From Sphingomonas sp. HF-S4 (GTDB lineage Bacteria > Pseudomonadota > Alphaproteobacteria > Sphingomonadales > Sphingomonadaceae), in contig NZ_JAWJEJ010000001.1 of NCBI RefSeq assembly GCF_032911445.1, positions 2,914,001 to 2,978,000 on the forward strand: a stretch of DNA of 64,000 nt, given 5' to 3'. The notes beneath the pieces were generated by a model. The model was not told the DNA's origin, made no database searches, and worked only from the letters and a program-made list of their open reading frames with translations. Positions 1 to 64,000 of this stretch are shown piece by piece. The position numbers and the translations under genes are program-made. Each line of letters begins with the position of its first letter. Within the stretch, counting starts at the first letter, position 1.

Positions 1-1569
1 GCCAACGCTCGCCACAATGCGCGATCCGCCAGCCTGGGGGGCGAAGGGCAGCTCGGTGTCGCCGAATCTGAGCTCCACGGCGTCGGCTGGCAGACCCAGG
101 GCCTCCGCAGCGATACACGGCATCACCGTCGTATTCCCTGTTCCGATTTCGGCGACACCGGTAGAGATCGTCGCCCGTCCCGACGCGAACACGACGACAC
201 TGGCCGTCGCCCTCGAGGCGTATCGGGGATAGCTCCCGGACGCCATGCCATGGCCGATCAGCAGCCGGCCCTCGCTCCCTCCGCGGCGGGCACCACCCGA
301 TCGCCATCCAAATCGGGCGGCCCCAACTTCGTAGCATTCCTTCAAGGCCGAGGTTGACCAAGGCTTGCCGCTGTCTGGATCCGAAGATGCAAAGTTGCGC
401 AGGCGAAGTTCGATCGGGTCCATGTGGAGTGCAGCCGCGAGTTCGTCCATCGCGCTCTCCAGCGCGAAGGAACCGGTGCTCTTGCCCGGTGCCCGCATCG
501 AGGTGCCGGCCGGCAGGCTCAGATGCTCGAGCCGTGTGACCACAGAAACGTTAGGGCACGCGTAGCGCGTGCGGGTGCGCCCTACGCATCCCTCGACATA
601 CTCGTCCACCAGTCCAGTTTGGACGATGGCCTCATGCCTGATCGCCAGAAGGTTGCCATGTTGATCCGCACCCAGCGTGACATGCTGCATGAGGTCCGGC
701 CGGTGTCCGACGGACGTGAACATCTGGGGCCTCGTGAGGACCAGCTTGACCGGCCGCTTCACCAGGCGCGCAGCCAATGCGGCCACGTAGCCATGCGGCC
801 ATAGCTGCAACTTGCAGCCGAACGCGCCACCGACGAACTCGCTGATGACGCGAACGCTTTTCTTCTCAAGGCCGAAGGCACTCGCCAGCGCCGCCGCGAT
901 GATATGCGGACCTTGGTTGGAATCGTAGACCACCAGCGTACCGTCGCTCCACTGGGCGATCGTCGCGGGAGCCTCGATGGGATTGTGGTGCGCGGCCGGC
1001 GATTTGTAGGTCGCGACCACCCTGATTGGCGCCTCGCTCAATGCTCCTTCCGCATCGCCACGTGAAGACGTCGCGGGCTCTCCGCCCGGGATCTCGCCGG
1101 TCTGAGGGTCGGTGGCCTCCGCCTCGTGCTCGGATAGGCCGACGATTGGCGCATCCGCGTCGTAGGTCACGGTAAGAGCCTGGGCGGCGGCTGTGGCGTC
1201 CTGCAGACTGTCGGCGACGACAGCGGCGACCGCTTGACCGGCATATCTGATAACGGCGTCTGCGAAGGTGAGCGATGCTCCGTGATCCGGACGCCGGATC
1301 AATTCTTCGGGCTTTGTGGGCCAGGCGGGCGCCGGCAGCCCGCGCAACTCGGCCGCATTCAAGTGCGACACGACACCAAGGATCCCGGGCATGCGCAAAG
1401 CGCCTTCCACGTCGATCGATGTAATGCGGCCATGTGCGATCGGGCTGCAAACCAGCACAGCGTACGTGACGCCATCAATCTTGTGGTCGGCCGTGTACAG
1501 CGCGCCCCCGACAACCTTCGATGGGGCGTCAACGCGTCTGGATGAAGGACTCTCAGACACGTGCATCAT
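1..1569 (-). CDS. Xanthine/aldehyde dehydrogenase family, molybdopterin-binding subunit (partial, C-terminus off the left edge)
   Basis: Large subunit of a molybdenum hydroxylase (xanthine/aldehyde/CO dehydrogenase superfamily); such subunits bind Mo-molybdopterin and the substrate. The minus-strand frame is open for 523 codons from ATG at 1569 to base 1. The N-terminus carries the hammerhead-domain signature VDAPSKVVGGALYTADH, followed by AYAGQAVAAV-like text (RYAGQAVAAVVAD), the Mo-cofactor region EFVGGAFGCK (usual form GGGFGxK) and SMRAPGKSTGSFALESAMDE. The usual family length is about 700-770 residues, so roughly 200 residues lie outside the window. A second ATG follows directly (1566) and GTG at 1560 is possible; no strong ribosome site is seen. 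The small iron-sulfur and FAD subunits are not upstream within the window, so they may be downstream beyond the left edge. The substrate cannot be told from the sequence. Its closeness to mop/modE-like genes fits a molybdenum theme. Confidence 0.9.
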   Translation of the reverse strand, partial: MMHVSESPSSRRVDAPSKVVGGALYTADHKIDGVTYAVLVCSPIAHGRITSIDVEGALRMPGILGVVSHLNAAELRGLPAPAWPTKPEELIRRPDHGASLTFADAVIRYAGQAVAAVVADSLQDATAAAQALTVTYDADAPIVGLSEHEAEATDPQTGEIPGGEPATSSRGDAEGALSEAPIRVVATYKSPAAHHNPIEAPATIAQWSDGTLVVYDSNQGPHIIAAALASAFGLEKKSVRVISEFVGGAFGCKLQLWPHGYVAALAARLVKRPVKLVLTRPQMFTSVGHRPDLMQHVTLGADQHGNLLAIRHEAIVQTGLVDEYVEGCVGRTRTRYACPNVSVVTRLEHLSLPAGTSMRAPGKSTGSFALESAMDELAAALHMDPIELRLRNFASSDPDSGKPWSTSALKECYEVGAARFGWRSGGARRGGSEGRLLIGHGMASGSYPRYASRATASVVVFASGRATISTGVAEIGTGNTTVMPCIAAEALGLPADAVELRFGDTELPFAPQAGGSRIVASVG

Positions 1570-1919
1570 CGAGGCTGAACCCGCCGCAGTAGAGAGAACA
1601 CCGCCGTGGCGCGGTGTCTAAAACTGCCCAGGCATCGAGATGGTATCGGCAAGTTGCGCGTTCCTCTGGACTACCCGGCTCAATCGCGCGCCGTCGATGC
1701 AGCGTTCCGAGCCAAATTGTCGTCACAGAGAGGACCAGCGGTAGATCGGATTCTAGCGGCAGCGGAGGCGAAACCTAGCCCGGAGCCGCTCCACACCAGT
1801 CACCGCGATGATTGCGATGCGCAACGGAAGGGTGGATCCCTGTCTGAAGATCGCAAAGCACGGAAGTTGGTTTGCTTCGCCTCGGCCAGGCCGGAGTCAT
1901 GCTCCACTTCCGAGACAGG
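1570..1919. other. Intergenic gap, no convincing gene
   Basis: About 350 bases between the Mo-hydroxylase start and the PfpI-family stop. Frames open here on either strand give low-complexity arginine-rich translations with no family resemblance. It contains a short hairpin at 1598-1617 (ACACCGC/GCGGTGT) just before the Mo-hydroxylase start. No CGnTATAT half-site like that near the TonB receptor was seen. Confidence 0.6.
1598..1617. promoter_or_regulatory. Short inverted repeat before the Mo-hydroxylase gene
   Basis: ACACCGC and GCGGTGT form a perfect 7-bp stem around a 6-base loop, 29 bases upstream of the ATG at 1569. It could be an operator or a leader hairpin; there is no T-run in the direction of the gene. 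Function is inferred only. Confidence 0.3.
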
Positions 1920-2612
1920 TCAGTTCCTATCCCCGTCCGCGCTTTGGGTCCGGCCACTTGGAGAGAAGGGATCGTTCTCAGGGTCGTTGTTCCACACATA
2001 CTCCGCCTCGCCGGCGGTATCCTCGGCAAGCGCGAGGCCGTAGATTTGCTGGACCAACGCAAGCGCCATGTCGGTCCCGGCGGAAACCCCCGATGACGTG
2101 ACGTATTTGCCGTCGACCACCCACCGCGCCTTGCGCCGCCATCGAACATCCGAATCCTGCTTCGCCACCCAGTCGAACGCGCGCTTGTTCGTGGTCGCCC
2201 GACGTCCCTTAAGCAGCCCGGCCGCAGCCAGCAGCGCTGCCCCGGTGCATACCGAGGTGGTCCACGTCGTCTCCGCATCCCGACTGCGCAAGAAGTCCAG
2301 AAATGGCCGGTCGGCGACCAACGAGCGGGTGCCCATTCCGCCCGGGACCATGATCACGTCAAGGCCGGGTGCGCTATCGAAGGAGTGATGCGCCTCCAGT
2401 CGCACCCCATGCGCCGAGCGGGCCGGCAGTCCATCGCTCGTTACGATCCGCACCTCGTGGCCGGGAAGCCGGCCCCACATTTGGACCGGCCCGAACACGT
2501 CCAGGGTTTCGAATGCGTCGAAAAGCACAATGCCGATTATCGCACGTTCGCCGCTTTCGCCGGTGCCGCCGTCCTGCGACGCGGCCATTGACCGGTCATC
2601 CGGGGAAGTCAT
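1920..2612 (-). CDS. DJ-1/PfpI family protein (glutamine amidotransferase-like fold)
   Basis: A 230-residue class I glutamine-amidotransferase-like protein of the DJ-1/ThiJ/PfpI group. The family core starts at IIGIVLFDAFETLDVFGP, contains VIMVPGGMGT, and has the nucleophile-elbow cysteine in TSVCTGAALLAAAGLL, followed by KRAFDWVAKQ and TSSGVSAGTDMAL. This arrangement is typical of isonitrile hydratase-like and AraC-associated PfpI proteins, but the substrate is unknown. An open frame runs upstream to a TTG at 2687; ATG at 2612 is chosen because GGGAGA/GGAG lies just before it and the earlier residues do not look conserved. ATG 2660 and 2588 are alternatives. The C-terminal tail after about residue 205 is polar and probably disordered. 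It lies downstream of the secreted hydrolase in the same direction and may be co-transcribed. Confidence 0.85.
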   Translation of the reverse strand: MTSPDDRSMAASQDGGTGESGERAIIGIVLFDAFETLDVFGPVQMWGRLPGHEVRIVTSDGLPARSAHGVRLEAHHSFDSAPGLDVIMVPGGMGTRSLVADRPFLDFLRSRDAETTWTTSVCTGAALLAAAGLLKGRRATTNKRAFDWVAKQDSDVRWRRKARWVVDGKYVTSSGVSAGTDMALALVQQIYGLALAEDTAGEAEYVWNNDPENDPFSPSGRTQSADGDRN

Positions 2613-2720
2613 TTCTCCCACGCTCCGTCTTCCACGCCACTCGGCAAGCCCCGTGCTCATCGCAGGTGTCGCCGGGGCTTGCCTCAATTCATCCGGCTGC
2701 GTCAGACACGAAGTGTCCGA

Positions 2721-3497
2721 TCAACCGCCTGCGGCTTGCACGATAACGTCGGCCACCTTGTCGGGATGGGAGATCATCAAGACGTGGGAAGCACCATCTA
2801 CCACCACCGCCTTAGACTTCGCTCGCTGGGCCATGAACTCCATGGCGGCTGGGGGGATGTTGCGATCGGCCGTTCCGTACACTGCCCAGGATGGAATGTT
2901 CTTCCAAGCCGCGACTTGGGACTTCTCGCTCAGCGCCGCATCGGCGATCGGCCGTTGCGCAACGGCCATCTGCGCGGCCTGCGCCTTCGGCACGTCCGCG
3001 GCGAACTGCTCGGGAAACCTGTCCTGCTTGATGTACAGGTCGTGCGCACCGCCCGGCAGAGACACGGGGGCTGCGAGCGCCGCCGACAACGTGCTCCCTG
3101 GAAATTTGGAGGTGAGGTCCAAGCTGTTCTCCCCGACCTCGGGTTCGAATGCTGCGACGAATACGAGCGCCTTGATCTTGCCCGCCCGGTTGTCGGCTGC
3201 GGAGATTACCGCCCCCCCGTAGGAGTGGCCCACGAGCACGACTGGACCGTCGATGCTTTGAATCACCGTATCCACGTATTTCGCGTCGCTGGATACGCCA
3301 CGCAGCGGGTTGGCAGCGGCGGTGACTGCGTAGCCCCGTTCCCTCAATATGCTGACAACCCCGTTCCAGCTTGACGAATCGGCAAAGGCGCCGTGGACGA
3401 GGACGATGGTTGGCTTACGTTCATCAGGCATGTCGCGAGCGCTCCCCGTAGAGGTAAAGGTAGCCGCCAGCGCGGCGGCAAGGATTAAGCTTTTCAT
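2721..3497 (-). CDS. Secreted alpha/beta hydrolase
   Basis: A 258-residue alpha/beta-fold hydrolase with an N-terminal signal peptide (MKSLILAAALAATF, likely cleavage after GSA). The oxyanion-loop motif IVLVHGAFADSSSW, the nucleophile elbow VGHSYGGAVIS (Ser) and a late ASHVLMISHP with the likely catalytic His are all present; the acid is probably the Asp in VYGTADRNIP. Resemblance is to the salicylate esterase/MES-type cytoplasmic and periplasmic hydrolases, yet substrate is unknown. The longer frame starts with GTG at 3563, but ATG 3497 has GGGGAACG in front and gives the signal peptide at once, so it is preferred. A perfect palindromic pair at 3659-3677 lies upstream and may be an operator. 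The PfpI gene follows 108 bases downstream. Confidence 0.85.
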   Translation of the reverse strand: MKSLILAAALAATFTSTGSARDMPDERKPTIVLVHGAFADSSSWNGVVSILRERGYAVTAAANPLRGVSSDAKYVDTVIQSIDGPVVLVGHSYGGAVISAADNRAGKIKALVFVAAFEPEVGENSLDLTSKFPGSTLSAALAAPVSLPGGAHDLYIKQDRFPEQFAADVPKAQAAQMAVAQRPIADAALSEKSQVAAWKNIPSWAVYGTADRNIPPAAMEFMAQRAKSKAVVVDGASHVLMISHPDKVADVIVQAAGG

Positions 3498-3856
3498 AGC
3501 CGTTCCCCAGGTTCGATGGACCGATTGACGATCTGACGCTGCGAAGCGGTAGAGGTATCGCACGACTCCTCCGTTCGCAATTGCGTCGGCGCTGACAACG
3601 CCCTCGGCGCAAAATCAGGCAGCGAAAAATTGTCATTCCTACCCCGACATTTTGAGGCACCTGTCACCTGAACAGGTCGTCTAGGTTCTCGTCTGTCGCG
3701 GCCACGGACAGCCGCGGAAGAGATCAACTGGTGTGAAAGGATGGATCAATCGGTGAGGTGGGCTCGAGTATCTCCCGCTTGGATCGGTGGTTGAGGTCCA
3801 GGGGTGGTAGGCCAACCGATAGCAGACATCTCAAGCCTCGAACGACCGTCAGGCGA
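3498..3856. other. Intergenic region upstream of the hydrolase
   Basis: About 360 bases separating the hydrolase start from the TonB-receptor stop. It contains the ACCTGT-N7-ACAGGT repeat (3659-3677). Small frames here (60-80 residues) do not resemble known families and overlap on both strands, so no gene is called. Confidence 0.5.
3659..3677. promoter_or_regulatory. Palindromic operator candidate ACCTGT-N7-ACAGGT
   Basis: Perfect 6-bp arms separated by 7 bases, 162 bases upstream of the hydrolase ATG. The size suits a dimeric HTH repressor. No cognate regulator is adjacent, so regulation is conjecture. Confidence 0.3.
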
Positions 3857-6259
3857 TCATTGCCGGGCGCGAAACGTGAGGCCAACGGTCCGGGGATCGC
3901 TCGGTGTGGCGAGGATCAGGCCCGAATTGCCTGCCTGTATCGTCACGTTCTGGATGTAGTCGCGATCGAGCAGGTTTCGCGCGAATACCGCTAGCTCCCA
4001 GCCGCGGTGGCTGCGATAACCCAGGCTGCCATTGACAAGCGCGAACGCGCCGATCGCGGTATAGCGCGACCCCGTGGGATCGCCGAACTGCCTGCCACGA
4101 TAATTGACGTCCGCATGCGCGAATAGACTGCCGTCGAGCGCCGTCGCGGAATACCGATAGTCACCGCTGATGGTGCTCGACCATTTGGGCAGACCGGGCA
4201 AGGCGACGCCGCTCAAGTTGCAAGCGGTGGCCGTGTTGCCGATCCGCTCGATTGGACAGGGACCCGCCGGATAACGGTTGTACTTGCCATCGGCATAGGC
4301 GACCGATCCGCGCACCGAAAGGCCGCGCGTCACCGCGATCTCCGCGTCGGCCTCGAACCCCCTTACGGTGACGAGCGGAATGTTCGCGAGGTAGGTGCGC
4401 AGTGCCGCCGCTGCGCGCGTATCGCTGACGTTAGACTGGAAGTCGGTCACGCGCGTGTAGAATGCGTCGATATTGAACATCACGCGATTGTCGAACAGCC
4501 ATGTCTTTAGGCCGACTTCATAGGCGGTGTTCTTCTCCGGCCGCACCACGGCGGTGCCGGTCGCGGGCAGGTTCGCGTCGTTGAGCGGCAGGCCCGACAT
4601 GTTGATGCCGCCCGACTTCTCACCCCGCGCGAAACTGGCATAGGCGAGGACGCCGTCAGTCGCTTGCCAAGCGATATTGGCGCGGCCGGTGAGTGCGCCG
4701 TCGTTGACCTTGGCCGTGTAATATTGCCCTCGCAGAATACCGAGCCGTGCATTGATCAGCGCCGTGATCGATGTCGCCATGCCCCCAAACACGAACGTGT
4801 CGTACATGCCCGTCTTGTGCTCGTAGGTGTAGCGCAGACCACCAGTGAGCGTCACGCGGTCGATCGGGCGCCAATTGAGCTCGCCGAACGCAGCATAGCT
4901 ATTGGACTGGAAATCGGTCCGGCCGTCCGTGCCATAGCCGTCAAGCAGGTTGCTCGGCACGGCCACTGCCGGCGTCCCGGTAGTGGTGCCGATCAGATAT
5001 CGTGCCGCCGCCGGGCCGTAGATCGAGATCGGACGACCAATCACGCGCTGACGAAAGAAGTAGAGCCCGCCGACGTAGCTGAACGGCCCCGATCCGTTGG
5101 AAGCGAGACGTAATTCCTGGCTGAACTGATCCTGCCGCGAGGGGATGTGCTGTTGCAGCTGGATCGGGATACCAGTGTAGTCGCGGTCGTTCGCTGCATC
5201 CCAATTCCAGAATCGCCACGCGCTGATCGACGTGAGCGTAGTCTTGCCGAGCGCCCAGTCCGCGATGGCCGCAACGCCGCCCTCGTTGGTGTCGACGCCC
5301 AGCCGTGCATCGATGTCCGTCACTCGGTCATAGGGGTTCATACTGGGCGGGACGTAGCCGAACTGCGCAGCGAGCCCGGCCGATCCGCCATATTGGCGCG
5401 ACGCGGTGCGTGGCAGGTCGCGCGCCGCCACGCGGTAGTGGACCTGCGTGCAGCAATCGCTCTCGAAGTTGGTGAAGTCGGCGCTGAGCTTCACCTGAAA
5501 CGCTTCGGACGGCTTGATCAGCAATTGTCCGCGCACCGCCTGATTGCCGATCTGATTGTGATCTGCGCCGGTGCGGACGTTGTCGATCACGCCGTCGCGC
5601 CGCGTGACGATTGCCGACAGCCGTCCTGCGATCGTATCGCCAGACAGGGCGCCGGAAGCCGCGATCTTCGCCTGGACGAAGTTGAAGCTGCCGACCGAGA
5701 TCTCCTGGCTCGCTTCGCTCTTGAAGGTCGGCGCGCGGGTCGTGATGTTGATCGCGCCCGCCGTACTGTTCTTGCCGAACAGCGTGCCCTGGGGCCCGCG
5801 CAGCACCTCGGCCTGGGCGATGTCGCTGAAATCGAACGCGGCAGTTGCCGGGCGCGCGTGGTAAACTTGGTCGACATAGAAGCCGACGCCTGGTTCAAGC
5901 CCGTCATTCGCCTGGCTGACCGCAACGACGCTGCTGCCAAGACCCCGGATAGTGAAAGCGGTGTTGCGCGGATTGGCCGAACTGTAGTTGAGCGCCGGCA
6001 CCAGTTGCGCCAGCTGCTGCGTGTTGACGGTGTAGGATCGGTCGAGCGTGTCGCCTCCGACCACAGAAAGCGAACCGGGGATGCGCTGCGCGTCCTCCGC
6101 GCGCCGGCGTGCTATGACGGTGATTTCGGGCAGGATGGCGTCGTCGGGCCCTATCTCGGTCTCCGCTGCGCTGTTCGGGCCACTCTGTGCTTGAGCCAAA
6201 GCCGGGTGCCCTATCAGCAGCGCACAAAGTGCCATCGACCGCGCTGGATTCATTGTCAT
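3857..6259 (-). CDS. TonB-dependent outer-membrane receptor, candidate molybdenum-regulated
   Basis: An 800-residue TonB-dependent receptor. It has a signal peptide (through ALAQAQS), a TonB-box-like stretch ILPEITVIARRRAEDAQ, a plug with RGLGSS, GVGFYVDQVY and VLRGPQGTLFGKNSTAGAINI, and a beta-barrel whose C-terminus is DPRTVGLTFRARQ. Cysteine pairs occur in extracellular-loop-like segments (SDCCTQ and GPCPIER...TACNL). Plug wording is that of the large sphingomonad/caulobacter TBDR expansion, where substrate cannot be read from sequence. ATG 6259 (with ATG 6253 as alternative) is favoured over the longer frame at 6286 because a GGGGGG run precedes it. Upstream in the same direction are a ModE-type HTH gene and mop, and a ModE-like palindrome (6291-6314) ends 32 bases before the start. 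I infer a role in taking up molybdate/tungstate, a metal chelate or a precursor used by the molybdoenzyme; this is unproven. Confidence 0.92.
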   Translation of the reverse strand: MTMNPARSMALCALLIGHPALAQAQSGPNSAAETEIGPDDAILPEITVIARRRAEDAQRIPGSLSVVGGDTLDRSYTVNTQQLAQLVPALNYSSANPRNTAFTIRGLGSSVVAVSQANDGLEPGVGFYVDQVYHARPATAAFDFSDIAQAEVLRGPQGTLFGKNSTAGAINITTRAPTFKSEASQEISVGSFNFVQAKIAASGALSGDTIAGRLSAIVTRRDGVIDNVRTGADHNQIGNQAVRGQLLIKPSEAFQVKLSADFTNFESDCCTQVHYRVAARDLPRTASRQYGGSAGLAAQFGYVPPSMNPYDRVTDIDARLGVDTNEGGVAAIADWALGKTTLTSISAWRFWNWDAANDRDYTGIPIQLQQHIPSRQDQFSQELRLASNGSGPFSYVGGLYFFRQRVIGRPISIYGPAAARYLIGTTTGTPAVAVPSNLLDGYGTDGRTDFQSNSYAAFGELNWRPIDRVTLTGGLRYTYEHKTGMYDTFVFGGMATSITALINARLGILRGQYYTAKVNDGALTGRANIAWQATDGVLAYASFARGEKSGGINMSGLPLNDANLPATGTAVVRPEKNTAYEVGLKTWLFDNRVMFNIDAFYTRVTDFQSNVSDTRAAAALRTYLANIPLVTVRGFEADAEIAVTRGLSVRGSVAYADGKYNRYPAGPCPIERIGNTATACNLSGVALPGLPKWSSTISGDYRYSATALDGSLFAHADVNYRGRQFGDPTGSRYTAIGAFALVNGSLGYRSHRGWELAVFARNLLDRDYIQNVTIQAGNSGLILATPSDPRTVGLTFRARQ

Positions 6260-6290
6260 ACGCCCCCCATCCGTCGCTTCGACCACGACT

Positions 6291-6314
6291 CGATGTATTC
6301 AGCCGTATATAGCG
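6291..6314. promoter_or_regulatory. ModE-like operator (Mo-box candidate) before the TonB receptor
   Basis: The + strand reads CGATGTATT-CAGCCG-TATATAGCG; the minus strand begins CGCTATATA, N6, then AATACATCG. The arms match at 6 of 9 positions as an inverted repeat. The layout recalls the E. coli ModE operator as I remember it (CGTTATATT-N6-TACATAACG): same CGnTATAT half and same 6-base spacer. It sits between the ModE-type gene and the receptor, where a promoter for the receptor would be. Confidence 0.55.
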
Positions 6315-6346
6315 CCTCGGTCAGTGCCAAGCCGTCTGTGGGGGCC

Positions 6347-6727
6347 TCAGCCGGTCCTTTTTGTCCGGTCTGGTGCGACGCGAATTCGGCCAAGCAGGCG
6401 CTGGTAGGCAGGGGCATCAACCAGCGCCGCCGCCTGCGCCTCAAGCTCGCGGAAAGCAGCAAGCGCCAAGCGGCCGTCTTCCGTCAAATGAGCACCGCGT
6501 CCGTCACCGCCACCGGCCCGCGTTTCGACGAGCCGATTGACGAAGCAGCAGTTCATTTCATCGACCAGCAGCCATGTGCGGCGGTAACTCATTCCCAATG
6601 CGCGACCCGCCGCGGAGATTGAACCTTCGCGATCGATCGCCTCCAGAACGTCGGCCTTGCCCGGACCGATCGCATAGCTGTCGCCGCAGACGATCTGCAG
6701 CTTCAGCTTGAGCGCATGAACCCGCAT
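6347..6727 (-). CDS. ModE-type winged-helix regulator, stand-alone HTH domain
   Basis: A 126-residue protein that matches only the N-terminal DNA-binding half of ModE. The stretch KLKLQIVCGDSYAIGPGKAD leads into EAIDREGSISAAGRALGMSY and RRTWLLVDEMN, the characteristic ModE wing-helix text, followed by GAHLTEDGRLALAAF. Full ModE (about 260 residues) carries two C-terminal Mop/TOBE molybdate-binding domains; these are absent here, while a separate Mop protein is encoded one base upstream. The pair therefore looks like a split ModE. In family knowledge such HTH-only proteins repress or activate molybdate uptake and molybdoenzyme genes. The C-terminal 30 residues (VDAPAYQRLLGRIRVAPD) are basic and without a recognised domain. 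Expected target: the palindrome at 6291-6314 just downstream. Confidence 0.85.
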   Translation of the reverse strand: MRVHALKLKLQIVCGDSYAIGPGKADVLEAIDREGSISAAGRALGMSYRRTWLLVDEMNCCFVNRLVETRAGGGDGRGAHLTEDGRLALAAFRELEAQAAALVDAPAYQRLLGRIRVAPDRTKRTG

Positions 6728-6728
6728 C

Positions 6729-6935
6729 TCACTTGCCGATCAGTACGTCGCTGGCCTTGATGAGAACGGTGACCGTGTCACCTTCCGCTAGAGAGAGATC
6801 GGCGATCGCTTCCTCGGTAATGCTGGCGGTGACGGTCATCCCGCCGCCGATATCGACCTTTACGGTACCGTTGACCGCGCCGGGCATGATCGTGGTGACG
6901 ATGCTTGGCAGCTGATTGCGTGCGCTGATCTTCAT
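6729..6935 (-). CDS. mop: Mop/TOBE-domain molybdenum-pterin-binding protein (molbindin)
   Basis: A 68-residue single TOBE/Mop domain. It starts MKISARNQLPSIVTTI, contains PGAVNGTVKVDIGGGMTVTA and SITEEAIADLSLAEGD, and ends VTVLIKASDVLIGK, which is the classic molbindin layout (KISARNQ..., GAVN, ITxxS, VIKAS). Molbindins bind molybdate or tungstate as oligomers and act in storage, buffering or sensing. ATG 6935 is chosen because the family always begins MKISARN; the frame continues upstream to 7016 but that extension has no homology-like text. It ends one base before the ModE-type gene begins, so the two should be co-translated and could interact as the sensor and DNA-binding halves of ModE. 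Confidence 0.92.
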   Translation of the reverse strand: MKISARNQLPSIVTTIMPGAVNGTVKVDIGGGMTVTASITEEAIADLSLAEGDTVTVLIKASDVLIGK

Positions 6936-6964
6936 ACTTTTCCTTCCATCCGCAAAACGAGGCT

Positions 6965-6985
6965 GCGTCGGCTCAAAGCCAACGC
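6965..6985. promoter_or_regulatory. Hairpin in the mop 5' leader
   Basis: GCGTCGGCT and AGCCAACGC form a 9-bp stem with one mismatch (a G-U pair in RNA) around a 3-base loop, 30 bases upstream of the mop ATG. It could be part of a structured leader. I cannot tell whether it belongs to a known riboswitch class. Confidence 0.3.
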
Positions 6986-7220
6986 TCCTCCCAGACCATT
7001 GCCTTGGTCCCACCACCCTCCCGATCCGCGGCGGTCGGAAGAAACGATGACCCTATACGGTTCGTTCGAATCAAGGCAGTCGAGAATGCGGCCTCCGCCA
7101 CCGCGCATCCGGGGGGCGCAAACCGCGCCTTAACCCCGCCGCCCGAAGGCCGGCCTCAAGACCGCGGCACTAGTCTCGGTGGAATACGCATCCCTGAATC
7201 GTGAATACCTCTTCGATTGC

Positions 7221-8759
7221 TCAATCCACGGCGCCGAACCAGCGGTGCATCGCTTCGAGAAAGCGTTCGCCATCAGCGGGCTTATCGCTGGCGCAAGCGA
7301 CGAAGCCATCGGGGCGGATCAGTATGGCGCTCAGCCCGAGATGGTCTTTTACCTCAGCGCAGATGTAATCGATCCGACTTCGCCAGGGCTTCGTCAGCGA
7401 CCGATGAGGCGCGCTTGAGGTGAAATCTAGCATCAGGCCACGACCGTGGCGCAAGAGCTCGCCGATCCTGGCGCCACCGACCAGCTCGAAATCCGGCACG
7501 CTGCGACCAACAAGGGGATGATCATCGCCGAGATCGTAGCGCAGCGACACGCCCCAAGCCTGCTCGGCGAAGTATGTCGCGCCGTCGCGCGTGGCCACGA
7601 GATCGCGAACAATGCTCTCGAGCGCGCGGGTGCTTGGCGTGGGACGCATCAGCGCGACCTGCGCTCGCGACCAGTCCAGAACGCGGGCTGCTTGAGGATG
7701 ACGTTCGCCATGATAGCTGTCGATGAGACCGGCACGCGCCGATCCACGGATCGTCGCCGCCAGCTTCCAACCCAGGTTCATCGCGTCGGCGAGGCCCAGG
7801 TTCAAGCCTTGGCCGCCCAACGGCGAATGCACATGAGCGGCGTCCCCTGCGAGCAGCACCGGACCGCGCCGGTAGGAGGTAGCCTGGCGCGCGCGGTCCG
7901 TCCAAGTGGCGGCGAACTTCAGATTGGTGAGCGTGACGTCCGTGCCCGAGATTCGCCGGAGCACCGATTGGACATGCTCCCGCGTGACCGGGTGCATACG
8001 GTGGAAAACGCCGCCATCGAAATCAACCATTGCGATCGTGCCCGGCCTGGCGAAGGTGTACATGCCGGTCGGGGTATAGGTGCGACCGACACTCAGCTTG
8101 TCTGCATCTTCAAGTTCTGCGGCGACCGAGTAGCCCGTGAACTCCGGATCGGTGCCAGCGAAATCGAAGCCAGCGAGCTTCCGAACCCTACTCCGACCGC
8201 CATCGCAGCCGACCAGCCAGGAGGTACGATACACGTTATCCTGGGTTTGAACGGTCACGCCGTCACATTCCGCCTCTATAGCGACGACGCCCTCTCCCCG
8301 CTTGATGATCGTGCCCCTTGCAATCGCCCGAGCGGTGAGCGAACCCTCGAGTGACTGCATGTCCACCGCAAGGTTGAAGCCTGCCGGGCTGGGCAACCGA
8401 TACGGCCAGCGCGTCGAATCAACATCCTCCGCGAAGAAGGGAATGCCGGCGAAATGTCCGGCGGGACGACGTTGCTGCTGCAGCCAATGCGCCGACGCCG
8501 GCATCGTCCCGGCTTCGTCTTTCGCTTGCTGAAGCGCGACGATTTGATCGAGCAATCCGCGACGATGAAAGGCCTCGAGAGTGGGCGTCGATAACCCGCG
8601 CATCCCGAACGGCAAGATCTTGAGCGGAGATCGCGGATCGGCCGCCTGCTCCAAAAGGAGCACCGAAACCCCAGCCAACCGCAGCTCGCAGGCGAGGAAC
8701 AGGCCGACTGGGCCAGCTCCGGCAATAATGACGTCGTACGTGGATGATTGTGTAGACAT
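7221..8759 (-). CDS. FAD-dependent monooxygenase (aromatic hydroxylase family)
   Basis: A 512-residue group A flavoprotein monooxygenase. The Rossmann dinucleotide motif VIIAGAGPVGLFLACEL is at residues 10-26, followed by SVLLLEQA; the DG-type motif is VGCDGGRSRVRK near residue 185, and the second FAD motif GDAAHVHSPLGGQGLNLG lies near residue 285 with LGWKLAA after it. A C-terminal thioredoxin-like extension ends in CASDKPADGERFLEAMHRWF, as in phenol/rifampicin/PgaE-type hydroxylases. Enzymes of this family hydroxylate aromatic rings or oxidise polyketides using NAD(P)H and oxygen; the substrate is unknown. ATG 8759 is supported by GGGAGC just upstream; the frame to 8879 lacks homology. It lies alone on the minus strand, 285 bases from mop and downstream of the tRNA-Tyr/integrase-remnant region. 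Confidence 0.88.
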   Translation of the reverse strand: MSTQSSTYDVIIAGAGPVGLFLACELRLAGVSVLLLEQAADPRSPLKILPFGMRGLSTPTLEAFHRRGLLDQIVALQQAKDEAGTMPASAHWLQQQRRPAGHFAGIPFFAEDVDSTRWPYRLPSPAGFNLAVDMQSLEGSLTARAIARGTIIKRGEGVVAIEAECDGVTVQTQDNVYRTSWLVGCDGGRSRVRKLAGFDFAGTDPEFTGYSVAAELEDADKLSVGRTYTPTGMYTFARPGTIAMVDFDGGVFHRMHPVTREHVQSVLRRISGTDVTLTNLKFAATWTDRARQATSYRRGPVLLAGDAAHVHSPLGGQGLNLGLADAMNLGWKLAATIRGSARAGLIDSYHGERHPQAARVLDWSRAQVALMRPTPSTRALESIVRDLVATRDGATYFAEQAWGVSLRYDLGDDHPLVGRSVPDFELVGGARIGELLRHGRGLMLDFTSSAPHRSLTKPWRSRIDYICAEVKDHLGLSAILIRPDGFVACASDKPADGERFLEAMHRWFGAVD

Positions 8760-9277
8760 GGAAGCTCCCGCGTCGAATATCGTTCGACCGGAGCGTTCCC
8801 CGAACCGGAGACCACGCCGACGAACGGTCGGGCACCCATCGGTGTCCTTGTTCGTCGCGGGGATCTCGGGCGAGGCCAAAGACCAGAGCTTCCGTTACCG
8901 GAAGGACTTGGGCTGACCAGACCAAGTCTGCCTTTTCCGACATCTCAGATGTAACGCGTGGAGCGTCGCTCCGCAACTAGAGCCCGCCAAGACCGCGGGC
9001 ACTTGCCAACCGCGATAGCAACAAGCGTATCGTCATCGATCAAAGTGGCAGAATTGGCCTATCGCTCGCCGACGGTCAGTCGCCGTAGTAGGAGATCGAT
9101 GATGGTGCCAACGAATGCCTCAGGGATTTCCTTGCGAGCCCGCCCGAGGCCCGTCTTCGACCTTGTCAGGCTCACGCGCGCCACACCCATTCCGTACCGG
9201 CCTTCCGCACCACATTGGGCAGGAAGAACCGAGTAGAATCAACGTCATACTGAGATGTAAGCCCTTCAGTGGGCGGA
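8760..9277. other. Gap between FAD monooxygenase and tRNA-Tyr
   Basis: About 520 bases without an intact gene. The half nearest the tRNA contains the integrase-like remnant (9059-9190); the half nearest the monooxygenase presumably holds its promoter. The other frames give no recognisable protein. The region looks like decayed DNA beside a tRNA integration site. Confidence 0.5.
9059..9190 (-). pseudogene. Remnant resembling the N-terminus of a tyrosine-recombinase/integrase
   Basis: A 43-codon frame (ATG 9190, TAG 9059) reads MGVARVSLTRSKTGLGRARK and then EIPEAFVGTI. The wording resembles the short N-terminal strand and helix of tyrosine-type phage integrases (commonly ...LTR.K.G...RK.IPE...). 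The similarity ends after about 30 residues and no catalytic domain follows. It points away from the 3' end of tRNA-Tyr, 87 bases distant, which is where an island integrase usually begins. Recognition is from memory of the family pattern only, so this could instead be chance. Confidence 0.35.
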
Positions 9278-9364
9278 TGGTGGACAGGGCTGGATTCGAA
9301 CCAGCGTACGGGAAACCCGGGCAGATTTACAGTCTGCTGCCTTTAACCACTCGGCCACCTGTCC
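9278..9364 (-). tRNA. tRNA-Tyr (GTA)
   Basis: Minus strand starts GGACAGGTGGCCGAGTGG and ends in CCTGTCC-A-CCA, so CCA is encoded (9278-9280). The acceptor stem GGACAGG/CCTGTCC pairs perfectly, the anticodon stem-loop reads GCAGACTGTAAATCTGC with anticodon GTA at 9328-9330, a long class II variable arm (CCGGGTTTCCCG) follows, and the T-arm is CTGGTTCGAATCCAG. Length without CCA is 84 bases, right for a bacterial tRNA-Tyr. Confidence 0.97.
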
Positions 9365-9416
9365 ATTGGTGCCGCTAGCGAAGCGAGGGCGGTCCAATGC
9401 CGAAGCGACTCCGCCC

Positions 9417-9422
9417 TGTCAA
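9417..9422 (-). promoter_or_regulatory. Possible -35 element (TTGACA) of tRNA-Tyr
   Basis: A perfect TTGACA on the minus strand, 53 bases before the mature tRNA 5' end. A sigma-70 start 30-35 bases on would leave a leader of about 20 bases. The matching -10 (around 9394-9399) is poor, so confidence is moderate. Confidence 0.4.
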
Positions 9423-9486
9423 CGCCTTGCGCACAGGTTCTGCGGCGCATAGCGTCCCAATCATCCCTTCCGCCCGCAGGAGTCCC

Positions 9487-11100
9487 ATGCGCACCGCTGC
9501 CGCCATCCTCGCCATTGCACTCGCCGCCTCGCCGCTCGCCGCGCAGTCGGTCGATCGCAACGAAGTGAACCGCATCCTCGACGAGGGCTTCAACCGCTCC
9601 GAGGCGATGCTCACGCTCCAGCATCTCACCGATCATATCGGCCCGCGCCTCACCAATTCGCCGGGCATGCGCGCCGCCGAGGAGTGGACGCTGTCGAAGT
9701 TCCGCTCATGGGGACTCAAGAACGCGCACAAGGAAGGCTTCGATTTCGGCCGCGGCTGGTGGATCGAGCGGTCGAGCGCGCGGATGGTCAGCCCGCGTCC
9801 GATCACCCTGACTGCGATCCCGATCGCGTGGACTCCCGCCACCGCGGGCAGGATCAGCGCGCCGGTGATCGTCGCGCCGATGACCGAGGAGCGCCATTTC
9901 GAGCGCTATCGCGGTAAGCTCGCCGGCAAGATCGTGATGGTCACGCTTCCCAATGACGGCTCCGAGCCGACCGATCCGGCGTTCAAGCGCTGGACCGGCG
10001 ATGAACTTGCCAAGTTCGACACCTACGAACAGCCCAAATACGATCCCGAGGCGAGCGACCGCCGGATGAAGCGGCTCGACTATGCCGCCAAGCTCGACGC
10101 CTTCCTCAAGGCAGAGGGCGCCGCCGCCTACGCCACCATGTCGCCGCGCGACGGCAAGCTGGTCCACGGCGCAGGCTATCTGTTCGGCGCCGGCGAGACC
10201 CAGCAGGTGCCCGGCGTCGAGATCGCCGCCGAGGATTATCGCCGCCTCGCCCGCCTCGCCAAGCAGGGCAATGCCCCGGTCGTCGAGCTCGAGAACGTCG
10301 TCCATTTCGTCGATACCGACACCCAGGCGTACAACATCTTCGCCGACATCCCCGGCAGCGATCCCTCGGGCGCCTATGTCATGGCCGGCGCGCATCTCGA
10401 CAGCTGGGCCGCGGGCGACGGCGCAGTCGATAATGCCGCGGGCGTCGCGATGGTGATGGAGGCCGCGCGCATCCTCCAGGCGATGGGCGTCAAGCCCAAG
10501 CGCACGATCCGCTTCGCGCTCTGGGCGGGCGAGGAACAGGGCCTGCTCGGCTCGATGGACTATGTCGAGAAGCACGTCGCCAGCCGCCAGCGCAAGCCGG
10601 GCGCGCCGAACACGGGGCTCGCGCGCTTCTATGGCTGGGCCAATCGCTGGCCGATCGCCCGCCAGCCGGGCTACGACAAGCTCGTAGCCTACTTCAATCT
10701 CGACAACGGCTCGGGCAAGATCCGCGGGATCAACACCGAGAATAACGGCGCGGTGGTCCCCACCTTCCGCGACTGGTTCGCGCCGTTCAATTCGCTGGGC
10801 GCCAGCACCGTCGCGATCCGCAAGTCGGGCGGCACCGACCATGTGTTCTTCTCCGCGGTCGGCATCCCGGCGTTCCAGTTCATCCAGGATCCGCTCGACT
10901 ATGGCAGCCGGCTCCACCATACGAGCATCGACACCTTCGATCACATCAAGCCCGCCGACGTGCGGCAGGCATCGGCAATCCTCGCCAGCTTCCTGCTCAA
11001 CGCCGCCAATGCCGACAAGCCGCTGCCGCGGCTCCCCTTCCCCACCGAGCCGAACGTCACCGATCCGTTCGCTTACCCCAATCCGGACGATCTAGACTGA
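9487..11100 (+). CDS. Secreted M28-family zinc metallopeptidase with PA domain
   Basis: A 537-residue exported aminopeptidase-type enzyme. The signal peptide is MRTAAAILAIALAASPLAAQ. A protease-associated insert covers roughly residues 110-270 (KLAGKIVMVTLPNDG). Zinc-ligand motifs of the M28 fold are visible: GAHLDSWAAGDGAVDNAAGV (His and Asp ligands), LWAGEEQGLLGS (Glu base and ligand), FNLDNGSGK (Asp) and LHHTSIDTFDHI (His). The enzyme should remove N-terminal residues from peptides in the periplasm or outside the cell. ATG 9487 is chosen over 9397 because it begins the signal peptide and GCAGGAG precedes it. Its TGA overlaps the rlmB ATG (ATGA-type junction at 11100). Confidence 0.9.
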   Translation: MRTAAAILAIALAASPLAAQSVDRNEVNRILDEGFNRSEAMLTLQHLTDHIGPRLTNSPGMRAAEEWTLSKFRSWGLKNAHKEGFDFGRGWWIERSSARMVSPRPITLTAIPIAWTPATAGRISAPVIVAPMTEERHFERYRGKLAGKIVMVTLPNDGSEPTDPAFKRWTGDELAKFDTYEQPKYDPEASDRRMKRLDYAAKLDAFLKAEGAAAYATMSPRDGKLVHGAGYLFGAGETQQVPGVEIAAEDYRRLARLAKQGNAPVVELENVVHFVDTDTQAYNIFADIPGSDPSGAYVMAGAHLDSWAAGDGAVDNAAGVAMVMEAARILQAMGVKPKRTIRFALWAGEEQGLLGSMDYVEKHVASRQRKPGAPNTGLARFYGWANRWPIARQPGYDKLVAYFNLDNGSGKIRGINTENNGAVVPTFRDWFAPFNSLGASTVAIRKSGGTDHVFFSAVGIPAFQFIQDPLDYGSRLHHTSIDTFDHIKPADVRQASAILASFLLNAANADKPLPRLPFPTEPNVTDPFAYPNPDDLD

Positions 11101-11846
11101 TGGCACGCAAAGGACACCGACCCAGCAAGGCACCCGCATCGCGCCCGCGCTTCTATGGCCGGCATGCGGTGCTGGCGGCGCTCGACAATCCCGAACGCAC
11201 CGTGCGGAAAATCTGGGGGACGCGCGAGGCGCTGGGCGGGCTCGACATCCCCGCGTCGATCCCGATCACCTTCGCCGACGTCGCCGATCTCGGCCGGCTG
11301 GTGCCCGGCGACGCGCCGCACCAGGGGCTTGTCGTCGAAGTCGATCCGCTCGAGGATATCTGGCTCGGCGACCTGCTCGCGCAGGGCGAAGGTGACCAGC
11401 GGCCGCTGGTGGTGCTCGATCAGGTGACCGATCCGCACAATGTCGGCGCGGTTCTGCGCTCGGCGGCGGCGTTCGACGCGCTCGGCATCATCACCCAGGA
11501 CCGCCACTCGCCGCCCGAATCGGGATCGCTGGCGCGCTCGGCCTCGGGCACGCTCGAGACCGTGCCCTGGGTGCGCGTGGTCAACCTGGCCCGCGCGCTC
11601 GAGGAGATCGCCGAGGCCCAGTTCTGGAGGATCGGGCTCACCGGGCACGCCGACAAGACGTTGGGCGAAGTGATGGGCCAGGGCCGGATCGCGCTGGTGC
11701 TCGGCGCCGAAGGCGAAGGCATGCGCCAGAACACCGAGACGCATTGCGACCAGTTGGCCAAGCTGCCGATCTCGGACAAGGTCGAAAGCCTCAACGTATC
11801 CAACGCGGCGGCCGTGGCGCTCTACGCGATCGCCGCGCGCGGCTGA
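11100..11846 (+). CDS. rlmB: 23S rRNA (guanosine-2'-O-)-methyltransferase RlmB (TrmH/SpoU family)
   Basis: A 248-residue SPOUT methyltransferase. The N-terminal L30e-like substrate-binding domain contains FYGRHAVLAALDNPERTV; the catalytic trefoil-knot domain has VVLDQVTDPHNVGAVLRSAAA (SPOUT motif 1), LVLGAEGEGMR (motif 2) and KLPISDKVESLNVSNAAAVAL (motif 3). It 2'-O-methylates G2251 (E. coli numbering) of the 23S rRNA P-loop using S-adenosylmethionine. Its ATG shares a base with the stop of the M28 peptidase, so translational coupling is likely. Other TrmH members are possible, but the N-terminal pattern fits RlmB best. Confidence 0.88.
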   Translation: MARKGHRPSKAPASRPRFYGRHAVLAALDNPERTVRKIWGTREALGGLDIPASIPITFADVADLGRLVPGDAPHQGLVVEVDPLEDIWLGDLLAQGEGDQRPLVVLDQVTDPHNVGAVLRSAAAFDALGIITQDRHSPPESGSLARSASGTLETVPWVRVVNLARALEEIAEAQFWRIGLTGHADKTLGEVMGQGRIALVLGAEGEGMRQNTETHCDQLAKLPISDKVESLNVSNAAAVALYAIAARG

Positions 11847-11936
11847 GGACAAGGGAGCGGCTTGCGAGCACGACGGCATAGGATGCCAGTGACCGCGCAT
11901 TCCGCTCCCGCTAGCATGCGCCCGAGAGGAGTCGGC

Positions 11937-12353
11937 ATGGGCGCAATCTTCGAGCGGTTCGCGCAGGCGGTCGCGGCATGGGCGGGACGGCCGATCGCGT
12001 TTGCCGTGGCGTTCCTGATCGTCATGGGCTGGGGCGTCAGCGGGCCGGTGTTCGGCTGGTCGGACACTTGGCAGCTCGTCATCAACACCGGCACCACGAT
12101 CGTCACCTTCCTGATGGTTTTCCTGATCCAGAACGCGCAGAACCGCGACGCTGCGGCTATCCAGGCCAAGCTCGACGAAATGATCCGCGCGCTCGGCACT
12201 GCCCGCAACGAATTCATCGGGATCGAGCATCTGAGCGAGAAGGAGCTGATTGTGATCCGCGACAGGCTCGAGCGCGAATGCGGCGGCAAGACCTCCGAGC
12301 GGCACCGGGGCATCGCCCGGCTGCTCCAGCGGCGGGGCAGCGCCGCGCCATAG
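11937..12353 (+). CDS. Low-affinity iron permease family membrane protein
   Basis: A 138-residue protein with two transmembrane segments (IAFAVAFLIVMGWGVSGPVF and TTIVTFLMVFLIQNAQNRD), the latter being the most conserved text of the low-affinity iron permease family (PF04120), followed by IQAKLDEMIRALGTARNEFIGIEHLSEKEL. In bacteria the transport role is unproven; members are small inner-membrane proteins. ATG 11937 is preferred over 11862 because GAGAGGAG lies eight bases upstream and the family begins at ...FERFA. It stands alone between rlmB and the PhyH gene. Confidence 0.85.
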   Translation: MGAIFERFAQAVAAWAGRPIAFAVAFLIVMGWGVSGPVFGWSDTWQLVINTGTTIVTFLMVFLIQNAQNRDAAAIQAKLDEMIRALGTARNEFIGIEHLSEKELIVIRDRLERECGGKTSERHRGIARLLQRRGSAAP

Positions 12354-12437
12354 CCGCAGGGCATTGGCGAGTGCGCGCACGCTTCTTGCCGCACATCGCG
12401 TCCGGGGAGAGGATCGCGGGGTCCGGACGTGGAGGAA

Positions 12438-13295
12438 ATGGTGGGTTTCGAACGACCTCAGCCGCAGGGCGACGACACTGTCGCCCAGTTCCGGCGCGAC
12501 GGCTATGCCGTACTGCGCGGCTTCTTCACACCCGATGAGGTCTCCGAAATCGGCGCCGCGATCGACCAGGTCCATGCCGAAGGCGTCGCGCATGGCCGCA
12601 GCTTCCGCCACGGCAACCTGTTCTACAATGTCGCGCCCGACGACCACGGCGCGCCGACGGTGCGAATGGTGCAATGGCCGTCCTATCACCAGCCGGTGCT
12701 CGAAGCGGTGCGGCGCGACCCGCGCTTCGCCACGATGCTTGGCCCGCTGATCGGCGGCGACGTCAAGCAGATCATTAACCAGCTCCACTGGAAGGCGCCA
12801 GGAGCGATGGGCGACTTCGCCTGGCACCAGGATTCGCGCTTCCGTAAGCCGGACGACTGCTACCGCAATCTCGGCACCTCCTATGTGCAGACCGGGCTGG
12901 CGATCGATCCGCACAATCCGGGATCGGGCGGCATGCGCTTCATCCCGCGCAGCCATCTCCAGGGCGATCTCGACCTCGACATTGACACCGAAGTGCTCGG
13001 CAATTCGATGGCCGACGCGGTGCTGCTCGCCGCCGGGCTCGCGCCCGAGGAGACGATCGACCTCGTCCTCGAGCCCGGCGATCTCGCCTTGTGGAACCCC
13101 TATCTGGTGCACGGTTCGGGGACCAACCGATCGGACCACCAGCGTCGTCTCTACATCAATGGCTATGTCCGCGCCGAGGATTGCGACCGCGGCGAATGGG
13201 CATTCCGGGGCGGCCAGCCCGTGCCGCTCGGCGCCGAGCCGGTGCTGGTCCATTACGAGCAGCTCTTCGAACGCGGCGAGCCGCATTACGTCTGA
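12438..13295 (+). CDS. Phytanoyl-CoA dioxygenase (PhyH) family protein
   Basis: A 285-residue Fe(II)/2-oxoglutarate oxygenase. The opening RRDGYAVLRGFFTPDEV is the usual PhyH start. The metal triad appears as WHQDSRF (HxD) and the distal His in YLVHGSGTNRSDHQRRL, with the Arg/Ser of that stretch expected to bind 2-oxoglutarate; GGMRFIPRSHLQGDL is also typical. The reaction is hydroxylation of a small lipid or metabolite; substrate unknown. Start is uncertain: a GTG at 12429 lies inside the GGAGG sequence, so ATG 12438 (or GTG 12441, better spaced) is more likely. No operon partner is evident. Confidence 0.85.
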   Translation: MVGFERPQPQGDDTVAQFRRDGYAVLRGFFTPDEVSEIGAAIDQVHAEGVAHGRSFRHGNLFYNVAPDDHGAPTVRMVQWPSYHQPVLEAVRRDPRFATMLGPLIGGDVKQIINQLHWKAPGAMGDFAWHQDSRFRKPDDCYRNLGTSYVQTGLAIDPHNPGSGGMRFIPRSHLQGDLDLDIDTEVLGNSMADAVLLAAGLAPEETIDLVLEPGDLALWNPYLVHGSGTNRSDHQRRLYINGYVRAEDCDRGEWAFRGGQPVPLGAEPVLVHYEQLFERGEPHYV

Positions 13296-13601
13296 GATCA
13301 CGCCCGTTGCCAACCGGAAGGTTGGTAGCTTGGGATAGCAAACCCTTTGGTTGGCATAAAAACACGCGGACTCGCGTGGGTTTCGCCGCTCCGGGGCGCG
13401 AGTCAACCGGTGGTTGATTGACTCGATACGCAGGTTGCGAGTCAAGCGCCGAGCGCAAGATCGCGAGGGCGTGGCGCCGGGGTGATGCAACGCGGCCATA
13501 TTAGAACCAAGGCAGAACAAATCCTACATTGCCAGCGTTTTCGAGGCCTGATGCTCAGCAGGCTTGCGCTCGCCACATCTTCGGATTAGACACTGAACCA
13601 T
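13296..13601. other. Intergenic region rich in short palindromes and GANTC sites
   Basis: About 300 bases without a gene. It holds CAACC-GGAA-GGTTG (13311-13324), CGCG-GACT-CGCG (13365-13376), a GAGTCAACC/GGTTGATTGACTC repeat (13400-13424), four GANTC sites in 75 bases, and a 17-mer (13518-13534) repeated near rsmE. Presumably it includes the promoter of the ArsR/SRPBCC pair. Confidence 0.5.
13369..13443. promoter_or_regulatory. Cluster of four GANTC (CcrM-type) sites
   Basis: GANTC occurs at 13369-13373, 13400-13404, 13420-13424 and 13439-13443. Chance expectation is about one per 256 bases at even composition. Two of them form the arms of GAGTCAA...TTGACTC. In alphaproteobacteria CcrM methylates GANTC and GcrA reads hemimethylated promoters, so cell-cycle control of a promoter here is possible. 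Confidence 0.4.
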
Positions 13602-13958
13602 ATGGTTCAGCATGCGCACGCGTCCCTCGATCTCTCCTTCTCCGCGCTGTCCGATGCGACGCGGCGCGGGATCATCGATCGGCTCGGACAAGGCCAAGCG
13701 TCGATCACCGTTCTCGCGGACCGGTTCGGGATGACGCTGACCGGTATGAAAAAGCACGTCCAGGTGCTTGAGCAGGCGGGGTTCGTCGTCACGCAGAAGG
13801 TCGGGCGGGTGCGCACGTGCCGCCTCGGGCAGCGGGGCCTCGAGGCCGAAGCCGCGTGGATCGAGGCACACCGCAAGCTCTTTGAGGACCGCTTCGACGC
13901 ATTGGACGAAATCATCAGCGAACTGAAAGAGGAGGCAGGCCATGGATCAGCCGGTTAG
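13602..13958 (+). CDS. ArsR/SmtB-family transcriptional regulator
   Basis: A 118-residue winged-helix repressor. The fold is evident from FSALSDATRRGIIDRLGQGQ, the recognition region ITVLADRFGMTLTGMKKHVQ and the wing segment VVTQKVGRVRTCRL. There is no cysteine metal site of the arsenic type. This subgroup is nearly always encoded with an SRPBCC/AHSA1 protein, as here: the downstream gene starts 17 bases before this one ends. It presumably represses its own operon; the signal is unknown. The region before it is unusually rich in palindromes and GANTC sites. Confidence 0.9.
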   Translation: MVQHAHASLDLSFSALSDATRRGIIDRLGQGQASITVLADRFGMTLTGMKKHVQVLEQAGFVVTQKVGRVRTCRLGQRGLEAEAAWIEAHRKLFEDRFDALDEIISELKEEAGHGSAG

Positions 13959-14442
13959 CAGTAGGGACGGGGCACAGAATCGCACGTCGATCGAGCGCAA
14001 GGGCGACCGCGAACTCCTCGTCACGCGGACGTTCGACGCGCCGCCGAGCATCGTCTTCAAGGCGTGGAGCCAGGCCGAATTGTTCCGGCGCTGGTGGATG
14101 CCGAAATCGGTGACCGGCGTTTCGCTCGTTTCGTGCGAGTTGGACGTCCGCACCGGCGGCAAATACCGGCTGGAGTTCGGCACCGGCGGCCCGGAAACGA
14201 TGTCGTTCTATGGCAAGTATCTCGAGGTAGTACCGAACGAGCGCATCGTCTGGACCAACGACGAGGGCGAGGAAGGCGCGATCACCACCGTGACGTTCGA
14301 GGATCAGGGCGGAAAGACGCTGCTGACCTTCCACGAGGCCTATCCGTCCGAGCAGGCGCTCGCAGAAGCGCTACAGGGATCGGCGGCCGGATTGCCCGAG
14401 CAGATGGACCAGCTCGACGAATTGCTCTCCAGCCTGGACTAA
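13942..14442 (+). CDS. SRPBCC (AHSA1-like, START-fold) protein
   Basis: A 166-residue SRPBCC-domain protein. Landmark text is ELLVTRTFDAPPSIVFKAWS, FRRWWMPKSVTG, YRLEFGTGGPETMSFYGKYLEVVPNERIVWTNDE and VTFEDQGGKTLLTFHE, the standard AHSA1/YndB-like order. The fold provides a hydrophobic cavity for a lipid-like or aromatic ligand; no catalytic residue can be assigned. It overlaps the ArsR gene and is followed by a strong hairpin (14451-14482), so the operon is probably these two genes only. Confidence 0.9.
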   Translation: MDQPVSSRDGAQNRTSIERKGDRELLVTRTFDAPPSIVFKAWSQAELFRRWWMPKSVTGVSLVSCELDVRTGGKYRLEFGTGGPETMSFYGKYLEVVPNERIVWTNDEGEEGAITTVTFEDQGGKTLLTFHEAYPSEQALAEALQGSAAGLPEQMDQLDELLSSLD

Positions 14443-14450
14443 TCGCACGG

Positions 14451-14482
14451 CGCGGACCTTCGCTCGCAAGCGAAGGTCCGCG
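14451..14482. terminator. Strong hairpin, probable bidirectional terminator
   Basis: CGCGGACCTTCGCT and its perfect complement enclose the loop CGCA, a 14-bp stem. It lies between convergent genes (SRPBCC on +, the 3-keto-disaccharide hydrolase-like gene on -). There is no clear T-run, so termination efficiency is uncertain. Confidence 0.6.
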
Positions 14483-14510
14483 TCCATCCGAGAGGATCGG
14501 CGGGCTGCGC

Positions 14511-15269
14511 TCAGTCGAGCCGGAGCACTTCGATCTTGCGGAACTCGATCTGATGGCCTTCGCTCTGCAGCGCGATATAGCCTTGGCGCAGCGCCAGCTT
14601 GCCGCCCGCCGCGGCGATCAGCGGCTGGGCATCCTTGTCCTGCGGATCGAGTTCGGCCGCCGAATAATGCAGCACCGGCTTGCCGTCGATGAAATGGGTG
14701 ATGCGGCCATCGGGCAGCACTTCCAGTGCCGCCTTGGTCCAGCGGCCTACGGGGAGCAGCGGCGACGTGGAGAGGATGCAGTGGCGCGGATCGCGCGTGC
14801 CCTCGATCACCACGGTGGTGCCGGGGGTGCAGAGATTGCCGCTGGGTTCGCGGGTAGGGCGTGGGACACCCAATAGCTGAAATTCGAGGCTCACCGGGAA
14901 TTGCTGGTCGCGCCGCATCGTCGCGGGCGGCTGGGCATGGAACATGATTCCAGAATTGCTCGCCTGCCAGGGCTGGATGCCGGGGAGCGATTCGCCGAGC
15001 AGCCGATAGTCGAAGCGAATGCGATAGGCCCCGAGCGGAGCCTTCCAGAACAAGTGGCCGAAATCGCCTTCGAACCTGGAATAGTTGGCATGCGAGACGC
15101 GGATCGCGCCGTCCTGCACAACGAACATGTGCAGCGGATCCTCCCCCAGCGCGCGGCCGGTGATCTTGGGCGTCCAGCCGGCGAGCGTCTTGCCGTCGAA
15201 GATCGATTGCCACTTGGGCGCGGGCGCGGCGCCGAGCAGCGCGAGCATGGGGAGGAGCAGGTATCGCAT
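14511..15269 (-). CDS. Secreted 3-keto-disaccharide hydrolase-like (DUF1080) protein
   Basis: A 252-residue exported protein with signal peptide MRYLLLPMLALLGAAPA. The DUF1080/3-keto-disaccharide hydrolase fold is shown by WQSIFDGKTLAGWTPK, LFWKAPLGAYRIRFDYR, ASNSGIMFHAQPP and the end motif GYIALQSEGHQIEFRKIEVLRL. These concanavalin-like domains act on 3-keto-glycosides made by periplasmic dehydrogenases, but many members are uncharacterised. It follows the subtilisin gene on the same strand with a 44-base gap. No 3-keto-glycoside dehydrogenase genes are nearby, so pathway assignment is weak. Confidence 0.85.
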   Translation of the reverse strand: MRYLLLPMLALLGAAPAPKWQSIFDGKTLAGWTPKITGRALGEDPLHMFVVQDGAIRVSHANYSRFEGDFGHLFWKAPLGAYRIRFDYRLLGESLPGIQPWQASNSGIMFHAQPPATMRRDQQFPVSLEFQLLGVPRPTREPSGNLCTPGTTVVIEGTRDPRHCILSTSPLLPVGRWTKAALEVLPDGRITHFIDGKPVLHYSAAELDPQDKDAQPLIAAAGGKLALRQGYIALQSEGHQIEFRKIEVLRLD

Positions 15270-15313
15270 GGGCGGACTGTGCCGCCAGCCGGACCGCCCT
15301 GCAAGCCGAAGGG

Positions 15314-16081
15314 TTACTTTCCTGCGACCACTCCGGCCATCGTCCGCGAAGTAAGGAAACGCGCAGTCTCTAGCGGTGCGGCGAAAGACGTGCCCGTGCC
15401 GGTGACCGCGCGGCCGTCGATCGCGGCGGTGGGAACCTTTACCCCGAGCGCCCAGGCATAGTTATAGCCTTCGGGCTTGGCGTCGGGGCGGTTGGTGCCG
15501 CTCCACGGCTGGCCCTCGGCGTCGATCGCGCCGACGAGCACCGCATTGGGATAGGCAGCCCGCGCCGGGTCTAGGTTGCCGGGATGATCGTAGCCGTTGT
15601 TGCCGGCGGCGAGGATCACGCGGATGCCCTTGGCGGCGGCATCGGCGATCGCGGCGGTGATGGTCGGGTCGCGATCGAGCGCGAGCGAGATGTTGATCGC
15701 GTCAACGCGCAATTCGGTGGCACGGCGAATTGCGCGGGCGACCGGCTCGGCAGAGGGCTGGCATGGCGGGTTGGCGCCGGCGGGGCAGCCGGCAGGATCG
15801 TCGATGCGCAGGGAGATGATGTCGACCTGGCGATTGGCGGCGCGGGCGAGGATCGTGGCGACCATCGTGCCGTGATCGTAGCGCGGCTGGAACTCGGGAC
15901 GCCTGGTCTCGGAGGCCATGTCGTATTCGGCCGACACCAGCGGCGCGAGTTCGGCGGTGCGGGCGACGCCGCTGTCGATGATCGCGACGCGCGGGCGTTC
16001 GACCGTGACGGCGATCGGTGGCGCAATCAGAGGCACCGTGGTCTCGGCCAGTGCGAGAAGCGACAAAAACAATGTGTTCAC
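15314..16081 (-). CDS. Compact S8 (subtilisin-family) serine peptidase
   Basis: A 255-residue subtilisin-like enzyme with the full triad: Asp in RVAIIDSGVA, His in YDHGTMVATILA, and Ser in GTGTSFAAPLE; the oxyanion Asn is in LAAGNNGYDHPGN. The N-terminus MNTLFLSLLALAETTVPLIA resembles a short signal peptide. There is no propeptide domain and the catalytic unit is small compared with usual subtilisins (about 275 residues), so it may be near-minimal or act on a dedicated substrate. It is divergent from the LysR gene across a 200-base spacer and may be followed in one transcript by the DUF1080 gene. Confidence 0.88.
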   Translation of the reverse strand: MNTLFLSLLALAETTVPLIAPPIAVTVERPRVAIIDSGVARTAELAPLVSAEYDMASETRRPEFQPRYDHGTMVATILARAANRQVDIISLRIDDPAGCPAGANPPCQPSAEPVARAIRRATELRVDAINISLALDRDPTITAAIADAAAKGIRVILAAGNNGYDHPGNLDPARAAYPNAVLVGAIDAEGQPWSGTNRPDAKPEGYNYAWALGVKVPTAAIDGRAVTGTGTSFAAPLETARFLTSRTMAGVVAGK

Positions 16082-16223
16082 GAAACCCCGACCCCCCGGT
16101 CAAAGCGATTCACTTCGTTCCTGCTATCCTACCGACCTTTGCGGCGGGATTGCGGTAATGTGCGGGTGCGATGCTTAATATTTTGTCGAGATTTCGCCAC
16201 GGTGGCGCGATGGGCCCGGAGCC

Positions 16224-16257
16224 GCGCCGCGCCGGGACGCGCGGCGCTTTCCCTTTT
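16224..16257 (+). terminator. Terminator-like hairpin upstream of the LysR gene
   Basis: GCGCCGCGC (16224-16232) and GCGCGGCGC (16239-16247) form a perfect 9-bp stem with a 6-base loop, followed by TTTCCCTTTT. It ends 26 bases before the LysR ATG. No gene precedes it on this strand, so it may end a small leader RNA or attenuate the LysR transcript. Confidence 0.45.
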
Positions 16258-16283
16258 CGCAAATCGCGATAGTCTCCGCGGCC

Positions 16284-17168
16284 ATGAACCTGCGGCATAT
16301 CGAGATCTTCCACGCCGTCTATGTGAACGGATCGGTCAGCGGCGCGGCGCGTGCACTCAACGTATCGCAGCCTTCGGTGTCGAAGATGTTGCGGCACGCG
16401 GAGTCGCTGCTCGGCTTCCAGCTCTTCCAGCGGACCAACGGCCGGCTGGTGCCGACCGACGATGCGCATACGCTGTTCACCGAAGTCTCCGAGATCCAGG
16501 ACCGGGTGTACGCGCTGCGCGAGGCGGGCAAGAATCTGCGCCGCGGCTCGGGAGGCATGCTGCGGGTGTCGGCCTTGCCGAGCCTGGCGCTGCAGGCGCT
16601 GCCGACCGCGGTGGCGCAGTTCCTCAAGACCCACGACAATGTGAAGTTCGATCTCCAGACGGTCCACCACGACGACCTGCTGCGGAAGCTGTTCGAGCGC
16701 GAGACCGACATCGCGATCGCCTATGAAGTGCCCCCCGCCGCGCCGATCGACCACAAGCCGCTGGGCGAAGGCGAGCTGGTGGTGTTCTATCGCGAGCAGG
16801 ATATGCCCGACGCGCCGGCGCGGTGCGACATGCGCTGCCTCGAGGGGCACCGCTTCATCAGCCTCGCCACGAGCGGCCCGATGGGGCAGCTGTTCACCCA
16901 GGAAGTCCAGCGCCAGGGGATCGTGCTCGACGACGTGATCCTCGCGCGGACCTTCTATATCGCCGCGGCGCTGGTCCAGCAGGGCGTGGGGATGACGGTG
17001 GTCGACAGCTTCACTGCGCAGGCCTCGCTCGCGCCGGGGCTGGCAATGCGGCCCTTGAAGCCACCGATCACCTTCGGGGTACATGCGATGTACCTGCACA
17101 ACCGGCCGCTCACCGCGCTGGCTACGGATTTCCTCAAGACGCTCCGCGGGGTGATCGATGTGGCGTAG
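16284..17168 (+). CDS. LysR-family transcriptional regulator
   Basis: A 294-residue LysR regulator. The N-terminal HTH is MNLRHIEIFHAVYVNGSVSG then AARALNVSQPSVSKMLRHAE, with the usual linker LFQRTNGRLVPTDDAHTLF. The C-terminal periplasmic-binding-like effector domain spans about residues 90-294. The divergent neighbour is the S8 peptidase, a common LysR target arrangement, but the effector is unknown. The promoter region contains a terminator-like hairpin. Confidence 0.93.
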   Translation: MNLRHIEIFHAVYVNGSVSGAARALNVSQPSVSKMLRHAESLLGFQLFQRTNGRLVPTDDAHTLFTEVSEIQDRVYALREAGKNLRRGSGGMLRVSALPSLALQALPTAVAQFLKTHDNVKFDLQTVHHDDLLRKLFERETDIAIAYEVPPAAPIDHKPLGEGELVVFYREQDMPDAPARCDMRCLEGHRFISLATSGPMGQLFTQEVQRQGIVLDDVILARTFYIAAALVQQGVGMTVVDSFTAQASLAPGLAMRPLKPPITFGVHAMYLHNRPLTALATDFLKTLRGVIDVA

Positions 17169-17226
17169 GCTGGAGAGTTCTGCGGATCGCCCCGGCGATT
17201 GAGCGAGGCTCCGGCGAAACCAGCGC

Positions 17227-17751
17227 TCAGTGCGCCGACTTGCCGGCGCGCGCGCAGATATAGTCGGTGACGGCGGAAAGCAGCGCGGTCACCACGAAGG
17301 CGAGATGGATTACCGTCATCCACATCATCTCGCTGCCGCTGAGCGGATGCGCGCCCAGGCCCATGAAGGTCTTGAGCAGCTGGATGCCCGAGATCGCGAC
17401 GATCGAGGCGTATAGCTTGAGCTTCAATCCCGAGAAGGTGGTCGTGCCCATCCAGGCGGGGCGATCCTCATGGCCCTCGGTATCGATCTTCGAGACGAAC
17501 GCCTCGTAGCCCGCGAGGATCACGACGAGGATCAGGTTCGCAGCGAGCGCGAGATCGAGCAGGGTGAGCACGGTGAGGATCGCCTCCTCGACATGCATCG
17601 CCGCGGCCTTGCCGAGCGATTCGAAGAACGTCTTCACGAAGACGAACAGCAGCAGCCCGATCGAGGCGATCAGCCCGACATAGAAAGGCGCCAGCAGCCA
17701 GCGCGACGCAAACAAACCGTTCTCGAACCACCGCTCAAGCTGCTTCATCAT
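17227..17751 (-). CDS. yqhA: YqhA/UPF0114 family inner-membrane protein
   Basis: A 174-residue protein with four hydrophobic segments (WLLAPFYVGLIASIGLLLFVF, a long central one around VLTLLDLALAANLILVVILAG, KLKLYASIVAISGIQLLKTF, and MMWMTVIHLAFVVTALLSAV). The text FENGLFASRWLLAPFYVGL and SKIDTEGHEDRPAWMG is typical of UPF0114. Function is not established in the literature I know. It starts at 17751 (a second ATG follows at once). It runs in the same direction as the GST upstream, with a 60-base gap. Confidence 0.9.
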   Translation of the reverse strand: MMKQLERWFENGLFASRWLLAPFYVGLIASIGLLLFVFVKTFFESLGKAAAMHVEEAILTVLTLLDLALAANLILVVILAGYEAFVSKIDTEGHEDRPAWMGTTTFSGLKLKLYASIVAISGIQLLKTFMGLGAHPLSGSEMMWMTVIHLAFVVTALLSAVTDYICARAGKSAH

Positions 17752-17812
17752 TTCCCCCTGGTCCCCTGCACGCCTTCATCGACGAGCAGGCCTTGGGGAT
17801 CAAGCCGCTAAA

Positions 17813-18439
17813 TCAGGCAGTTGCGCTCTCCGCAATCAGCGCATCGTCCTTCGCCGAGGCGCGGACATAGGCTTCGCGACCGCTCAGCCGGGCGAAATAC
17901 GCGAGGAAGGCGTCGCGCTTGGGCAGCGTGCCGAACATCGTACCCCAGCCGATCGCCGAGCCCACATAGACGTCGGCAGCGGTGAATTGCTCGCCAGCGA
18001 TATAGGGATTCGCGGAAACTGCACGTTCGATCGCGTCGACCGCAGTGGCGTAGTTGCCGTAACCGAACATCCGCGACTGTTCGGGCGAAGGATCGAACTT
18101 GGCGTAATTGTTGGTGACCGCTTGTTCGAGCGGGCCGGCGGCGAAGAACAGCCAGCGATAATAATCGGCGCGCGCCTCGGGCCGCGGCGCCAGCCCGGCT
18201 TCGGGAAAGGCATCGGCGAGATAGGCGCAGATCGCCGCGACCTCGGTCACGACCTTGCCCTGATGGACGATCGCCGGGACCTTGCCCATCGGATTGATCG
18301 CCAGATAGGCGGCGCTCTTCATGCGCTCGGCATAGTCGATCACCTCGGTGCGGTAGTCCGCGCCGATTTCCTCGAGCATCCAGCGCGCGATCCGCCCGCG
18401 CGACTGGGGATTGGTGTAGAAAACCAGGCCGTCCGACAT
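17813..18439 (-). CDS. Glutathione S-transferase family protein
   Basis: A 208-residue cytosolic GST. The thioredoxin-fold N-domain begins LVFYTNPQSRGRIARWMLEE; NPMGKVPAIVHQGKVVTEVAAIC contains the cis-Pro and the ES/TE glutathione-binding position (here TEVA); the helical C-domain follows with FTAADVYVGSAIGWG (N-capping box). Ser in the SRG motif is the likely active-site residue. ATG 18439 is chosen; the frame to 18670 continues over the gap but has no homology-like text. It lies between yqhA and the DUF6683-like gene. Confidence 0.9.
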   Translation of the reverse strand: MSDGLVFYTNPQSRGRIARWMLEEIGADYRTEVIDYAERMKSAAYLAINPMGKVPAIVHQGKVVTEVAAICAYLADAFPEAGLAPRPEARADYYRWLFFAAGPLEQAVTNNYAKFDPSPEQSRMFGYGNYATAVDAIERAVSANPYIAGEQFTAADVYVGSAIGWGTMFGTLPKRDAFLAYFARLSGREAYVRASAKDDALIAESATA

Positions 18440-18494
18440 CGCTTTTCTCCACGGCGTGCGTGAGAACATTTCATGAACCACGCAGACAGGGGCG

Positions 18495-19196
18495 TCAAGC
18501 CGGCGCCAGCCCCGCCGCGGTGATTTCCAGTCGATCGGGATCGAGCCCGAACTGCGCCAGATAGCCGCGTCCGGCGTCGCAGCCGCGGCGTTGCAGCTCG
18601 GGATCGGGCCGCTGCTTGAGCGCCATGCGGAGCAACGCCAGCTCGGTGCCGAGGATCGCGAACTGCTCATAGCTCATTTGCCGGTCGATAGCGGCAAGCT
18701 GGGCGAAGCGCGGATCCTGCGCGATCGCGCCGCGAAGCTGCCCAGCGGCCCGGACGAAATGCGCCTCGACGATCTCGCGGTCGCGGCAGATGCTCCAGCT
18801 GCCTGCGATCAGCGCCGCCATCGCGCCCGCCATGTCACCGGTCGGAATGCCGAAGCGTGTCTCGAGCTGGCGATAGCCGTCGAGCAACTTGCGGAAGGTA
18901 CGCACTGCCTCGGGCCGCTGCGCAGCGGGATAATGCCGGGCGAGCCGCTGCGGGGCGACCGGCACGGCGCCGCGCGCGATCGTCGTGCTTTCCGACTTGG
19001 GCACGAGCGGGCCGGCCCGCGGCTTGCCGTTGCGCAGGATGGTTTGCATCTGGATGCGGTTCAGGACGTAGTTGAACTGATCCATGCCCGACGAATGATA
19101 GCCGCCGAATGCCCCGACCTGCGCCTGGGCGGCATTAGGCAGTGCGACACAGGCGAGCAGCAGCCCGGCGGCCTTGACGAGAGATCGGCTTGCCAT
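18495..19196 (-). CDS. Exported protein of unknown function (DUF6683-like)
   Basis: A 233-residue protein with a clear signal peptide (MASRSLVKAAGLLLACVALP, cleavage after AQA). The mature part starts QVGAFGGYHSSGMDQFNY and continues with an alpha-helical core: RTFRKLLDGYRQLETRFGIP, DMAGAMAALIAGSWS and YEQFAILGTELALL. The latter pattern resembles the proteobacterial DUF6683 family as I remember it; the link is tentative. ATG 19196 begins the signal peptide nine bases after the stop of the dienelactone hydrolase gene, so the two are likely co-transcribed. Confidence 0.75.
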   Translation of the reverse strand: MASRSLVKAAGLLLACVALPNAAQAQVGAFGGYHSSGMDQFNYVLNRIQMQTILRNGKPRAGPLVPKSESTTIARGAVPVAPQRLARHYPAAQRPEAVRTFRKLLDGYRQLETRFGIPTGDMAGAMAALIAGSWSICRDREIVEAHFVRAAGQLRGAIAQDPRFAQLAAIDRQMSYEQFAILGTELALLRMALKQRPDPELQRRGCDAGRGYLAQFGLDPDRLEITAAGLAPA

Positions 19197-19204
19197 GGCG
19201 GCGC

Positions 19205-20047
19205 TCAGAGCGACGCAGTGAACAACGCAAGCAGGCGTTCCCAGGCGCGGTCGGCCTGGGCCTGGTTGTAGACTTCGCTGTCGGGGGGACACCAGCCGTG
19301 CATCGTGCCGGCATAGACTTCGATCTCGGCGGGGAGCTTGGCGGCGGCGAGGGCGGCGCGCAGCTTGTCCTTGTCGGCGGGGGCGCGCTCGTCGTCATTG
19401 GCGGCGATCGCGACGAGATAGTGCGCCTTCATTTCGGGCACGCGCGCGAGCATCGCGTCGGTCGCCATGCCGCCGCCATGGAAGGTCGCGGCGGCACGTA
19501 CGCGCGACGGCACCTGTGCGGCGGTGAGCATCACCAGCGGGCCGCCCATGCAATAGCCGGTGGTGCCGATCCCGCGCTTCGTATCCACTTCGCGCTGCTT
19601 GTCGAGGAACGCGACCAGCGCGGTGACATCACGCCCGGTTGCCTCGGGGGTGAGCAGTTTCCGAAACTCGCCGGCCTTGGCGCGGACCGCGGCACGGTCA
19701 CCGCTCGCCGCGAGCGCTGGTGCGGTCGCCGAACGGTAAAAGGGGTTCACGGTCAGCACCGCGTAGCCCGATTGGGCGAGCCGATCGGCCATCTGGCGGA
19801 AGGCGGGGCGCAGGCCGTAAATGTCGGGCCAGACGAGCACCGCGGGATGCTTGCCGGTGCCTGGGGCGACGAAATAGGCATCGACGCTGCCGTCGGGCGT
19901 CTTGATCGTAACGTCGCGCCCCTTGACCGCAAGCGCATTGGCCGGGCTCGGCAGCAGCACCGCGGCTCCGAACGCCGCCGCGACGACGCCGAAGGTCCGG
20001 CGGGTAAGGAAATGCGCGTTGTCGGCTTCGGTCAGGTCGTCACACAT
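19205..20047 (-). CDS. Dienelactone hydrolase family protein, Tat-type export signal
   Basis: A 280-residue alpha/beta hydrolase of the DLH group. The nucleophile is Cys in GTTGYCMGGPLVML, the acid is likely Asp in AIAANDDERAP and the His lies in GTMHGWCPPDS; the substrate pocket text PAVLVWPDIYGLRP is usual. The N-terminus contains FLTRRTFGVVAAAFGAAVLL, a twin-arginine signal, so the enzyme is probably periplasmic. ATG 20047 is chosen over the longer frame at 20113. It heads a likely two-gene unit with the exported DUF6683-like protein. Confidence 0.88.
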   Translation of the reverse strand: MCDDLTEADNAHFLTRRTFGVVAAAFGAAVLLPSPANALAVKGRDVTIKTPDGSVDAYFVAPGTGKHPAVLVWPDIYGLRPAFRQMADRLAQSGYAVLTVNPFYRSATAPALAASGDRAAVRAKAGEFRKLLTPEATGRDVTALVAFLDKQREVDTKRGIGTTGYCMGGPLVMLTAAQVPSRVRAAATFHGGGMATDAMLARVPEMKAHYLVAIAANDDERAPADKDKLRAALAAAKLPAEIEVYAGTMHGWCPPDSEVYNQAQADRAWERLLALFTASL

Positions 20048-20162
20048 GCGGGCTCTCCTGCGCGGATCGGCTGCGCCGAATCGGTCGCGAAGGAAGCTAC
20101 ACGTTCGCTGCACACGGGCCTACACCTTCAGCTCGCGAGCCGAAGGCGGGCAGAATTTCAAA

Positions 20163-20289
20163 ACCCGTTCGCCCTGAGCTTGTCGAAGCCTGTCCTGAGC
20201 GCCTGCCTTGGCAAGCAGGCGAAGGGGGCCGTCTTTCTTTCTGCGGTTGAAAGGAAGAACGGTGCTTCGACAGCTCAGCACGAACGGGT
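20163..20289. repeat. REP-like intergenic inverted repeat
   Basis: Left arm ACCCGTTCGCCCTGAGCTTG (20163-20182, continuing TCGAAGC) and right arm GGTGCTTCGACAGCTCAGCA (20261-20280, continuing CGAACGGGT) are near complements. An inner hairpin GCCTGC...GCAGGC sits between. The GAGCTTGTCGAAG wording is typical of sphingomonad intergenic repeats. It lies between the dienelactone hydrolase and trcR. Confidence 0.75.
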
Positions 20290-20309
20290 GTGTGTGCAGC
20301 CTGCTCGGT

Positions 20310-20990
20310 TTACTGGCGGAACAGCGTCTCGGCGGTGTGCTCGACCGGGCCGGTCTCCTCGGCGCCCTCGCCAGCCTCGGCGGCGTTGGCGGCGGCGGTG
20401 CGCTCGGCGCGGAGCTGCTCGATCAGCGCCTCGCGGTCGCCTTCGAGGCGGGTGTCGGTCGGTGCCTCGATGCCGGCTGCCTTGGCGGCCTTGGCGACGA
20501 GCGCGTCGAGCTCGCGCTGCGAAGTCAGGCCGAGCGTGACCGGATCCTTGGGCGTGATGTTGGCGATGTTCCAGTGGCTGCGATCACGGATCGCTGCGAT
20601 GGTCGTGCGCGTGGTGCCGATCAGCTTGCCGATCGCGCCGTCCGAGATCTCGGGATGGTTGCGCAGGATCCAGGCGATGCCGTCGGGCTTGTCCTGGCGC
20701 TTCGAGACGGGCGTGTAGCGCGGGCCCTTGGTGCGGCGGACCTGCTCGGGGCCCTTGAGCATCTTGAGCGAATAATCGGGATTGGCCTGGCCCTTCTCGA
20801 TCTCCTCCATCGTCAGCTCGTGCGCGCGAACCGGATCGCGGCCGGTGAGCTTGGTCGCGGCGGTATCGTCGGCGATCGCCTGGATCTCGAGGATGTGGAG
20901 GCCGCAGAACTCGGCGATCTGCTCGAACGAGAGCGACGTATTGTCGACCAGCCAGGAAGCGGTCGCATGCGGCATGAGCGGCTGGGCCAC
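20310..20990 (-). CDS. trcR: DUF1013 protein, cell-cycle transcriptional regulator TrcR
   Basis: A 226-residue alphaproteobacterial DUF1013 protein. Landmarks are AQPLMPHATASWLVDNTSLS, FEQIAEFCGLHILEIQAIAD, RDPVRAHELTMEEIEKGQAN and the second HTH-like ISDGAIGKLIGTTRTTIAAI with RSHWNIANI. In Caulobacter TrcR associates with RNA polymerase and tunes cell-cycle gene expression. I use GTG 20990: GGAG stands 7 bases before it and it gives the family's usual start (MAQPLMP...); ATG 20975 is the alternative. The C-terminal 40 residues are acidic and low-complexity. Confidence 0.9.
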   Translation of the reverse strand: MAQPLMPHATASWLVDNTSLSFEQIAEFCGLHILEIQAIADDTAATKLTGRDPVRAHELTMEEIEKGQANPDYSLKMLKGPEQVRRTKGPRYTPVSKRQDKPDGIAWILRNHPEISDGAIGKLIGTTRTTIAAIRDRSHWNIANITPKDPVTLGLTSQRELDALVAKAAKAAGIEAPTDTRLEGDREALIEQLRAERTAAANAAEAGEGAEETGPVEHTAETLFRQ

Positions 20991-21013
20991 TTTTCGTCTC
21001 CAGAAACAATAAG

Positions 21014-21034
21014 GGCCGCCCATCACGGGCGGCC
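21014..21034 (-). terminator. Intrinsic terminator after the glycosyltransferase gene
   Basis: GGCCGCCC and GGGCGGCC pair perfectly around a short loop; on the minus strand the stem is followed by CTTATTGTTTC. It lies between the glycosyltransferase stop and the trcR start and should end the plcP/agt-like transcript. Confidence 0.6.
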
Positions 21035-21108
21035 GACCAATGTAGCGGACTTAATGCGGGATGCCGAGGGAGGCAAGGCATTCCGCGAGCCGCGGACGCA
21101 AGCGCGCG

Positions 21109-22158
21109 CTAGGCCGCCTCGTCGCGATCGTCCATGGCATAGAGCGCATGGAGGAACTGATGCGCGCTCACTTCCCAGGTGAAGCTGCGGCCGTAGCGGG
21201 CGCACGCCTCGCGGTCTTTGGTCAGCGCCTCGCCGATCGCGACGGTCAGGTCCGCGTCGGTCGCACCCGTCTCGGGGGTCAGCACATCGATCGGGCCGGT
21301 GACCGGATAGCCCGCCACCGGCACGCCGCAGGCCAGCGCCTCGATCATCACCAGCCCGAACGTGTCGGTCCTGCTCGGGAAGACGAACACGTCGGCACCG
21401 GCATAGGCCGAGGCGAGCTCAGCACCGAACATCGGCCCCAGGAACTTCGCCTGCGGGAAGCGCGCCTCGAGTGCCGCACGCGCCGGGCCGTCGCCGACTA
21501 CCACCTTGGTGCCGGGATGCGTCGACTTGAGGAACGCCTCGATATTCTTCTCGACCGCGACGCGGCCGACATAAAGCTGCACTGGGCCTTCGAGCCCGGC
21601 CATCGCGCGATGCGGCGCGATGCCGGGGTGGAAATTGGTCAGGTCCACCCCCCTGCCCCAATGCTTCACCTGCGCGAGGCCGTGCGCGACGAGCGATTCG
21701 CGGATCGACGGCGTCGAGGCGAGGATCGCCTGGCTGGGCGCATGGAACCAGCGGATGTAACGCCAGATCCATTCGGCCGGGACGCCCGAGCGCGCCGAGA
21801 CGTAATCGGGGAACTGGGTGTGGTATGCCGTGGTGAACGGCATGTCGTGGCGCAGGCACCAGCGCCGTGCGGCGACGCAGAGCGGGCCTTCGGTGGCGAG
21901 GTGGATCGCGTTGGGGCGGAAGTCCTCGAGCATCGCGCCGACGCTGCCGGTGCTGGCGAGCGCGAGGCGGATCTCGGGGTAGGTCGGGCATGGCAGCGAA
22001 TAGAAACGGTCGGGCGAGATCACCTCGACCCGGTGGCCCTGCGCCTCCAGCACGGCGCGAACCGACTGGAGCGTGCGGACGACGCCGTTCACCTGGGGCT
22101 CCCAGGCGTCGGTCACGATGGCGATGCGCACGTCCTCGGCCCTCGCCGGCTTCGTCAC
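21109..22158 (-). CDS. GT4-family glycosyltransferase (Agt-like, candidate diacylglycerol glycosyltransferase)
   Basis: A 349-residue GT-B glycosyltransferase. The acceptor-domain start is VRIAIVTDAWEPQVNGVVRT; IHLATEGPLCVAARRWC and FTTAYHTQFPDYV follow. The donor-binding half has YVGRVAVEKNIEAFL, VVGDGPAR, and FPSRTDTFGLVMIEALACG with the EX7E signature. This wording matches the alphaproteobacterial GT4 proteins encoded beside PlcP, some of which make glycolipids from diacylglycerol under phosphate limitation. Its ATG overlaps the stop of the phosphoesterase gene by 4 bases, indicating coupled translation. A role in lipid remodelling is inferred from family and context; other lipid or surface-sugar acceptors are possible. 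Confidence 0.85.
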   Translation of the reverse strand: MTKPARAEDVRIAIVTDAWEPQVNGVVRTLQSVRAVLEAQGHRVEVISPDRFYSLPCPTYPEIRLALASTGSVGAMLEDFRPNAIHLATEGPLCVAARRWCLRHDMPFTTAYHTQFPDYVSARSGVPAEWIWRYIRWFHAPSQAILASTPSIRESLVAHGLAQVKHWGRGVDLTNFHPGIAPHRAMAGLEGPVQLYVGRVAVEKNIEAFLKSTHPGTKVVVGDGPARAALEARFPQAKFLGPMFGAELASAYAGADVFVFPSRTDTFGLVMIEALACGVPVAGYPVTGPIDVLTPETGATDADLTVAIGEALTKDREACARYGRSFTWEVSAHQFLHALYAMDDRDEAA

Positions 22159-23030
22159 GCAGCCTCTAGTCTGGCCTCAGACTCGGGCGCATCGCGCGCC
22201 GCCATCTCATCGGCCCAATGGAGAATTTCCATGGTACCGTCGTAGTGCTCGACGAGCGCGGTGCAACCCTCCACCCAATCGCCGTCGTTATAATAGTGCA
22301 CGCCCTGGATCTCGCGCATCTCGGCCTTGTGGATATGCCCGGCGATCACCCCGTCGATCCCGCGATGTGCCGCCTCGTGCGCGACGATCTCCTCGAACTT
22401 GGAGATGAACGAGACGGCGTTCTTGACCTTCTGCTTGGCGTATTTGCTCAGCGACCAATAGGGCAGGCCGAACAGCCGGCGGCCGGCGTTCATCCAGCGG
22501 TTGAGCGCCATCAGCGCCTCATAGGCATAGTCGCCCAGGTGCGCGAGCCAGCGGTGCGACATCGTGATCGCGTCGAATTCGTCGCCGTGAAGAACGAGCA
22601 GGCGGCGGCCGTCGGCGGTCTCGTGGATCGCCTGGCGCAGGATCTCGACGCCGCCGAAGTCGAGCCCCGAGAACTGGCGGAACATCTCGTCGTGATTGCC
22701 CGGGATATAGACGATGCGGGTGCCGCGCTTGGCGCGCTTGAGCACGCGCCAGACAATGTCGTTGTGCGTCGCGGGCCAATAGAGCCGCTTCTTCATCGCC
22801 CAGCCGTCGATGATGTCGCCGACCAGGTACATCGTCTCGCTGTCGACATGGTCGAGGAAGTCGATGAGCATCTCGGCATTGCAGCCGCGCGTGCCGAGAT
22901 GAACGTCGGAGATCCACACGGTGCGATATTGCCGCCGCCCGGCGACGACGCGCTCGGGGATGGCCGGCTGAGTCGCGTGGAAATCCGCGAAATGCGCTGC
23001 GTCGAACGGAAGCCTGGTGATCGTCGCCAT
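22155..23030 (-). CDS. PlcP-type metallophosphoesterase (often annotated UDP-2,3-diacylglucosamine diphosphatase)
   Basis: A 291-residue calcineurin-like phosphoesterase. Metal-binding motifs are all present: WISDVHLGTRG (DxH), LVGDIIDGW (GDxxD), IPGNHDE (GNHD/E), VLHGDEFD (H) and IAGHIHKAEM (GHxH). The text SDVHLGTRGCNAEMLIDFL and YLVGDIIDGWAMKK is that of alphaproteobacterial PlcP, a phospholipase C that hydrolyses phospholipids to diacylglycerol during phosphate starvation in Sinorhizobium, but the same family is often labelled LpxH-like. The following GT4 gene overlaps by 4 bases, which supports the PlcP/Agt reading. No clear Pho box was seen upstream. The start has GGGGGAACGATC before the ATG. 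Confidence 0.85.
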   Translation of the reverse strand: MATITRLPFDAAHFADFHATQPAIPERVVAGRRQYRTVWISDVHLGTRGCNAEMLIDFLDHVDSETMYLVGDIIDGWAMKKRLYWPATHNDIVWRVLKRAKRGTRIVYIPGNHDEMFRQFSGLDFGGVEILRQAIHETADGRRLLVLHGDEFDAITMSHRWLAHLGDYAYEALMALNRWMNAGRRLFGLPYWSLSKYAKQKVKNAVSFISKFEEIVAHEAAHRGIDGVIAGHIHKAEMREIQGVHYYNDGDWVEGCTALVEHYDGTMEILHWADEMAARDAPESEARLEAA

Positions 23031-23117
23031 GATCGTTCCCCCGCGGGAGCTTGTCCTGCGAAGCCTATGCCGGGAGAATGTTACAATCGGAATCGCTCGG
23101 GCAACAATCGATGAAGA

Positions 23118-23735
23118 TCATACGGTGATCGGGATATGCGCCGGATGGCTCGCGACCCGTGTCAGCCAGGCACGGACGTTGGGATAGGGCTGGAGGTCGA
23201 AGCCGCCCTCTTCGGCTACGTGAGTGTAGGCGTAGAGGACGATATCGGCGAGGGTCAGCCGATCGAGCACGAGATAGTCGCTGCGGCCGAGATGCGCGTC
23301 CATCAGCGCGAGCGCCGCCTCGCCCGCTGCGATCTTGCCAGGGAGCATAGCGCGCTGAAGATCCGAGAGGTTCGCCTCGCCCACCAAAGTACGCCAGAAG
23401 CGCACCGTCGCGATGTTGGGCTCGTGATTATATTGCTCCCAGAACAGCCAGCGCAGCAGGTCGGCGCGCTCGAAGCGGTCGGCGGGGATCAAGTCGCTGC
23501 CATCCGCGATGTAGAAGGCCGCGGCGTTGCTCTCGGGAAGAAAGTCTTCGTCGCCGACCTGGAGCACCGGGATCCGGCCGTTGGCGTTGACCTCGCTCAG
23601 GAACTGCGCGGTGCGCGTCTCGCCCCTGAGGATGTCGTAATTGCGCCGTTCGAGCGGTACCCCGACATGCGCCGCGGTGAGGCGGATCTTGTAGCAATTC
23701 CCCGACGGCGCATATTCGTGCAGCACGAGCGGCAT
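23118..23735 (-). CDS. Glutathione S-transferase family protein
   Basis: A 205-residue GST. The N-domain reads LVLHEYAPSGNCYKIRLTAA, with SEVNANGRIPVLQVGDEDFL containing the cis-Pro and ESNAAAFYIA the glutathione-binding box; LDRLTLADIVLYAYTHVAEE is the C-domain N-capping box. ATG 23735 follows AGGGGA. It stands upstream of plcP in the same direction but an 87-base gap separates them. Substrate unknown. Confidence 0.9.
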   Translation of the reverse strand: MPLVLHEYAPSGNCYKIRLTAAHVGVPLERRNYDILRGETRTAQFLSEVNANGRIPVLQVGDEDFLPESNAAAFYIADGSDLIPADRFERADLLRWLFWEQYNHEPNIATVRFWRTLVGEANLSDLQRAMLPGKIAAGEAALALMDAHLGRSDYLVLDRLTLADIVLYAYTHVAEEGGFDLQPYPNVRAWLTRVASHPAHIPITV

Positions 23736-23835
23736 GGCGTTCCCCTTATGGTTCGGGGCCTTTCTGCGGGCCGCCGCCTGAAAGTCCAACAAATAGCCGC
23801 GCACCGACAATAAGGCCGGCTTATCGGTGCCCCGC

Positions 23836-25527
23836 TTACTCGGCCGCCTTCACCGGAGGCTCGGGCGGCGCCGCTTCGGCGGTAGCGCTGGCGACCAGCG
23901 AGTCGAGCGAGCTTCCGTCGAAGCCGAGCTCCTTCATCAACCCGTCGATCACCGGCGCCTGAGCGCGGTAGCGCAGCGCCGCCGACACCGCCGAATTGGC
24001 GAGGTTGCGCTCGCCCTCGCCGTCGTTCGCGGCGCCTCCGTTCGATCCGCCGCCACGGCCAGTTAGCCCGTCGACCTGGACGATCTTGATCGAGTCGATC
24101 GCCTCCAATGGCTTGGAGGCTTCGCGGATGACTTCGGGCAGCACTTTCAGGAGCGCCATCTTGGTCTGGAGCGAGACCTGGTCCGACGACAGGATGTTCG
24201 CCGCCTCGTTGACCGCGCGCTGGCCCGCCGCCTCGACTTCGAAGCGGACGCGATCGGCCTCGGCGCGCAGCTTGGCGGCTTCGGCTTCACCTTCGGCCCC
24301 AAGCCGCGCTGCTTCGGCGCGGTCGGCGGCAGCCGCCTTCTCGGCCTCGGCCTGGACCTTGATCCCGATCGCGGCGCGCTCGGCTTCGCGCGCGGCGTCG
24401 ATCAGCTCGATGCGCTTCTGGCGCTCGGCGACTTCGGCCTCGCGCGCGGTGCCGACGCGTTCCTCGGCGACCACCGCCTCGGCGCGCGCCTCGTCGGCCT
24501 TGGCGCGGGCCTGGCTCTCTTCGCGGCTCTTGTTCTGGACCGCGATCTGCTGCTCCTGCCGGGCAAGCTCGAGCGCCTGCGTCTGGGCGATCTTGGCCTC
24601 CTGGACCGCGCGATCGGCCTCGATCTGCTGCGCGTCGACCAGCTTCTTGGCCTCGATCTTGGCCTGATCGGCCTCCTGCTGGCGCAGCGACTGCTCGCGC
24701 GCGACTTCGGCACCTTGCGCGGCACGGCGCATCTCGACTTCGCGCTCCTGCTCCAACCGGGCGAATTCGGTATCGCGGCCGATCAGGAACGACGCGCGTT
24801 GCGCTTCGAGATTCTTGGTCTCGATCTGCACCCGCGTGTCCTGCTCAATGTCATTGCGCGCTTTCTTGCGCAGTTCGATCTGCTCGGTGAGCTTGGTCAG
24901 GCCCTCGGCGTCGAAGGCATTGTTGGCGTTGAAATGCTCGATCGAGGTCTGGTCGAGCCCCGTCAGCGAGACCGATTCGAGCTCGAGCCCGTTCATCGCG
25001 AGATCGACCGACGAGACCTGCTGCACCTTCTGGACGAAATCGGCGCGCTGCTCGTGGAGCTGCGCCATCGTCATGCCTGCGGCGACCGAGCGCAGCGCAT
25101 CGACGAACTTGCCTTCGACCAATTCCTTCAATGCCTCGGGATGCATCGTGCGCAGGCCCAGCGTCTGCGCCGCGGTGGCGATCGCCTGCGCGTCGGGCTT
25201 CACGCGGACGTAGAATTCGGCCTTCACGTCGATGCGCAACCGATCGAGCGTGATCAGCGCGTCGCCGGCCTTGCGCTCGACCGCGAGGCGGACGGTGTTC
25301 ATGTTGACCGGCATCGTCTCATGGAACACCGGCAGCACCAGCGCGCCGCCGTTGATCACCACCTTTTCGCCGCCAAAGCCGGTGCGGACGAAACCGATCT
25401 CCTTCGATGCGCGCTTGTAGAGCCGCGCGATCACCAGCCCGAGGATCAGCAGCGCGGCGAGGCCGACGCCGGCATAGACGAAGTACGGAAGCATCGAGGT
25501 TGCTCCTTGGGGGACGAGATCGTTCAT
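23836..25527 (-). CDS. yqiK: Flotillin-family SPFH protein (YqiK-like)
   Basis: A 563-residue flotillin. An N-terminal membrane helix (FVYAGVGLAALLILGLVIARLY) is followed by the SPFH/PHB domain (IGFVRTGFGGEKVVINGGAL, ...DVKAEFYVRVKPD, ELVEGKFVDALRS, GLELESVSLTGLDQTSIEHF) and a long Ala/Glu/Arg-rich coiled coil (about residues 215-470) containing repeated EA(R/K) heptads, then a C-terminal oligomerisation segment. Flotillins scaffold membrane microdomains. ATG 25527 has GAGAGC upstream; a GTG at 25542 that overlaps the stop of the upstream gene is an alternative. The upstream yqiJ-like gene is its standard operon partner. Confidence 0.92.
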   Translation of the reverse strand: MNDLVPQGATSMLPYFVYAGVGLAALLILGLVIARLYKRASKEIGFVRTGFGGEKVVINGGALVLPVFHETMPVNMNTVRLAVERKAGDALITLDRLRIDVKAEFYVRVKPDAQAIATAAQTLGLRTMHPEALKELVEGKFVDALRSVAAGMTMAQLHEQRADFVQKVQQVSSVDLAMNGLELESVSLTGLDQTSIEHFNANNAFDAEGLTKLTEQIELRKKARNDIEQDTRVQIETKNLEAQRASFLIGRDTEFARLEQEREVEMRRAAQGAEVAREQSLRQQEADQAKIEAKKLVDAQQIEADRAVQEAKIAQTQALELARQEQQIAVQNKSREESQARAKADEARAEAVVAEERVGTAREAEVAERQKRIELIDAAREAERAAIGIKVQAEAEKAAAADRAEAARLGAEGEAEAAKLRAEADRVRFEVEAAGQRAVNEAANILSSDQVSLQTKMALLKVLPEVIREASKPLEAIDSIKIVQVDGLTGRGGGSNGGAANDGEGERNLANSAVSAALRYRAQAPVIDGLMKELGFDGSSLDSLVASATAEAAPPEPPVKAAE

Positions 25528-25538
25528 CGGTTCAGCTC

Positions 25539-26138
25539 TCACAGGCTCGGGATGCGGAAGTCGCCGCGGGACACGGCACGAAAGGTTTCGCCTTCGCGGC
25601 GGACGAGCAGCACGCGCTCGCCTTCCTCGAAGGCTTGTCCGCCGTCATTGGGCTCGACCATGACGTAATGCGCCTGGCCGTGATGGTCCTCGGCACGGGC
25701 GCGGGCGGGCGAGCCGAGCGTCGCGCGGCCGGTGACGACCTGCGCGGTGGTGCCGACCAGCACGTCGAGCGGCACCGCCGTGGTGTGGTCGCGCGGCAGG
25801 ATGCGAGCCAGCCCGCGTGCGGCGAGCCCGGTGATCGGCAGCGCTGCGACCGCGACTGCAGGCACCGCTACCCAGGCGTCGAGCGGCGCGCCGGTCCAGT
25901 CGGACACCGCCTGCTGGAGGATCAGCCCGGCGACGCCGAACACCGCGAGGAAGACGACGAGCAGCATCAGCAGTGGCAATTGCCCGACGCCGAGCCAGCT
26001 CAGCAGGTTGAGATCCATATCGGCGTCAACATCGGCATCGCCGCCAAGCCCGACAAGCTGCGCCACACCGATCAACAGCATCAGGACAATCGCCGAGACG
26101 AAGGCGATATTCTCCGATGCGCCAAGAAACGAAAGCAC
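25539..26138 (-). CDS. yqiJ: YqiJ-like inner-membrane protein with OB-fold (NfeD-like) domain
   Basis: A 199-residue protein with three predicted membrane segments (IAFVSAIVLMLLIGVAQLVG, LPLLMLLVVFLAVFGVAGLI and AVPAVAVAALPITGLAARGL) and a C-terminal OB-like domain (LVGTTAQVVTGRATLGSPAR...VLLVRREGETFRAV). An acidic linker DADVDADMDLNLL between the first two segments is typical of YqiJ. Such proteins are paired with YqiK flotillins; the stop here almost touches the flotillin start. The pair probably forms a membrane-domain complex. Confidence 0.85.
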   Translation of the reverse strand: MLSFLGASENIAFVSAIVLMLLIGVAQLVGLGGDADVDADMDLNLLSWLGVGQLPLLMLLVVFLAVFGVAGLILQQAVSDWTGAPLDAWVAVPAVAVAALPITGLAARGLARILPRDHTTAVPLDVLVGTTAQVVTGRATLGSPARARAEDHHGQAHYVMVEPNDGGQAFEEGERVLLVRREGETFRAVSRGDFRIPSL

Positions 26139-26203
26139 GTACCCACCCCCTGATTCGACGGCAAGTCTAGGGGCCGACCAGTGGCTACTCTAGCGAAATC
26201 GGC

Positions 26204-26779
26204 TCAGATGATCCCCAGTTCTTCGCGCCCACGCACCACCGAGCGATGATACAGCCATCCCCAGAGCGCGACGCCGGCGAGATACAGCCAGCCCCAGGTA
26301 TGTGCCCAGAAGGGGAACAAGAAGCCATGGCCCAGGTCGCGGCCGACTTCGCGCTGGAGCATCGCCCGCCCCTCTTCGCCGAGCGGCGCAGCAACCAGCT
26401 CCCAACGATCGCGCGAATAGAGGACCAACCCCAACTCCGAATGCCAGCCGAACGGCATGCCCAGGAAGCTCCACTGGCGCACCGCATGGCCGAGCCGCGG
26501 CGGCTGGTAATTGTCCTTTACGCGCGCTCGCGGTGCCTGCCCCGCGGCGGCCAGCGTCTGGTAGATCTGCTCGGCCTTGTTGGGGCGCTGCGGCACATGG
26601 ACGCCGTACATGGCGACGATCTGGTCGAGATTGCCGCGCAGCTCGCCCGATCCCGCCGGGATCGCCGCGACGTCCGTCACTGCCCAATGCTGGTCGCTCA
26701 GAAACCAGTCGCGCTTGGTCATCAGCAGAGTCACGGCCAGCGCGGCAATCAGCAATCCCCCCAAAAGGTTACGCAGCAT
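26204..26779 (-). CDS. Membrane protein of unknown function
   Basis: A 191-residue protein not recognised. It has an N-terminal membrane anchor (LLGGLLIAALAVTLLMT) and a second hydrophobic stretch near the C-terminus (HTWGWLYLAGVALWGWLY), so the middle 120 residues (including SDQHWAVTDVAAIPAGSGEL and FGWHSELGLVLYSRDRWELV) are likely periplasmic, with a short basic tail RSVVRGREELGII. No catalytic motif is visible. It is followed after 65 bases by the yqiJ gene in the same direction, so it may belong to that operon. Confidence 0.7.
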   Translation of the reverse strand: MLRNLLGGLLIAALAVTLLMTKRDWFLSDQHWAVTDVAAIPAGSGELRGNLDQIVAMYGVHVPQRPNKAEQIYQTLAAAGQAPRARVKDNYQPPRLGHAVRQWSFLGMPFGWHSELGLVLYSRDRWELVAAPLGEEGRAMLQREVGRDLGHGFLFPFWAHTWGWLYLAGVALWGWLYHRSVVRGREELGII

Positions 26780-26874
26780 GTTCTTCCCCCCGGATTCGGG
26801 CGCAACTTAACAAAGTCTTGCCGTCGCGCCAGGGGGCCGCGCGACGCGCCTATAAGACTCGTCAGGAGCCCTTC

Positions 26875-27315
26875 ATGACCCTGCAAGATCTGTACGAAGA
26901 CCATCGCACACTCGCTGCCATCGGCGAGCGCCTGATCGCGATCATCTCTTGCGAGCCGCCGCAGATGCAGGCGCTCGTCGCAGTGCGGCACGAGATGGCG
27001 CAGGCGGTCGCGCGACATCTGGGCAACGAGGCGCGGCTGGCACTGACGCCGCTCGGCGCGAGCAGCGATCCCTATGACCGCGCGCTCGCCCGGCGCTACA
27101 CCGGCGACCTGCTGTCGATGCGGCAGTCGAGCAGCGCACATTTCGGAAAATGGACTCCCGAGTCTATCCTCGCCGATCCGCGCGAATACCGCCTTGCGGT
27201 GCGCGCGCAGCTTCGCATGGTCGCCGCACGGCGGGCCTGGGAAGAGAGCGAGTTCCTGCCCGCGGCCGAGCGGCTCGCAAGCGGGCAGCGGACGCCGATG
27301 CGCAAGGTGGGGTGA
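26875..27315 (+). CDS. Small alpha-helical protein of unknown function (hemerythrin-like pattern weak)
   Basis: A 146-residue protein beginning MTLQDLYEDHRTLAAIGERL, with helices such as ALVAVRHEMAQAVARHLGNE and LAVRAQLRMVAARRAWEESE. Scattered His/Glu in helices (DHR, RHEM, RHLGNE) recall hemerythrin-like cation-binding domains but the complete ligand set is not evident. ATG 26875 is preferred (CAGGAG 9 bases upstream) over the long frame from 26302, which antisense-overlaps the membrane protein gene. It ends in a palindrome (27320-27349) shared with the convergent quinone reductase gene. Confidence 0.65.
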   Translation: MTLQDLYEDHRTLAAIGERLIAIISCEPPQMQALVAVRHEMAQAVARHLGNEARLALTPLGASSDPYDRALARRYTGDLLSMRQSSSAHFGKWTPESILADPREYRLAVRAQLRMVAARRAWEESEFLPAAERLASGQRTPMRKVG

Positions 27316-27319
27316 TCTT

Positions 27320-27349
27320 AAAGCCCCTTCCCTCCAGGGGAGGAGCTTA
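27320..27349. repeat. GC-rich palindrome between convergent genes
   Basis: AAGCCCCTTCCCTCC and GGGGAGGAGCTT form an imperfect inverted repeat of the same CCCCTCCCC type seen at 34.7, 35.9 and 39.5 kb. It may also serve as a bidirectional terminator between the 146-residue protein gene and the quinone reductase gene. Confidence 0.6.
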
Positions 27350-27354
27350 GATGG

Positions 27355-28362
27355 CTATGCCCCCTCCAACGTCAGCACGATCTTGCCGATATGCTCGCCC
27401 GATTCCATCCGGCGATGCGCGCTCGCGGCGTCGGCGAACGGATAGATCGTATCGATCACCGGCTTGAGTCGCCCCTCGCCGACATGCGGCCAGACGACGC
27501 GCGCGATTTCGTCGGCGACCAGAGTCTTGAACTCGGTGCTGCGCGGCCGCAGCGTCGATCCGGTGAGCACCAGCCGCTTGCGCATCACGGTCCACAAGGG
27601 GATCGTCGCCTCCGCCCCGCGCTGGACCGCGATCGAGACGTGCCGCCCATCGTCGGCCAGGCACTGGAGGTTGCGCGGGATATAGTCGCCGCCGATCATG
27701 TCGAGCACCACATCGACCCCGCGGCCGCCAGTGATGTCCTTGACCCGTTCGACGAAATCCTCGGTCTTGTAGTTGATCGCGTCGGCGGCGCCCAGCTTCC
27801 GCGCCGCCTCGCACTTGGCATCGGAGCCGGCGGTGACGAGCGCGGTCAGATGGAACAGCCGCGCCAGCGCGATCGTCATCGTGCCGATCCCGCTGGTGCC
27901 GCCATGCACGAGGATCCAGTCGCCATCGGCTGCATAAGCGCGCTCGAAGACGTTGGTCCACACGGTGAACAGCGTCTCGGGCATCGCCGCCGCCTCGACC
28001 ATCGACAGCGCATCGGGCACCGGCAGGCACTGGCCAAGCGGCGCCACGACATATTGGGCATAGCCGCCGCCGGCGACCAGCGCGCAGACCTTCTGTCCGA
28101 TCATGTCGGACGCCACGTCCTCGCCAACCGCGACGATCTCGCCCGACACTTCGAGCCCGAGGATCGACGGCGCGCCAGGCGGGGCGGGATAGAGACCCAT
28201 GCGCTGCATCACTTCGGGCCGGTTGACCCCCGCTGCGGCGACCTTGATCAGCACTTCGCCTTCGCCGGGTGCCGGCACCGGGCGCGTGACAGGCACCAGA
28301 ACCTCGGGGCCGCCCGGCTGCTCGGGATCGATGGCGAGCATCGTGTCGGGGACGGTCATCAT
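27355..28362 (-). CDS. Zinc-free medium-chain quinone oxidoreductase (PIG3-like)
   Basis: A 335-residue MDR-family NAD(P)H:quinone oxidoreductase. Landmarks: EVLIKVAAAGVNRPEVMQRM, GLYPAPPGAPSILGLEVSGE, and the nucleotide-binding loop ILVHGGTSGIGTMTIALAR; NYKTEDFVERVKDITGGRGVD and IGGDYIPRNL follow. It lacks the structural/catalytic zinc cysteines of alcohol dehydrogenases. Such enzymes reduce quinones and help against oxidative stress. The frame extends upstream to 28485; tandem ATGs at 28362/28359 are chosen, where the family start MTVPDTMLAIDP lies. Divergent from the DUF1192 gene. Confidence 0.9.
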   Translation of the reverse strand: MMTVPDTMLAIDPEQPGGPEVLVPVTRPVPAPGEGEVLIKVAAAGVNRPEVMQRMGLYPAPPGAPSILGLEVSGEIVAVGEDVASDMIGQKVCALVAGGGYAQYVVAPLGQCLPVPDALSMVEAAAMPETLFTVWTNVFERAYAADGDWILVHGGTSGIGTMTIALARLFHLTALVTAGSDAKCEAARKLGAADAINYKTEDFVERVKDITGGRGVDVVLDMIGGDYIPRNLQCLADDGRHVSIAVQRGAEATIPLWTVMRKRLVLTGSTLRPRSTEFKTLVADEIARVVWPHVGEGRLKPVIDTIYPFADAASAHRRMESGEHIGKIVLTLEGA

Positions 28363-28426
28363 TTCGGTCCTAGGTAGAAGTCCCGGTCTTATTGACATCG
28401 CCCTTGCCAGGGTCAACGTTCTGCAC

Positions 28427-28624
28427 ATGGACGCAGACGAAAACCTGCCGCGCCGCAAGGACGACCTCGCCGAACAGCTCGGCAAGCAGGACTTGGATCC
28501 GCTTTCGGTCGACGAACTGAACGAGCGAATCCGGCTGCTCGAGGCCGAGATCGCACGGGCACGTGCAAAGATTCAATACGCAGTTAACCACCGCGCAAGC
28601 GCAGACGCTCTATTTAAGAGATGA
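28427..28624 (+). CDS. DUF1192 family protein
   Basis: A 65-residue protein with the family core ENLPRRKDDLAEQLGKQDLD, PLSVDELNERIRLLEAEIAR and AKIQYAVNHRASADALF. DUF1192 proteins are small, largely helical (coiled-coil) and almost restricted to Alphaproteobacteria; function unknown. It is upstream of clpA but separated by a hairpin (28633-28671), so co-transcription with clpA is doubtful. Confidence 0.88.
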   Translation: MDADENLPRRKDDLAEQLGKQDLDPLSVDELNERIRLLEAEIARARAKIQYAVNHRASADALFKR

Positions 28625-28632
28625 GCGTGACT

Positions 28633-28671
28633 GCACCGGAGATGCGGCGAGACGCCTCTGAACTCCGGTGC
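28633..28671 (+). terminator. Hairpin between the DUF1192 gene and clpA
   Basis: GCACCGGAG and CTCCGGTGC pair perfectly (9 bp) with an inner GGCG-AGA-CGCC stem. There is no T-run, so it may be a terminator for DUF1192 or a structured clpA leader. Confidence 0.45.
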
Positions 28672-28762
28672 CGGGTCGCTGCGCTTGATGCGGGGCCTGC
28701 CGATACCGACATTGTCGGAAACGGGCCTTGTATCCTTTCGGGCCCACTGGAGTTGTATCCGA

Positions 28763-31084
28763 ATGCCTAGTTTCGCCTCCGCCCTCGAATCGACCCTCCA
28801 CAAGGCGCTCGAAGCCGCGAGCTCGCGACGCCACGAATATGCGACGCTCGAGCATCTGCTGCTCGCGCTGGTCGATGACGAGCACGCCAGCAAGGTGATG
28901 AGCGCATGCGGCGTTGAGCTCGGCGACCTGCGCAGCACCGTCGCGCATTATCTCGACACCGAACTCGAAGCGCTGAAGGTCGAGAATTCGACCGATCCGT
29001 CGCCGACCAGCGGGTTCCAGCGTGTCGTCCAGCGCGCGATCCTCCACGTCCAGTCCTCGGGCCGCGACGAAGTGACCGGCGCGAACGTGCTCGTCGCCTT
29101 GTTCAGCGAGCGCGAGAGCTATGCGGTCTATTTCCTCCAGCAGCAGGACATGAGCCGGCTCGACGCAGTGAGCTTCATCAGCCACGGCGTCGGCAAGGGC
29201 TCGACCACCGGCGAGACCACGACGCCCAAGGGCGCCGAGGAGGACAAGTCGACCAAGTCGGCGGAGACCAAGTCCGGCAAGGGCGAGAGCGCGCTCAAGC
29301 AGTTCACCGTCGACCTCAACGAGAAGGCCAAGAACGGCAAGGTCGATCCGTTGATCGGGCGCTCGGCCGAAGTCGACCGCACGGTCCAGATCCTGTGCCG
29401 CCGCTCGAAGAACAATCCTCTCTATGTCGGCGATCCCGGCGTCGGCAAGACCGCGATCGCCGAAGGCCTGGCGCGGAAGATCGTCGAGGGCCAGGTGCCC
29501 GACGTGCTCAAGGAAGCGGTGATCTACTCGCTCGATATGGGCGCGCTGCTCGCCGGCACGCGCTATCGCGGCGACTTCGAGGAGCGGCTCAAGCAAGTCG
29601 TCAACGAGCTCGAGAAGCTGCCCCACGCCGTCCTCTTCATCGACGAGATCCACACGGTGATCGGCGCGGGCGCGACCAGCGGCGGCGCGATGGACGCGTC
29701 GAACCTCTTGAAGCCGGCTTTGTCGGGCGGATCGATCCGCTGCATCGGCTCGACCACCTACAAGGAATTCCGCAACCATTTCGAGAAGGACCGGGCACTG
29801 CTCCGGCGCTTCCAGAAGATCGACGTCAACGAGCCGTCGGTCGAGGACACGATCAAGATCATCACCGGGCTGCGCTCGGCGTTCGAAGGCCATCACTCGG
29901 TCAAGTACACGCCCGACGCGATCAAGTCTGCGGTCGAGCTGAGCGCACGCTACATCAACGACCGCAAGCTGCCCGACAAGGCGATCGACGTGATCGACGA
30001 AGTCGGCGCGATGCAGATGCTGGTGGCGCCGTCCAAGCGCAAGAAGGTGATCACCCCCAAGGAGATCGAGCAGGTCATCGCGACAATGGCACGCATCCCG
30101 GCCAAGTCGGTTTCGTCCGACGACACCCGCGTGCTCGCCAATCTTGAGCTCGACCTCAAGCGCGTGGTGTTCGGGCAGGACAAGGCGATCGAAGTGCTGT
30201 CGTCGGCGATCAAGCTCAGCCGTGCCGGGCTGCGTGACCCCGACAAGCCGATCGGCAATTACCTGTTCTCGGGCCCCACCGGCGTCGGCAAGACCGAAGT
30301 CGCGCGCCAGCTCGCCGAGATCCTCGGCATCCCGCTCCAGCGCTTCGACATGTCCGAATATATGGAGCGGCACTCGGTGAGCCGCCTGATCGGCGCGCCT
30401 CCGGGCTATGTCGGCTATGATCAGGGCGGCCTGCTGACCGACGCGGTCGATCAGAACCCGCATTCGGTGTTGCTGCTCGACGAGATCGAGAAGGCGCATC
30501 CGGACCTGTTCAACATCCTGTTGCAGGTGATGGACAACGGCAAGCTCACCGATCACCACGGCAAGACGGTCGATTTCCGCAACACGATCCTGATCATGAC
30601 CACCAATGCCGGTGCGTCGGACATGGCCAAGGAATCGATCGGCTTCGGCGAGAGCAGCCGCGAGGACGTCCAGGAAGAGGCAGTGAAGAAGCTCTTCACC
30701 CCCGAATTCCGCAACCGCCTCGATGCGATTGTGCCGTTCGATTACCTGCCGACCGAAGTGGTGGCGCGCGTGGTGGACAAGTTCATCCTCCAGCTCGAGC
30801 TCCAGCTCGCCGATCGCGGCGTCCACATCCAGCTCGACGAGGAATCGAAGACCTGGCTCACCGCGCGCGGCTACGACAAGCTCTATGGCGCGCGCCCGAT
30901 GGGCCGGCTGATCCAGGAGAAGATCAAGCAGCCACTCGCCGAGGAGCTGCTGTTCGGCAAGCTCGTCCATGGCGGCGAGGTCAATGTGAAGCTCAAGGAC
31001 AATGCATTGGTCTTCGAGACCATTCCCGCCGCGCCCAAGCCCAAGAAGGGCGGCAAGAAGGCGGAGAAGGTCGCGGCGAAGTAA
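28763..31084 (+). CDS. clpA: ATP-dependent Clp protease ATP-binding subunit ClpA
   Basis: A 773-residue AAA+ unfoldase. The Clp-N repeats occupy residues 1-145 (MPSFASALESTLHKALEAAS); NBD1 has the Walker A GDPGVGKTAIAEGLARK near residue 224 and Walker B VLFIDEIHTVIGAG; NBD2 has Walker A FSGPTGVGKTEVARQLAEIL near residue 503 and LLLDEIEKAHPDLF. The 60-residue linker between N-domain and NBD1 is Lys/Ser/Glu-rich (TTPKGAEEDKSTKSAETKSG). The absence of the ClpB middle coiled coil and the presence of Clp-N text identify ClpA, which feeds substrates to ClpP. ATG 28763 starts the conserved sequence. The adaptor gene clpS, often next to clpA, is not within the nearby genes here. An intrinsic terminator follows (31106-31141). 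Confidence 0.97.
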   Translation: MPSFASALESTLHKALEAASSRRHEYATLEHLLLALVDDEHASKVMSACGVELGDLRSTVAHYLDTELEALKVENSTDPSPTSGFQRVVQRAILHVQSSGRDEVTGANVLVALFSERESYAVYFLQQQDMSRLDAVSFISHGVGKGSTTGETTTPKGAEEDKSTKSAETKSGKGESALKQFTVDLNEKAKNGKVDPLIGRSAEVDRTVQILCRRSKNNPLYVGDPGVGKTAIAEGLARKIVEGQVPDVLKEAVIYSLDMGALLAGTRYRGDFEERLKQVVNELEKLPHAVLFIDEIHTVIGAGATSGGAMDASNLLKPALSGGSIRCIGSTTYKEFRNHFEKDRALLRRFQKIDVNEPSVEDTIKIITGLRSAFEGHHSVKYTPDAIKSAVELSARYINDRKLPDKAIDVIDEVGAMQMLVAPSKRKKVITPKEIEQVIATMARIPAKSVSSDDTRVLANLELDLKRVVFGQDKAIEVLSSAIKLSRAGLRDPDKPIGNYLFSGPTGVGKTEVARQLAEILGIPLQRFDMSEYMERHSVSRLIGAPPGYVGYDQGGLLTDAVDQNPHSVLLLDEIEKAHPDLFNILLQVMDNGKLTDHHGKTVDFRNTILIMTTNAGASDMAKESIGFGESSREDVQEEAVKKLFTPEFRNRLDAIVPFDYLPTEVVARVVDKFILQLELQLADRGVHIQLDEESKTWLTARGYDKLYGARPMGRLIQEKIKQPLAEELLFGKLVHGGEVNVKLKDNALVFETIPAAPKPKKGGKKAEKVAAK

Positions 31085-31105
31085 GCGCGACGTTTCGGAA
31101 ATGCG

Positions 31106-31141
31106 AACGGGCCGGGGGGAGACTCCCGGCCCGTTTGTTTT
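31106..31141 (+). terminator. Intrinsic terminator of clpA
   Basis: AACGGGCCGGG and CCCGGCCCGTT form a perfect 11-bp stem followed by TGTTTT, 22 bases after the clpA stop. It separates clpA from the convergent UrcA gene. Confidence 0.92.
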
Positions 31142-31154
31142 GGCTCTTCTAGCG

Positions 31155-31583
31155 TCAGTAGCGGTACACCACCGGCGGCGCGGCGTTCTGGACGATCACC
31201 ACGGTCACCCCGCCCGCGGGTGCCGGCATCGGCGAGGGTGCGGGATAATAAGCCGGCTCGGGCATGTCGCAGTCGCCGCACGCATCGAGCTGCGCCATCC
31301 GCTCCTCGGCCATGCGACGCATCCAGACATCGCGGTCGATCGCCCAGGCGACTTGTTCCTCGGTGCTCGCCCAGGCCTCGTCCTTGCAGTCGCGGTCGCT
31401 GCCGCAGATGCGGTTCACCGCGCGGTGGATGCGCCGCGCGAGTTCGTCCATCCCGGCAGGTGCCGAGAGATCGAGCGCCGAGGCGTTCACACGGATCTGA
31501 CGCACTTCGTACTCGCGCGCCGTCGCGGCCTGGGGGACGAGCACCGCGGCGGCAGTGGCGGAAAGGTTTAGCAGCAGTCTCAT
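31155..31583 (-). CDS. UrcA family protein (exported)
   Basis: A 142-residue protein with signal peptide MRLLLNLSATAAAVLVPQAA. The UrcA core RQIRVNASALDLSAPAGMDE, LARRIHRAVNRICGS and a Cys pair (CGSDRDC) are present, and a Pro/Ala/Tyr-rich C-terminal tail follows (YYPAPSPMPAPAGG). UrcA proteins are common, uncharacterised exported proteins of sphingomonads and related groups. It is convergent with clpA and separated by its terminator. Confidence 0.85.
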   Translation of the reverse strand: MRLLLNLSATAAAVLVPQAATAREYEVRQIRVNASALDLSAPAGMDELARRIHRAVNRICGSDRDCKDEAWASTEEQVAWAIDRDVWMRRMAEERMAQLDACGDCDMPEPAYYPAPSPMPAPAGGVTVVIVQNAAPPVVYRY

Positions 31584-31791
31584 GGCTTGATCCCGAGAGG
31601 AGGCTCGATCATAACGGTGCCATAACGCTCCAAGAGCCCCCGGGTCGCACCGCTTTCAAACCGCCCGACTGTCCCATATCCGGACGGTTCAGCCGCGCGT
31701 TGGCGGACCTGGATTTTCGCCATCGCGACGAAACAACCTGCGGTCGCGCACCCTCTTTGCGGCGGCTTGTCCCGAGTGTTAGAGGGGCCGC

Positions 31792-32928
31792 GTGGCCAAG
31801 ACAGTCGAACCCGCACCGCGGCTGATACCCGGGCAGGCGCCAAGCCCGCTCTCGCGTCCCTTCTTCGAGGACAAGGCGCGCGCCTTCTGGATGCTCCAGG
31901 CGGCGGGGTGGAGCGGCTATCTCCTGCTGCGCAGCGTCTCCAGCGTCTCCAACAACTTCGCGATCGAGCGCTTCATTCCCGTGATCATCGAAGCGATCGT
32001 CGGCTATTGCCTGACGCTGCTGCTCTCGGCGCTCTACGGCTATTATCGCCGATTGCCGCGGATCACCGGCATCCTGCTCACCTTGGCCACGCTCGCTGCG
32101 GCGACGGTGATCTACGCGGTGATCGACGCCTTCACCTTCTCGTTCATCCGCGAAGGCGATGCCAGCGTCACGCTCGCTTTGGTGTTCGGCACGGTGTTCC
32201 TCAACTTCACCGTCCTCGCCGGCTGGTCGGCGCTCTATTTCGGGATCAACTTCTACCTGATCGTCGAAGAGCAGATGGACCAGATGCAGCTGCTCGAGAA
32301 CCAGGCGTCGAGCGCGCAGCTCGCGATGCTGCGCTACCAGCTCAACCCGCATTTCCTGTTCAACACGCTCAATTCGATCTCGACGCTCGTCCTGCTCAAG
32401 CAGACCGAGCGCGCCAACATCATGCTCAGCCGGCTGTCGTCGTTCCTGCGCTACACGCTGGCCAACGAGCCGACCGCGCACGTGACGCTCGTCCAGGAAG
32501 TCGAGACGCTCCAGCTCTATCTCGAGATCGAGAAGATGCGCTTCGACGCGCGGCTGCGCACCCATTTCGACATCGACCCGCGCGTTGCCAAGGCGCGGCT
32601 GCCCTCGCTGCTGCTCCAGCCGCTGGTCGAGAATGCGATCAAATATGCCGTCACCCCGCAGGAGGAGGGTGCCGATATCACCATCACGGCTCGGCTCACC
32701 GGAGAACGAGTGCAGATCGCCGTATCCGACACCGGGCCAGGATTGATTGAAAGCAAGCCGCGCCCGACCCTTTCAACTGGCGTGGGGCTCGCCAACATCA
32801 AGGAGCGCTTGGCGCAGGCCTTCGGGCCGGACCATCGTTTCGAAACAAGAACGAAACCCGGGGAAGGTTTCAGCGTTGAGATTGAAATCCCGTTCCAGCT
32901 CGAGGAACCCAACCGAGAGGCCGCATGA
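31792..32928 (+). CDS. LytS-family sensor histidine kinase
   Basis: A 378-residue membrane histidine kinase. Four transmembrane helices lie within residues 35-165 (for example FIPVIIEAIVGYCLTLLLSA), followed by a coiled linker EEQMDQMQLLENQASSAQL and the His_kinase box YQLNPHFLFNTLNSISTLVL (phosphorylated His near residue 187). The HATPase domain has LVENAIKYAVTP, DTGPGL and GVGLANIKERL. The GTG start at 31792 has GAGGGG just before it. It overlaps the LytTR regulator by 4 bases (ATGA). The stimulus is unknown; no sensor domain beyond the membrane helices is present. Confidence 0.92.
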   Translation: MAKTVEPAPRLIPGQAPSPLSRPFFEDKARAFWMLQAAGWSGYLLLRSVSSVSNNFAIERFIPVIIEAIVGYCLTLLLSALYGYYRRLPRITGILLTLATLAAATVIYAVIDAFTFSFIREGDASVTLALVFGTVFLNFTVLAGWSALYFGINFYLIVEEQMDQMQLLENQASSAQLAMLRYQLNPHFLFNTLNSISTLVLLKQTERANIMLSRLSSFLRYTLANEPTAHVTLVQEVETLQLYLEIEKMRFDARLRTHFDIDPRVAKARLPSLLLQPLVENAIKYAVTPQEEGADITITARLTGERVQIAVSDTGPGLIESKPRPTLSTGVGLANIKERLAQAFGPDHRFETRTKPGEGFSVEIEIPFQLEEPNREAA

Positions 32929-33725
32929 CCATCCGTACCATCCTCGTTGACGACGAACCCCTGGCGATTCAGGGGCTCGAGCTCCGACTGGAGGAGCATG
33001 AGGATGTCGAAATCATCGACAAATGCTCCAACGGCCGCGAAGCCATCCGCGCCATCAAGACCCACAAGCCCGACCTCGTCTTCCTCGACATCCAGATGCC
33101 CGGCTTCGACGGCTTCTCGGTCGTCCAGGGGCTGATGGAAGTCGAACCACCGCTGTTCGTCTTCGTCACCGCCTATAGCGACCACGCCATCCGCGCCTTC
33201 GAGGCGCAAGCGATGGACTATCTGATGAAGCCGGTCGAGCCCGCCCGGCTCGCCGACACGCTCGACCGCGTCCGCCAGCGCCTTTCCGAGAAGCGCGGGG
33301 TGGAAGAGGTCGAGAAGCTCAAGGAAGTGCTTGCCGAAGTCGCCCCCGACGCGGTCGACGACATGGCCTCGGAGGGGACCGAGCTCGCCTCGAACCGCTT
33401 CGAGAAGCTGATCAACATCAAGGATCGCGGCCAGATTTTCCGCGTCGACGTCGATACGATCGAGCGGATCGATGCTGCCGGCGACTATATGTGCATCTAT
33501 ACCGGCGACAACACGCTGATCCTGCGCGAGACGATGAAGGATCTCGAGAAGCGCCTCGATCCACGGCGCTTCCAGCGCGTGCACCGTTCGACCATCGTCA
33601 ACCTCGACCTCGTCCGCCAGGTCAAGCCGCACACCAACGGCGAATGCTTCCTGGTGCTCGATTCGGGCGCAAGCGTGAAGGTAAGCCGGAGCTACCGCGA
33701 CGTGGTGGCACGGTTCGTCCACTGA
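32925..33725 (+). CDS. LytTR-family response regulator
   Basis: A 266-residue response regulator. The receiver domain begins TIRTILVDDEPLAIQGLE with phospho-acceptor Asp55 in DLVFLDIQMPG, followed by VTAYSDHAIRAFEAQAMDYL and a conserved KPVEPARL. The LytTR DNA-binding domain (about residues 160-266) contains RFEKLINIKDRGQIFRVDVD and FQRVHRSTIVNLDLV. With the LytS-type kinase it forms a complete two-component system; no obvious target gene is next door, and the downstream gene is a frameshifted PEP-mutase-like gene after a REP-like element. Confidence 0.93.
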   Translation: MTIRTILVDDEPLAIQGLELRLEEHEDVEIIDKCSNGREAIRAIKTHKPDLVFLDIQMPGFDGFSVVQGLMEVEPPLFVFVTAYSDHAIRAFEAQAMDYLMKPVEPARLADTLDRVRQRLSEKRGVEEVEKLKEVLAEVAPDAVDDMASEGTELASNRFEKLINIKDRGQIFRVDVDTIERIDAAGDYMCIYTGDNTLILRETMKDLEKRLDPRRFQRVHRSTIVNLDLVRQVKPHTNGECFLVLDSGASVKVSRSYRDVVARFVH

Positions 33726-33764
33726 TCCCAATTTCCGGTAGGTGCCGGAACCCGCTTCCTCAAA

Positions 33765-33847
33765 CCGTCATCCCGGCCAAAGCCGGAATCTCGCGCGACT
33801 CCTGCCCCGCGCCATCGCCTGAGATCCCGGCTTCGCCGGGATGACGG
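33765..33847. repeat. REP-like palindrome CCGTCATCCCGGC...GCCGGGATGACGG
   Basis: Arms CCGTCATCCCGGC (33765-33777) and GCCGGGATGACGG (33835-33847) are perfect complements around a 57-base centre containing a second hairpin. Typical GTCATCCCGGC intergenic element. Confidence 0.75.
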
Positions 33848-33930
33848 CTTGGTATTGACCGCAAGCAACGGATTGCGTCGCACAGACAAGCGCATTAGAA
33901 CATTACGGGAACACAATGGGAGTTTCCGTC

Positions 33931-34679
33931 ATGTCGAAGTTCGAAGCCTTCGCCGCCCTCCACGTCCCCGGCACCCCTCTCATCCTGTTCAACGTCTGGG
34001 ACGCGGGATCCGCCAAGGTCGCCGCACAGGCGGCGCCCGCGCGATCGCCACCGGCAGTGCATCGGTCGCCACCGCGCACGGCGTGAGCGACGCCGAGGCG
34101 CTGCCGCTCCAACTGGCATTGGCCAATGCCGAACGCGTGGTCGCAGCAGTCGAACTGCCGGTGTCGATCGATTTCGAAGGGGGCTATGCCGTGGAGGCGG
34201 AAACGCTCGCCGCCAACATGGCCGCGCTCGCCTCGACCGGTGCGGTCGGCTGCAATTTCGAGGATCAGGTGATCGGCGGCACCGAAATGCACGCGATCGA
34301 CGTCCAGACCGCCCGGATCGCCGCCGCACGCCGCGGCACCGGTGCCGACTTCTTCCTCAACGCGCGCACCGACATCTTCCTCCAGGCCAAGCCCGACACG
34401 CACGACCAGGCCAAGGCCGACGCCGCGATCGAACGCGCGCACGCCTATGCCGCGGCGGGGGCAAGCGGGTTCTTCGTCCCCGGCCTCGCCGATCTCGACC
34501 TGCTGGCAAAGATCTGCGCCGCGTCGCCGCTGCCGGTGAACTTCATGGCCTTCCCCGGCGCGCCCGACGCCAGGGCGGTGGCGCAAGCCGGCGTCGCCCG
34601 GATCAGTCACGGCCCCTTCCCGCACCTGCTTGCGCTCAAGGCCTTCGAAGATGCGGCGCGAGAGGCGTTCGGCGCGTAA
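33931..34679 (+). pseudogene. Isocitrate lyase/PEP mutase family protein, frameshifted
   Basis: The N-terminus MSKFEAFAALHVPGTPLILF is followed by NVWDAGSAKVAAQA in one frame and the rest GARAIATGSASVATAHGVSD onward in the next frame. The family reads ...AAGARAIAT..., so a single G is missing in the run at about 34029-34034. The downstream part keeps the domain signatures SIDFEGGYA, GCNFEDQVIGGT, FFLNARTDIFLQ and FFVPGLADLDLL. Members act in 2-methylisocitrate or phosphonate metabolism. Whether this is a true pseudogene or a base-calling/assembly error cannot be told. GGGAG precedes ATG 33931 at proper spacing. Confidence 0.8.
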
Positions 34680-34684
34680 CTTTC

Positions 34685-34796
34685 AAGCCCCTCCCCTTCA
34701 GGGGAGGGGTTGGGGTGGGGCCTGCCGCGGGCGATGGGCTCGGTGAGACTTACACGCCCCACCCTCAACCCCTCCCCTGAAGGGGAGGGGCTTAAG
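34685..34796. repeat. MITE-like inverted repeat with CCCCTCCCC arms
   Basis: Left arm (34685-34720) and right arm (34756-34796) are inverted copies of about 36 bases. Each arm itself folds on CCCCTCCCCTTCAGGGGAGG. Total about 112 bases between the PEP-mutase remnant and the beta-lactamase gene. Confidence 0.8.
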
Positions 34797-34933
34797 CTGG
34801 AGGCCCGCTTCCGCGTCTATTAATGTCCCAAGCCCTGCGCTTGCCATGAATCCATCTAATGGCTCCGCCCAGATTTGATCCTTTGCGCACCCACCCCTCC
34901 CAGCGGCATCAAGCCCGCGAAGGGAGACATCAG

Positions 34934-35821
34934 ATGGACAGACGCAAATTCCTTTGGGCCAGCGGGTGCGCAGTCGCGGCGGTTTCGGCGGGGGCGCCGA
35001 CGATCGGCCAGGCCTCGGCGGGGCGCTTCGGCCCCGCCTTCCGAAAGGCAGTGCTCGACACCGAGCAGGCGAGCGGTGGCCGGCTCGGCCTGTCGGTGAT
35101 CGACACCGCGACCGGCGAGCGCTTCGGCTACCGCGCCGGCGAGCGCTTCCCGATGTGCAGCACGTTCAAGTTCGCACTCGCCGCGGCGATCCTCAAGCAG
35201 GTCGAGGGCAAGCGCGAGACGCTCGCGCGCCGCATCAAGGTCACCGCAGCCGACATCGTTCCCAACTCACCTTTCTGCGAGAAGCGTGTCGGCGGCACTG
35301 CCGGCGTCGGCGAGCTCTGCCATGCGACGATCACGTCGAGCGACAACAGCGCCGCCAATCTGCTGCTGCGCACGATCGGCGGCCCGGCGGGCTTCACCCG
35401 CCGGCTGCGTGCATTTGGCGATCCGGCGACACGGCTCGACCGCTGGGAAACCGAGATGAGCGAATCCACGCCCGGCGACGTTCGCGACACCACCACGCCG
35501 CAAGCGATGGCCGATCTGACACGCACGCTCGTGCTCGGCCGCGCGCTCGCGCCTGCCGGCCGGACGCAGCTGAGCGACTGGATGAAGGACACGCGCACCA
35601 GCGGCAACAGCCTGCGCGCCGGGCTCCCCAAGGATTGGGTCGTCGCCGACAAGACCGGTGCGGGTGGCCATGGCACCGACAATTGGCTTGGCGTGATCTG
35701 GCCGACCGGTCGTGCGCCGCTGGTCGTGACGAGCTACATCACCGGCAGCACCCTCGAATTCGAGCAGCGCCGCCCGCTGCATGCGCGGATCGGACGGGCG
35801 ATTGCCGAGGCGATGGGATAA
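34934..35821 (+). CDS. Class A beta-lactamase (Tat-exported)
   Basis: A 295-residue serine beta-lactamase. It has a twin-arginine signal (MDRRKFLWASGCAVAAVSAG) and all class A motifs: CSTFKFAL (Ser70-x-x-Lys73), SSDNSAAN (Ser130-Asp131-Asn132), RWETEM with Glu166, and DKTGAGGHGT (Lys234-Thr-Gly). A Cys sits directly before Ser70 (position 69), while position 238 appears to be Gly, so the C69-C238 disulfide of class A carbapenemases is not expected. ATG 34934 has AGGGAGA upstream. The spectrum cannot be predicted; the gene looks chromosomal, since no insertion sequence is adjacent. MITE-like elements stand on both sides. Confidence 0.95.
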   Translation: MDRRKFLWASGCAVAAVSAGAPTIGQASAGRFGPAFRKAVLDTEQASGGRLGLSVIDTATGERFGYRAGERFPMCSTFKFALAAAILKQVEGKRETLARRIKVTAADIVPNSPFCEKRVGGTAGVGELCHATITSSDNSAANLLLRTIGGPAGFTRRLRAFGDPATRLDRWETEMSESTPGDVRDTTTPQAMADLTRTLVLGRALAPAGRTQLSDWMKDTRTSGNSLRAGLPKDWVVADKTGAGGHGTDNWLGVIWPTGRAPLVVTSYITGSTLEFEQRRPLHARIGRAIAEAMG

Positions 35822-35827
35822 TCAAAA

Positions 35828-35975
35828 CGCCCCTCCCTGGAAGGGAGGGGCTGGGGGTGGGTGCGCGCGTCTGCGCGCTCAAAAGACTCACCGCCAAGAA
35901 AGAAAGCAGCGGCCGAGGCATCGAGCCTCGCCCGCCGCTACACCCACCCCTATCCCCTCCCTTTCAGGGAGGGGG
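35828..35975. repeat. MITE-like inverted repeat with CCCCTCCC arms
   Basis: Left arm CGCCCCTCCCTGGAAGGGAGG (from 35829) through GGGGGTGGGTG and right arm from 35942 (ACCCACCCCTATCCCCTCCC) onward are inverted copies of roughly 35 bases, with an 80-base centre. Similar to the element at 34685-34796. Confidence 0.75.
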
Positions 35976-35979
35976 AAAC

Positions 35980-36255
35980 TCAACCCTCGGCGTCGTCTGC
36001 CGCTGCCTCGCCCTCGGCAGGCCGCTCGAACCAGGCCTCGACCGGCCCTTTAAGCAGGATCGTCAGCGGCTGGCCCTTGCGATCGACCTTCTTGCCGAGC
36101 CCGACGCGGATCCAGCCTTCGGAGATGCTGTATTCCTCGACGTCGTGGCGCTCGACGCCCTTGAAGCGGATGCCTATCCCGCGCTCCAGCACTTCGCGCT
36201 GGAAATGGGGGCTGTTCGGATTGACCGACAGGCGGTCGGGAGGCGTATCACTCAT
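35980..36255 (-). CDS. DUF3297 family protein
   Basis: A 91-residue protein matching DUF3297: DRLSVNPNSPHFQREVLERG, IGIRFKGVERHDVEEYSISE and GWIRVGLGKKVDRKGQPLTI. Function unknown; the acidic tail (EGEAAADDAEG) is low-complexity. It lies 17 bases downstream of the cyclic-nucleotide/flavoprotein gene and may be co-transcribed with it. Confidence 0.88.
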   Translation of the reverse strand: MSDTPPDRLSVNPNSPHFQREVLERGIGIRFKGVERHDVEEYSISEGWIRVGLGKKVDRKGQPLTILLKGPVEAWFERPAEGEAAADDAEG

Positions 36256-36272
36256 GGCCTGGCCCTTTGCCG

Positions 36273-37922
36273 CTATTGCTCCAGGCTTTCAAGATAACGG
36301 TGGATCGCGGAGACCACCACCGAGCCCTCGCCCACCCCCGAGGCGACACGCTTGACCGAGCCGGCCCGCACGTCGCCGACCGCGAACACGCCGTGCGCCG
36401 AGGAACAGAAGAAGGTCTCGCCCGACCCGGTCTTGACGAATCCCGCCTGGTCGAGATCGACGCAGCCGTCGAGCCAGTCGGTATTGGGCTGCGCGCCGAT
36501 CATCACGAACAGCGCGCCGACGTCGTGCCGCTGCGCCGCACCGCTCTTGCGATCGGTCCAGCTGAGCGCCTTGAGATGCTTGTCGCCCTCCAGCGCGGTG
36601 ACTTCGGTATAGGGATGGAGGGTGATCCGCTCGGAAGCCTCGATCCGCTCGATCAGGTAGCGCGACATCGTCGCCGCCAGCCCGGCGCCGCGCACCAGCA
36701 TGTGGACGTGCCCAGCCGTGCGCGAGAGGTAGATCGCCGCCTGCCCCGCCGAATTGCCGCCGCCGATCACCACCGCGGTCTGGTTGGCGCACAGCCCGGC
36801 TTCCATCGCGGTCGCGGCGTAATAGATGCCGTTGCCCTCGAGCTCGGCATAGAGCGGCAAGTCGAGCTTGCGGTACCGCGCGCCGGTGGCGACGACCACT
36901 GCCCGCGCACGCACCGTCGCGCCGTCGTCGAGCAGGATCGCATAGGGCTGGTTGTCGCAGTCGATGCCCACCGCGCTGCGCGAGACGAGCAGCCGCGCGC
37001 CGAATTTCTGCGCCTGGACCTGCGCGCGCCCCGCCAGCGCCTGCCCCGAAATGCCCGTCGGGAAGCCTAGATAATTCTCGATCTTCGAGCTGGTCCCGGC
37101 CTGGCCGCCTGGCGCGACCGATTCGATCACGATCGTGTCGAGCCCCTCCGACGCGGCATACACCGCCGAGGCCAGCCCCGCAGGCCCGGCGCCGACCACC
37201 ACGACGTCATGGACATGGTCGGGATCGACCGCCGAGGCGAGCCCCAGCGTATCGGCGAGCTGGGCGTTGCTCGGATTGCGCAACGCCCGCCCCTCGGCGA
37301 CCACCACCGGCAAGTCCCCGTCGCGCAACGCGAAGCATTCCATGAAGCCCGCGGCGTCGGCATCGGTCTCGGTATCGATCCGCCGGTGCGGCAACGCATT
37401 GCGCGACAGGAAATTCTCGATCCGCACGGTGTCCGACGCATGGCCCGGCCCGACCAAGGCGACGCCGGCGGTACCGTGGATCAGCATGCCGACCCGGCGC
37501 AGGATGAACGCGCGCATGATGATCTCGCCAATATCGGGTTCGGCGGCCATCATCCGGCGGAACTCGACCCGGCCGACGCGCACTACGCGAGTCGTGCCCT
37601 TTGCGCGCGCGGTGACCAGGATCGTGCGGTCGTTGAACAAGTCGAGTTCGCCGGTGAACTGGCGCGGCACATGCGTGTGGACCACGGTCTCCTGGCCCTT
37701 CACGTCGACGTCGAGGATCTCGATCCCGCCGCCCAGACACAGGAAGAAGTCCACGCTGCGATCGCCGCGGCGGAACAACAACGTGCCGTCGTCCAGGACT
37801 TCTTCGGTGCCGAACGCCGCGACTCGCGCCGCCATCTCGTCGGACAGCGAGGGGAACGTCTGCGCCTCGCGCAAATACGGATCGGAAGGATCGAGTCGTT
37901 GCGGCTGCGAATCATGTTCCAT
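36273..37922 (-). CDS. Cyclic-nucleotide-binding domain fused to thioredoxin-reductase-like flavoprotein
   Basis: A 549-residue fusion. Residues 20-150 form a cNMP-binding beta-roll (GTLLFRRGDRSVDFFLCLGG, TGELDLFNDRTILVTARAKG). A short glutaredoxin-like linker (residues 165-230, HRRIDTETDADAAGFMECF) follows, then a two-dinucleotide-domain flavoprotein: VVVVGAGPAGLASAVYAASE, NYLGFPTGISGQALAGRA, VVIGGGNSAGQAAIYL and GVFAVGDVRAGSVKRVA. The CxxC redox pair of true thioredoxin reductases (around the YYAATAMEA segment) is absent. It is probably an NAD(P)H-dependent reductase of unknown partner, gated by ligand binding. Confidence 0.9.
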   Translation of the reverse strand: MEHDSQPQRLDPSDPYLREAQTFPSLSDEMAARVAAFGTEEVLDDGTLLFRRGDRSVDFFLCLGGGIEILDVDVKGQETVVHTHVPRQFTGELDLFNDRTILVTARAKGTTRVVRVGRVEFRRMMAAEPDIGEIIMRAFILRRVGMLIHGTAGVALVGPGHASDTVRIENFLSRNALPHRRIDTETDADAAGFMECFALRDGDLPVVVAEGRALRNPSNAQLADTLGLASAVDPDHVHDVVVVGAGPAGLASAVYAASEGLDTIVIESVAPGGQAGTSSKIENYLGFPTGISGQALAGRAQVQAQKFGARLLVSRSAVGIDCDNQPYAILLDDGATVRARAVVVATGARYRKLDLPLYAELEGNGIYYAATAMEAGLCANQTAVVIGGGNSAGQAAIYLSRTAGHVHMLVRGAGLAATMSRYLIERIEASERITLHPYTEVTALEGDKHLKALSWTDRKSGAAQRHDVGALFVMIGAQPNTDWLDGCVDLDQAGFVKTGSGETFFCSSAHGVFAVGDVRAGSVKRVASGVGEGSVVVSAIHRYLESLEQ

Positions 37923-38005
37923 GACGGCATTCTACCGCAACTATCGCAGGTGCGAAGAGCGGCGCGGACCAAAGCTCGCGCCGCCCGTCTCAAGCGTCAG
38001 CCGGG

Positions 38006-38374
38006 TCAGCGGCAGTAGCGGACGCGCACCCGGCGATCGAGGTACGGATCGTAGACGCGGCGCACGGTGCACCGGTCCCAGCCGCGACGCTCGTAATCGC
38101 GGTAATAATAGCCGTCGGTCGGATAATAGCCCCGGTCGCGATAATAGCGGCGGTCATAATCGTAACGACGGTCGTAATCGTAGCGGCGGTCGTTGCCGCT
38201 GGCGAGCGCGGCGCCGATCGCCAGACCGGCGATGCCCGCGACGATCGCAGTGCCGCCGTCGTCGCGGTGATGATAGCGGCGATAGCGCTGCGCCTCGGCC
38301 GTCGGGGCGACCGCGGTCAGCACGCTCGCGCCGAGCACCGTGCCGAGCACCGCCTTGGTGACAAGATTGGCCAT
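38006..38374 (-). CDS. Exported Tyr/Arg-rich protein with glycine-zipper segment
   Basis: A 122-residue protein with signal peptide MANLVTKAVLGTVLGASVLT (cleavage after AEA). A glycine-zipper-like hydrophobic stretch (GTAIVAGIAGLAIGAALASG) is followed by DRRYDY repeats and YYRDRGYYPTDGYYYRDYER, then a Cys pair (DRCTVRRVYDPYLDRRVRVR). This layout is common among sphingomonad outer-membrane or periplasmic proteins of unknown role. AGAGGAG precedes the ATG. Confidence 0.75.
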   Translation of the reverse strand: MANLVTKAVLGTVLGASVLTAVAPTAEAQRYRRYHHRDDGGTAIVAGIAGLAIGAALASGNDRRYDYDRRYDYDRRYYRDRGYYPTDGYYYRDYERRGWDRCTVRRVYDPYLDRRVRVRYCR

Positions 38375-38509
38375 GAGTTGCTCCTCTCGTAACGCGCGCC
38401 GTGCAATCCGGGATGGAGTCGCGGCGCTGATGCTGAGGATTTAACGCGCGGCGTCTGAATGGGTTCGGAATCGGGTGTTCAGCCCGCGTTTAGCCGGTAA
38501 GGAACCGCG

Positions 38510-38911
38510 ATGGCTTACTGGCTTCTCCGCTCCGAACCCGACGCCTATTCGTGGGACGATCTCATCCGCGACGGCGGCACCGAATGGAATGGCGTGCGCA
38601 ACTACACTGCGCGCAATTTCCTCAAGGACATGCAGCCGGGCGACCAGGCGATCTTCTACCATTCGAACACCGAAAAGGCCGCGGTGGGGATCATGGAGAT
38701 CACCCGCGCCTGGCAGCCCGATGGCGACGACGGCAAATGGGCGAGCGTCGCGGTCAAGCCGCTCGAGAAGTTGGCGAAGCCCGTGCCGCTCGCCGACATC
38801 AAGGCCGAGCCGCGGCTTGCCGGAATCGAAGTGCTGCGCCAGTCGCGGCTGTCGGTCACCCCCGTGCGCGACGCGGAGTGGAAGGTGCTGCTGGAGATGG
38901 GGGGACGTTGA
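38510..38911 (+). CDS. EVE domain protein
   Basis: A 133-residue EVE-domain protein, a PUA-like fold that reads modified bases. Landmarks: [58 protein letters not shown] and [20 protein letters not shown]. Its ligand may be a modified cytosine or adenine in DNA or RNA; physiological role unknown. The MGMT gene follows 64 bases later on the same strand. Confidence 0.92.
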
Positions 38912-38975
38912 GCGCAAGCTGCGGGAAGCACGGTCGCGACCCGTACGGCATGATCCCTCCACGAAAGGACATGCC

Positions 38976-39458
38976 ATGACGCTCAACTTCACCACCACCC
39001 TTTCCCCCGTCGGCGCGCTGACGCTGGTGGCGAGCGACGCCGGGCTCGTCGCGATCCTCTGGGAAAACGACCGCCCCGGCCGGGTCAAGCTCGGCGCGAT
39101 GGCCGAGGCGCCCGACCACCCCGTGCTCGCCGAGACCGCACGCCAGCTCCGCGATTATTTCGACGGCAGGCGGACAAGCTTCGACCTGCCGCTCGACTTC
39201 CGCGGCACCGATTTCCAGAGACGCGTCTGGGCCGCGCTGCTGACGATCCCGTTCGGCGAGACGCGCAGCTATGGCGCCATCGCGCGCCAGATCGGCCGGC
39301 CGAACGCCTCGCGTGCCGTCGGCGCGGCGAATGGCCGCAACCCGATCTCGATCGTCGCGCCGTGCCACCGCGTGATCGGCACCAACGGTGCGCTCACCGG
39401 CTTTGCGGGCGGGCTGGCGGCAAAGGAATTGCTGCTCGGGATCGAGCGGGGAGACTGA
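38976..39458 (+). CDS. ogt: Methylated-DNA-protein-cysteine S-methyltransferase
   Basis: A 160-residue O6-alkylguanine-DNA alkyltransferase. The active-site stretch [20 protein letters not shown] holds the acceptor Cys, preceded by [20 protein letters not shown] and [17 protein letters not shown]. It transfers O6-alkyl groups irreversibly to itself. It lacks the AraC-type Ada domain, so it is an Ogt-type enzyme. ATG 38976 is preceded by GAAAGGACATGCC. It follows the EVE gene and ends beside a CCCCTCCCC palindrome (39473-39502). Confidence 0.93.
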
Positions 39459-39472
39459 TTGAGTGGTTCTCT

Positions 39473-39502
39473 TAGCCCCTCCCCTTCAGGGGAGGGGCTT
39501 GA
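39473..39502. repeat. GC-rich palindrome (CCCCTCCCC type)
   Basis: TAGCCCCTCCCCTTC and GGGGAGGGGCTTG form the same hairpin as each arm of the element at 34685-34796, here as a single copy between convergent genes. Confidence 0.65.
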
Positions 39503-39504
39503 GA

Positions 39505-40479
39505 TCACGCACTGAACGTAGAGACCACCCGGTTCCGCCCAGCCTGCTTGGCGGTGTAGAGAAGCTTGTCGACCGCGTCGCAAAAGTGGCGCGCCTCGCC
39601 ATCGACCGGCGGAATGACCGTGCCCACGCCGACGCTCACCGTCACTGCCGCGAACGGGGAATGGTCCTGCCGGATCTGCAGCGCCTCGACCGCGGCACGG
39701 CATTGCTCGGCGATCGCCTGTGCTTCGGCCTCGTCGGTCTCGGGCAGCAGCAGCGCGAATTCCTCGCCGCCATAGCGCGCAAAGATCCCGCGCGTGCCCA
39801 GCCCGATCTGCTTGAGCGCCCCGGCAACCTGCACCAGGCACGCGTCGCCCTGCACATGGCCGTACAGGTCGTTATACTGCTTGAAGTGATCGATATCGAG
39901 CAGCACCAGCGACAGCGGCCGCTGCACCGCGCGCGCGGCGTTCCATTCGACCTGGAGCCGCTCGTCGAGCAGCCGGCGATTGGCGCAGCCGGTGAGACCG
40001 TCCTCGAACGACAGCGCCTCGAGCTTCTTCTGCATCTTGAGCAGTTCGTGTTCGATCCGCTTGCGCTCGCTGATGTCGAACATGAAGCCGATCAGGCTCT
40101 CGACCTCGCCGGCTTCGTTGCGCACGACATGGACGACGTCGCGGATCCAGACATAGCCCTTGTCCTTGGTCAGCGCGCGATAATCGGCCTCGTGATCGAC
40201 TCCTGCCACCGATTGCGACACGCAGAAGTTGACGACATTGTCGCGATCCTCGGGATGGATGCGCGAGGCCCAGTCCTCGACCGAGATCCAGCTATCCTGG
40301 CTCCAGCCGAGCAGTGGCTCGATCTGCGGGCCGATATAGACGAAGCGCATCGTCGCCCAGTCGATCTTCCACGGGATCGCCATCGTCGATTCGAGCAGCG
40401 TCTTGTAGAGCGCAGGATCGTTGGCTTCGGGCAGCGCGCGGAACTGGTCGAAGTAATTATGCTGCAGCGGCATGTTCAT
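39505..40479 (-). CDS. PAS-GGDEF diguanylate cyclase
   Basis: A 324-residue signalling protein. An N-terminal PAS_3 domain (about residues 25-150: IPWKIDWATMRFVYIGPQIE, RIHPEDRDNVVNF, MFDISERKRIEHEL) joins by a short helix to a GGDEF domain with LDIDHFKQYNDLYGHVQGD and the active-site RYGGEEFALLLPE. It should synthesise c-di-GMP; no EAL domain or membrane helix is present. No I-site RxxD was identified with certainty. ATG 40479 overlaps the stop of the upstream unknown gene by 4 bases (ATGA), so the two are coupled. ATG 40473 is an alternative. Confidence 0.93.
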   Translation of the reverse strand: MNMPLQHNYFDQFRALPEANDPALYKTLLESTMAIPWKIDWATMRFVYIGPQIEPLLGWSQDSWISVEDWASRIHPEDRDNVVNFCVSQSVAGVDHEADYRALTKDKGYVWIRDVVHVVRNEAGEVESLIGFMFDISERKRIEHELLKMQKKLEALSFEDGLTGCANRRLLDERLQVEWNAARAVQRPLSLVLLDIDHFKQYNDLYGHVQGDACLVQVAGALKQIGLGTRGIFARYGGEEFALLLPETDEAEAQAIAEQCRAAVEALQIRQDHSPFAAVTVSVGVGTVIPPVDGEARHFCDAVDKLLYTAKQAGRNRVVSTFSA

Positions 40480-41342
40480 GGACGGCGACCCTCGAGATGG
40501 GTGTGCACGGTGTCCGCCGCGTTCCAGTACCAATAGGTGAAGCTGTCCTTGGTCTGCAGCAGCGTGTGGGTGGTGATCGCGTCGTAGTGGATGTCGCCCC
40601 AGGCGGCGCGCGCGGAGTTGCGATTATTGTGCAGGTCGATGCACTCGCTGCCGAGCAGCAAAGGCTTGGGCGGGATATAGAGCGCAGAGCCCTGCGGCAC
40701 CCACAGGTCGGCAAGGCGGATCACGCCCTTGCCCTGCCAATAGCGGCCGACCGAGATCACCAGCGGAAAATTGGGGTCGGTCGAGGCGAAGACGTGCGGG
40801 AAATCATGGTGCTCCAGGTCGGTGCACACCACGCTGAGCAGCCGGTTCCCCTGCGCGGGGTTGGTGTTCTGATAGGGCGACCAATGCCCGGCGAACACGC
40901 CATATCGATATTCGACCTGGTGGAGCAGCCCGCCAGGGCTGTCGACCTGGATCGCCTCGCCCGGCTCGACCAGCGTGATGCCGAACGCCGCTGCGTTGTC
41001 GCGCGTCGCCCACATCGGCTCGTAGCGGACTTCGCCGGGCGCGAAGCCGAGCTGGGTCTCGTTGCCATAGCCCTTGTCCGTCACGAAACCGATCGTGCCG
41101 GTGACCTGATGCTCGGCGCCGATCGCCACTTCGGGACCGGTACGTGCGGGAGTGAGGAGCGTCACGCCGTTGGGCACGCTGGCAACATAGCCCGGCGTGC
41201 CGCCGTCATTGTAGAAGAATGGCGTCTCGTCGACATTCACTTCGATTTCCGACATCTCCATGATGAAGACCGGCGGAATGAACTCATAGTCCGGGAAATT
41301 CGGGACGAAAGGCGTGGGCGGATTGATCAGTGCGTGCAGCAT
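40476..41342 (-). CDS. Unrecognised 288-residue protein coupled to a diguanylate cyclase
   Basis: Not matched to any family I know. It has no signal peptide or membrane segment. Text includes MLHALINPPTPFVPNFPDYE, ETPFFYNDGGTPGYVASVPN, a Gly/Asn-rich middle (TGTIGFVTDKGYGNETQLGF), YGVFAGHWSPYQNTNPAQGN and a His-rich segment (CTDLEHHDFPHVF, and DTVHTHLEGRRP at the C-terminus). The many beta-strand-like alternations suggest a beta-rich fold, perhaps a cupin-like or tail-fibre-like one. ATG 41342 is chosen over 41387. Its stop overlaps the PAS-GGDEF start by 4 bases. Possible roles are a ligand-binding partner of the PAS domain or a c-di-GMP-controlled product; both are conjecture. Confidence 0.8.
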   Translation of the reverse strand: MLHALINPPTPFVPNFPDYEFIPPVFIMEMSEIEVNVDETPFFYNDGGTPGYVASVPNGVTLLTPARTGPEVAIGAEHQVTGTIGFVTDKGYGNETQLGFAPGEVRYEPMWATRDNAAAFGITLVEPGEAIQVDSPGGLLHQVEYRYGVFAGHWSPYQNTNPAQGNRLLSVVCTDLEHHDFPHVFASTDPNFPLVISVGRYWQGKGVIRLADLWVPQGSALYIPPKPLLLGSECIDLHNNRNSARAAWGDIHYDAITTHTLLQTKDSFTYWYWNAADTVHTHLEGRRP

Positions 41343-41442
41343 GGTCGGCCTGCTCGTTTCGAGGAAGCCCGAATGTCCCCCGCGCACGTTGAAATGCAGT
41401 TAATGCCTCCGCAATTTCCCGGAGCCGGCACACCTGCAAAGC

Positions 41443-41479
41443 AAAAGGCGCCGGAGTTTCCTCCAGCGCCTTTCTTTTC
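41443..41479 (-). terminator. Intrinsic terminator after typA
   Basis: AAAGGCGCCGGAG and CTCCAGCGCCTTT form a 12-13 bp stem with one mismatch around a TTTC loop. On the minus strand the stem ends in GGCGCCTTTTGC; on the plus strand TTTCTTTT follows, so it may be bidirectional. It lies directly after the typA stop (41492). Confidence 0.8.
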
Positions 41480-41491
41480 ATATCAAATACT

Positions 41492-43318
41492 TCAGGCTGC
41501 CTGCTTGGCCCGCGACGCCTTCTTGCGCTCGTGCGGATCGAGGTGGCGCTTGCGCAGCCGAATCTTGGTCGGCGTGACTTCGACCATCTCGTCGTCGTCG
41601 ATATAGGCGATCGCCTGCTCGAGCGTCATCTTCTTCGGCGGGGTCAGGCGGACGGCATCGTCCTTGCCGCCCGATGCGCGGAAGTTGGTGAGCTGCTTGG
41701 CCTTCATCGGATTGACCTCGAGGTCATCCGTCTTGGCGTTCTCGCCGACGATCATGCCCTCATAGAGCGCCTCGCCATGGCCGACGAACAGGATGCCGCG
41801 CTCTTCGAGCGGACCGAGTGCGTAGGACTGCGCCTCGCCGTTGCCGTTCGAGATCAGCACGCCGTTCTTGCGGCCTTCGATCTGGCCCTTGTGCGGGCCA
41901 TACTTCTCGAACAGCCGGTTCATGATGCCGGTGCCGCGGGTGTCCGACAGGAACTCGCCGTGATAGCCGATCAGGCCGCGCGACGGCGCCGAGAAGGTGA
42001 TGCGGGTCTTGCCGCCACCCGACGGACGCATGTCGGTCATCTCGCCCTTGCGCTGGTTCATCTTGTCGACGACCGTGCCCGAATATTCATCGTCCACGTC
42101 GATCACGACGGTTTCGTACGGTTCTGTCTTCTTGCCGTCCTCGTCCTCGCGGAACAGCACACGCGGGCGGCTGATGCCGAGCTCGAAGCCCTCGCGGCGC
42201 ATCGTCTCGATCAGCACGCCAAGCTGAAGCTCGCCGCGGCCGGCGACTTCGAAGCTGTCGCGGTCCTCGCTCTCGGTGACCTTGATCGCGACGTTCGACT
42301 CGGCTTCGCGCTCGAGGCGGTCGCGGATCATGCGGCTGGTGACCTTGCTGCCCTCGCGGCCCGCCATCGGCGAATCGTTGACGGCGAAGCGCATCGACAG
42401 CGTCGGCGGATCGATCGGCTGCGCCTGGATCGCCTCGGTAACCGACGTGTCGGCGATGGTGTTCGACACGGTGGCGACGGTCAGGCCGGCGAGCGAGATG
42501 ATGTCGCCTGCCTTGGCTTCGTCGACGGGCACGCGATCCAGGCCGCGGAACGACATGATCTTCGACGCGCGGCCGGTCTCGATGACCTTGCCGTCCATGT
42601 CGATCGCATGGATCGGCTGGTTGACCTTGACCACGCCCGAATTGACGCGGCCGGTGAGGATGCGGCCGAGGAAGTTGTCGCGGTCGAGCAGCGTCACCAG
42701 GAAGGTGAAGGGCGTGCCATCGACTTCGACCTTGGGCGGCGGCACGTGATCGACGATCTTCTGGAACAGCGGCTTGAGCGTACCCTCGCGCAGCGTCGGG
42801 TCCTCATTGGCATAGCCGTTGCGGCCCGAGGCGTAGAGCACCGGAAAGTCGAGCTGCTCGTCGGTCGCGTCGAGCGACACGAACAGATCGAACACTTCGT
42901 CGAGCACTTCCTGGATGCGCTCGTCCGGACGGTCGATCTTGTTGACGACCACGATCGGGCGCAGCCCGAGCTTCAGTGCCTTGCCGGTGACGAACTTGGT
43001 CTGCGGCATTGCGCCTTCCGACGAATCGACCAGCAGGATGACGCCGTCGACCATCGAGAGGATGCGCTCCACCTCGCCGCCGAAATCGGCGTGGCCCGGC
43101 GTATCGACGATGTTGATGCGGGTGCCTTCCCAGTCGACCGAGGTCGGCTTGGCGAGAATCGTGATCCCGCGCTCCTTTTCGAGGTCGTTCGAATCCATCG
43201 CGCGCTCTTCGACGCGCTGGTTGTCACGGAACGTGCCGGACTGGCGGAAGAGCTGGTCGACGAGCGTGGTCTTGCCATGATCGACGTGGGCGATGATCGC
43301 CACGTTGCGGAGGTTCAT
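41492..43318 (-). CDS. typA: Translational GTPase TypA (BipA)
   Basis: A 608-residue ribosome-associated GTPase. G-motifs are clear: [14 protein letters not shown] (G1), [15 protein letters not shown] (G2), [12 protein letters not shown] (G3), [11 protein letters not shown] (G4). Downstream elongation-factor-like domains contain [20 protein letters not shown] and [20 protein letters not shown]; the TypA-specific C-terminus [40 protein letters not shown] follows, ending [19 protein letters not shown]. It acts in ribosome assembly and stress growth. ATG 43318 has AGGAT upstream; the frame extends to 43999 as shadow sequence over the neighbouring gene. Confidence 0.97.
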
Positions 43319-43414
43319 GCGTATATCCTGATTGGCCGCGAAAGGCGGTTGCGCGGGCGCCCTTAGCGCAATTTGTGCGTTGCGGGAAGGGCAAGCACCG
43401 CTAGGGATCACTAC

Positions 43415-43981
43415 ATGAGCGAACCATTGAAGATTCTCGTCATCCTGGGCAGCGTCCGCGAAGGCCGAATGGCCGAGCCGGTCGGCAAGTGGGTATGCGC
43501 GCAGGCCGCGGGCCGGCCCGAGCTCGACTGCGAGCTGGTCGACCTCAAGGATTGGGATCTGCCCTTCTATGCATTCCGCGATCCGCCCGCGAAGGGGAAT
43601 TACACCGATCCGCTCCAGCGCCGCTGGGCCGAGAAGGTCGCCAGCGCCGATGGCTATATTCTGATCTGCCCCGAATATAATCACGGCCCGCCCGCGGTGC
43701 TCAAGAACGCGCTCGACTTCGTCTATGCCGAGTGGAACCGCAAGCCGGTGACCTATGTCGGCTATGGCGGCAACGGCGCGGCGCGCTCGATCGAGCTGCT
43801 CACCTGCATCTCGCGCGAGCTGCAGATGGCGCCGCTCGAGGGCTCGGTCCACATCATGGGCGTGTGGGGCAAGGTGAAGGAGGGCGTCTTCACCGGCGAC
43901 GACAAGGATCTCAAGTGGCTCGGCCACGGGTTTGACGAGATCGCCTGGTGGGGAAACGCGCTCAAGGCGGCGCGCGGCTGA
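43415..43981 (+). CDS. NADPH-dependent FMN reductase family protein
   Basis: A 188-residue flavodoxin-fold reductase. Signatures: LVILGSVREGRMAEPVGKWV (phosphate loop), ICPEYNHGPPAVLKNALDFV and KPVTYVGYGGNGAARSIELL. It is probably an FMN-dependent quinone or azo reductase. ATG 43415 is chosen because the conserved start KILVILGS follows closely. Divergent from typA with a 96-base spacer. Confidence 0.92.
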   Translation: MSEPLKILVILGSVREGRMAEPVGKWVCAQAAGRPELDCELVDLKDWDLPFYAFRDPPAKGNYTDPLQRRWAEKVASADGYILICPEYNHGPPAVLKNALDFVYAEWNRKPVTYVGYGGNGAARSIELLTCISRELQMAPLEGSVHIMGVWGKVKEGVFTGDDKDLKWLGHGFDEIAWWGNALKAARG

Positions 43982-44079
43982 CCTTGGCGCATGCCGCATA
44001 GTGTACTATCTAACTGACACACTTGGATAGCTGCCGCGAAGCCCCTATGCTGGGTCGCGACAGCGTTGGAGGGTTACGA

Positions 44080-45285
44080 ATGGCGACCGAGACTGCACTG
44101 GCCGAAAAGGACCTGGTACTGACGCCGCCCGATCCCGTGCCGGTGGTCGCGCCCGAAAAGGCCGCGGGGCTGGTGCCGGTGGAAGACACCAAGAAGACCG
44201 AGCTCGACAAGCGCGTCGACGGCTTCATCGACGATCTCGTCGCGCAGGACGTCAACTCGCCCGAATTCGGCAAGCGCGTCGATGCGATCGCGGCGATGGG
44301 GCAGAAGGAGATCCGCGACGCGGCGGGCCAGTCGAACCGCTTCCTCGATCGACCGGTCCGCGCGATGGGCAACGATACCGGCGTCGGTGCCGATCTGCTC
44401 CAGCTCCGGAAAACCGTCGAGGAGCTCGATCCCGGCCGCAACGGCAAGCTGATCGGCGGGAATGACGGCTTCCTCTCGAAGCTGTTCGGCGGTTCGCCGC
44501 TCAAGCAGTATTTCCGCAAGTACCAGTCGTCGCAGAGCCATATCAACGGCATCCTCAAGAGCCTTGCCAGCGGCAAGGACGAGCTGCTGATGGACAATGC
44601 CGCGATCGATACCGAGCGGGCGAACCTGTGGAACGCGATGGGTCGGCTCGAGCAGATGATCTATCTGTCCAAGGCGATGGACGCCAAGATCGAGGACAAG
44701 GCCAACGAGCTCGACCACAGCGACCCCGCCAAGGCCAAGGCGCTGCGCGAGACCGCTTTGTTCTACGTCCGCCAGCGCACCCAGGACCTGCTCACCCAGA
44801 TGGCAGTGACCGTGCAGGGCTATCTCGCGCTCGATCTGGTCAAGAAGAACAATGTCGAGCTGGTCAAGGGCGTCGACCGCGCCTCGACCACGACCGTCTC
44901 GGCGCTGCGCACCGCGGTCACCGTCGCGCAGGCGCTGACCAACCAGAAGCTGGTGCTCGACCAGATCACCGCGATCAACACCACCACCGCGGGCCTGATC
45001 GATTCGACCGGTGCGCTGCTCAAGAGCAACACCGCGTCGATCCACGAGCAGGCGGCGAGCTCGACGATTCCGGTCGAGACGCTCCAGCGCGCATTCCAGA
45101 ACATCTACGACACGATGGACGCGATCGACACCTTCAAGCTGAAGGCGCTCGACAGCATGAAGACCACGGTCAACACGCTCTCGAACGAAGTCGAGAAGTC
45201 GAAGGGCTATATCGCCCGCGCCGAGGGCGCCGCGCAGAACCAGGGCGGCGGTTCGGCCGACACGTTCAAGCTGGAGGCGATGTAG
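44080..45285 (+). CDS. telA: Toxic anion resistance protein TelA family
   Basis: A 401-residue TelA-family protein. Conserved text: DLVAQDVNSPEFGKRVDAIA, NRFLDRPVRAM, LRKTVEELDPGRNGKLIGGN and LFGGSPLKQYFRKYQSSQSH, then helical segments TALRETALFYVRQRTQDLLT-like (RETALFYVRQRTQDLLTQMA) and TIPVETLQRAFQNIYDTMDA. Largely helical and soluble. TelA members were named for tellurite resistance but act broadly in envelope stress. ATG 44080 has TTGGAGGG upstream. It is followed after 4 bases by the XpaC-like gene, its usual partner. Confidence 0.92.
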   Translation: MATETALAEKDLVLTPPDPVPVVAPEKAAGLVPVEDTKKTELDKRVDGFIDDLVAQDVNSPEFGKRVDAIAAMGQKEIRDAAGQSNRFLDRPVRAMGNDTGVGADLLQLRKTVEELDPGRNGKLIGGNDGFLSKLFGGSPLKQYFRKYQSSQSHINGILKSLASGKDELLMDNAAIDTERANLWNAMGRLEQMIYLSKAMDAKIEDKANELDHSDPAKAKALRETALFYVRQRTQDLLTQMAVTVQGYLALDLVKKNNVELVKGVDRASTTTVSALRTAVTVAQALTNQKLVLDQITAINTTTAGLIDSTGALLKSNTASIHEQAASSTIPVETLQRAFQNIYDTMDAIDTFKLKALDSMKTTVNTLSNEVEKSKGYIARAEGAAQNQGGGSADTFKLEAM

Positions 45286-45289
45286 GCCC

Positions 45290-46018
45290 GTGACCGATGT
45301 CGATCGCCTGCGCGCGCGTGCCGACGAGCTGATCGAGCGCAGCCGCGCCCGTGCGCCGGCGAACGCGGCCGACCAGCGCCTGCGCCGCCGCCGCGAGGCC
45401 GAAGTGGTCCGCCGGGTGACGCGGATCGCGATCGCCGATGGCGCGATCATTGCCGGCGCGATCGTCTTCGCGCTGGCGGTAGCGCCGCTGGGGATCATGG
45501 GCGCGATGCTCGTCGCGCTGCTGCTGATCGTCGCGACGATCTTCTTCGCCGCTTTGCCCGCGGGCGGCGGCGCCCCCGAAATCGAGCAACTCGCGCAGAT
45601 CCCGCTCAAGGCATTGCCGCGCACCACCGAGCATTGGCTCGACACCCAGCGCGCCGCCCTCCCAGCGCCGGTCCACGGGCTGGTCGATTCGATCGGGGTG
45701 AAGCTCGAGTTCCTCGCGCCCCAGCTCGCCTTGCTCGACGAGAAGTCGCCCGCGGCGGGCGAAGTCCGGAAACTGGTGGGCGAGCAATTGCCCGAACTGA
45801 TCAAGGGCTATGCCCGCGTCCCCGAACCGCTCCGCCGCGTCGAGCGCAACGGGCTGACGCCGGACCAGCAGCTTGCGCAGGGCCTCCAGGTGATCGACGA
45901 CGAAATCGCTGAGATGTCCGCGCAGCTCGCCCAGGGCGATCTCGACCTGCTCGCGACGCGCGGCCGCTATCTCCAGATCAAATATCAGGGCGACGAGGTC
46001 GGCAACGGCCCGCAGTAA
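45290..46018 (+). CDS. XpaC-like (5-bromo-4-chloroindolyl phosphate hydrolysis) membrane protein
   Basis: A 242-residue protein with two membrane helices (DGAIIAGAIVFALAVAPLGI, IMGAMLVALLLIVATIFFAA) after an Arg/Ala-rich N-terminus, and a soluble helical C-terminus (KALPRTTEHWLDTQRAALPA, PELIKGYARVPEPLRR). XpaC and TelA are encoded together across bacteria, and the naming from indolyl-phosphate hydrolysis is historical. The GTG at 45290 starts 4 bases after the telA stop. Its 3' end overlaps the convergent Rrf2 gene by 34 bases. Confidence 0.85.
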   Translation: MTDVDRLRARADELIERSRARAPANAADQRLRRRREAEVVRRVTRIAIADGAIIAGAIVFALAVAPLGIMGAMLVALLLIVATIFFAALPAGGGAPEIEQLAQIPLKALPRTTEHWLDTQRAALPAPVHGLVDSIGVKLEFLAPQLALLDEKSPAAGEVRKLVGEQLPELIKGYARVPEPLRRVERNGLTPDQQLAQGLQVIDDEIAEMSAQLAQGDLDLLATRGRYLQIKYQGDEVGNGPQ

Positions 46019-46431
46019 CGCGCGTCGAAATCGCGCGCGAGCTGGCCGAGGCTGACCGCTCCGAAACGCGCGATCAGCAGCTTCTCGGCCTCGCTCAGCG
46101 CATCCGCCAGCGATTCGTTGACCAGTCTCTCGACCAGGCAGTGCGTCGGCCCGCTTTCACTGCCGATCGCGAATATCTCTGGGCCACCCACTGCGCGATG
46201 CACGTCGAGCAGCGAGATCGTATCGAGATCGGCGGCGAGCACCCAACCGCCGCCATGCCCCTTCCCCGACCGCACATAGCCTGCGTCGCGCAGCCCGGCC
46301 ATCGTCCGGCGGACCACCACCGGGTTGGTTCGCAGCATCGTCGCGATCGCGTCCGAGGTCATCGGTCCGTCGTGCCGCGCCATGTGGAGCAGCACATGGA
46401 GCATCCGGGATAGGCGGCTGTCGCGTCGCAT
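45985..46431 (-). CDS. Rrf2-family transcriptional regulator
   Basis: A 148-residue Rrf2 regulator. HTH text: DSRLSRMLHVLLHMARHDGP, MTSDAIATMLRTNPVVVRRT and RDAGYVRSGKGHGGGWVLAA. It contains only one or two cysteines (GPTHCLVER, ARYCGPL) and not the three-Cys iron-sulfur cluster set, resembling the Ywn/NsrR-like cluster-free members. ATG 46431 has AAGGAA at correct spacing; the longer ATG 46473 would start inside the operator-like palindrome. It is divergent from the methyltransferase gene and probably autoregulates through 46476-46502. Confidence 0.9.
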   Translation of the reverse strand: MRRDSRLSRMLHVLLHMARHDGPMTSDAIATMLRTNPVVVRRTMAGLRDAGYVRSGKGHGGGWVLAADLDTISLLDVHRAVGGPEIFAIGSESGPTHCLVERLVNESLADALSEAEKLLIARFGAVSLGQLARDFDARYCGPLPTSSP

Positions 46432-46475
46432 CGGCAATTCCTTGGCCCCCACGCCGTATTTGGCAAGCGGCATGC

Positions 46476-46502
46476 ATCATGATACATTTGATGTTACATG
46501 AT
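46476..46502. promoter_or_regulatory. 27-bp palindrome, likely Rrf2 operator
   Basis: ATCATG-N2-ACAT-N3-ATGT-N2-CATGAT; all specified positions are symmetric. It lies between the divergent Rrf2 and methyltransferase genes, 45 bases from the Rrf2 ATG and 17 bases from the methyltransferase ATG, so a bound repressor would block both promoters. Confidence 0.65.
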
Positions 46503-46518
46503 TCGCAGGAGTGTTGGA

Positions 46519-47298
46519 ATGCGCCGAATGAACGACCCCGATCGCTGGAACGAGATGGCCAAGCAGTATGAGGAGACTGCGCACCCTTTCACTGCGCCCT
46601 TCGCCGAAGCCGCGCTGGCACGCGTGCCGATAACGTCGCAGACTCGGCTGCTCGACGTGGCGACCGGAACCGGCGCGCTGGCGCTCGCGGCCGCCTGGGC
46701 GGGCGCGCAGGTGCTGGCGACCGACTTCTCGCCCGGCATGGTCGCGCGGGCGACCGCGCACGGGCTGCCCAATCTCGAAGGCCGGACGATGGATGGCCAG
46801 GCGCTCGATCTGCCCGATGCGTCGTTCGACGCAGTCTTCTCGGTGTTCGGCGTGATGTTGTTCCCCGATTGGCGCAAGGGCCTCGCCGAAATGGCGCGCG
46901 TCACCAAGCCGGGCGGGCACGGCGTGGTCGCCACCTGGCAGAGCCAGGGCGCCGCGACGCATCTGCTGCTCGGCAACGTGGTGCGCGACCTGTTCCCGAC
47001 ACGCGAATGGCGCACCGGCCTGCCCGAAGGCGTGACGGTGCTCGGCGACCCCGCGCGGCTGGCGACGGAGATGGTCGCCGCGGGCTTTGCGGCGCCGGCG
47101 ATCGAGACGATGACCAGCGACTATCTGCTGCGGATGACCGATCTCGATCCCGAGACCCAATTCGGGCTGAGCGAGGATTGGGGCGCGCTGGAACCCGCCG
47201 ACAAGCAGGCAGTGATCGACGAAGTGTACCGCCGCGCCGATGGGCGCGATGTGCTGCCCGTGCCTTCGACGGCGCTGATCGCAGTGGCGGTGCGCTGA
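46519..47298 (+). CDS. Class I SAM-dependent methyltransferase
   Basis: A 259-residue methyltransferase. SAM motifs: LLDVATGTGALALAAAWAGA (motif I), LATDFSPGMVARA (motif II), GQALDLPDASFDAVFSVFG (motif IV region) and ARVTKPGGHGVVATW. The order matches UbiE/COQ5-like and arsenite-type small-molecule methyltransferases; the substrate is unknown. ATG 46519 is chosen because AGGAG stands 7 bases upstream and the upstream ATG 46498 lies inside the palindrome. Probably controlled by the divergent Rrf2 regulator. Confidence 0.88.
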   Translation: MRRMNDPDRWNEMAKQYEETAHPFTAPFAEAALARVPITSQTRLLDVATGTGALALAAAWAGAQVLATDFSPGMVARATAHGLPNLEGRTMDGQALDLPDASFDAVFSVFGVMLFPDWRKGLAEMARVTKPGGHGVVATWQSQGAATHLLLGNVVRDLFPTREWRTGLPEGVTVLGDPARLATEMVAAGFAAPAIETMTSDYLLRMTDLDPETQFGLSEDWGALEPADKQAVIDEVYRRADGRDVLPVPSTALIAVAVR

Positions 47299-47338
47299 CA
47301 CTAGGTTGTGTGACATTCAGCAAGTGCCGCGAAGAGAA

Positions 47339-47463
47339 GATCCTCCCCCGGCGGTGGAGGTGGCAGCCGAAGGCTGACGGAGGGGTAGTCTCCACGAGCG
47401 ATGTCGCTTGCGGAGACTACCCCTCCACCGCTCGCGGTCCCCCTCGCCCTCCGGGGGAGGATC
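47339..47463. repeat. 125-bp nested palindrome (MITE-like)
   Basis: Outer arms GATCCTCCCCCGG and CCGGGGGAGGATC are perfect complements; inner arms GGAGGGGTAGTCTCC (47379-47393) and GGAGACTACCCCTCC (47412-47426) are also perfect. The whole lies in the spacer between the methyltransferase and cysQ genes. Confidence 0.8.
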
Positions 47464-47505
47464 GAATGCTCGGTCAGCCCTTGCGGGCCTGAATGTCGAT
47501 ACGCC

Positions 47506-48285
47506 CTAGGCCCGCCCCACTCCAGCCTCAGCCCGCTCGCGCAGCCGCTCCACCGCCGCAGCATGAATCCCCGGCGCCGTCACCAGCACCCCGAACGCCT
47601 CGGCCTTGGGGGTGTTGAAACCCAGCGTCCGCCCGAACGCATCGCTCACCGCCGCTCCCGCCTCCTGTGCGAGCAGCACCGCGGCGGCGATGTCCCATTC
47701 GTTGCCCCAGCGGATCGTCGCGAGCAGATCGGCTTCGCCCGCAGCGACCATCGCGATCCGCAGCGCGATCGAATTGGGCCTGGCGACCATCGCCAAGTCG
47801 CGATCGACCTTCGAAAGCTGGTCGGCGGGCACCCGCGCGCCGGCAAGCTCGCTGCGTTCGGCGACCCGAAGCCGCTCGCCGTTGCGAAAAGCGCCCTGCC
47901 CCGCCGTGGCGGTCCACACTTCGTTGCGCGCCGGCGCGTCGAGCACGCTGATCACCGGCCGCCCTTTCTCGACCAGCGCGACAGAGACGCACCAGCCGGG
48001 CCGCCCGCGTAAATAGTCGCGCGTACCGTCGATCGGGTCGACCACCCAGATCCGCTCGGCATCCAATCGCGCGGCATTGTCGATCGTCTCCTCGGAGAGC
48101 CAGCCGGCATCGGGGAGAAGTTCGCCGAGCCGATAGCGCAGCATCCCATCCACCTCGAGATCGACGGCGCACACCGGATTGCCCGGCGACTTCTCCCAGC
48201 GCCGGAAATCGGTATCCCACAATTTGATCGCGAACCGCCCGGCGTCGGCGGTGATCTCCGCAACCTTGGCCGCCAGGTCATGCAC
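47506..48285 (-). CDS. cysQ: 3'(2'),5'-bisphosphate nucleotidase / inositol-monophosphatase-like (CysQ)
   Basis: A 259-residue Mg2+/Li+-sensitive phosphatase of the IMPase superfamily. Motifs: GWLSEET (E), WVVDPIDGTRDYLRGRPGWC (the metal-binding DPIDGT), and EWDIAAAVLLAQEAGAAVSD (WD with catalytic Asp). The TRDYL wording favours CysQ, which recycles PAP from sulfate assimilation, over inositol phosphatase. It overlaps the pmbA stop by 8 bases, so co-translation is likely. Confidence 0.88.
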   Translation of the reverse strand: MHDLAAKVAEITADAGRFAIKLWDTDFRRWEKSPGNPVCAVDLEVDGMLRYRLGELLPDAGWLSEETIDNAARLDAERIWVVDPIDGTRDYLRGRPGWCVSVALVEKGRPVISVLDAPARNEVWTATAGQGAFRNGERLRVAERSELAGARVPADQLSKVDRDLAMVARPNSIALRIAMVAAGEADLLATIRWGNEWDIAAAVLLAQEAGAAVSDAFGRTLGFNTPKAEAFGVLVTAPGIHAAAVERLRERAEAGVGRA

Positions 48286-49624
48286 CGGCGATCGTCATCC
48301 CGTCGATGCGCAGCGTCGGCGCGTTGATCCCGTAGCGGAATTCCAGGTCGTTCGCGGGGGTGAGCGCCAGGAACATGTCCTTCAAATTGCCCGCAATCGT
48401 GATCTCGGAAACGGCGCGCGTGATCTCGCCCTTCTCGATCAGGAACCCCGCGGCACCGCGGCTGTAATCGCCGGTGACGCCGTTGACGCCCTGCCCGATC
48501 AGCTCGGTGACCAGTATGCCGCGGTCGATCTCGCCGACAAGGGTCTCGGGCGGAATATTGCCCGGCTGCATATAGAGGTTGCTCGGTGCCACGCCGGGCG
48601 CGCCCGCGCCGCCGCGCGCAGCATGGCCGGTGGGCTCGAGCCCCAATTGCCGCGCCGAGGCGCTGTCGAGCAGCCAGGTCTCGAGCATGCCCTGGTCGAC
48701 CAGCTTGAGCGGTAGCACCGGCAACCCTTCGCCGTCGAAGGGCCGCGAGCGCAACCCGCGCGGGCGGTGCGGATCATCGCAAATCGTCACTCCCTTGGCG
48801 AAGACCTGCTTGCCCAGGCAATCGAGCAGAAAGCTGGTTTTCCGGGTGATCGAAGCGCCGCCGATCGCGCCGAGCAGGTGCCCGACCAGCCCCGCCGACA
48901 CCCGGCGATCGAACACCACCGGCATCGCCCCGCTCGGCACCTTGGCAGGATCGAGCCGCGCCACCGCGCGCTCTCCGGCGAGTCGGCCGATCGCCTCAGG
49001 CGATTCGAGCATCGCCGCGTGGCGCGCGCTGTGATGCGCATAGTCGCGCTCCATCGCGCCTTCGACTCCCGCGAGAACGCTTGCCGAGACGCCGTGGCTG
49101 GTCTGGGCATAGGCGCCGGTGAAGCCGTGGCTGGTAGCGATCGCGACAAGCGAGCGGCTCGCGCCGGCGCTGCCGCCCTCGCTGTTGGTCACGCCCTCGA
49201 CGGCGCGCGCCGCATCCTCGGCAGCCAGCGCACGCGCCTTGAGCACTTCGGGCGGTTCGTTGGCGCCGTCGTCGAGGTCGAGCAACGGCGGGCTGCCGTG
49301 CAGCAGCCGTTCGTGCGGCGCTAGCCCGGCCCATTTATCCTCGGGCGCCTCGCGCGCCATCGCGATCGCGCGCTCGACCAGCGCATCGAGCGAGTCGCTG
49401 CTGAGATCCGACGTCGACACGCTCGCCGAGCGCTGCCCGACGAATACCCGCAGCCCGAGTTCCTCGCTTTCCGAGCGCTCGACATCCTCGAGCGCGCCCA
49501 TCCGCACCGATACCGAGAGCGAGCGATCCGCGGCGAACACCGCGTCCGACGCTTCGGCGCCGGCCGCCCGCGCGCGATCGACGATATCGTGGACGCGTTC
49601 GCAGGCTTGGGACTCGGTCAGCAT
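48278..49624 (-). CDS. pmbA: TldD/PmbA family metallopeptidase (PmbA-like)
   Basis: A 448-residue protein of the PmbA/TldE family. Typical text: VSVRMGALEDVERSESEELG, LRVFVGQRSASVSTSDLS, SHGFTGAYAQTSHGVSASVL and the C-terminal GEIDRGILVTELIGQGVNGV, TGDYSRGAAGFLIEKGEI, AGNLKDMFLALTPANDLEF. PmbA partners TldD in a heterodimeric protease; TldD holds the HExxxH site and PmbA does not. No tldD gene lies in the window. Overlaps cysQ. Confidence 0.9.
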   Translation of the reverse strand: MLTESQACERVHDIVDRARAAGAEASDAVFAADRSLSVSVRMGALEDVERSESEELGLRVFVGQRSASVSTSDLSSDSLDALVERAIAMAREAPEDKWAGLAPHERLLHGSPPLLDLDDGANEPPEVLKARALAAEDAARAVEGVTNSEGGSAGASRSLVAIATSHGFTGAYAQTSHGVSASVLAGVEGAMERDYAHHSARHAAMLESPEAIGRLAGERAVARLDPAKVPSGAMPVVFDRRVSAGLVGHLLGAIGGASITRKTSFLLDCLGKQVFAKGVTICDDPHRPRGLRSRPFDGEGLPVLPLKLVDQGMLETWLLDSASARQLGLEPTGHAARGGAGAPGVAPSNLYMQPGNIPPETLVGEIDRGILVTELIGQGVNGVTGDYSRGAAGFLIEKGEITRAVSEITIAGNLKDMFLALTPANDLEFRYGINAPTLRIDGMTIAGA

Positions 49625-49655
49625 CGCAGCGACTTAGGGAGCCGCCTGCCCGACG

Positions 49656-50567
49656 TCAAAGTGTCTGGCCGACAACAAAGCATGCCGCGAACATCAGCAG
49701 CCCGGCATTGCGGTTCGATCGGAAGCGGTGAAGCGCGTTGGCGCCGTCGGCCGGCACCAAAGTCGCCACCTGCCAGCCGAGGTGCAACGCCATCGGCAGC
49801 AGCGCGAGCAGCGCCAGCGGATCGGGGCGGAGCTGCCAGAATGCCGCGCCCCAAAACGCCAGCGCCACCGCGTAAAAGCCGGCAACCCCGGCGCGGACCT
49901 GCCCCCCCAGCCGCCGCGCCGACGAACGCACGCCGACCAGCGCATCGTCCTCGACATCCTGCAGCGCGTAGATGGTATCGTAGCCGATCACCCAAAGGAT
50001 GCAGCCAGCGTACAGCAGCAACCCCGGCACCCAGCCCCAAGCAGGCGCCTCGGCCCAGCCGACCAGCGCCGCCCAGGAAAATACCAAACCCAGCCACGCC
50101 TGCGGCCACCAGGTGATCCGCTTCATGAACGGATAGGCGGCAACCAGCGCGAGGCTGCCCACCGCCACACCCGCCGCGAGCGGAGTCAGCTGGACCAGCA
50201 CCACCAGCCCGATCGCGCACAAGCCGAGCAGCCACGCCCAGGCCGCCTTGAGCGATACCGCCCCGCTCGCCAGCGGCCGGCTGGCAGTACGCGCGACCTG
50301 CCGGTCGAGGTCGCGATCGACGATGTCGTTATATACGCAGCCCGCGCCGCGCATCGCGATGCTGCCGAGCAGGAACCACAGCACCAGGTCCCAGCGCGCG
50401 ATCGCGTTGCCGGAGAGCGCGATCGCCCAGGCGCTGGGCCAGAACAGCAGCCACCAGCCGATCGGTCGATCGAACCGCGCGAGCAGCGCGAACGGGCGCA
50501 AAGCGGTGGGCAGCATGCCCACAAGCCCGCGATGCTCGGTATCGGGTACGATTTGCTGCGCTGTCAT
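49656..50567 (-). CDS. ubiA: 4-hydroxybenzoate octaprenyltransferase UbiA
   Basis: A 303-residue integral membrane prenyltransferase, with eight or nine hydrophobic segments. First Asp-rich motif VYNDIVDRDLDRQVARTASR (NDxxDxxxD), second DTIYALQDVEDDALVG. The opening RPFALLARFDRPIGWWLLFW is typical of UbiA. It attaches the polyprenyl chain to 4-hydroxybenzoate in ubiquinone biosynthesis. ATG 50567 is chosen because it starts near the family's usual N-terminus. Divergent from rsmE. Confidence 0.94.
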   Translation of the reverse strand: MTAQQIVPDTEHRGLVGMLPTALRPFALLARFDRPIGWWLLFWPSAWAIALSGNAIARWDLVLWFLLGSIAMRGAGCVYNDIVDRDLDRQVARTASRPLASGAVSLKAAWAWLLGLCAIGLVVLVQLTPLAAGVAVGSLALVAAYPFMKRITWWPQAWLGLVFSWAALVGWAEAPAWGWVPGLLLYAGCILWVIGYDTIYALQDVEDDALVGVRSSARRLGGQVRAGVAGFYAVALAFWGAAFWQLRPDPLALLALLPMALHLGWQVATLVPADGANALHRFRSNRNAGLLMFAACFVVGQTL

Positions 50568-50639
50568 GCGCCCGTCTTCGCCTGCGACGGGCAAAGATCA
50601 AGCCGGTTGATTGCGACAATCCGGATTCCTCGGTGGCAA

Positions 50640-50787
50640 TGTAGGATTTGCCGTGCCAGCCTCGCCGCCACGCTCTTTGAACGGTGCAGATGTCGCTTTC
50701 CATGAGGCGCAACACTGTTTCAACGCCACGCAAATTTTGGAATGAAAAAATGCGCAAAGTGCGAAGTTAAGCGCGGCAAATCCTACA
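50640..50787. repeat. Perfect 14-bp inverted repeat spanning the ubiA/rsmE spacer
   Basis: TGTAGGATTTGCCG (50640-50653) and CGGCAAATCCTACA (50774-50787) are exact complements separated by 120 bases. A longer form of the left arm, TGGCAATGTAGGATTTG, recurs inverted at 13518-13534. Could be a pair of regulator sites or ends of a small element. Confidence 0.55.
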
Positions 50788-50842
50788 GGTCCCCACGCGA
50801 CTCGGGGGTGACGCCGGCGGCCCCGCGCAGTACGGCTTGGCC

Positions 50843-51583
50843 ATGCCCGCAACCCCCGCCTGGCCGCCGCAGTCCACTCCGCGCCTGTTCGTCGAGACCG
50901 AGCTCGCGCCCGGGCCTCTCCGCATCGACGGCCCGCCCGCGCACTATCTCATCCAGGTGATGCGGATGAAGGCCGGCGATCCGGTCAAGCTGTTCGACGA
51001 TCGCACCGGCGAATGGCTCGGCATCGCCCAGGCAGTGGGCAAGCGCGACCTCGTCCTCGACGTGACCGACAAGCTCCGCGAGCGCGAGCCCGTCCCCGAC
51101 CTCTGGCTGTGCGCCGCCCCGATCAAGAAGGGCCGGGTCGATTGGGTTGCCGAGAAAGCCTGCGAACTTGGCGTCGCCCGGCTCGCCCCGGTGCTCACCC
51201 GCCGCGCGGTGGTCGACAAGCTCAACCTCGATCGGCTGCGCAGCCACATGATCGAGGCCGCCGAGCAATGCGGCCGCACCGCGCTTCCCGAGCTGGTCGA
51301 ACCCGTCAAGCTGCCCGCGCTGCTGCGCGACTGGCCCGAGGGCCGCACGCTGTTCTTCGCCGACGAGACCGGCGGCACTCCCGCGGCGCAGGCGATGCAG
51401 GCGCACAAGGGCCCCGCGGCGATCCTGGTCGGCCCCGAAGGCGGCTTCGATGCCGAGGAGCGCGACGCGATCCGCGCGCACCCCGCCGCGGTCGGGATCG
51501 GGCTCGGACCGCGCATCCTGCGCGCCGAAACCGCGGCGGCGGCGGCGGTAAGTCTTTGGATGGCAACGGCCGGGGATTGGTGA
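50843..51583 (+). CDS. rsmE: 16S rRNA m3U1498 methyltransferase RsmE
   Basis: A 246-residue SPOUT-class methyltransferase. N-terminal PUA-like start PRLFVETELAPGPLRIDGPP, then AHYLIQVMRMKAGDPVKLFD and APIKKGRVDWVAEKACELGV; knot motifs ILVGPEGGFDAEERDAI and LGPRILRAETAAAAAVSLWM. It methylates N3 of U1498 (E. coli numbering) of 16S rRNA. ATG 50843 is chosen over the TTG at 50837. The gshA gene follows after 58 bases on the same strand. Confidence 0.94.
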   Translation: MPATPAWPPQSTPRLFVETELAPGPLRIDGPPAHYLIQVMRMKAGDPVKLFDDRTGEWLGIAQAVGKRDLVLDVTDKLREREPVPDLWLCAAPIKKGRVDWVAEKACELGVARLAPVLTRRAVVDKLNLDRLRSHMIEAAEQCGRTALPELVEPVKLPALLRDWPEGRTLFFADETGGTPAAQAMQAHKGPAAILVGPEGGFDAEERDAIRAHPAAVGIGLGPRILRAETAAAAAVSLWMATAGDW

Positions 51584-51641
51584 CCGAACGGTATGAAAAT
51601 CGCACTGGCGTGGGTCCCCCTGCGCAGCTAAAGGCCCGCGC

Positions 51642-53018
51642 ATGAGCACGAAGACCGTTTCGAACAGCAACGCAGCGGTCATCGAGGACCGTGCCCAGCT
51701 CGTCGAGTATTTCGCCCGCGGCGAGAAGCCCGCCGAGCGCTGGAAGATCGGCACCGAGCACGAGAAGTTCGTCTACTGGAAGACGCCGGACCACCGCGCG
51801 CCCAGCTATGAGGAACCCGGTGGCATCCACGCGCTGCTGATCGGCCTGACGCAGTTTGGCTGGAAGCCGATCTACGAGGGCGACAACGTCATCGCGCTCT
51901 CGGGTCCCGACGGCGCGATCAGCCTCGAGCCCGCCGGCCAGTTCGAGCTGTCAGGCGCCCCGCTCGACAACCTGCATGAGACGTGCGCCGAGACCGGGCG
52001 TCACCTCCAACAGGTCAAGGAAGTCGGCGACCGGCTCGGCATCGGCTTCCTCGGCCTCGGCATGTGGCACGACAAGACCCGCGCCGAGCTGCCGATCATG
52101 CCCAAGGGCCGCTACGACATCATGCTGCGCCACATGCCGCGCGTCGGCACGCTCGGGCTCGACATGATGCTGCGCACCTGCACGATCCAAGTGAACCTGG
52201 ATTATGCCAGCGAAGCCGACATGGCCAAGAAGTTCCGCGTCGGGCTCGCGCTGCAGCCGCTGGCGACCGCGTTGTTCGCCAATTCGCCCTTTACCGAGGG
52301 CAAGCCCAACGGCTTCCTGAGCTTCCGCAGCCATATCTGGTCGGACACCGATCCGGCACGCACCGGCATGCTGCCCTTCGTGTTCGAGGACGGCTTCGGC
52401 TACGAGCGCTACACCGACTACGCGCTCGATGTGCCGATGTACTTCGTCTACCGCGACGGCAAATATATCGACGCCGCCGGGCAGAGCTTCCGCGATTTCC
52501 TGCGTGGCGAGCTGCCTGCCTATCCGGGGCAGAAGCCGACGATCGACGATTGGGCCGACCACCTGTCCACTGCCTTCCCCGAAGTGCGGATGAAGCAGTT
52601 CCTCGAAATGCGCGGCGCCGATGGCGGGCGCTGGGGCCGGATCTGCGCGCTGCCGGCATTCTGGGTTGGGCTGCTCTACGACGGCGCGGCGCTCGATGCG
52701 GCCTGGGACTTGGTCAAGGGCTGGTCGATGGAGCAGCGCGAGGCGCTGCGCAGCGCAGTGCCAAAGCTCGCGCTCGACGCCCCGATTCCTGGCGGCGGCA
52801 CGCTCAAGGACATCGCTGGCCAAGTGCTCGATATCGCCGCAGCCGGGCTCAACGCCCGCGCGCGCTTCAATGCTTCGGGTGATAACGAGAGCGGCTTCCT
52901 CGATCCGCTGCGCGAGATCGTCCGCACCGGCAAGGTGCCGGCGCAGATGCTGCTCGACCGCTTCAACGGCGACTGGGCTGGCGATATCTCGCGGGTCTAC
53001 GAAGAAGCGAAGTTCTGA
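51642..53018 (+). CDS. gshA: Glutamate-cysteine ligase
   Basis: A 458-residue enzyme of the plant/alphaproteobacterial GCS type. Landmarks: RWKIGTEHEKFVYW, GDNVIALSGPDGAISLEPAG, QFELSGAPLDNLHETCAETG, LGFLGLGMWHDKTRAELPIM-like text and MLRTCTIQVNLDYASEADM. It joins L-glutamate and L-cysteine in the first step of glutathione synthesis, which the GSTs in the window would need. It is convergent with the ICMT-like gene (3-base gap). Confidence 0.95.
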   Translation: MSTKTVSNSNAAVIEDRAQLVEYFARGEKPAERWKIGTEHEKFVYWKTPDHRAPSYEEPGGIHALLIGLTQFGWKPIYEGDNVIALSGPDGAISLEPAGQFELSGAPLDNLHETCAETGRHLQQVKEVGDRLGIGFLGLGMWHDKTRAELPIMPKGRYDIMLRHMPRVGTLGLDMMLRTCTIQVNLDYASEADMAKKFRVGLALQPLATALFANSPFTEGKPNGFLSFRSHIWSDTDPARTGMLPFVFEDGFGYERYTDYALDVPMYFVYRDGKYIDAAGQSFRDFLRGELPAYPGQKPTIDDWADHLSTAFPEVRMKQFLEMRGADGGRWGRICALPAFWVGLLYDGAALDAAWDLVKGWSMEQREALRSAVPKLALDAPIPGGGTLKDIAGQVLDIAAAGLNARARFNASGDNESGFLDPLREIVRTGKVPAQMLLDRFNGDWAGDISRVYEEAKF

Positions 53019-53021
53019 CGG

Positions 53022-54302
53022 TTATCTCAGCCGCGCAAACAGCCGCGGCACTACGCCGTTGCGCGCCATCCAGGCCGAATATTCGCGATACGCCGGATCG
53101 CCGCCGAGATGCCGCTCCTCGGTCCGCGCCCGCCAGTAATAGACCCCGCTGACGCACGCCATCACCGCGGCGTTGCGCACCGCGTCGTGCCAGCCGGTGG
53201 TGGCGAGGAAGGGCATGGTCGAGAGCCACCAGAAGATGTTCTTCGAAAGGTATGCCGGGTGGCGTGACCAGGCATAGGGGCCGTGGGTCAGGATCCCGCG
53301 ATGCGTGAGATTGGAAAAGCGCAGCCCGAACGCGATCGTCGCCGAGGCATAGATCGCTGTGAGCCCGACCAGCACCGTGCCCATCACCGGCAGCACCCAG
53401 GGCGCGCCGCCCAACCAGTACGACCAGTCGGCGCTGCCCTGGTGATAGTCGAGCGGGCCGCCATTCCCCATCAGCAGGAAGGGCGGGTAGCAGATCAGCG
53501 CCGCGGTCCAGCCCGCGGCATAGGGGTTGGCGGTGCGAATATGCGCGTCGAGCGGGCGGAAGGTGAGGATGTACCCGGCAGTGGCGAACGCCACGTCTAT
53601 CACGAACATGAAGGTGACGCAGTACATCGCCAGCTTGACCGGATCGTCGAGCACCGCACGCGGATCGATCGACACGAACTCGGCAAATCCCGGCGGCACG
53701 ATCGCGACCATGAAGGCGAGGAAGAACGCCTTCACTGCCCAGCTGCGCAGATGATTGAAGATCGCCTCGGCGTCCCAGCCCTCGGCCCCCATCGCCCAGG
53801 CGCCGAGCGCCCAGGCGCCGTCGCGCGGCTCGATCAGCTTGCGGTCGAGCCAAAGTACATAGGGCACCGACAGCACGAACAGCGCCGGCGCCGCGACGGT
53901 GAAGCATTGCATCGCGAAAGGATAATTGGCGTAGCGCGTGTCCCACCAGACCCGCCCGAGCGCATAGATCGCGGCGATCGCGCCCCATGTCAGCCACAGC
54001 CCGGTGAGCTTGGTCACCGAAATATCGAGCGTCTCACGCCAGGGCCGTTTCAGGCTCCAGTCGATGCCGGTGGAGGGATTGCGGTGCACCTTGTCGACGA
54101 CCAGCGACCACACCACCATCGGCAGCGCGCAGGCGACGACATTGACCAGCGCGGCATAGGGCCCGGCCATGCCGAACCAGTGCGCGGCCAATACCCAGGC
54201 GGTCATTCCCGCCAGGCCGGCCAATCCGACGCCACCGCTCACTGCCGAGCGCGGGCGCGGATCGGCCTTGGCGCCACGGGCCAATGCGGGATCGTGATAC
54301 AT
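53022..54302 (-). CDS. Isoprenylcysteine carboxyl methyltransferase-like membrane protein
   Basis: A 426-residue polytopic membrane protein, with roughly ten hydrophobic segments. The C-terminal 130 residues match the ICMT/PEMT fold: RFSNLTHRGILTHGPYAWSR, HPAYLSKNIFWWLSTMPFL and RARTEERHLGGDPAYREY, with the RHPxY and EER(H/F)L SAM-binding positions. The long N-terminal membrane domain is unusual for simple ICMT proteins (about 200 residues) and is found in bacterial 'methyltransferase family' proteins of unknown substrate. Confidence 0.82.
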   Translation of the reverse strand: MYHDPALARGAKADPRPRSAVSGGVGLAGLAGMTAWVLAAHWFGMAGPYAALVNVVACALPMVVWSLVVDKVHRNPSTGIDWSLKRPWRETLDISVTKLTGLWLTWGAIAAIYALGRVWWDTRYANYPFAMQCFTVAAPALFVLSVPYVLWLDRKLIEPRDGAWALGAWAMGAEGWDAEAIFNHLRSWAVKAFFLAFMVAIVPPGFAEFVSIDPRAVLDDPVKLAMYCVTFMFVIDVAFATAGYILTFRPLDAHIRTANPYAAGWTAALICYPPFLLMGNGGPLDYHQGSADWSYWLGGAPWVLPVMGTVLVGLTAIYASATIAFGLRFSNLTHRGILTHGPYAWSRHPAYLSKNIFWWLSTMPFLATTGWHDAVRNAAVMACVSGVYYWRARTEERHLGGDPAYREYSAWMARNGVVPRLFARLR

Positions 54303-54429
54303 GGCCGAAACATCTAGCCCGCAATGGTTAGGGAGCAGTGAAGGATAAGACGCTCCCCGCCCCCTTTACCGCCGCCATTCCAACGGCCTAAGAGCCGCCA
54401 TCCCTTCCTCCGATGAGGTCGCTCCATCT

Positions 54430-56319
54430 ATGCTCCGTGCGCTTTCCGCCGCCGCCCTGCTCCTTGCCTCCGCCGCACCCGCGCTCGCCCAGGTTTCAGC
54501 GCCCCAGCCAGTGCCGATCGAGAACAGCATCCCGGAAGCGCGCGACATCGCCTATCCCGGCACCTTGCTGCTGGACGTTGACGCGACCGATACCCAGCGC
54601 GGCATCTTCCGCGTCAAGCAGACGATCCCGGTGGCCAAGAGCGGCCATATGGTGCTGCTCTATCCGAAATGGCTGCCCGGTAAGCACGGCCCCCGCGGTG
54701 AGATCGAGAAGCTGACCGGCCTCCAGATCCGCGCCAACGGCAAGGTAGTGCCGTGGAAGCGCGATCCGGTCGATGTGTTCGCCTTCCATATCGACGTGCC
54801 GAGCGGCGCGAAGAAGCTCGATCTCGAATTCCAGTTCGCCTCGGCGACCGTCGCCGACCAGGGCCGCATCGTCATGACTCCGGCGATGATGAGCCTGCAG
54901 TTCAATTCGATGAGCCTCTATCCGGCGGGCTATTTCGTCCGCCGAATCCCGGTCCAGGCCAAGGTGAAATATCCCGAGGGCTGGTCGGCCGCATCGGGGC
55001 TGCCGTCCAAGGCGGTCGGCTCGACCTACACCTATGAGAAGACCAATTACGAAGTGCTGGTCGATTCGCCGGTGGTCGCCGGACGCTATTATCGCGCCTT
55101 CCCCTTGAGCCCGCGCGTGACGCTCGACGTGTTCGCCGACAGCCCCGAGGAGCTCGAGGCCAAGCCCGAGCAGATCGAGGCGCACAAGCGCCTCGTCGAC
55201 CAGGCAGTCAAAGCGATGGGGTCGCAGCAATACGACCAGTATCACTTCCTGCTTTCGATCAGCGACGAGCTCGGCGGGATCGGGCTAGAGCATCACCGCA
55301 GCTCCGAGAACGGCGTGAAGCCGGGCTATTTCATCAAGTGGGACGACAACCCGACCGGTCGCAACCTGCTTCCGCACGAATTCACCCATAGCTGGGACGG
55401 CAAGTATCGCCGCGGCGCCGATCTGTGGGCGCCCGATTACCGCACCCCCACGCGTGGTTCGCTGCTCTGGGTCTATGAGGGCCAGACTCAATTCTGGGGC
55501 TATGTCCTCCAGGCGCGCTCGGGGCTGGTGACCAAGGACAACACGCTCGAATCCTATGCTTCGATCATGGCGAGCCTCGACAACCGCAAGGCACGCGAAT
55601 GGCGGCCGATGGGCGATACCACCAACGATCCGGTGATCAGCGCCCGCGCACCCAAGGGCTGGGTAAGCTGGCAGCGCTCGGAGGATTATTACAACGAAGG
55701 CCTGCTGATCTGGATGGAAGTCGATTCGATCCTGCGCGAGCAGTCGCGCGGCACCAAGTCGATCGACGATTTCGCGCAGGCGTTCTTCAAGGGTCGCGAC
55801 GGCGACTACGGCCAGGTCACCTACACCTTCGACGACGTCGTCCGCACCCTCAACGCGATCCAACCCTATGACTGGCGCACGCTGCTCGACCAGCGCGTCA
55901 ACCATGTGTCTTCGCGCGCGCCGCTGAGCGGCTTCGAGCGCAACGGCTATAAATTGGTCTATACCGAGGAGCCCAACAAGGCGACGCCCAAGACCACCGT
56001 CGATCTCGCATACTCGCTCGGCCTGACACTGGGTGCCAAGGGCATCACCACCGTCGCCTGGGATAGCCCCGCGTTCGACGCGGGAATCGACCTCGGCGAC
56101 GAGATCGTCGCGGTCAACGGACGCGGCTATACCGGCGACCGCCTGAAGGACGCCGTCAAGCAGGCCAAGGGCGGCAAGGAGCCGATCAAGCTGCTCCTCA
56201 AGAGCGGCGATCGCTACCGCGAAGTCGCCATCGACTATCACGATGGGCTTCGCTATCCGCACCTCGTGAAGACGGCCACGGGAGAGGCTGGCCTCGACAA
56301 GTTGCTCCAGCCCCGCTGA
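54430..56319 (+). CDS. Secreted M61 family glycyl aminopeptidase with PDZ domain
   Basis: A 629-residue exported peptidase. Signal peptide MLRALSAAALLLASAAPALA. The N-terminal M61 domain is DVDATDTQRGIFRVKQTIPV and beyond; the zinc site is LPHEFTHSWDGKYRRG (HExxH) near residue 315, with the second Glu ligand in LLWVYEGQTQFWGY. A C-terminal PDZ domain (about residues 535-610) has FDAGIDLGDEIVAVNGRGYT. Family members release N-terminal Gly or Ala. The inorganic pyrophosphatase gene follows after 34 bases. Confidence 0.93.
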   Translation: MLRALSAAALLLASAAPALAQVSAPQPVPIENSIPEARDIAYPGTLLLDVDATDTQRGIFRVKQTIPVAKSGHMVLLYPKWLPGKHGPRGEIEKLTGLQIRANGKVVPWKRDPVDVFAFHIDVPSGAKKLDLEFQFASATVADQGRIVMTPAMMSLQFNSMSLYPAGYFVRRIPVQAKVKYPEGWSAASGLPSKAVGSTYTYEKTNYEVLVDSPVVAGRYYRAFPLSPRVTLDVFADSPEELEAKPEQIEAHKRLVDQAVKAMGSQQYDQYHFLLSISDELGGIGLEHHRSSENGVKPGYFIKWDDNPTGRNLLPHEFTHSWDGKYRRGADLWAPDYRTPTRGSLLWVYEGQTQFWGYVLQARSGLVTKDNTLESYASIMASLDNRKAREWRPMGDTTNDPVISARAPKGWVSWQRSEDYYNEGLLIWMEVDSILREQSRGTKSIDDFAQAFFKGRDGDYGQVTYTFDDVVRTLNAIQPYDWRTLLDQRVNHVSSRAPLSGFERNGYKLVYTEEPNKATPKTTVDLAYSLGLTLGAKGITTVAWDSPAFDAGIDLGDEIVAVNGRGYTGDRLKDAVKQAKGGKEPIKLLLKSGDRYREVAIDYHDGLRYPHLVKTATGEAGLDKLLQPR

Positions 56320-56353
56320 GACGGGGCGGGGCGCCAACCAAGCAAGGTCCCTA

Positions 56354-56938
56354 ATGCGCATCGACTTGATTCCGGTGGGCGAGAATCCGCCGCATACCCT
56401 GAACGTGATCATCGAAGTCCCGACCGGCGGCGAGCCGGTCAAGTACGAGTTCGACAAGGCCAGCGGCGCGCTGTTCGTCGATCGCATCCTCCACACGCCG
56501 ATGCGCTATCCGGCGAATTACGGTTTCGTGCCGCATACGCTCTCGCCCGACGGCGATCCGCTCGACGCGCTGGTGATCGCGCGCTCGCCCTTCATCCCGG
56601 GCTGCGTCGTCCGCGCGCGCCCGATCGCAGTGCTCAACCTCGAGGACGAGGCAGGCGGCGACGAGAAGCTGGTCTGCGTCCCCGACGACAAGACCTTTCC
56701 CTATTATTCGGACATCGAGGAAAAGGACGACCTTCCCAGCATCGTGATGGAGCAGATCGAGCATTTCTTCACCCACTATAAGGACCTGGAGAAGAAGAAG
56801 TGGGTGCGCATCGGCACCTGGGGCGGCGCAGAAGATGCGCGCCGGATCACCCTGGAAGCGATCGAGCGCTACAACAGCGACAAGGCGGCGGCGAAGGAAT
56901 CGGTCGACGCGACCGGCGTCGATACGCCGCAGGGCTGA
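56354..56938 (+). CDS. ppa: Inorganic pyrophosphatase, class I
   Basis: A 194-residue family I pyrophosphatase. It reads MRIDLIPVGENPPHTLNVII, EYDKASGAL-like (EFDKASGALFVDRI), MRYPANYGFVPHTLSPDGDP, with the signature DGDPLDALVIARSP. It hydrolyses PPi to drive biosynthesis. It is likely co-transcribed with the M61 peptidase and followed by a hairpin repeat (56957-57060). Confidence 0.96.
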   Translation: MRIDLIPVGENPPHTLNVIIEVPTGGEPVKYEFDKASGALFVDRILHTPMRYPANYGFVPHTLSPDGDPLDALVIARSPFIPGCVVRARPIAVLNLEDEAGGDEKLVCVPDDKTFPYYSDIEEKDDLPSIVMEQIEHFFTHYKDLEKKKWVRIGTWGGAEDARRITLEAIERYNSDKAAAKESVDATGVDTPQG

Positions 56939-56956
56939 CCCAAGGTCTATTGCTTG

Positions 56957-57060
56957 ACCTGGGCCCCGGCGAAGGCCGGGCCCCAGGTTCGGCGAACGCA
57001 GCAGAAATAGCGCCGTCTCTCGAGACCTTTGCACCTGGCCCCGGCCTTCGCCGGAGTACA
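56957..57060. repeat. Paired REP-like hairpins after ppa
   Basis: ACCTGGGCCCCGGC-GAAG-GCCGGGCCCCAGGT (one mismatch) at 56957-56988, and an inverted partial copy CACCTGGCCCCGGCCTTCGC (from 57032). The first hairpin also fits a ppa terminator. The CCGGCGAAGGCCGG core is a common intergenic motif in this group. Confidence 0.7.
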
Positions 57061-57101
57061 GTTTGCTTCCACGCGCCTCGATCAGCCTCTAGGCTCGCCC
57101 C

Positions 57102-57746
57102 ATGGCCACCCCCACCCCGCCCGGCATCGGCAACCAGATCGCGCCACCGCGCTTCCTGCTGTTCCTCGCAGTTACTGCCGCTGCTTCGCTGGCAGCGATC
57201 TCGATGCTGGGCCTGCGCACCGGCGTGATGATCGGCTTCGATGCCGGCGCCACGGTCTTCCTGCTCTCGGCGCTGCCGCTGCTGCGCCACCGCTCGGACG
57301 ACATGCGCCGCTCGGCAAGCCGCAACGACGCCAACCGACTGCTGCTGCTGTTCCTTACCCTGGCCGTGAGCCTCGTCGTCCTCGTCGCGGTGGCCAGCGA
57401 GTTGATGCAGGCGCGGTCGCCCGATGCCCGTTCGATCGGGTTGATCGTCGGCACGCTGGTACTGTGCTGGGTGTTCAGCAATACGATCTACGCGCTGCAT
57501 TACGCCCATCTCTACTACCGCGCCGACGACGGCGGCGATGCGGGTGGGCTGCAATTCCCCGAAGAGCCCGAGCCCGATTATTGGGACTTCGTCTATTTCG
57601 CCTTCTGCCTGGGCATGACCTTCCAGACCAGCGATGTCAGCGTCACCGACCGCGGCATCCGCAAGGTCGTCACGCTGCATTGCCTCGCGGCATTCGTGTT
57701 CAACCTTGGCATCGTCGCGTTTACGATCAACGTGCTGGGAGGATAG
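57102..57746 (+). CDS. DUF1345 membrane protein
   Basis: A 214-residue membrane protein with about five hydrophobic segments. Family text: RNDANRLLLLFLTLAVSLVV, SNTIYALHYAHLYYRADDGG, DYWDFVYFAFCLGMTFQTSD and LHCLAAFVFNLGIVAFTINV. DUF1345 has unknown function and a domain order recalling voltage-gated-channel-like pore regions (FAFCLGMTFQTSDVS). ATG 57102 is followed by the conserved text at once. Confidence 0.9.
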   Translation: MATPTPPGIGNQIAPPRFLLFLAVTAAASLAAISMLGLRTGVMIGFDAGATVFLLSALPLLRHRSDDMRRSASRNDANRLLLLFLTLAVSLVVLVAVASELMQARSPDARSIGLIVGTLVLCWVFSNTIYALHYAHLYYRADDGGDAGGLQFPEEPEPDYWDFVYFAFCLGMTFQTSDVSVTDRGIRKVVTLHCLAAFVFNLGIVAFTINVLGG

Positions 57747-57754
57747 CGGGAGAC

Positions 57755-58111
57755 CTACCGCTTCTTCGGCTTCTTCTTCGGGGCACGCTGCCCGGCGGCG
57801 ATGGCCAGCCCAGCCCATTCGCGCAGCGTATCGGCGTCGTCATAAACGTCGTCGGGCGCGCGGCGATAGTTCATCGTGCCGATCCGGCCATTGGCGAATT
57901 GATAGGTGAAGCGGTCGCACCCGGCCGCGTCCCAGCGCGCATCGGTCTCGGCATCGGCCTTGAAGCGCAACACGCCATCCGACGTGACGATCGCGAAGGC
58001 CGCGCCGTCCAGGTACAACGTCGCGCCGCCCATCATCCGGCGCATCGTCACGCTCCCGGCCGGCTCGAGCGCCTCGCGCACCCAATCGACCAGCCCCTCG
58101 TCGAGCGCCAT
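57755..58111 (-). CDS. TfoX N-terminal domain protein
   Basis: A 118-residue protein with the TfoX-N motifs: LVDWVREALEPAGSVTMRRM, MMGGATLYLDGAAFAIVTSD, LRFKADAETDARWDAAGCDR and MNYRRAPDDVYDDADTLREW. The tail is Lys-rich (APKKKPKKR). It lacks the C-terminal TfoX domain; such short forms are common outside competence systems and function is unknown. Its ATG overlaps the GNAT stop (TAATG). Confidence 0.9.
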   Translation of the reverse strand: MALDEGLVDWVREALEPAGSVTMRRMMGGATLYLDGAAFAIVTSDGVLRFKADAETDARWDAAGCDRFTYQFANGRIGTMNYRRAPDDVYDDADTLREWAGLAIAAGQRAPKKKPKKR

Positions 58112-58587
58112 TATAGCCCCGCCAGCCGGGCGAGCGCGTCCCCTGCGACGCGCTGGACGCGCCATTCGTCCATGCCGACGGCGCCCATCGCACGGTAGAA
58201 TTGGATCGCCGGCTCGTTCCAGTCGAGCACGGACCATTCGAAGCGCCCGCAGCCGCGATCGAGCGCAAGGCCGGCAAGGTGCCGGAGCAGCGCGGTCCCA
58301 ACGCCCGCCCCGCGCGCCGCAGGCGTGACGTAGAGGTCCTCGAGATAGATCCCGGGCTTCCCGGTCCAAGTCGAGAAGTTCTGGAAGAACAGCGCGAAGC
58401 CCACCGCCTCGCCGCCCAGCTCGGCGATCACCGCTTCGGCTGCCGGCCGCTCTCCGAACAGCGCGGCTTCCAGCATGGGCTCGGTCGCCTCGACGGCGTC
58501 GGGCTCGCGCTCGAATTCGGCGAGCTCGCGGACCAGCCTCAGGATCAGCGGCACATCGGCGGCGGTGGCGGGACGGATCTGGGTCAT
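58111..58587 (-). CDS. GNAT family N-acetyltransferase
   Basis: A 158-residue GNAT enzyme. Start MTQIRPATAADVPLILRLVR; the acetyl-CoA loop is LYVTPAARGAGVGTALLRHL, preceded by GKPGIYLEDLYV, and EWSVLDWNEPAIQFYRAMGA follows. This wording is that of the diamine (SpeG/SSAT-like) acetyltransferases. ATG 58587 overlaps the EamA stop by 4 bases. Genes EamA, GNAT and TfoX form a tightly packed unit. Confidence 0.92.
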   Translation of the reverse strand: MTQIRPATAADVPLILRLVRELAEFEREPDAVEATEPMLEAALFGERPAAEAVIAELGGEAVGFALFFQNFSTWTGKPGIYLEDLYVTPAARGAGVGTALLRHLAGLALDRGCGRFEWSVLDWNEPAIQFYRAMGAVGMDEWRVQRVAGDALARLAGL

Positions 58588-59486
58588 GGAAGTACGGTCT
58601 CCGCTTCGGGGGCAGCGCCGCGGCCGCCCTGCCTGCGCGCCGCGATCAGACAGCCCGCAACGATCAGCAGCGTGCCCGCGATCGTGGCCGCAGTCAGCTT
58701 CTCGCCGAAGATCCACCAGCCCATCAGCGAAGCCCAGATGAACGCCGTATATTCGACCGATACGAGCACCTGCGCTTCGGCGCGAGCATAGGCCCAGGAC
58801 AGCAGCAGCAGCGAGACGATCGCGAGCAGCGCGGCGGCGCCGATCCCCGGCCAGTGCTCTGCGGCCGGAACCGCGAGCCACCAGGGCGCCGCGAGCCCGA
58901 GCAGGCCGAGCACGAACAGGTTCTGGAAGAAGGCGATTTCGAGCGGCCTGGCGAGCTGCGCCTGGTGCCGCGCGACGACGAGGTTGGCGGCATAGACCAC
59001 CGCCGAGAACAGCACGGCGGCCATGCCCAGCACCGTCTCATGGCTGTGCGTGCCCCCGATGCGCCCTGCGACGACCACTGCCACCCCGCCAAGCCCGATC
59101 AGCGATCCCCACAAGGATTGCGCGCCGATGCGCTCCTTGAGGAACAAGGCGGCGAGCCCGAGCGCGATCAGCGGTGCGATGAACGACAAGGCGATCGCCT
59201 CGGCAAGCGGCACGCGGACGATTCCCCAGAAGAACGAACTCGCCATCGCCGCGACGAGGATCGACCGGCCGAAATGCACCTTCATCGTGCTGCGTGCCGG
59301 GAGCGCGGGCCGCGTGAACGCGTAGAGACCGCCCGTGAGGAGCACGGCGACTCCGATCCGCCAGACCAGCATGTTGTACGCACCGATCTCGATCGACACG
59401 GCCTTCATCACCGCGTCCATCACCGCATAAAAGGCAATGCCGAGACACGCCGCGGCGAACGCGGCGGGAACCTGGTTGCGCGCCAC
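58584..59486 (-). CDS. EamA/DMT-family transporter
   Basis: A 300-residue protein with ten transmembrane helices in two EamA halves (for example FAAACLGIAFYAVMDAVMKA, VLLTGGLYAF and MAAVLFSAVVYAANLVVARH, FIWASLMGWWIFGEKLTAAT). The drug/metabolite transporter superfamily exports amino acids, nucleosides or other small molecules; substrate unknown. Heads the unit EamA-GNAT-TfoX. Confidence 0.92.
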   Translation of the reverse strand: MARNQVPAAFAAACLGIAFYAVMDAVMKAVSIEIGAYNMLVWRIGVAVLLTGGLYAFTRPALPARSTMKVHFGRSILVAAMASSFFWGIVRVPLAEAIALSFIAPLIALGLAALFLKERIGAQSLWGSLIGLGGVAVVVAGRIGGTHSHETVLGMAAVLFSAVVYAANLVVARHQAQLARPLEIAFFQNLFVLGLLGLAAPWWLAVPAAEHWPGIGAAALLAIVSLLLLSWAYARAEAQVLVSVEYTAFIWASLMGWWIFGEKLTAATIAGTLLIVAGCLIAARRQGGRGAAPEAETVLP

Positions 59487-59531
59487 GGTCAGCGGATCAT
59501 GCCGGTATCGAGTCCCCCAGCGGCATGCTTG

Positions 59532-60656
59532 CTATTCCGCCGCCACGGATGTGGCTTCACTCGCCGCCTCGATCTCCGCTGCCTTGGCCTCAACCAGCTT
59601 GACGATGTGCGACACCATGTCGGCGTCCTGGACATGGTGGTCGGTAATCCCCGAGAGGTACACCATGTGCTTGCCGTTGCCGCCGCCGGTGATGCCGATA
59701 TCGGTTTCGCGCGCCTCGCCGGGTCCGTTGACCACGCAGCCGAGCACCGAGAGGCTCATCGGGGTGCGGATGTGCTGGAGCCGCTCTTCCAGCGCCTGAA
59801 CGGTGCGGATCACGTCGAAGCCCTGGCGCGCGCAGCTGGGACACGAAACGACGCGAACGCCGCGGTTGCGGATGCCGAGCGCCTTGAGGATCTCGAAGCC
59901 TACCCGCACTTCCTCCTCGGGCTCAGCCGAGAGGCTGACGCGGATCGTGTCGCCGATGCCGTACCAGAGCAGACTGCCGATCCCGATCGACGACTTGACC
60001 GTCCCGCCAACGAACCCGCCGGCCTCGGTAATGCCCAGGTGCAGCGGGCAATCGACCTGGTCGGCGAGTTGCTGGTACGCGGCAACCGCGAGGAACAGGT
60101 CGCTCGCCTTCACCGCGACCTTGAACTCGTGGAAGTCGCGATCCTGAAGCAGCTTGATGTGATCGAGCGCCGACTCGACCAGCGCTTCCGGGCACGGCTC
60201 GCCATATTTCTCGAGCAGGTCCTTCTCGAGCGACCCGGCGTTGACCCCGATCCGGATGGCGCAGCCGTTGGCCTTGGCGGCGTTGACGACTTCGTTGACG
60301 CGGTCGGCGCTGCCGATGTTTCCGGGGTTGATCCGCAGGCACGCGGCGCCCGCATCGGCCGCCTCGAGCGCGCGCTTGTAGTGGAAATGGATGTCGGCGA
60401 CGATCGGCACGCGGCTGGCGCGGACGATCTGCTTCAGCGCCGCGGTGCTCTCCACGTCGGGACACGAGACGCGGATGATATCGGCTCCGGCGTCCTCGCA
60501 GCGGCGGATCTGGTCGATCGTCGCGCGCGGATCGCTGGTCGCGGTATTGGTCATCGTCTGCACCGTCACCGGCGCGTCGCCGCCGACGGGGACGTTGCCC
60601 ACCATGATCTGGCGGCTCTGACGGCGCGCGATATCGCGCCAGGGGCGGAGAGACAT
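59532..60656 (-). CDS. ispG: 4-hydroxy-3-methylbut-2-enyl-diphosphate synthase IspG (GcpE)
   Basis: A 374-residue enzyme of the MEP isoprenoid pathway. TIM-barrel start: [39 protein letters not shown]. The [4Fe-4S] cysteines are in [15 protein letters not shown] and [20 protein letters not shown]. It reduces MEcPP to HMBPP using flavodoxin or ferredoxin. ATG 60656 (GGCGGAGAGAC upstream) is chosen; the frame continues to 60887 over the acyltransferase start region. Divergent from the acyltransferase gene, 72 bases apart. Confidence 0.96.
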
Positions 60657-60728
60657 GGACTTCCTTGCTAACGCTTTGCTTACGCTGGCCGGCATATAGA
60701 CCTGCCGGCCCCGTCGCGAAAGGCGCGA

Positions 60729-61997
60729 GTGCCCAAGGAACAGGCTTTGACGGCGCACCGCGCGACTACCCGCAGTCCCCAGGCTTCCCGCCACTATGGG
60801 ATGGACTGGCTGCGCATCGCCGCGTTCGGGCTGCTGATCGTCTATCATGTCGCGATGGTGTTCGCGCCCTGGGCCTGGGTGATTCACACGCCGCGCGCCT
60901 ATCCTGCGCTGATCGCGCCGATGGCGTTGCTGACGCCGTGGCGGCTGCCGCTACTGTTCGCCGTCTCGGGCTATGCTTCGCGCAAACTGTTCGATCGCTC
61001 GGGCGGGGCACTGCCCTTCGCCCGTTCGCGCGCGTCGCGGCTGCTGGTCCCGCTGGCGTTCGGGATGGCGGTGGTCGTGCCGGTCGAGATGTGGGTGCGG
61101 GTGATGGAGATGGGATACCCGCACGCCTACCTCCATTTCTGGGCCGTGGATTACTGGCGGGCGGGCAGCTTCTACGGCCGCGAATTCCCCAGTTGGGAGC
61201 ATCTCTGGTTCGTCGCCTATCTCGCTGCCTACACGCTGCTGCTCGCCGCTGCGATCGCCTGGCGCGGTTCGGCGGTGCTCGGCTTCCTCGATCGCGCCGC
61301 CGACTGGCTGGCACAGGGCATCCGGATGCTCTGGGTGCCGGTCGCCGCGCTGGCGACGCTGCGGCTCGCGCTGCTGTTCGTCGTCGCGGAGCGCCAGGGG
61401 CTGGTCAGCGACTGGGGCGGCCACAGCCAGTACCTGCCGATATTCCTGTTCGGCTTCGCACTCGCGGGTGCGCCGCAACTCTGGCCGGCAATAAAGCGAG
61501 TCTGGAAGCCGGCGGTCGTACTGGCGGCGGTCGCGGGCGCGGCGATCGTCGCGATCGAGCGCGCCTATCCAGGGACCGCTGTCCCGCCGCACGCAATGAT
61601 GGCGCTCGATCGCGCCGCACGCGTAGCGATGGCATGGGCGATGATCCTGGTCCTGTTCCACATCGCCGAGACCTGGTGGAACCGCGATCACCGCTGGCGC
61701 AAGCCGCTCGCCGAAGCGGTATTCCCCTTTTACATCGTCCACCATCCGGCGATCGTGCTGATCGCCTGGTACAGCCTGCCGCTGGGGCTGGCGCCGCTCA
61801 CCGAGTTCATGCTGCTGCTGTCCGGTACGCTTGCCACCTGCTTAGCCTTCTATGGACTCGGCAGCCGGATCGGCTGGCTGCGTCCGCTGATCGGCCTGCG
61901 CCCACGTCCTCGCGGCCCCTCGCAACCGTTGTGCGCTCCCGATGAATCGTTGGCCCCCTCCCCCTCCGGGAGAGGATTGGGTAAGGCGGAAGCATGA
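60729..61997 (+). CDS. Acyltransferase family membrane protein (OpgC/acyltransferase-3-like)
   Basis: A 422-residue protein with about ten membrane helices. The text [20 protein letters not shown] contains the acyltransferase-3 entry motif with the conserved [20 protein letters not shown] and [20 protein letters not shown] are also usual. It transfers an acyl group to a surface carbohydrate or glucan; substrate unknown. The GTG at 60729 is the start used; no close ribosome site is seen and a downstream start (ATG 60801) is possible. The C-terminal tail ([13 protein letters not shown]) resembles read-through of the CCCCTCC-type repeat at 61959-61980. Its stop overlaps the nuclease ATG. Confidence 0.85.
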
Positions 61998-62830
61998 TTC
62001 GCAAACTTCTCGCGCTGCTGGCGCTAATCGGCTTCGCCACGCCCGCCGCGGCTTATTGGGAATATGGCCACGAGACGGTCGCCGCGATCGCCTATCGCAA
62101 CGTGACGCCGGCGGTGCGCGCCGAGATCGCCGGGCTGCTCAAGCACCAGGCGCTGCTCGAGACGCCGACCTGCCCGGCGCGGACGATCGAGCAAGCGAGC
62201 GTCTGGCCCGATTGCATCAAGGAGCTCGGCCCGCGCTTCAGCTATGCCTATAACTGGCATTATCAGAACGTGAACGTGTGCAAGCCGTTCGACGTCAAGT
62301 CGAACTGCCCCGACGGCAATTGCGTATCGGCGCAGATCGAGCGCGCGGCGAAGCTGCTCAAGGATCGGAAAGTGCCGGTGCGCGAGCGGGTGATGGCGCT
62401 GGCGTTCCTCGTCCACTTCGTCGGCGACCTCCACCAGCCGCTCCACGCGGGCGACCGCGGCGACCTGGGCGGCAACCGCGCGAAATCCACCTACGGTATC
62501 TATTCGACCGAGCGGCTCAACCTCCATTCGATATGGGACGGGCTGCTCGCTGAGCGCGCGATCTCGACTCAGCCTTCGCTGGTGCGGGTCTATTCGGCGC
62601 AGGAGCGCGCGGCGATGAACGGCGGCAGCGTCGAGGACTGGAGCAGGGATAGCTGGCAGGTCGCGCGCGACGTCGTTTATGGCAGCGCCTATGGCGATCC
62701 CTGCGGGCCGGCGCCGCAGCGCGCGACGCTCGACGAGGCCAAGATCGAGAAGCTGATCGAACCGGCGCGGCAGCAAGTCGTCAAGGGCGGGCTTAGGCTC
62801 GCGCGGCTGCTGGAGGAAGCGCTGGGCTAG
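61994..62830 (+). CDS. S1/P1-type nuclease (exported)
   Basis: A 278-residue zinc-dependent nuclease. After signal peptide [20 protein letters not shown] the mature chain begins YWEYGHETVAAIAY, whose Trp and His are family zinc ligands. Further ligands lie in YAYNWHYQNVN (His) and FLVHFVGDLHQPLHAGDRGD (HxxxD and His). Substrates in the family are single-stranded DNA/RNA and 3'-nucleotides. ATG overlaps the acyltransferase stop by 4 bases, so both may be expressed together. Confidence 0.94.
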   Translation: MIRKLLALLALIGFATPAAAYWEYGHETVAAIAYRNVTPAVRAEIAGLLKHQALLETPTCPARTIEQASVWPDCIKELGPRFSYAYNWHYQNVNVCKPFDVKSNCPDGNCVSAQIERAAKLLKDRKVPVRERVMALAFLVHFVGDLHQPLHAGDRGDLGGNRAKSTYGIYSTERLNLHSIWDGLLAERAISTQPSLVRVYSAQERAAMNGGSVEDWSRDSWQVARDVVYGSAYGDPCGPAPQRATLDEAKIEKLIEPARQQVVKGGLRLARLLEEALG

Positions 62831-63111
62831 TCCCTTTCGCCCCACCGCCAGCGCCAGCCGCCATCGGTCTTTTGCCAGCACAGCCAAAGCGCGGCAGCGA
62901 ACAGCGGCAGGAACAGCAACTGGTAGAGCGCGCTGCGCTCGGTGAGCTTGGCGATCGCGCCCGCGATCAGCATCGTCCCTATCGCCAGCGCCCAGCCCTG
63001 CCAGGCCGCCGGCACCACGCCAAAGCCATAGCGCTTCTGGGCGAACCAATAGCCGGGGCGGACGCGGTACCAATCACGGATGCGAGCGGATTCGTCGCGG
63101 CGGGACTTCAT
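62827..63111 (-). CDS. Small membrane protein of unknown function
   Basis: A 94-residue protein. The N-terminus is polar (MKSRRDESARIRDWYRVRPG), then two hydrophobic segments (GWALAIGTMLIAGAIAKL, LYQLLFLPLFAAALWLCW) and a basic tail. No family recognised. It starts 4 bases within the upstream small membrane gene (ATGA overlap) and its 3' end overlaps the convergent nuclease by 4 bases. Confidence 0.7.
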   Translation of the reverse strand: MKSRRDESARIRDWYRVRPGYWFAQKRYGFGVVPAAWQGWALAIGTMLIAGAIAKLTERSALYQLLFLPLFAAALWLCWQKTDGGWRWRWGERD

Positions 63112-63329
63112 CCTCCGCGCCCGTCGCGATTGAGCGCGGCGAGGCGGAACAGCGCGACGGCGACCAGCCCGACACAGACCACCCCGGCCACCGCGATTGG
63201 CCAATGCGCGCCATGCTCGCGATGGAGCAGTGCTGCGACCAGGAACATCGTCGCCGACGCCAGGCCGAGTAATGTGGCAACCTGCGGGTTGCGGCGGCCA
63301 CAACGCTTCCTTCCGATCGGGAACATCAT
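63108..63329 (-). CDS. Small membrane protein of unknown function
   Basis: A 73-residue protein with two hydrophobic stretches (QVATLLGLASATMFLVAALL, WPIAVAGVVCVGLVAVALF) separated by HREHGAH. No family recognised. Starts at ATG 63329 (ATG 63326 follows at once). It overlaps the next gene by 4 bases, the penultimate step of a tight operon. Confidence 0.65.
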   Translation of the reverse strand: MMFPIGRKRCGRRNPQVATLLGLASATMFLVAALLHREHGAHWPIAVAGVVCVGLVAVALFRLAALNRDGRGG

Positions 63330-63356
63330 ATCTTCGCCTCCCTTGTCATCCTCGCC

Positions 63357-63572
63357 TTACGATACCGCATAACTTTCGAGATAACCGCAGCGCGTGCAGC
63401 GCCAGGTCTGGACCGGAATCTTCTGCTTCCCGCGCAGGTTGGTTCCGGTGAACCAACTCCTCACCGGAGCGCCGGCCACCCAGTTGCTCGGGCGACGCCA
63501 GCCATGATTCTCGTCCAGGACGAAGCCTTCGGCCATCGAACCCGGGCATTTGGGGCATTTGTTCGATCGCAT
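63357..63572 (-). CDS. Zinc-ribbon protein
   Basis: A 71-residue protein with two CxxC pairs: MRSNKCPKCPGSM near the start and WRCTRCGYLESYAV at the end, the layout of the small domain often labelled PF20097/DUF6487. Between them lies GWRRPSNWVAGAPVRSWFTG. Probably binds one zinc ion. ATG 63572 follows the ribbon-helix-helix stop by 4 bases. Confidence 0.85.
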   Translation of the reverse strand: MRSNKCPKCPGSMAEGFVLDENHGWRRPSNWVAGAPVRSWFTGTNLRGKQKIPVQTWRCTRCGYLESYAVS

Positions 63573-63576
63573 GGGT

Positions 63577-63783
63577 CTACTCGCTTTGCTTGGGCGGCCG
63601 GCCGCGCCGGGCGCGGACCGGTTCCGCCAGTTTGACCCCGCGGCGTCCCAGCGCCTCGCGCAGGAGGCACTCGACCTGGGCGTTGACGCTGCGCAGGTCG
63701 CTTGCCGCGCAGCGCTCGATCGCTGCGTAAAGCGCGGGATCGAGGCGCAGCGGGAACGCCTTTTTGGAGGGGGTATCCGACAC
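63577..63783 (-). CDS. Arc/ribbon-helix-helix-like DNA-binding protein
   Basis: A 68-residue ribbon-helix-helix protein: [34 protein letters not shown], with a basic tail [10 protein letters not shown]. This form resembles Arc-type and antitoxin-like regulators; no toxin gene is adjacent. The GTG at 63783 is the likely start (GGGAAGGGC upstream); the longer frame to 63816 lies in the preceding coding sequence. It follows the SPFH gene by 10 bases. Confidence 0.8.
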
Positions 63784-63793
63784 GCGCCCTTCC

Positions 63794-64000
63794 CTACTGG
63801 TACAGCGAACCTGCATTGACGACCGGCTGGGTATCGCGCTCGCCGCACAGCACCACCATCAGGTTCGACACCATCGCCGCGCGCCGCTCGTCGTCGAGCT
63901 CGACGACGTTCTTGGCCGAGAGCTGGTCGAGCGCCATCTCGACCATGCCGACCGCGCCTTCGACCAGCGTCTGCCGCGCGGCGACCACGGCCTGGGCCTG
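63794..64000 (-). CDS. SPFH/Band 7 family protein, C-terminal part (runs off the right edge)
   Basis: The last 68 residues of a protein whose N-terminus lies beyond the window: [40 protein letters not shown] and [20 protein letters not shown]. The wording matches the C-terminal tail of alphaproteobacterial SPFH-domain proteins. It heads (within the window) a tight chain of five small genes on the minus strand. Confidence 0.75.

Follow-up and report, generated by a model that had tools for sequence, protein, structure and literature searches.

A TonB-dependent receptor with a conserved ModE-like box suggests active import of molybdate, or of molybdenum in a complex, across the outer membrane of sphingomonads

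The usual view is that molybdate diffuses passively through porins on its way to ModA, and to our knowledge a TonB-dependent receptor that carries a metal oxyanion has not been reported. In the window analysed here, a 64-kb stretch of the genome of Sphingomonas sp. HF-S4, the gene of a TonB-dependent receptor lies behind genes for a ModE-type helix-turn-helix (HTH) protein and a free-standing Mop protein. This raises the question of whether the receptor is under the control of ModE and whether it takes part in the uptake of molybdenum.

The mop-HTH-receptor locus and its ModE-like box

The three genes are all on the minus strand. The mop gene (6935–6729) encodes a free-standing Mop/TOBE protein of 68 aa, the next gene (6727–6347) a ModE-type HTH protein of 126 aa, and the third (6286/6259–3857) a TonB-dependent receptor that has both a plug and a barrel domain, named here TBDR1. 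The gap between mop and the HTH gene is 1 base and that between the HTH stop and the likely receptor ATG at 6259 is 87 bases; the receptor ORF was listed with a GTG start at 6286, and the ATG is the likelier start, with a G-rich stretch directly before it when read by eye. The Mop protein matched TIGR00638 over the cut-off (E 1.4e-19), and its best solved match was the molybdenum-binding protein 1h9j, in which two of these domains are present; a single Mop/TOBE domain in a protein of about 70 aa is the pattern of a molbindin. The HTH protein matched TIGR00637 (ModE_repress) with E 9.1e-19, below the curated cut-off, as well as PDB 2ijl and 1b9m, and was thus classed as a stand-alone ModE-type HTH protein and not as a full-length ModE, which unites the HTH with two Mop domains. 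The receptor matched both PF07715 (plug) and PF00593 (barrel) over the cut-off. Thus, the co-directional order with gaps of 1 and about 87 bases and the ModE HTH protein without Mop domains, both claimed in an earlier note made from the letters of this DNA, were found to be real.

In the genome as a whole (4.44 Mb, 3 contigs), the Mop of this unit was the sole TOBE match and is therefore the only TOBE-domain candidate partner for the HTH protein. The best modB match was found about 650 kb away from the unit, and because Mop is the single TOBE match of the genome, the ModC of 232 aa that adjoins this modB has no TOBE match.

The region before the receptor was scored with a 24-base matrix trained on ten orthologous receptor promoters, with the window left out. 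The site at 6291–6314 (CGCTATATACGGCTGAATACATCG in minus-strand letters), 31 bases before the likely ATG, scored 24.4 bits, which was the top score of the window on either strand and above the highest score among 20 first-order Markov shuffles (17.7 bits). When the window was cut into 220 tiles of 290 bases, one tile reached 15 bits and three reached 10 bits. The layout of the box is CG-N-TATATA-N6-AATACA-N-CG, where the second TATATA is altered at two positions; the ModE-like palindrome that had been noticed before the receptor is genuine and imperfect. As a control, 20 TBDR1 paralogs, defined as receptors scoring 581–661 bits, were searched over 290 bases around their starts, and none reached 15 bits (best 10.6). 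The box written as a pattern gave one zero-mismatch match in the own genome, which is the window site, and 13 further rows with two mismatches; the total of 14 was no more than that obtained with a reversed-pattern control (16). After that of the window, the two highest-scoring own-genome sites are one of 21.9 bits (L132), within what looks by eye like an SPFH-type ORF, and one of 19.9 bits (L138), upstream of a MarR/GNAT-like ORF; neither ORF has a clear tie to molybdenum.

The same receptor-trained matrix was then applied to the molybdate transporter genes. Upstream of modA, sites of at least 15 bits were found in 23 of the 30 HTH loci of relatives that have a modA match and sites of at least 10 bits in 29 of 30, as against 23 of 1746 tiles of these loci reaching 15 bits with the true sites included. 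The receptor element therefore resembles the element of the transporter, that is, a ModE box. In the genome of the window the best score before modA was 2.1 bits, so that the receptor and the inner-membrane transporter share no such box here, and their co-regulation through the box was rejected. A sigma-70 promoter pattern was not found in a scan of 6200–7230, hence none near the box, so that the geometry of a repressor is a prediction made from the position of the box. A Moco riboswitch was also considered and rejected, as Rfam at the gathering threshold returned only a tRNA.

Box type and regulator type among TBDR1 orthologs

The orthologs of TBDR1 were defined by scores above 950 bits, which gave 13 among 249 genomes of the family, the next match being at 690. 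The box is present before 12 of these 13 receptors. Ten of the 12 are training sites, which scored 21.9–32.1 bits under leave-one-out, and the two untrained ones are the window site and that of G077 (27.7 bits). The ortholog without a box (G236) is also without an HTH match. The HTH gene adjoins TBDR1 in 6 of the 13 genomes, co-directionally in four and convergently in two, and in G113 a Mop gene lies directly upstream. A strong HTH match accompanies TBDR1 in 12/13 genomes as compared with 83/249 overall, a count uncorrected for kinship. The receptor is rare outside the family, with 2 of 385 class genomes matching at E 1e-200, one of them that of the window.

A wider set was examined through 80 listed TBDR1 loci, from a total of 389 relatives. 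A box of at least 15 bits was found in 68 of the 80 (5 of the 68 being identical to a training site) and weaker boxes of 9.9, 13.9 and 14.1 bits in three more. In each of the remaining nine loci, a full-length ModE with the HTH and two Mop domains is encoded just downstream, and at the receptor start of all nine stands the E. coli-type box CGTTAT-N13-ATAACG (with one base changed in L196), which was absent from the other 71 listed loci (928,520 bases). Since seven of these promoters are almost identical, the nine loci may represent two or three lineages. Furthermore, when the HTH was searched genome-wide for 50 of the 80 listed loci, in 49 genomes, a strong match was obtained in 39, while the nine genomes with full-length ModE gave nothing but a weak match of the full-length type. 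G299 had no HTH match, and its locus (L228) has modABC beside TBDR1. These counts together indicate that the regulator and the box change together before one and the same receptor. On the sequence comparison, this joint exchange is the strongest single argument for control by ModE, but it may stem from two or three lineages.

The order of the genes around the receptor was found to be variable. Within the 80 listed loci, the HTH gene is beside TBDR1 in 38: co-directional and at most 2 kb upstream in 29 (15 of them with Mop upstream too), convergent in eight and divergent in one (L243). The modABC genes are divergent from the receptor in three loci (L195, L228 and L238), and Mop occurs without HTH, ModE or modABC in two; a Mop is carried by L237. 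None of HTH, full-length ModE, Mop and modABC was found in the fetched flanks of 28 loci. The comparison of gene order that the earlier note had called for thus upheld the order mop-HTH-receptor in 15 of the 80 loci and gave no linked gene at all in those 28, and the wider notion that the receptor belongs to a unit linked to molybdenum held in varied arrangements, since the box, HTH, full-length ModE, Mop and modABC recur beside the orthologs. Taken together, the promoter box conserved in 12/13 family orthologs and 68/80 listed loci, with the other box type in 9/9, and this recurrence give good support both to the predicted regulation of the receptor by ModE and to its linkage to molybdenum genes. 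The alpha/beta hydrolase, the DJ-1/PfpI protein and the monooxygenase of the neighbourhood were rejected as members, as none had a best-label homologue above 80 bits in the 80 listed loci.

Proposed role of the receptor and its possible cargo

The unit probably serves the outer-membrane step of molybdenum uptake, in a system that ModE controls as a repressor. With ample molybdenum, the ModE HTH protein would occupy the box at 6291–6314 near the receptor start and block the promoter, and when molybdenum is scarce the receptor would be produced by derepression. The receptor would then use TonB energy to import molybdate, or molybdenum in a complex, and in the periplasm the cargo would be taken over by ModA of the distant modABC. 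Repression is preferred to activation because the position of the box suits a repressor. The dependence on molybdenum and on TonB is likewise predicted, and we infer molybdate as the cargo.

The box position also bears on a different reading, in which the receptor takes in an organic substrate of a molybdoenzyme and ModE with molybdenum activates it, so that uptake occurs only when the enzyme can be active. This reading draws on a molybdenum hydroxylase at 1–1569 (cut by the window edge), which matches PaoC/XdhA models below their cut-offs and does sit 2.3 kb beyond the receptor, as first noticed. Its place there is, however, not conserved: a homologue was found in the fetched flanks of only 4 of the 80 listed loci, that family alone having been searched, and the hydroxylase was therefore not retained in the unit. 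Moreover, the distance from the box end to the first in-frame start codon has a median of 33.5 bases (range 0–106, n = 68 listed loci), the place expected of a repressor, and three listed loci carry a divergent modABC next to the receptor. Uptake of an organic substrate is therefore regarded as very improbable.

The receptor itself was modelled as a predicted barrel with a mean pLDDT of 68.2 and a poor plug apex (below 50), so that a ligand site could not be read from the model. The top Foldseek match was 4epa, and the closest solved relatives by sequence and fold were mostly siderophore and heme receptors. As far as sequence and modelled fold go, these are matches to ordinary TonB receptors, from which a ligand cannot be named. 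They nevertheless bring in a further reading, in which the cargo is iron, or several metals, bound to a siderophore-type chelator, and ModE tunes the receptor since such chelators also bind molybdate. The solved folds agree with it, but a resemblance of this kind comes with the fold in general, and the linked genes that were found, in flanks searched for molybdenum-related genes and for homologues of the window's other neighbours, are ModE, Mop and modABC. We consider a siderophore-type cargo improbable, and the uptake of molybdate or a molybdenum complex under repression by ModE is the reading carried forward. By eye, the stretch EITVIARRR and a hydrophobic start were seen in the receptor as a candidate TonB box and signal peptide, and VTARR-like stretches in its orthologs. 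The plug residues S109, S110, S115, Q116 and H134, counted from the ATG at 6259, differ between TBDR1 and the paralogs; they come from the first part of the protein only and serve as a lead.

Stand-alone ModE HTH proteins, molbindins and TonB receptors are each already known, and the locus was compared with systems in which they occur. The E. coli-type ModE consensus is quoted as ATCGNTATATA-N6-TATATANCGAT (PMC545781), with which the window box shares the TATATA-N6 spacing and the CG flanks, and the finding of sites before modA in relatives by the receptor-trained matrix is a further likeness. It differs from that regulon in its target, here a TonB-dependent receptor, and in having a regulator that lacks Mop domains. 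Stand-alone ModE DNA-binding proteins are described for two Desulfovibrio species and D. psychrophila, and molybdenum sensing by those of Desulfovibrio is called unclear in the same paper (PMC545781). These proteins, PDB 2ijl (135 aa) and the protein of the window have in common an HTH without Mop. The Desulfovibrio sites differ, with the consensus CGGTCACG-N14-CGTGACCG, and the available text names no receptor as a target (PMC545781).

Other outer-membrane steps resemble the one proposed here in part. In the VnfA1 system of Azotobacter vinelandii, TonB siderophore receptor genes are reported to be expressed only in the absence of molybdenum and vanadium; these genes are activated by VnfA1 and not controlled by ModE, and stand in operons with ABC components (PMC9542535). 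The ModA-IcmP pair of Pseudomonas aeruginosa also provides an outer-membrane step for molybdate, by type VI secretion, but there ModA is secreted, and MnoT and OprC are TonB receptors for metals other than iron that carry cations, not an oxyanion, under other regulators (PMC8602904). The literature search returned no ModE-controlled or molybdate TonB receptor, in a coverage that had few subscription papers and no regulon databases and in which "ModE" and "mode" were indistinguishable, so that a coupling of ModE with a TonB receptor may have been predicted earlier.

A possible two-part sensor and a second receptor family

If the HTH protein acts without Mop domains of its own, the neighbouring Mop might sense molybdate in trans while the HTH sits on the DNA. 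Such a two-part sensor concerns the sensing step only and is compatible with the proposed molybdenum uptake. It agrees with the window, whose genome has no TOBE match other than Mop, and with the order mop-HTH-receptor in 15 of the 80 listed loci; Mop adjoins the HTH in L114 too, and in nine listed loci a single protein beside the same receptor holds the HTH together with two Mop domains. Against these stand the genomes of the family at large. An HTH match was found in 87 of the 249 family genomes and was strong (E below 1e-20) in 83, of which 72 have no Mop match. Similarly, 60 HTH loci were examined from 59 HTH genomes other than that of the window, and none has Mop near the HTH. The two-part sensor, as proposed in the earlier note, therefore cannot be general. 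The Mop protein may also merely store molybdate. On balance, a two-part sensor appears unlikely.

The surroundings of these 60 HTH loci pointed to a second receptor family. The modABC genes lie nearby in 30 of them, TBDR1 in 5 and a further TonB receptor of about 690 aa, named TBDR2, in 8, with none of these in the other 17. TBDR2 was found downstream of the box in several of the stand-alone HTH loci. At E 1e-80 it was present in 26 of the 249 genomes, each of which belongs to the 83 where the HTH match is strong; the hypergeometric value for this co-occurrence was 1.9e-14 uncorrected for kinship and 1.3e-7 by genus. A box of at least 15 bits was found near the TBDR2 start in 25 of 26 distinct loci and one of 10.1 bits in the other, where the 26 are 29 rows less three repeats, with the fragment of L114 included and the copy of G171 left out.

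These findings open a broader possibility, which we put forward tentatively: that sphingomonads import molybdate, tungstate or a molybdenum complex through at least two TonB receptor families under ModE, that here the outer-membrane step and not modABC is controlled, and that the one-piece sensor found beside the same receptor elsewhere is replaced by two proteins, the HTH protein and Mop. A ModE-controlled TonB receptor would mean an active and regulated outer-membrane step for molybdate and a wider range of cargo for TonB receptors, and would give a function to both TBDR1 and TBDR2. It also makes an old question testable, that of molybdenum sensing by a ModE without Mop domains, because one receptor is shared by strains whose ModE is split and strains whose ModE is full-length. 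Among the TBDR2 genes, a few copies contain a stop or are split.

Small protein divergent from the second receptor family

At four loci (L053:5480-5989, L088:7227-7717, L077:4573-5109 and L114:11107-11628), a protein of ~165-180 aa is encoded divergently from TBDR2, the second TonB receptor family, and the intervening stretch contains a ModE box. The start of this protein was judged by eye to be of the secretion type, and no Pfam match was found for it at any of these loci; it is a possible periplasmic partner of the receptor. At L114 (genome G153), the TBDR2 gene is a fragment with two adjacent boxes at its start, located ~3 kb beyond a Mop gene that adjoins a short ModE-type HTH gene (81 aa).

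Receptors of the third and window types

A third type of TonB receptor (L067:7399-9516), showing no match to TBDR2, adjoins an HTH gene and has a box with a matrix score of 29.7 bits at its start (site 7345). Among the 13 window-type receptors (TBDR1), the one at L109 (genome G236) was the only one found to lack the box; no HTH match was present in this genome, and its Mop gene is sited away from the receptor locus.

Additional features

A 400-aa protein, named porin-like by eye only, is encoded close to modABC of Sphingomonas sp. HF-S4 (L038:4987-6189). The window also contains a tRNA gene at 9281-9364 on the minus strand.
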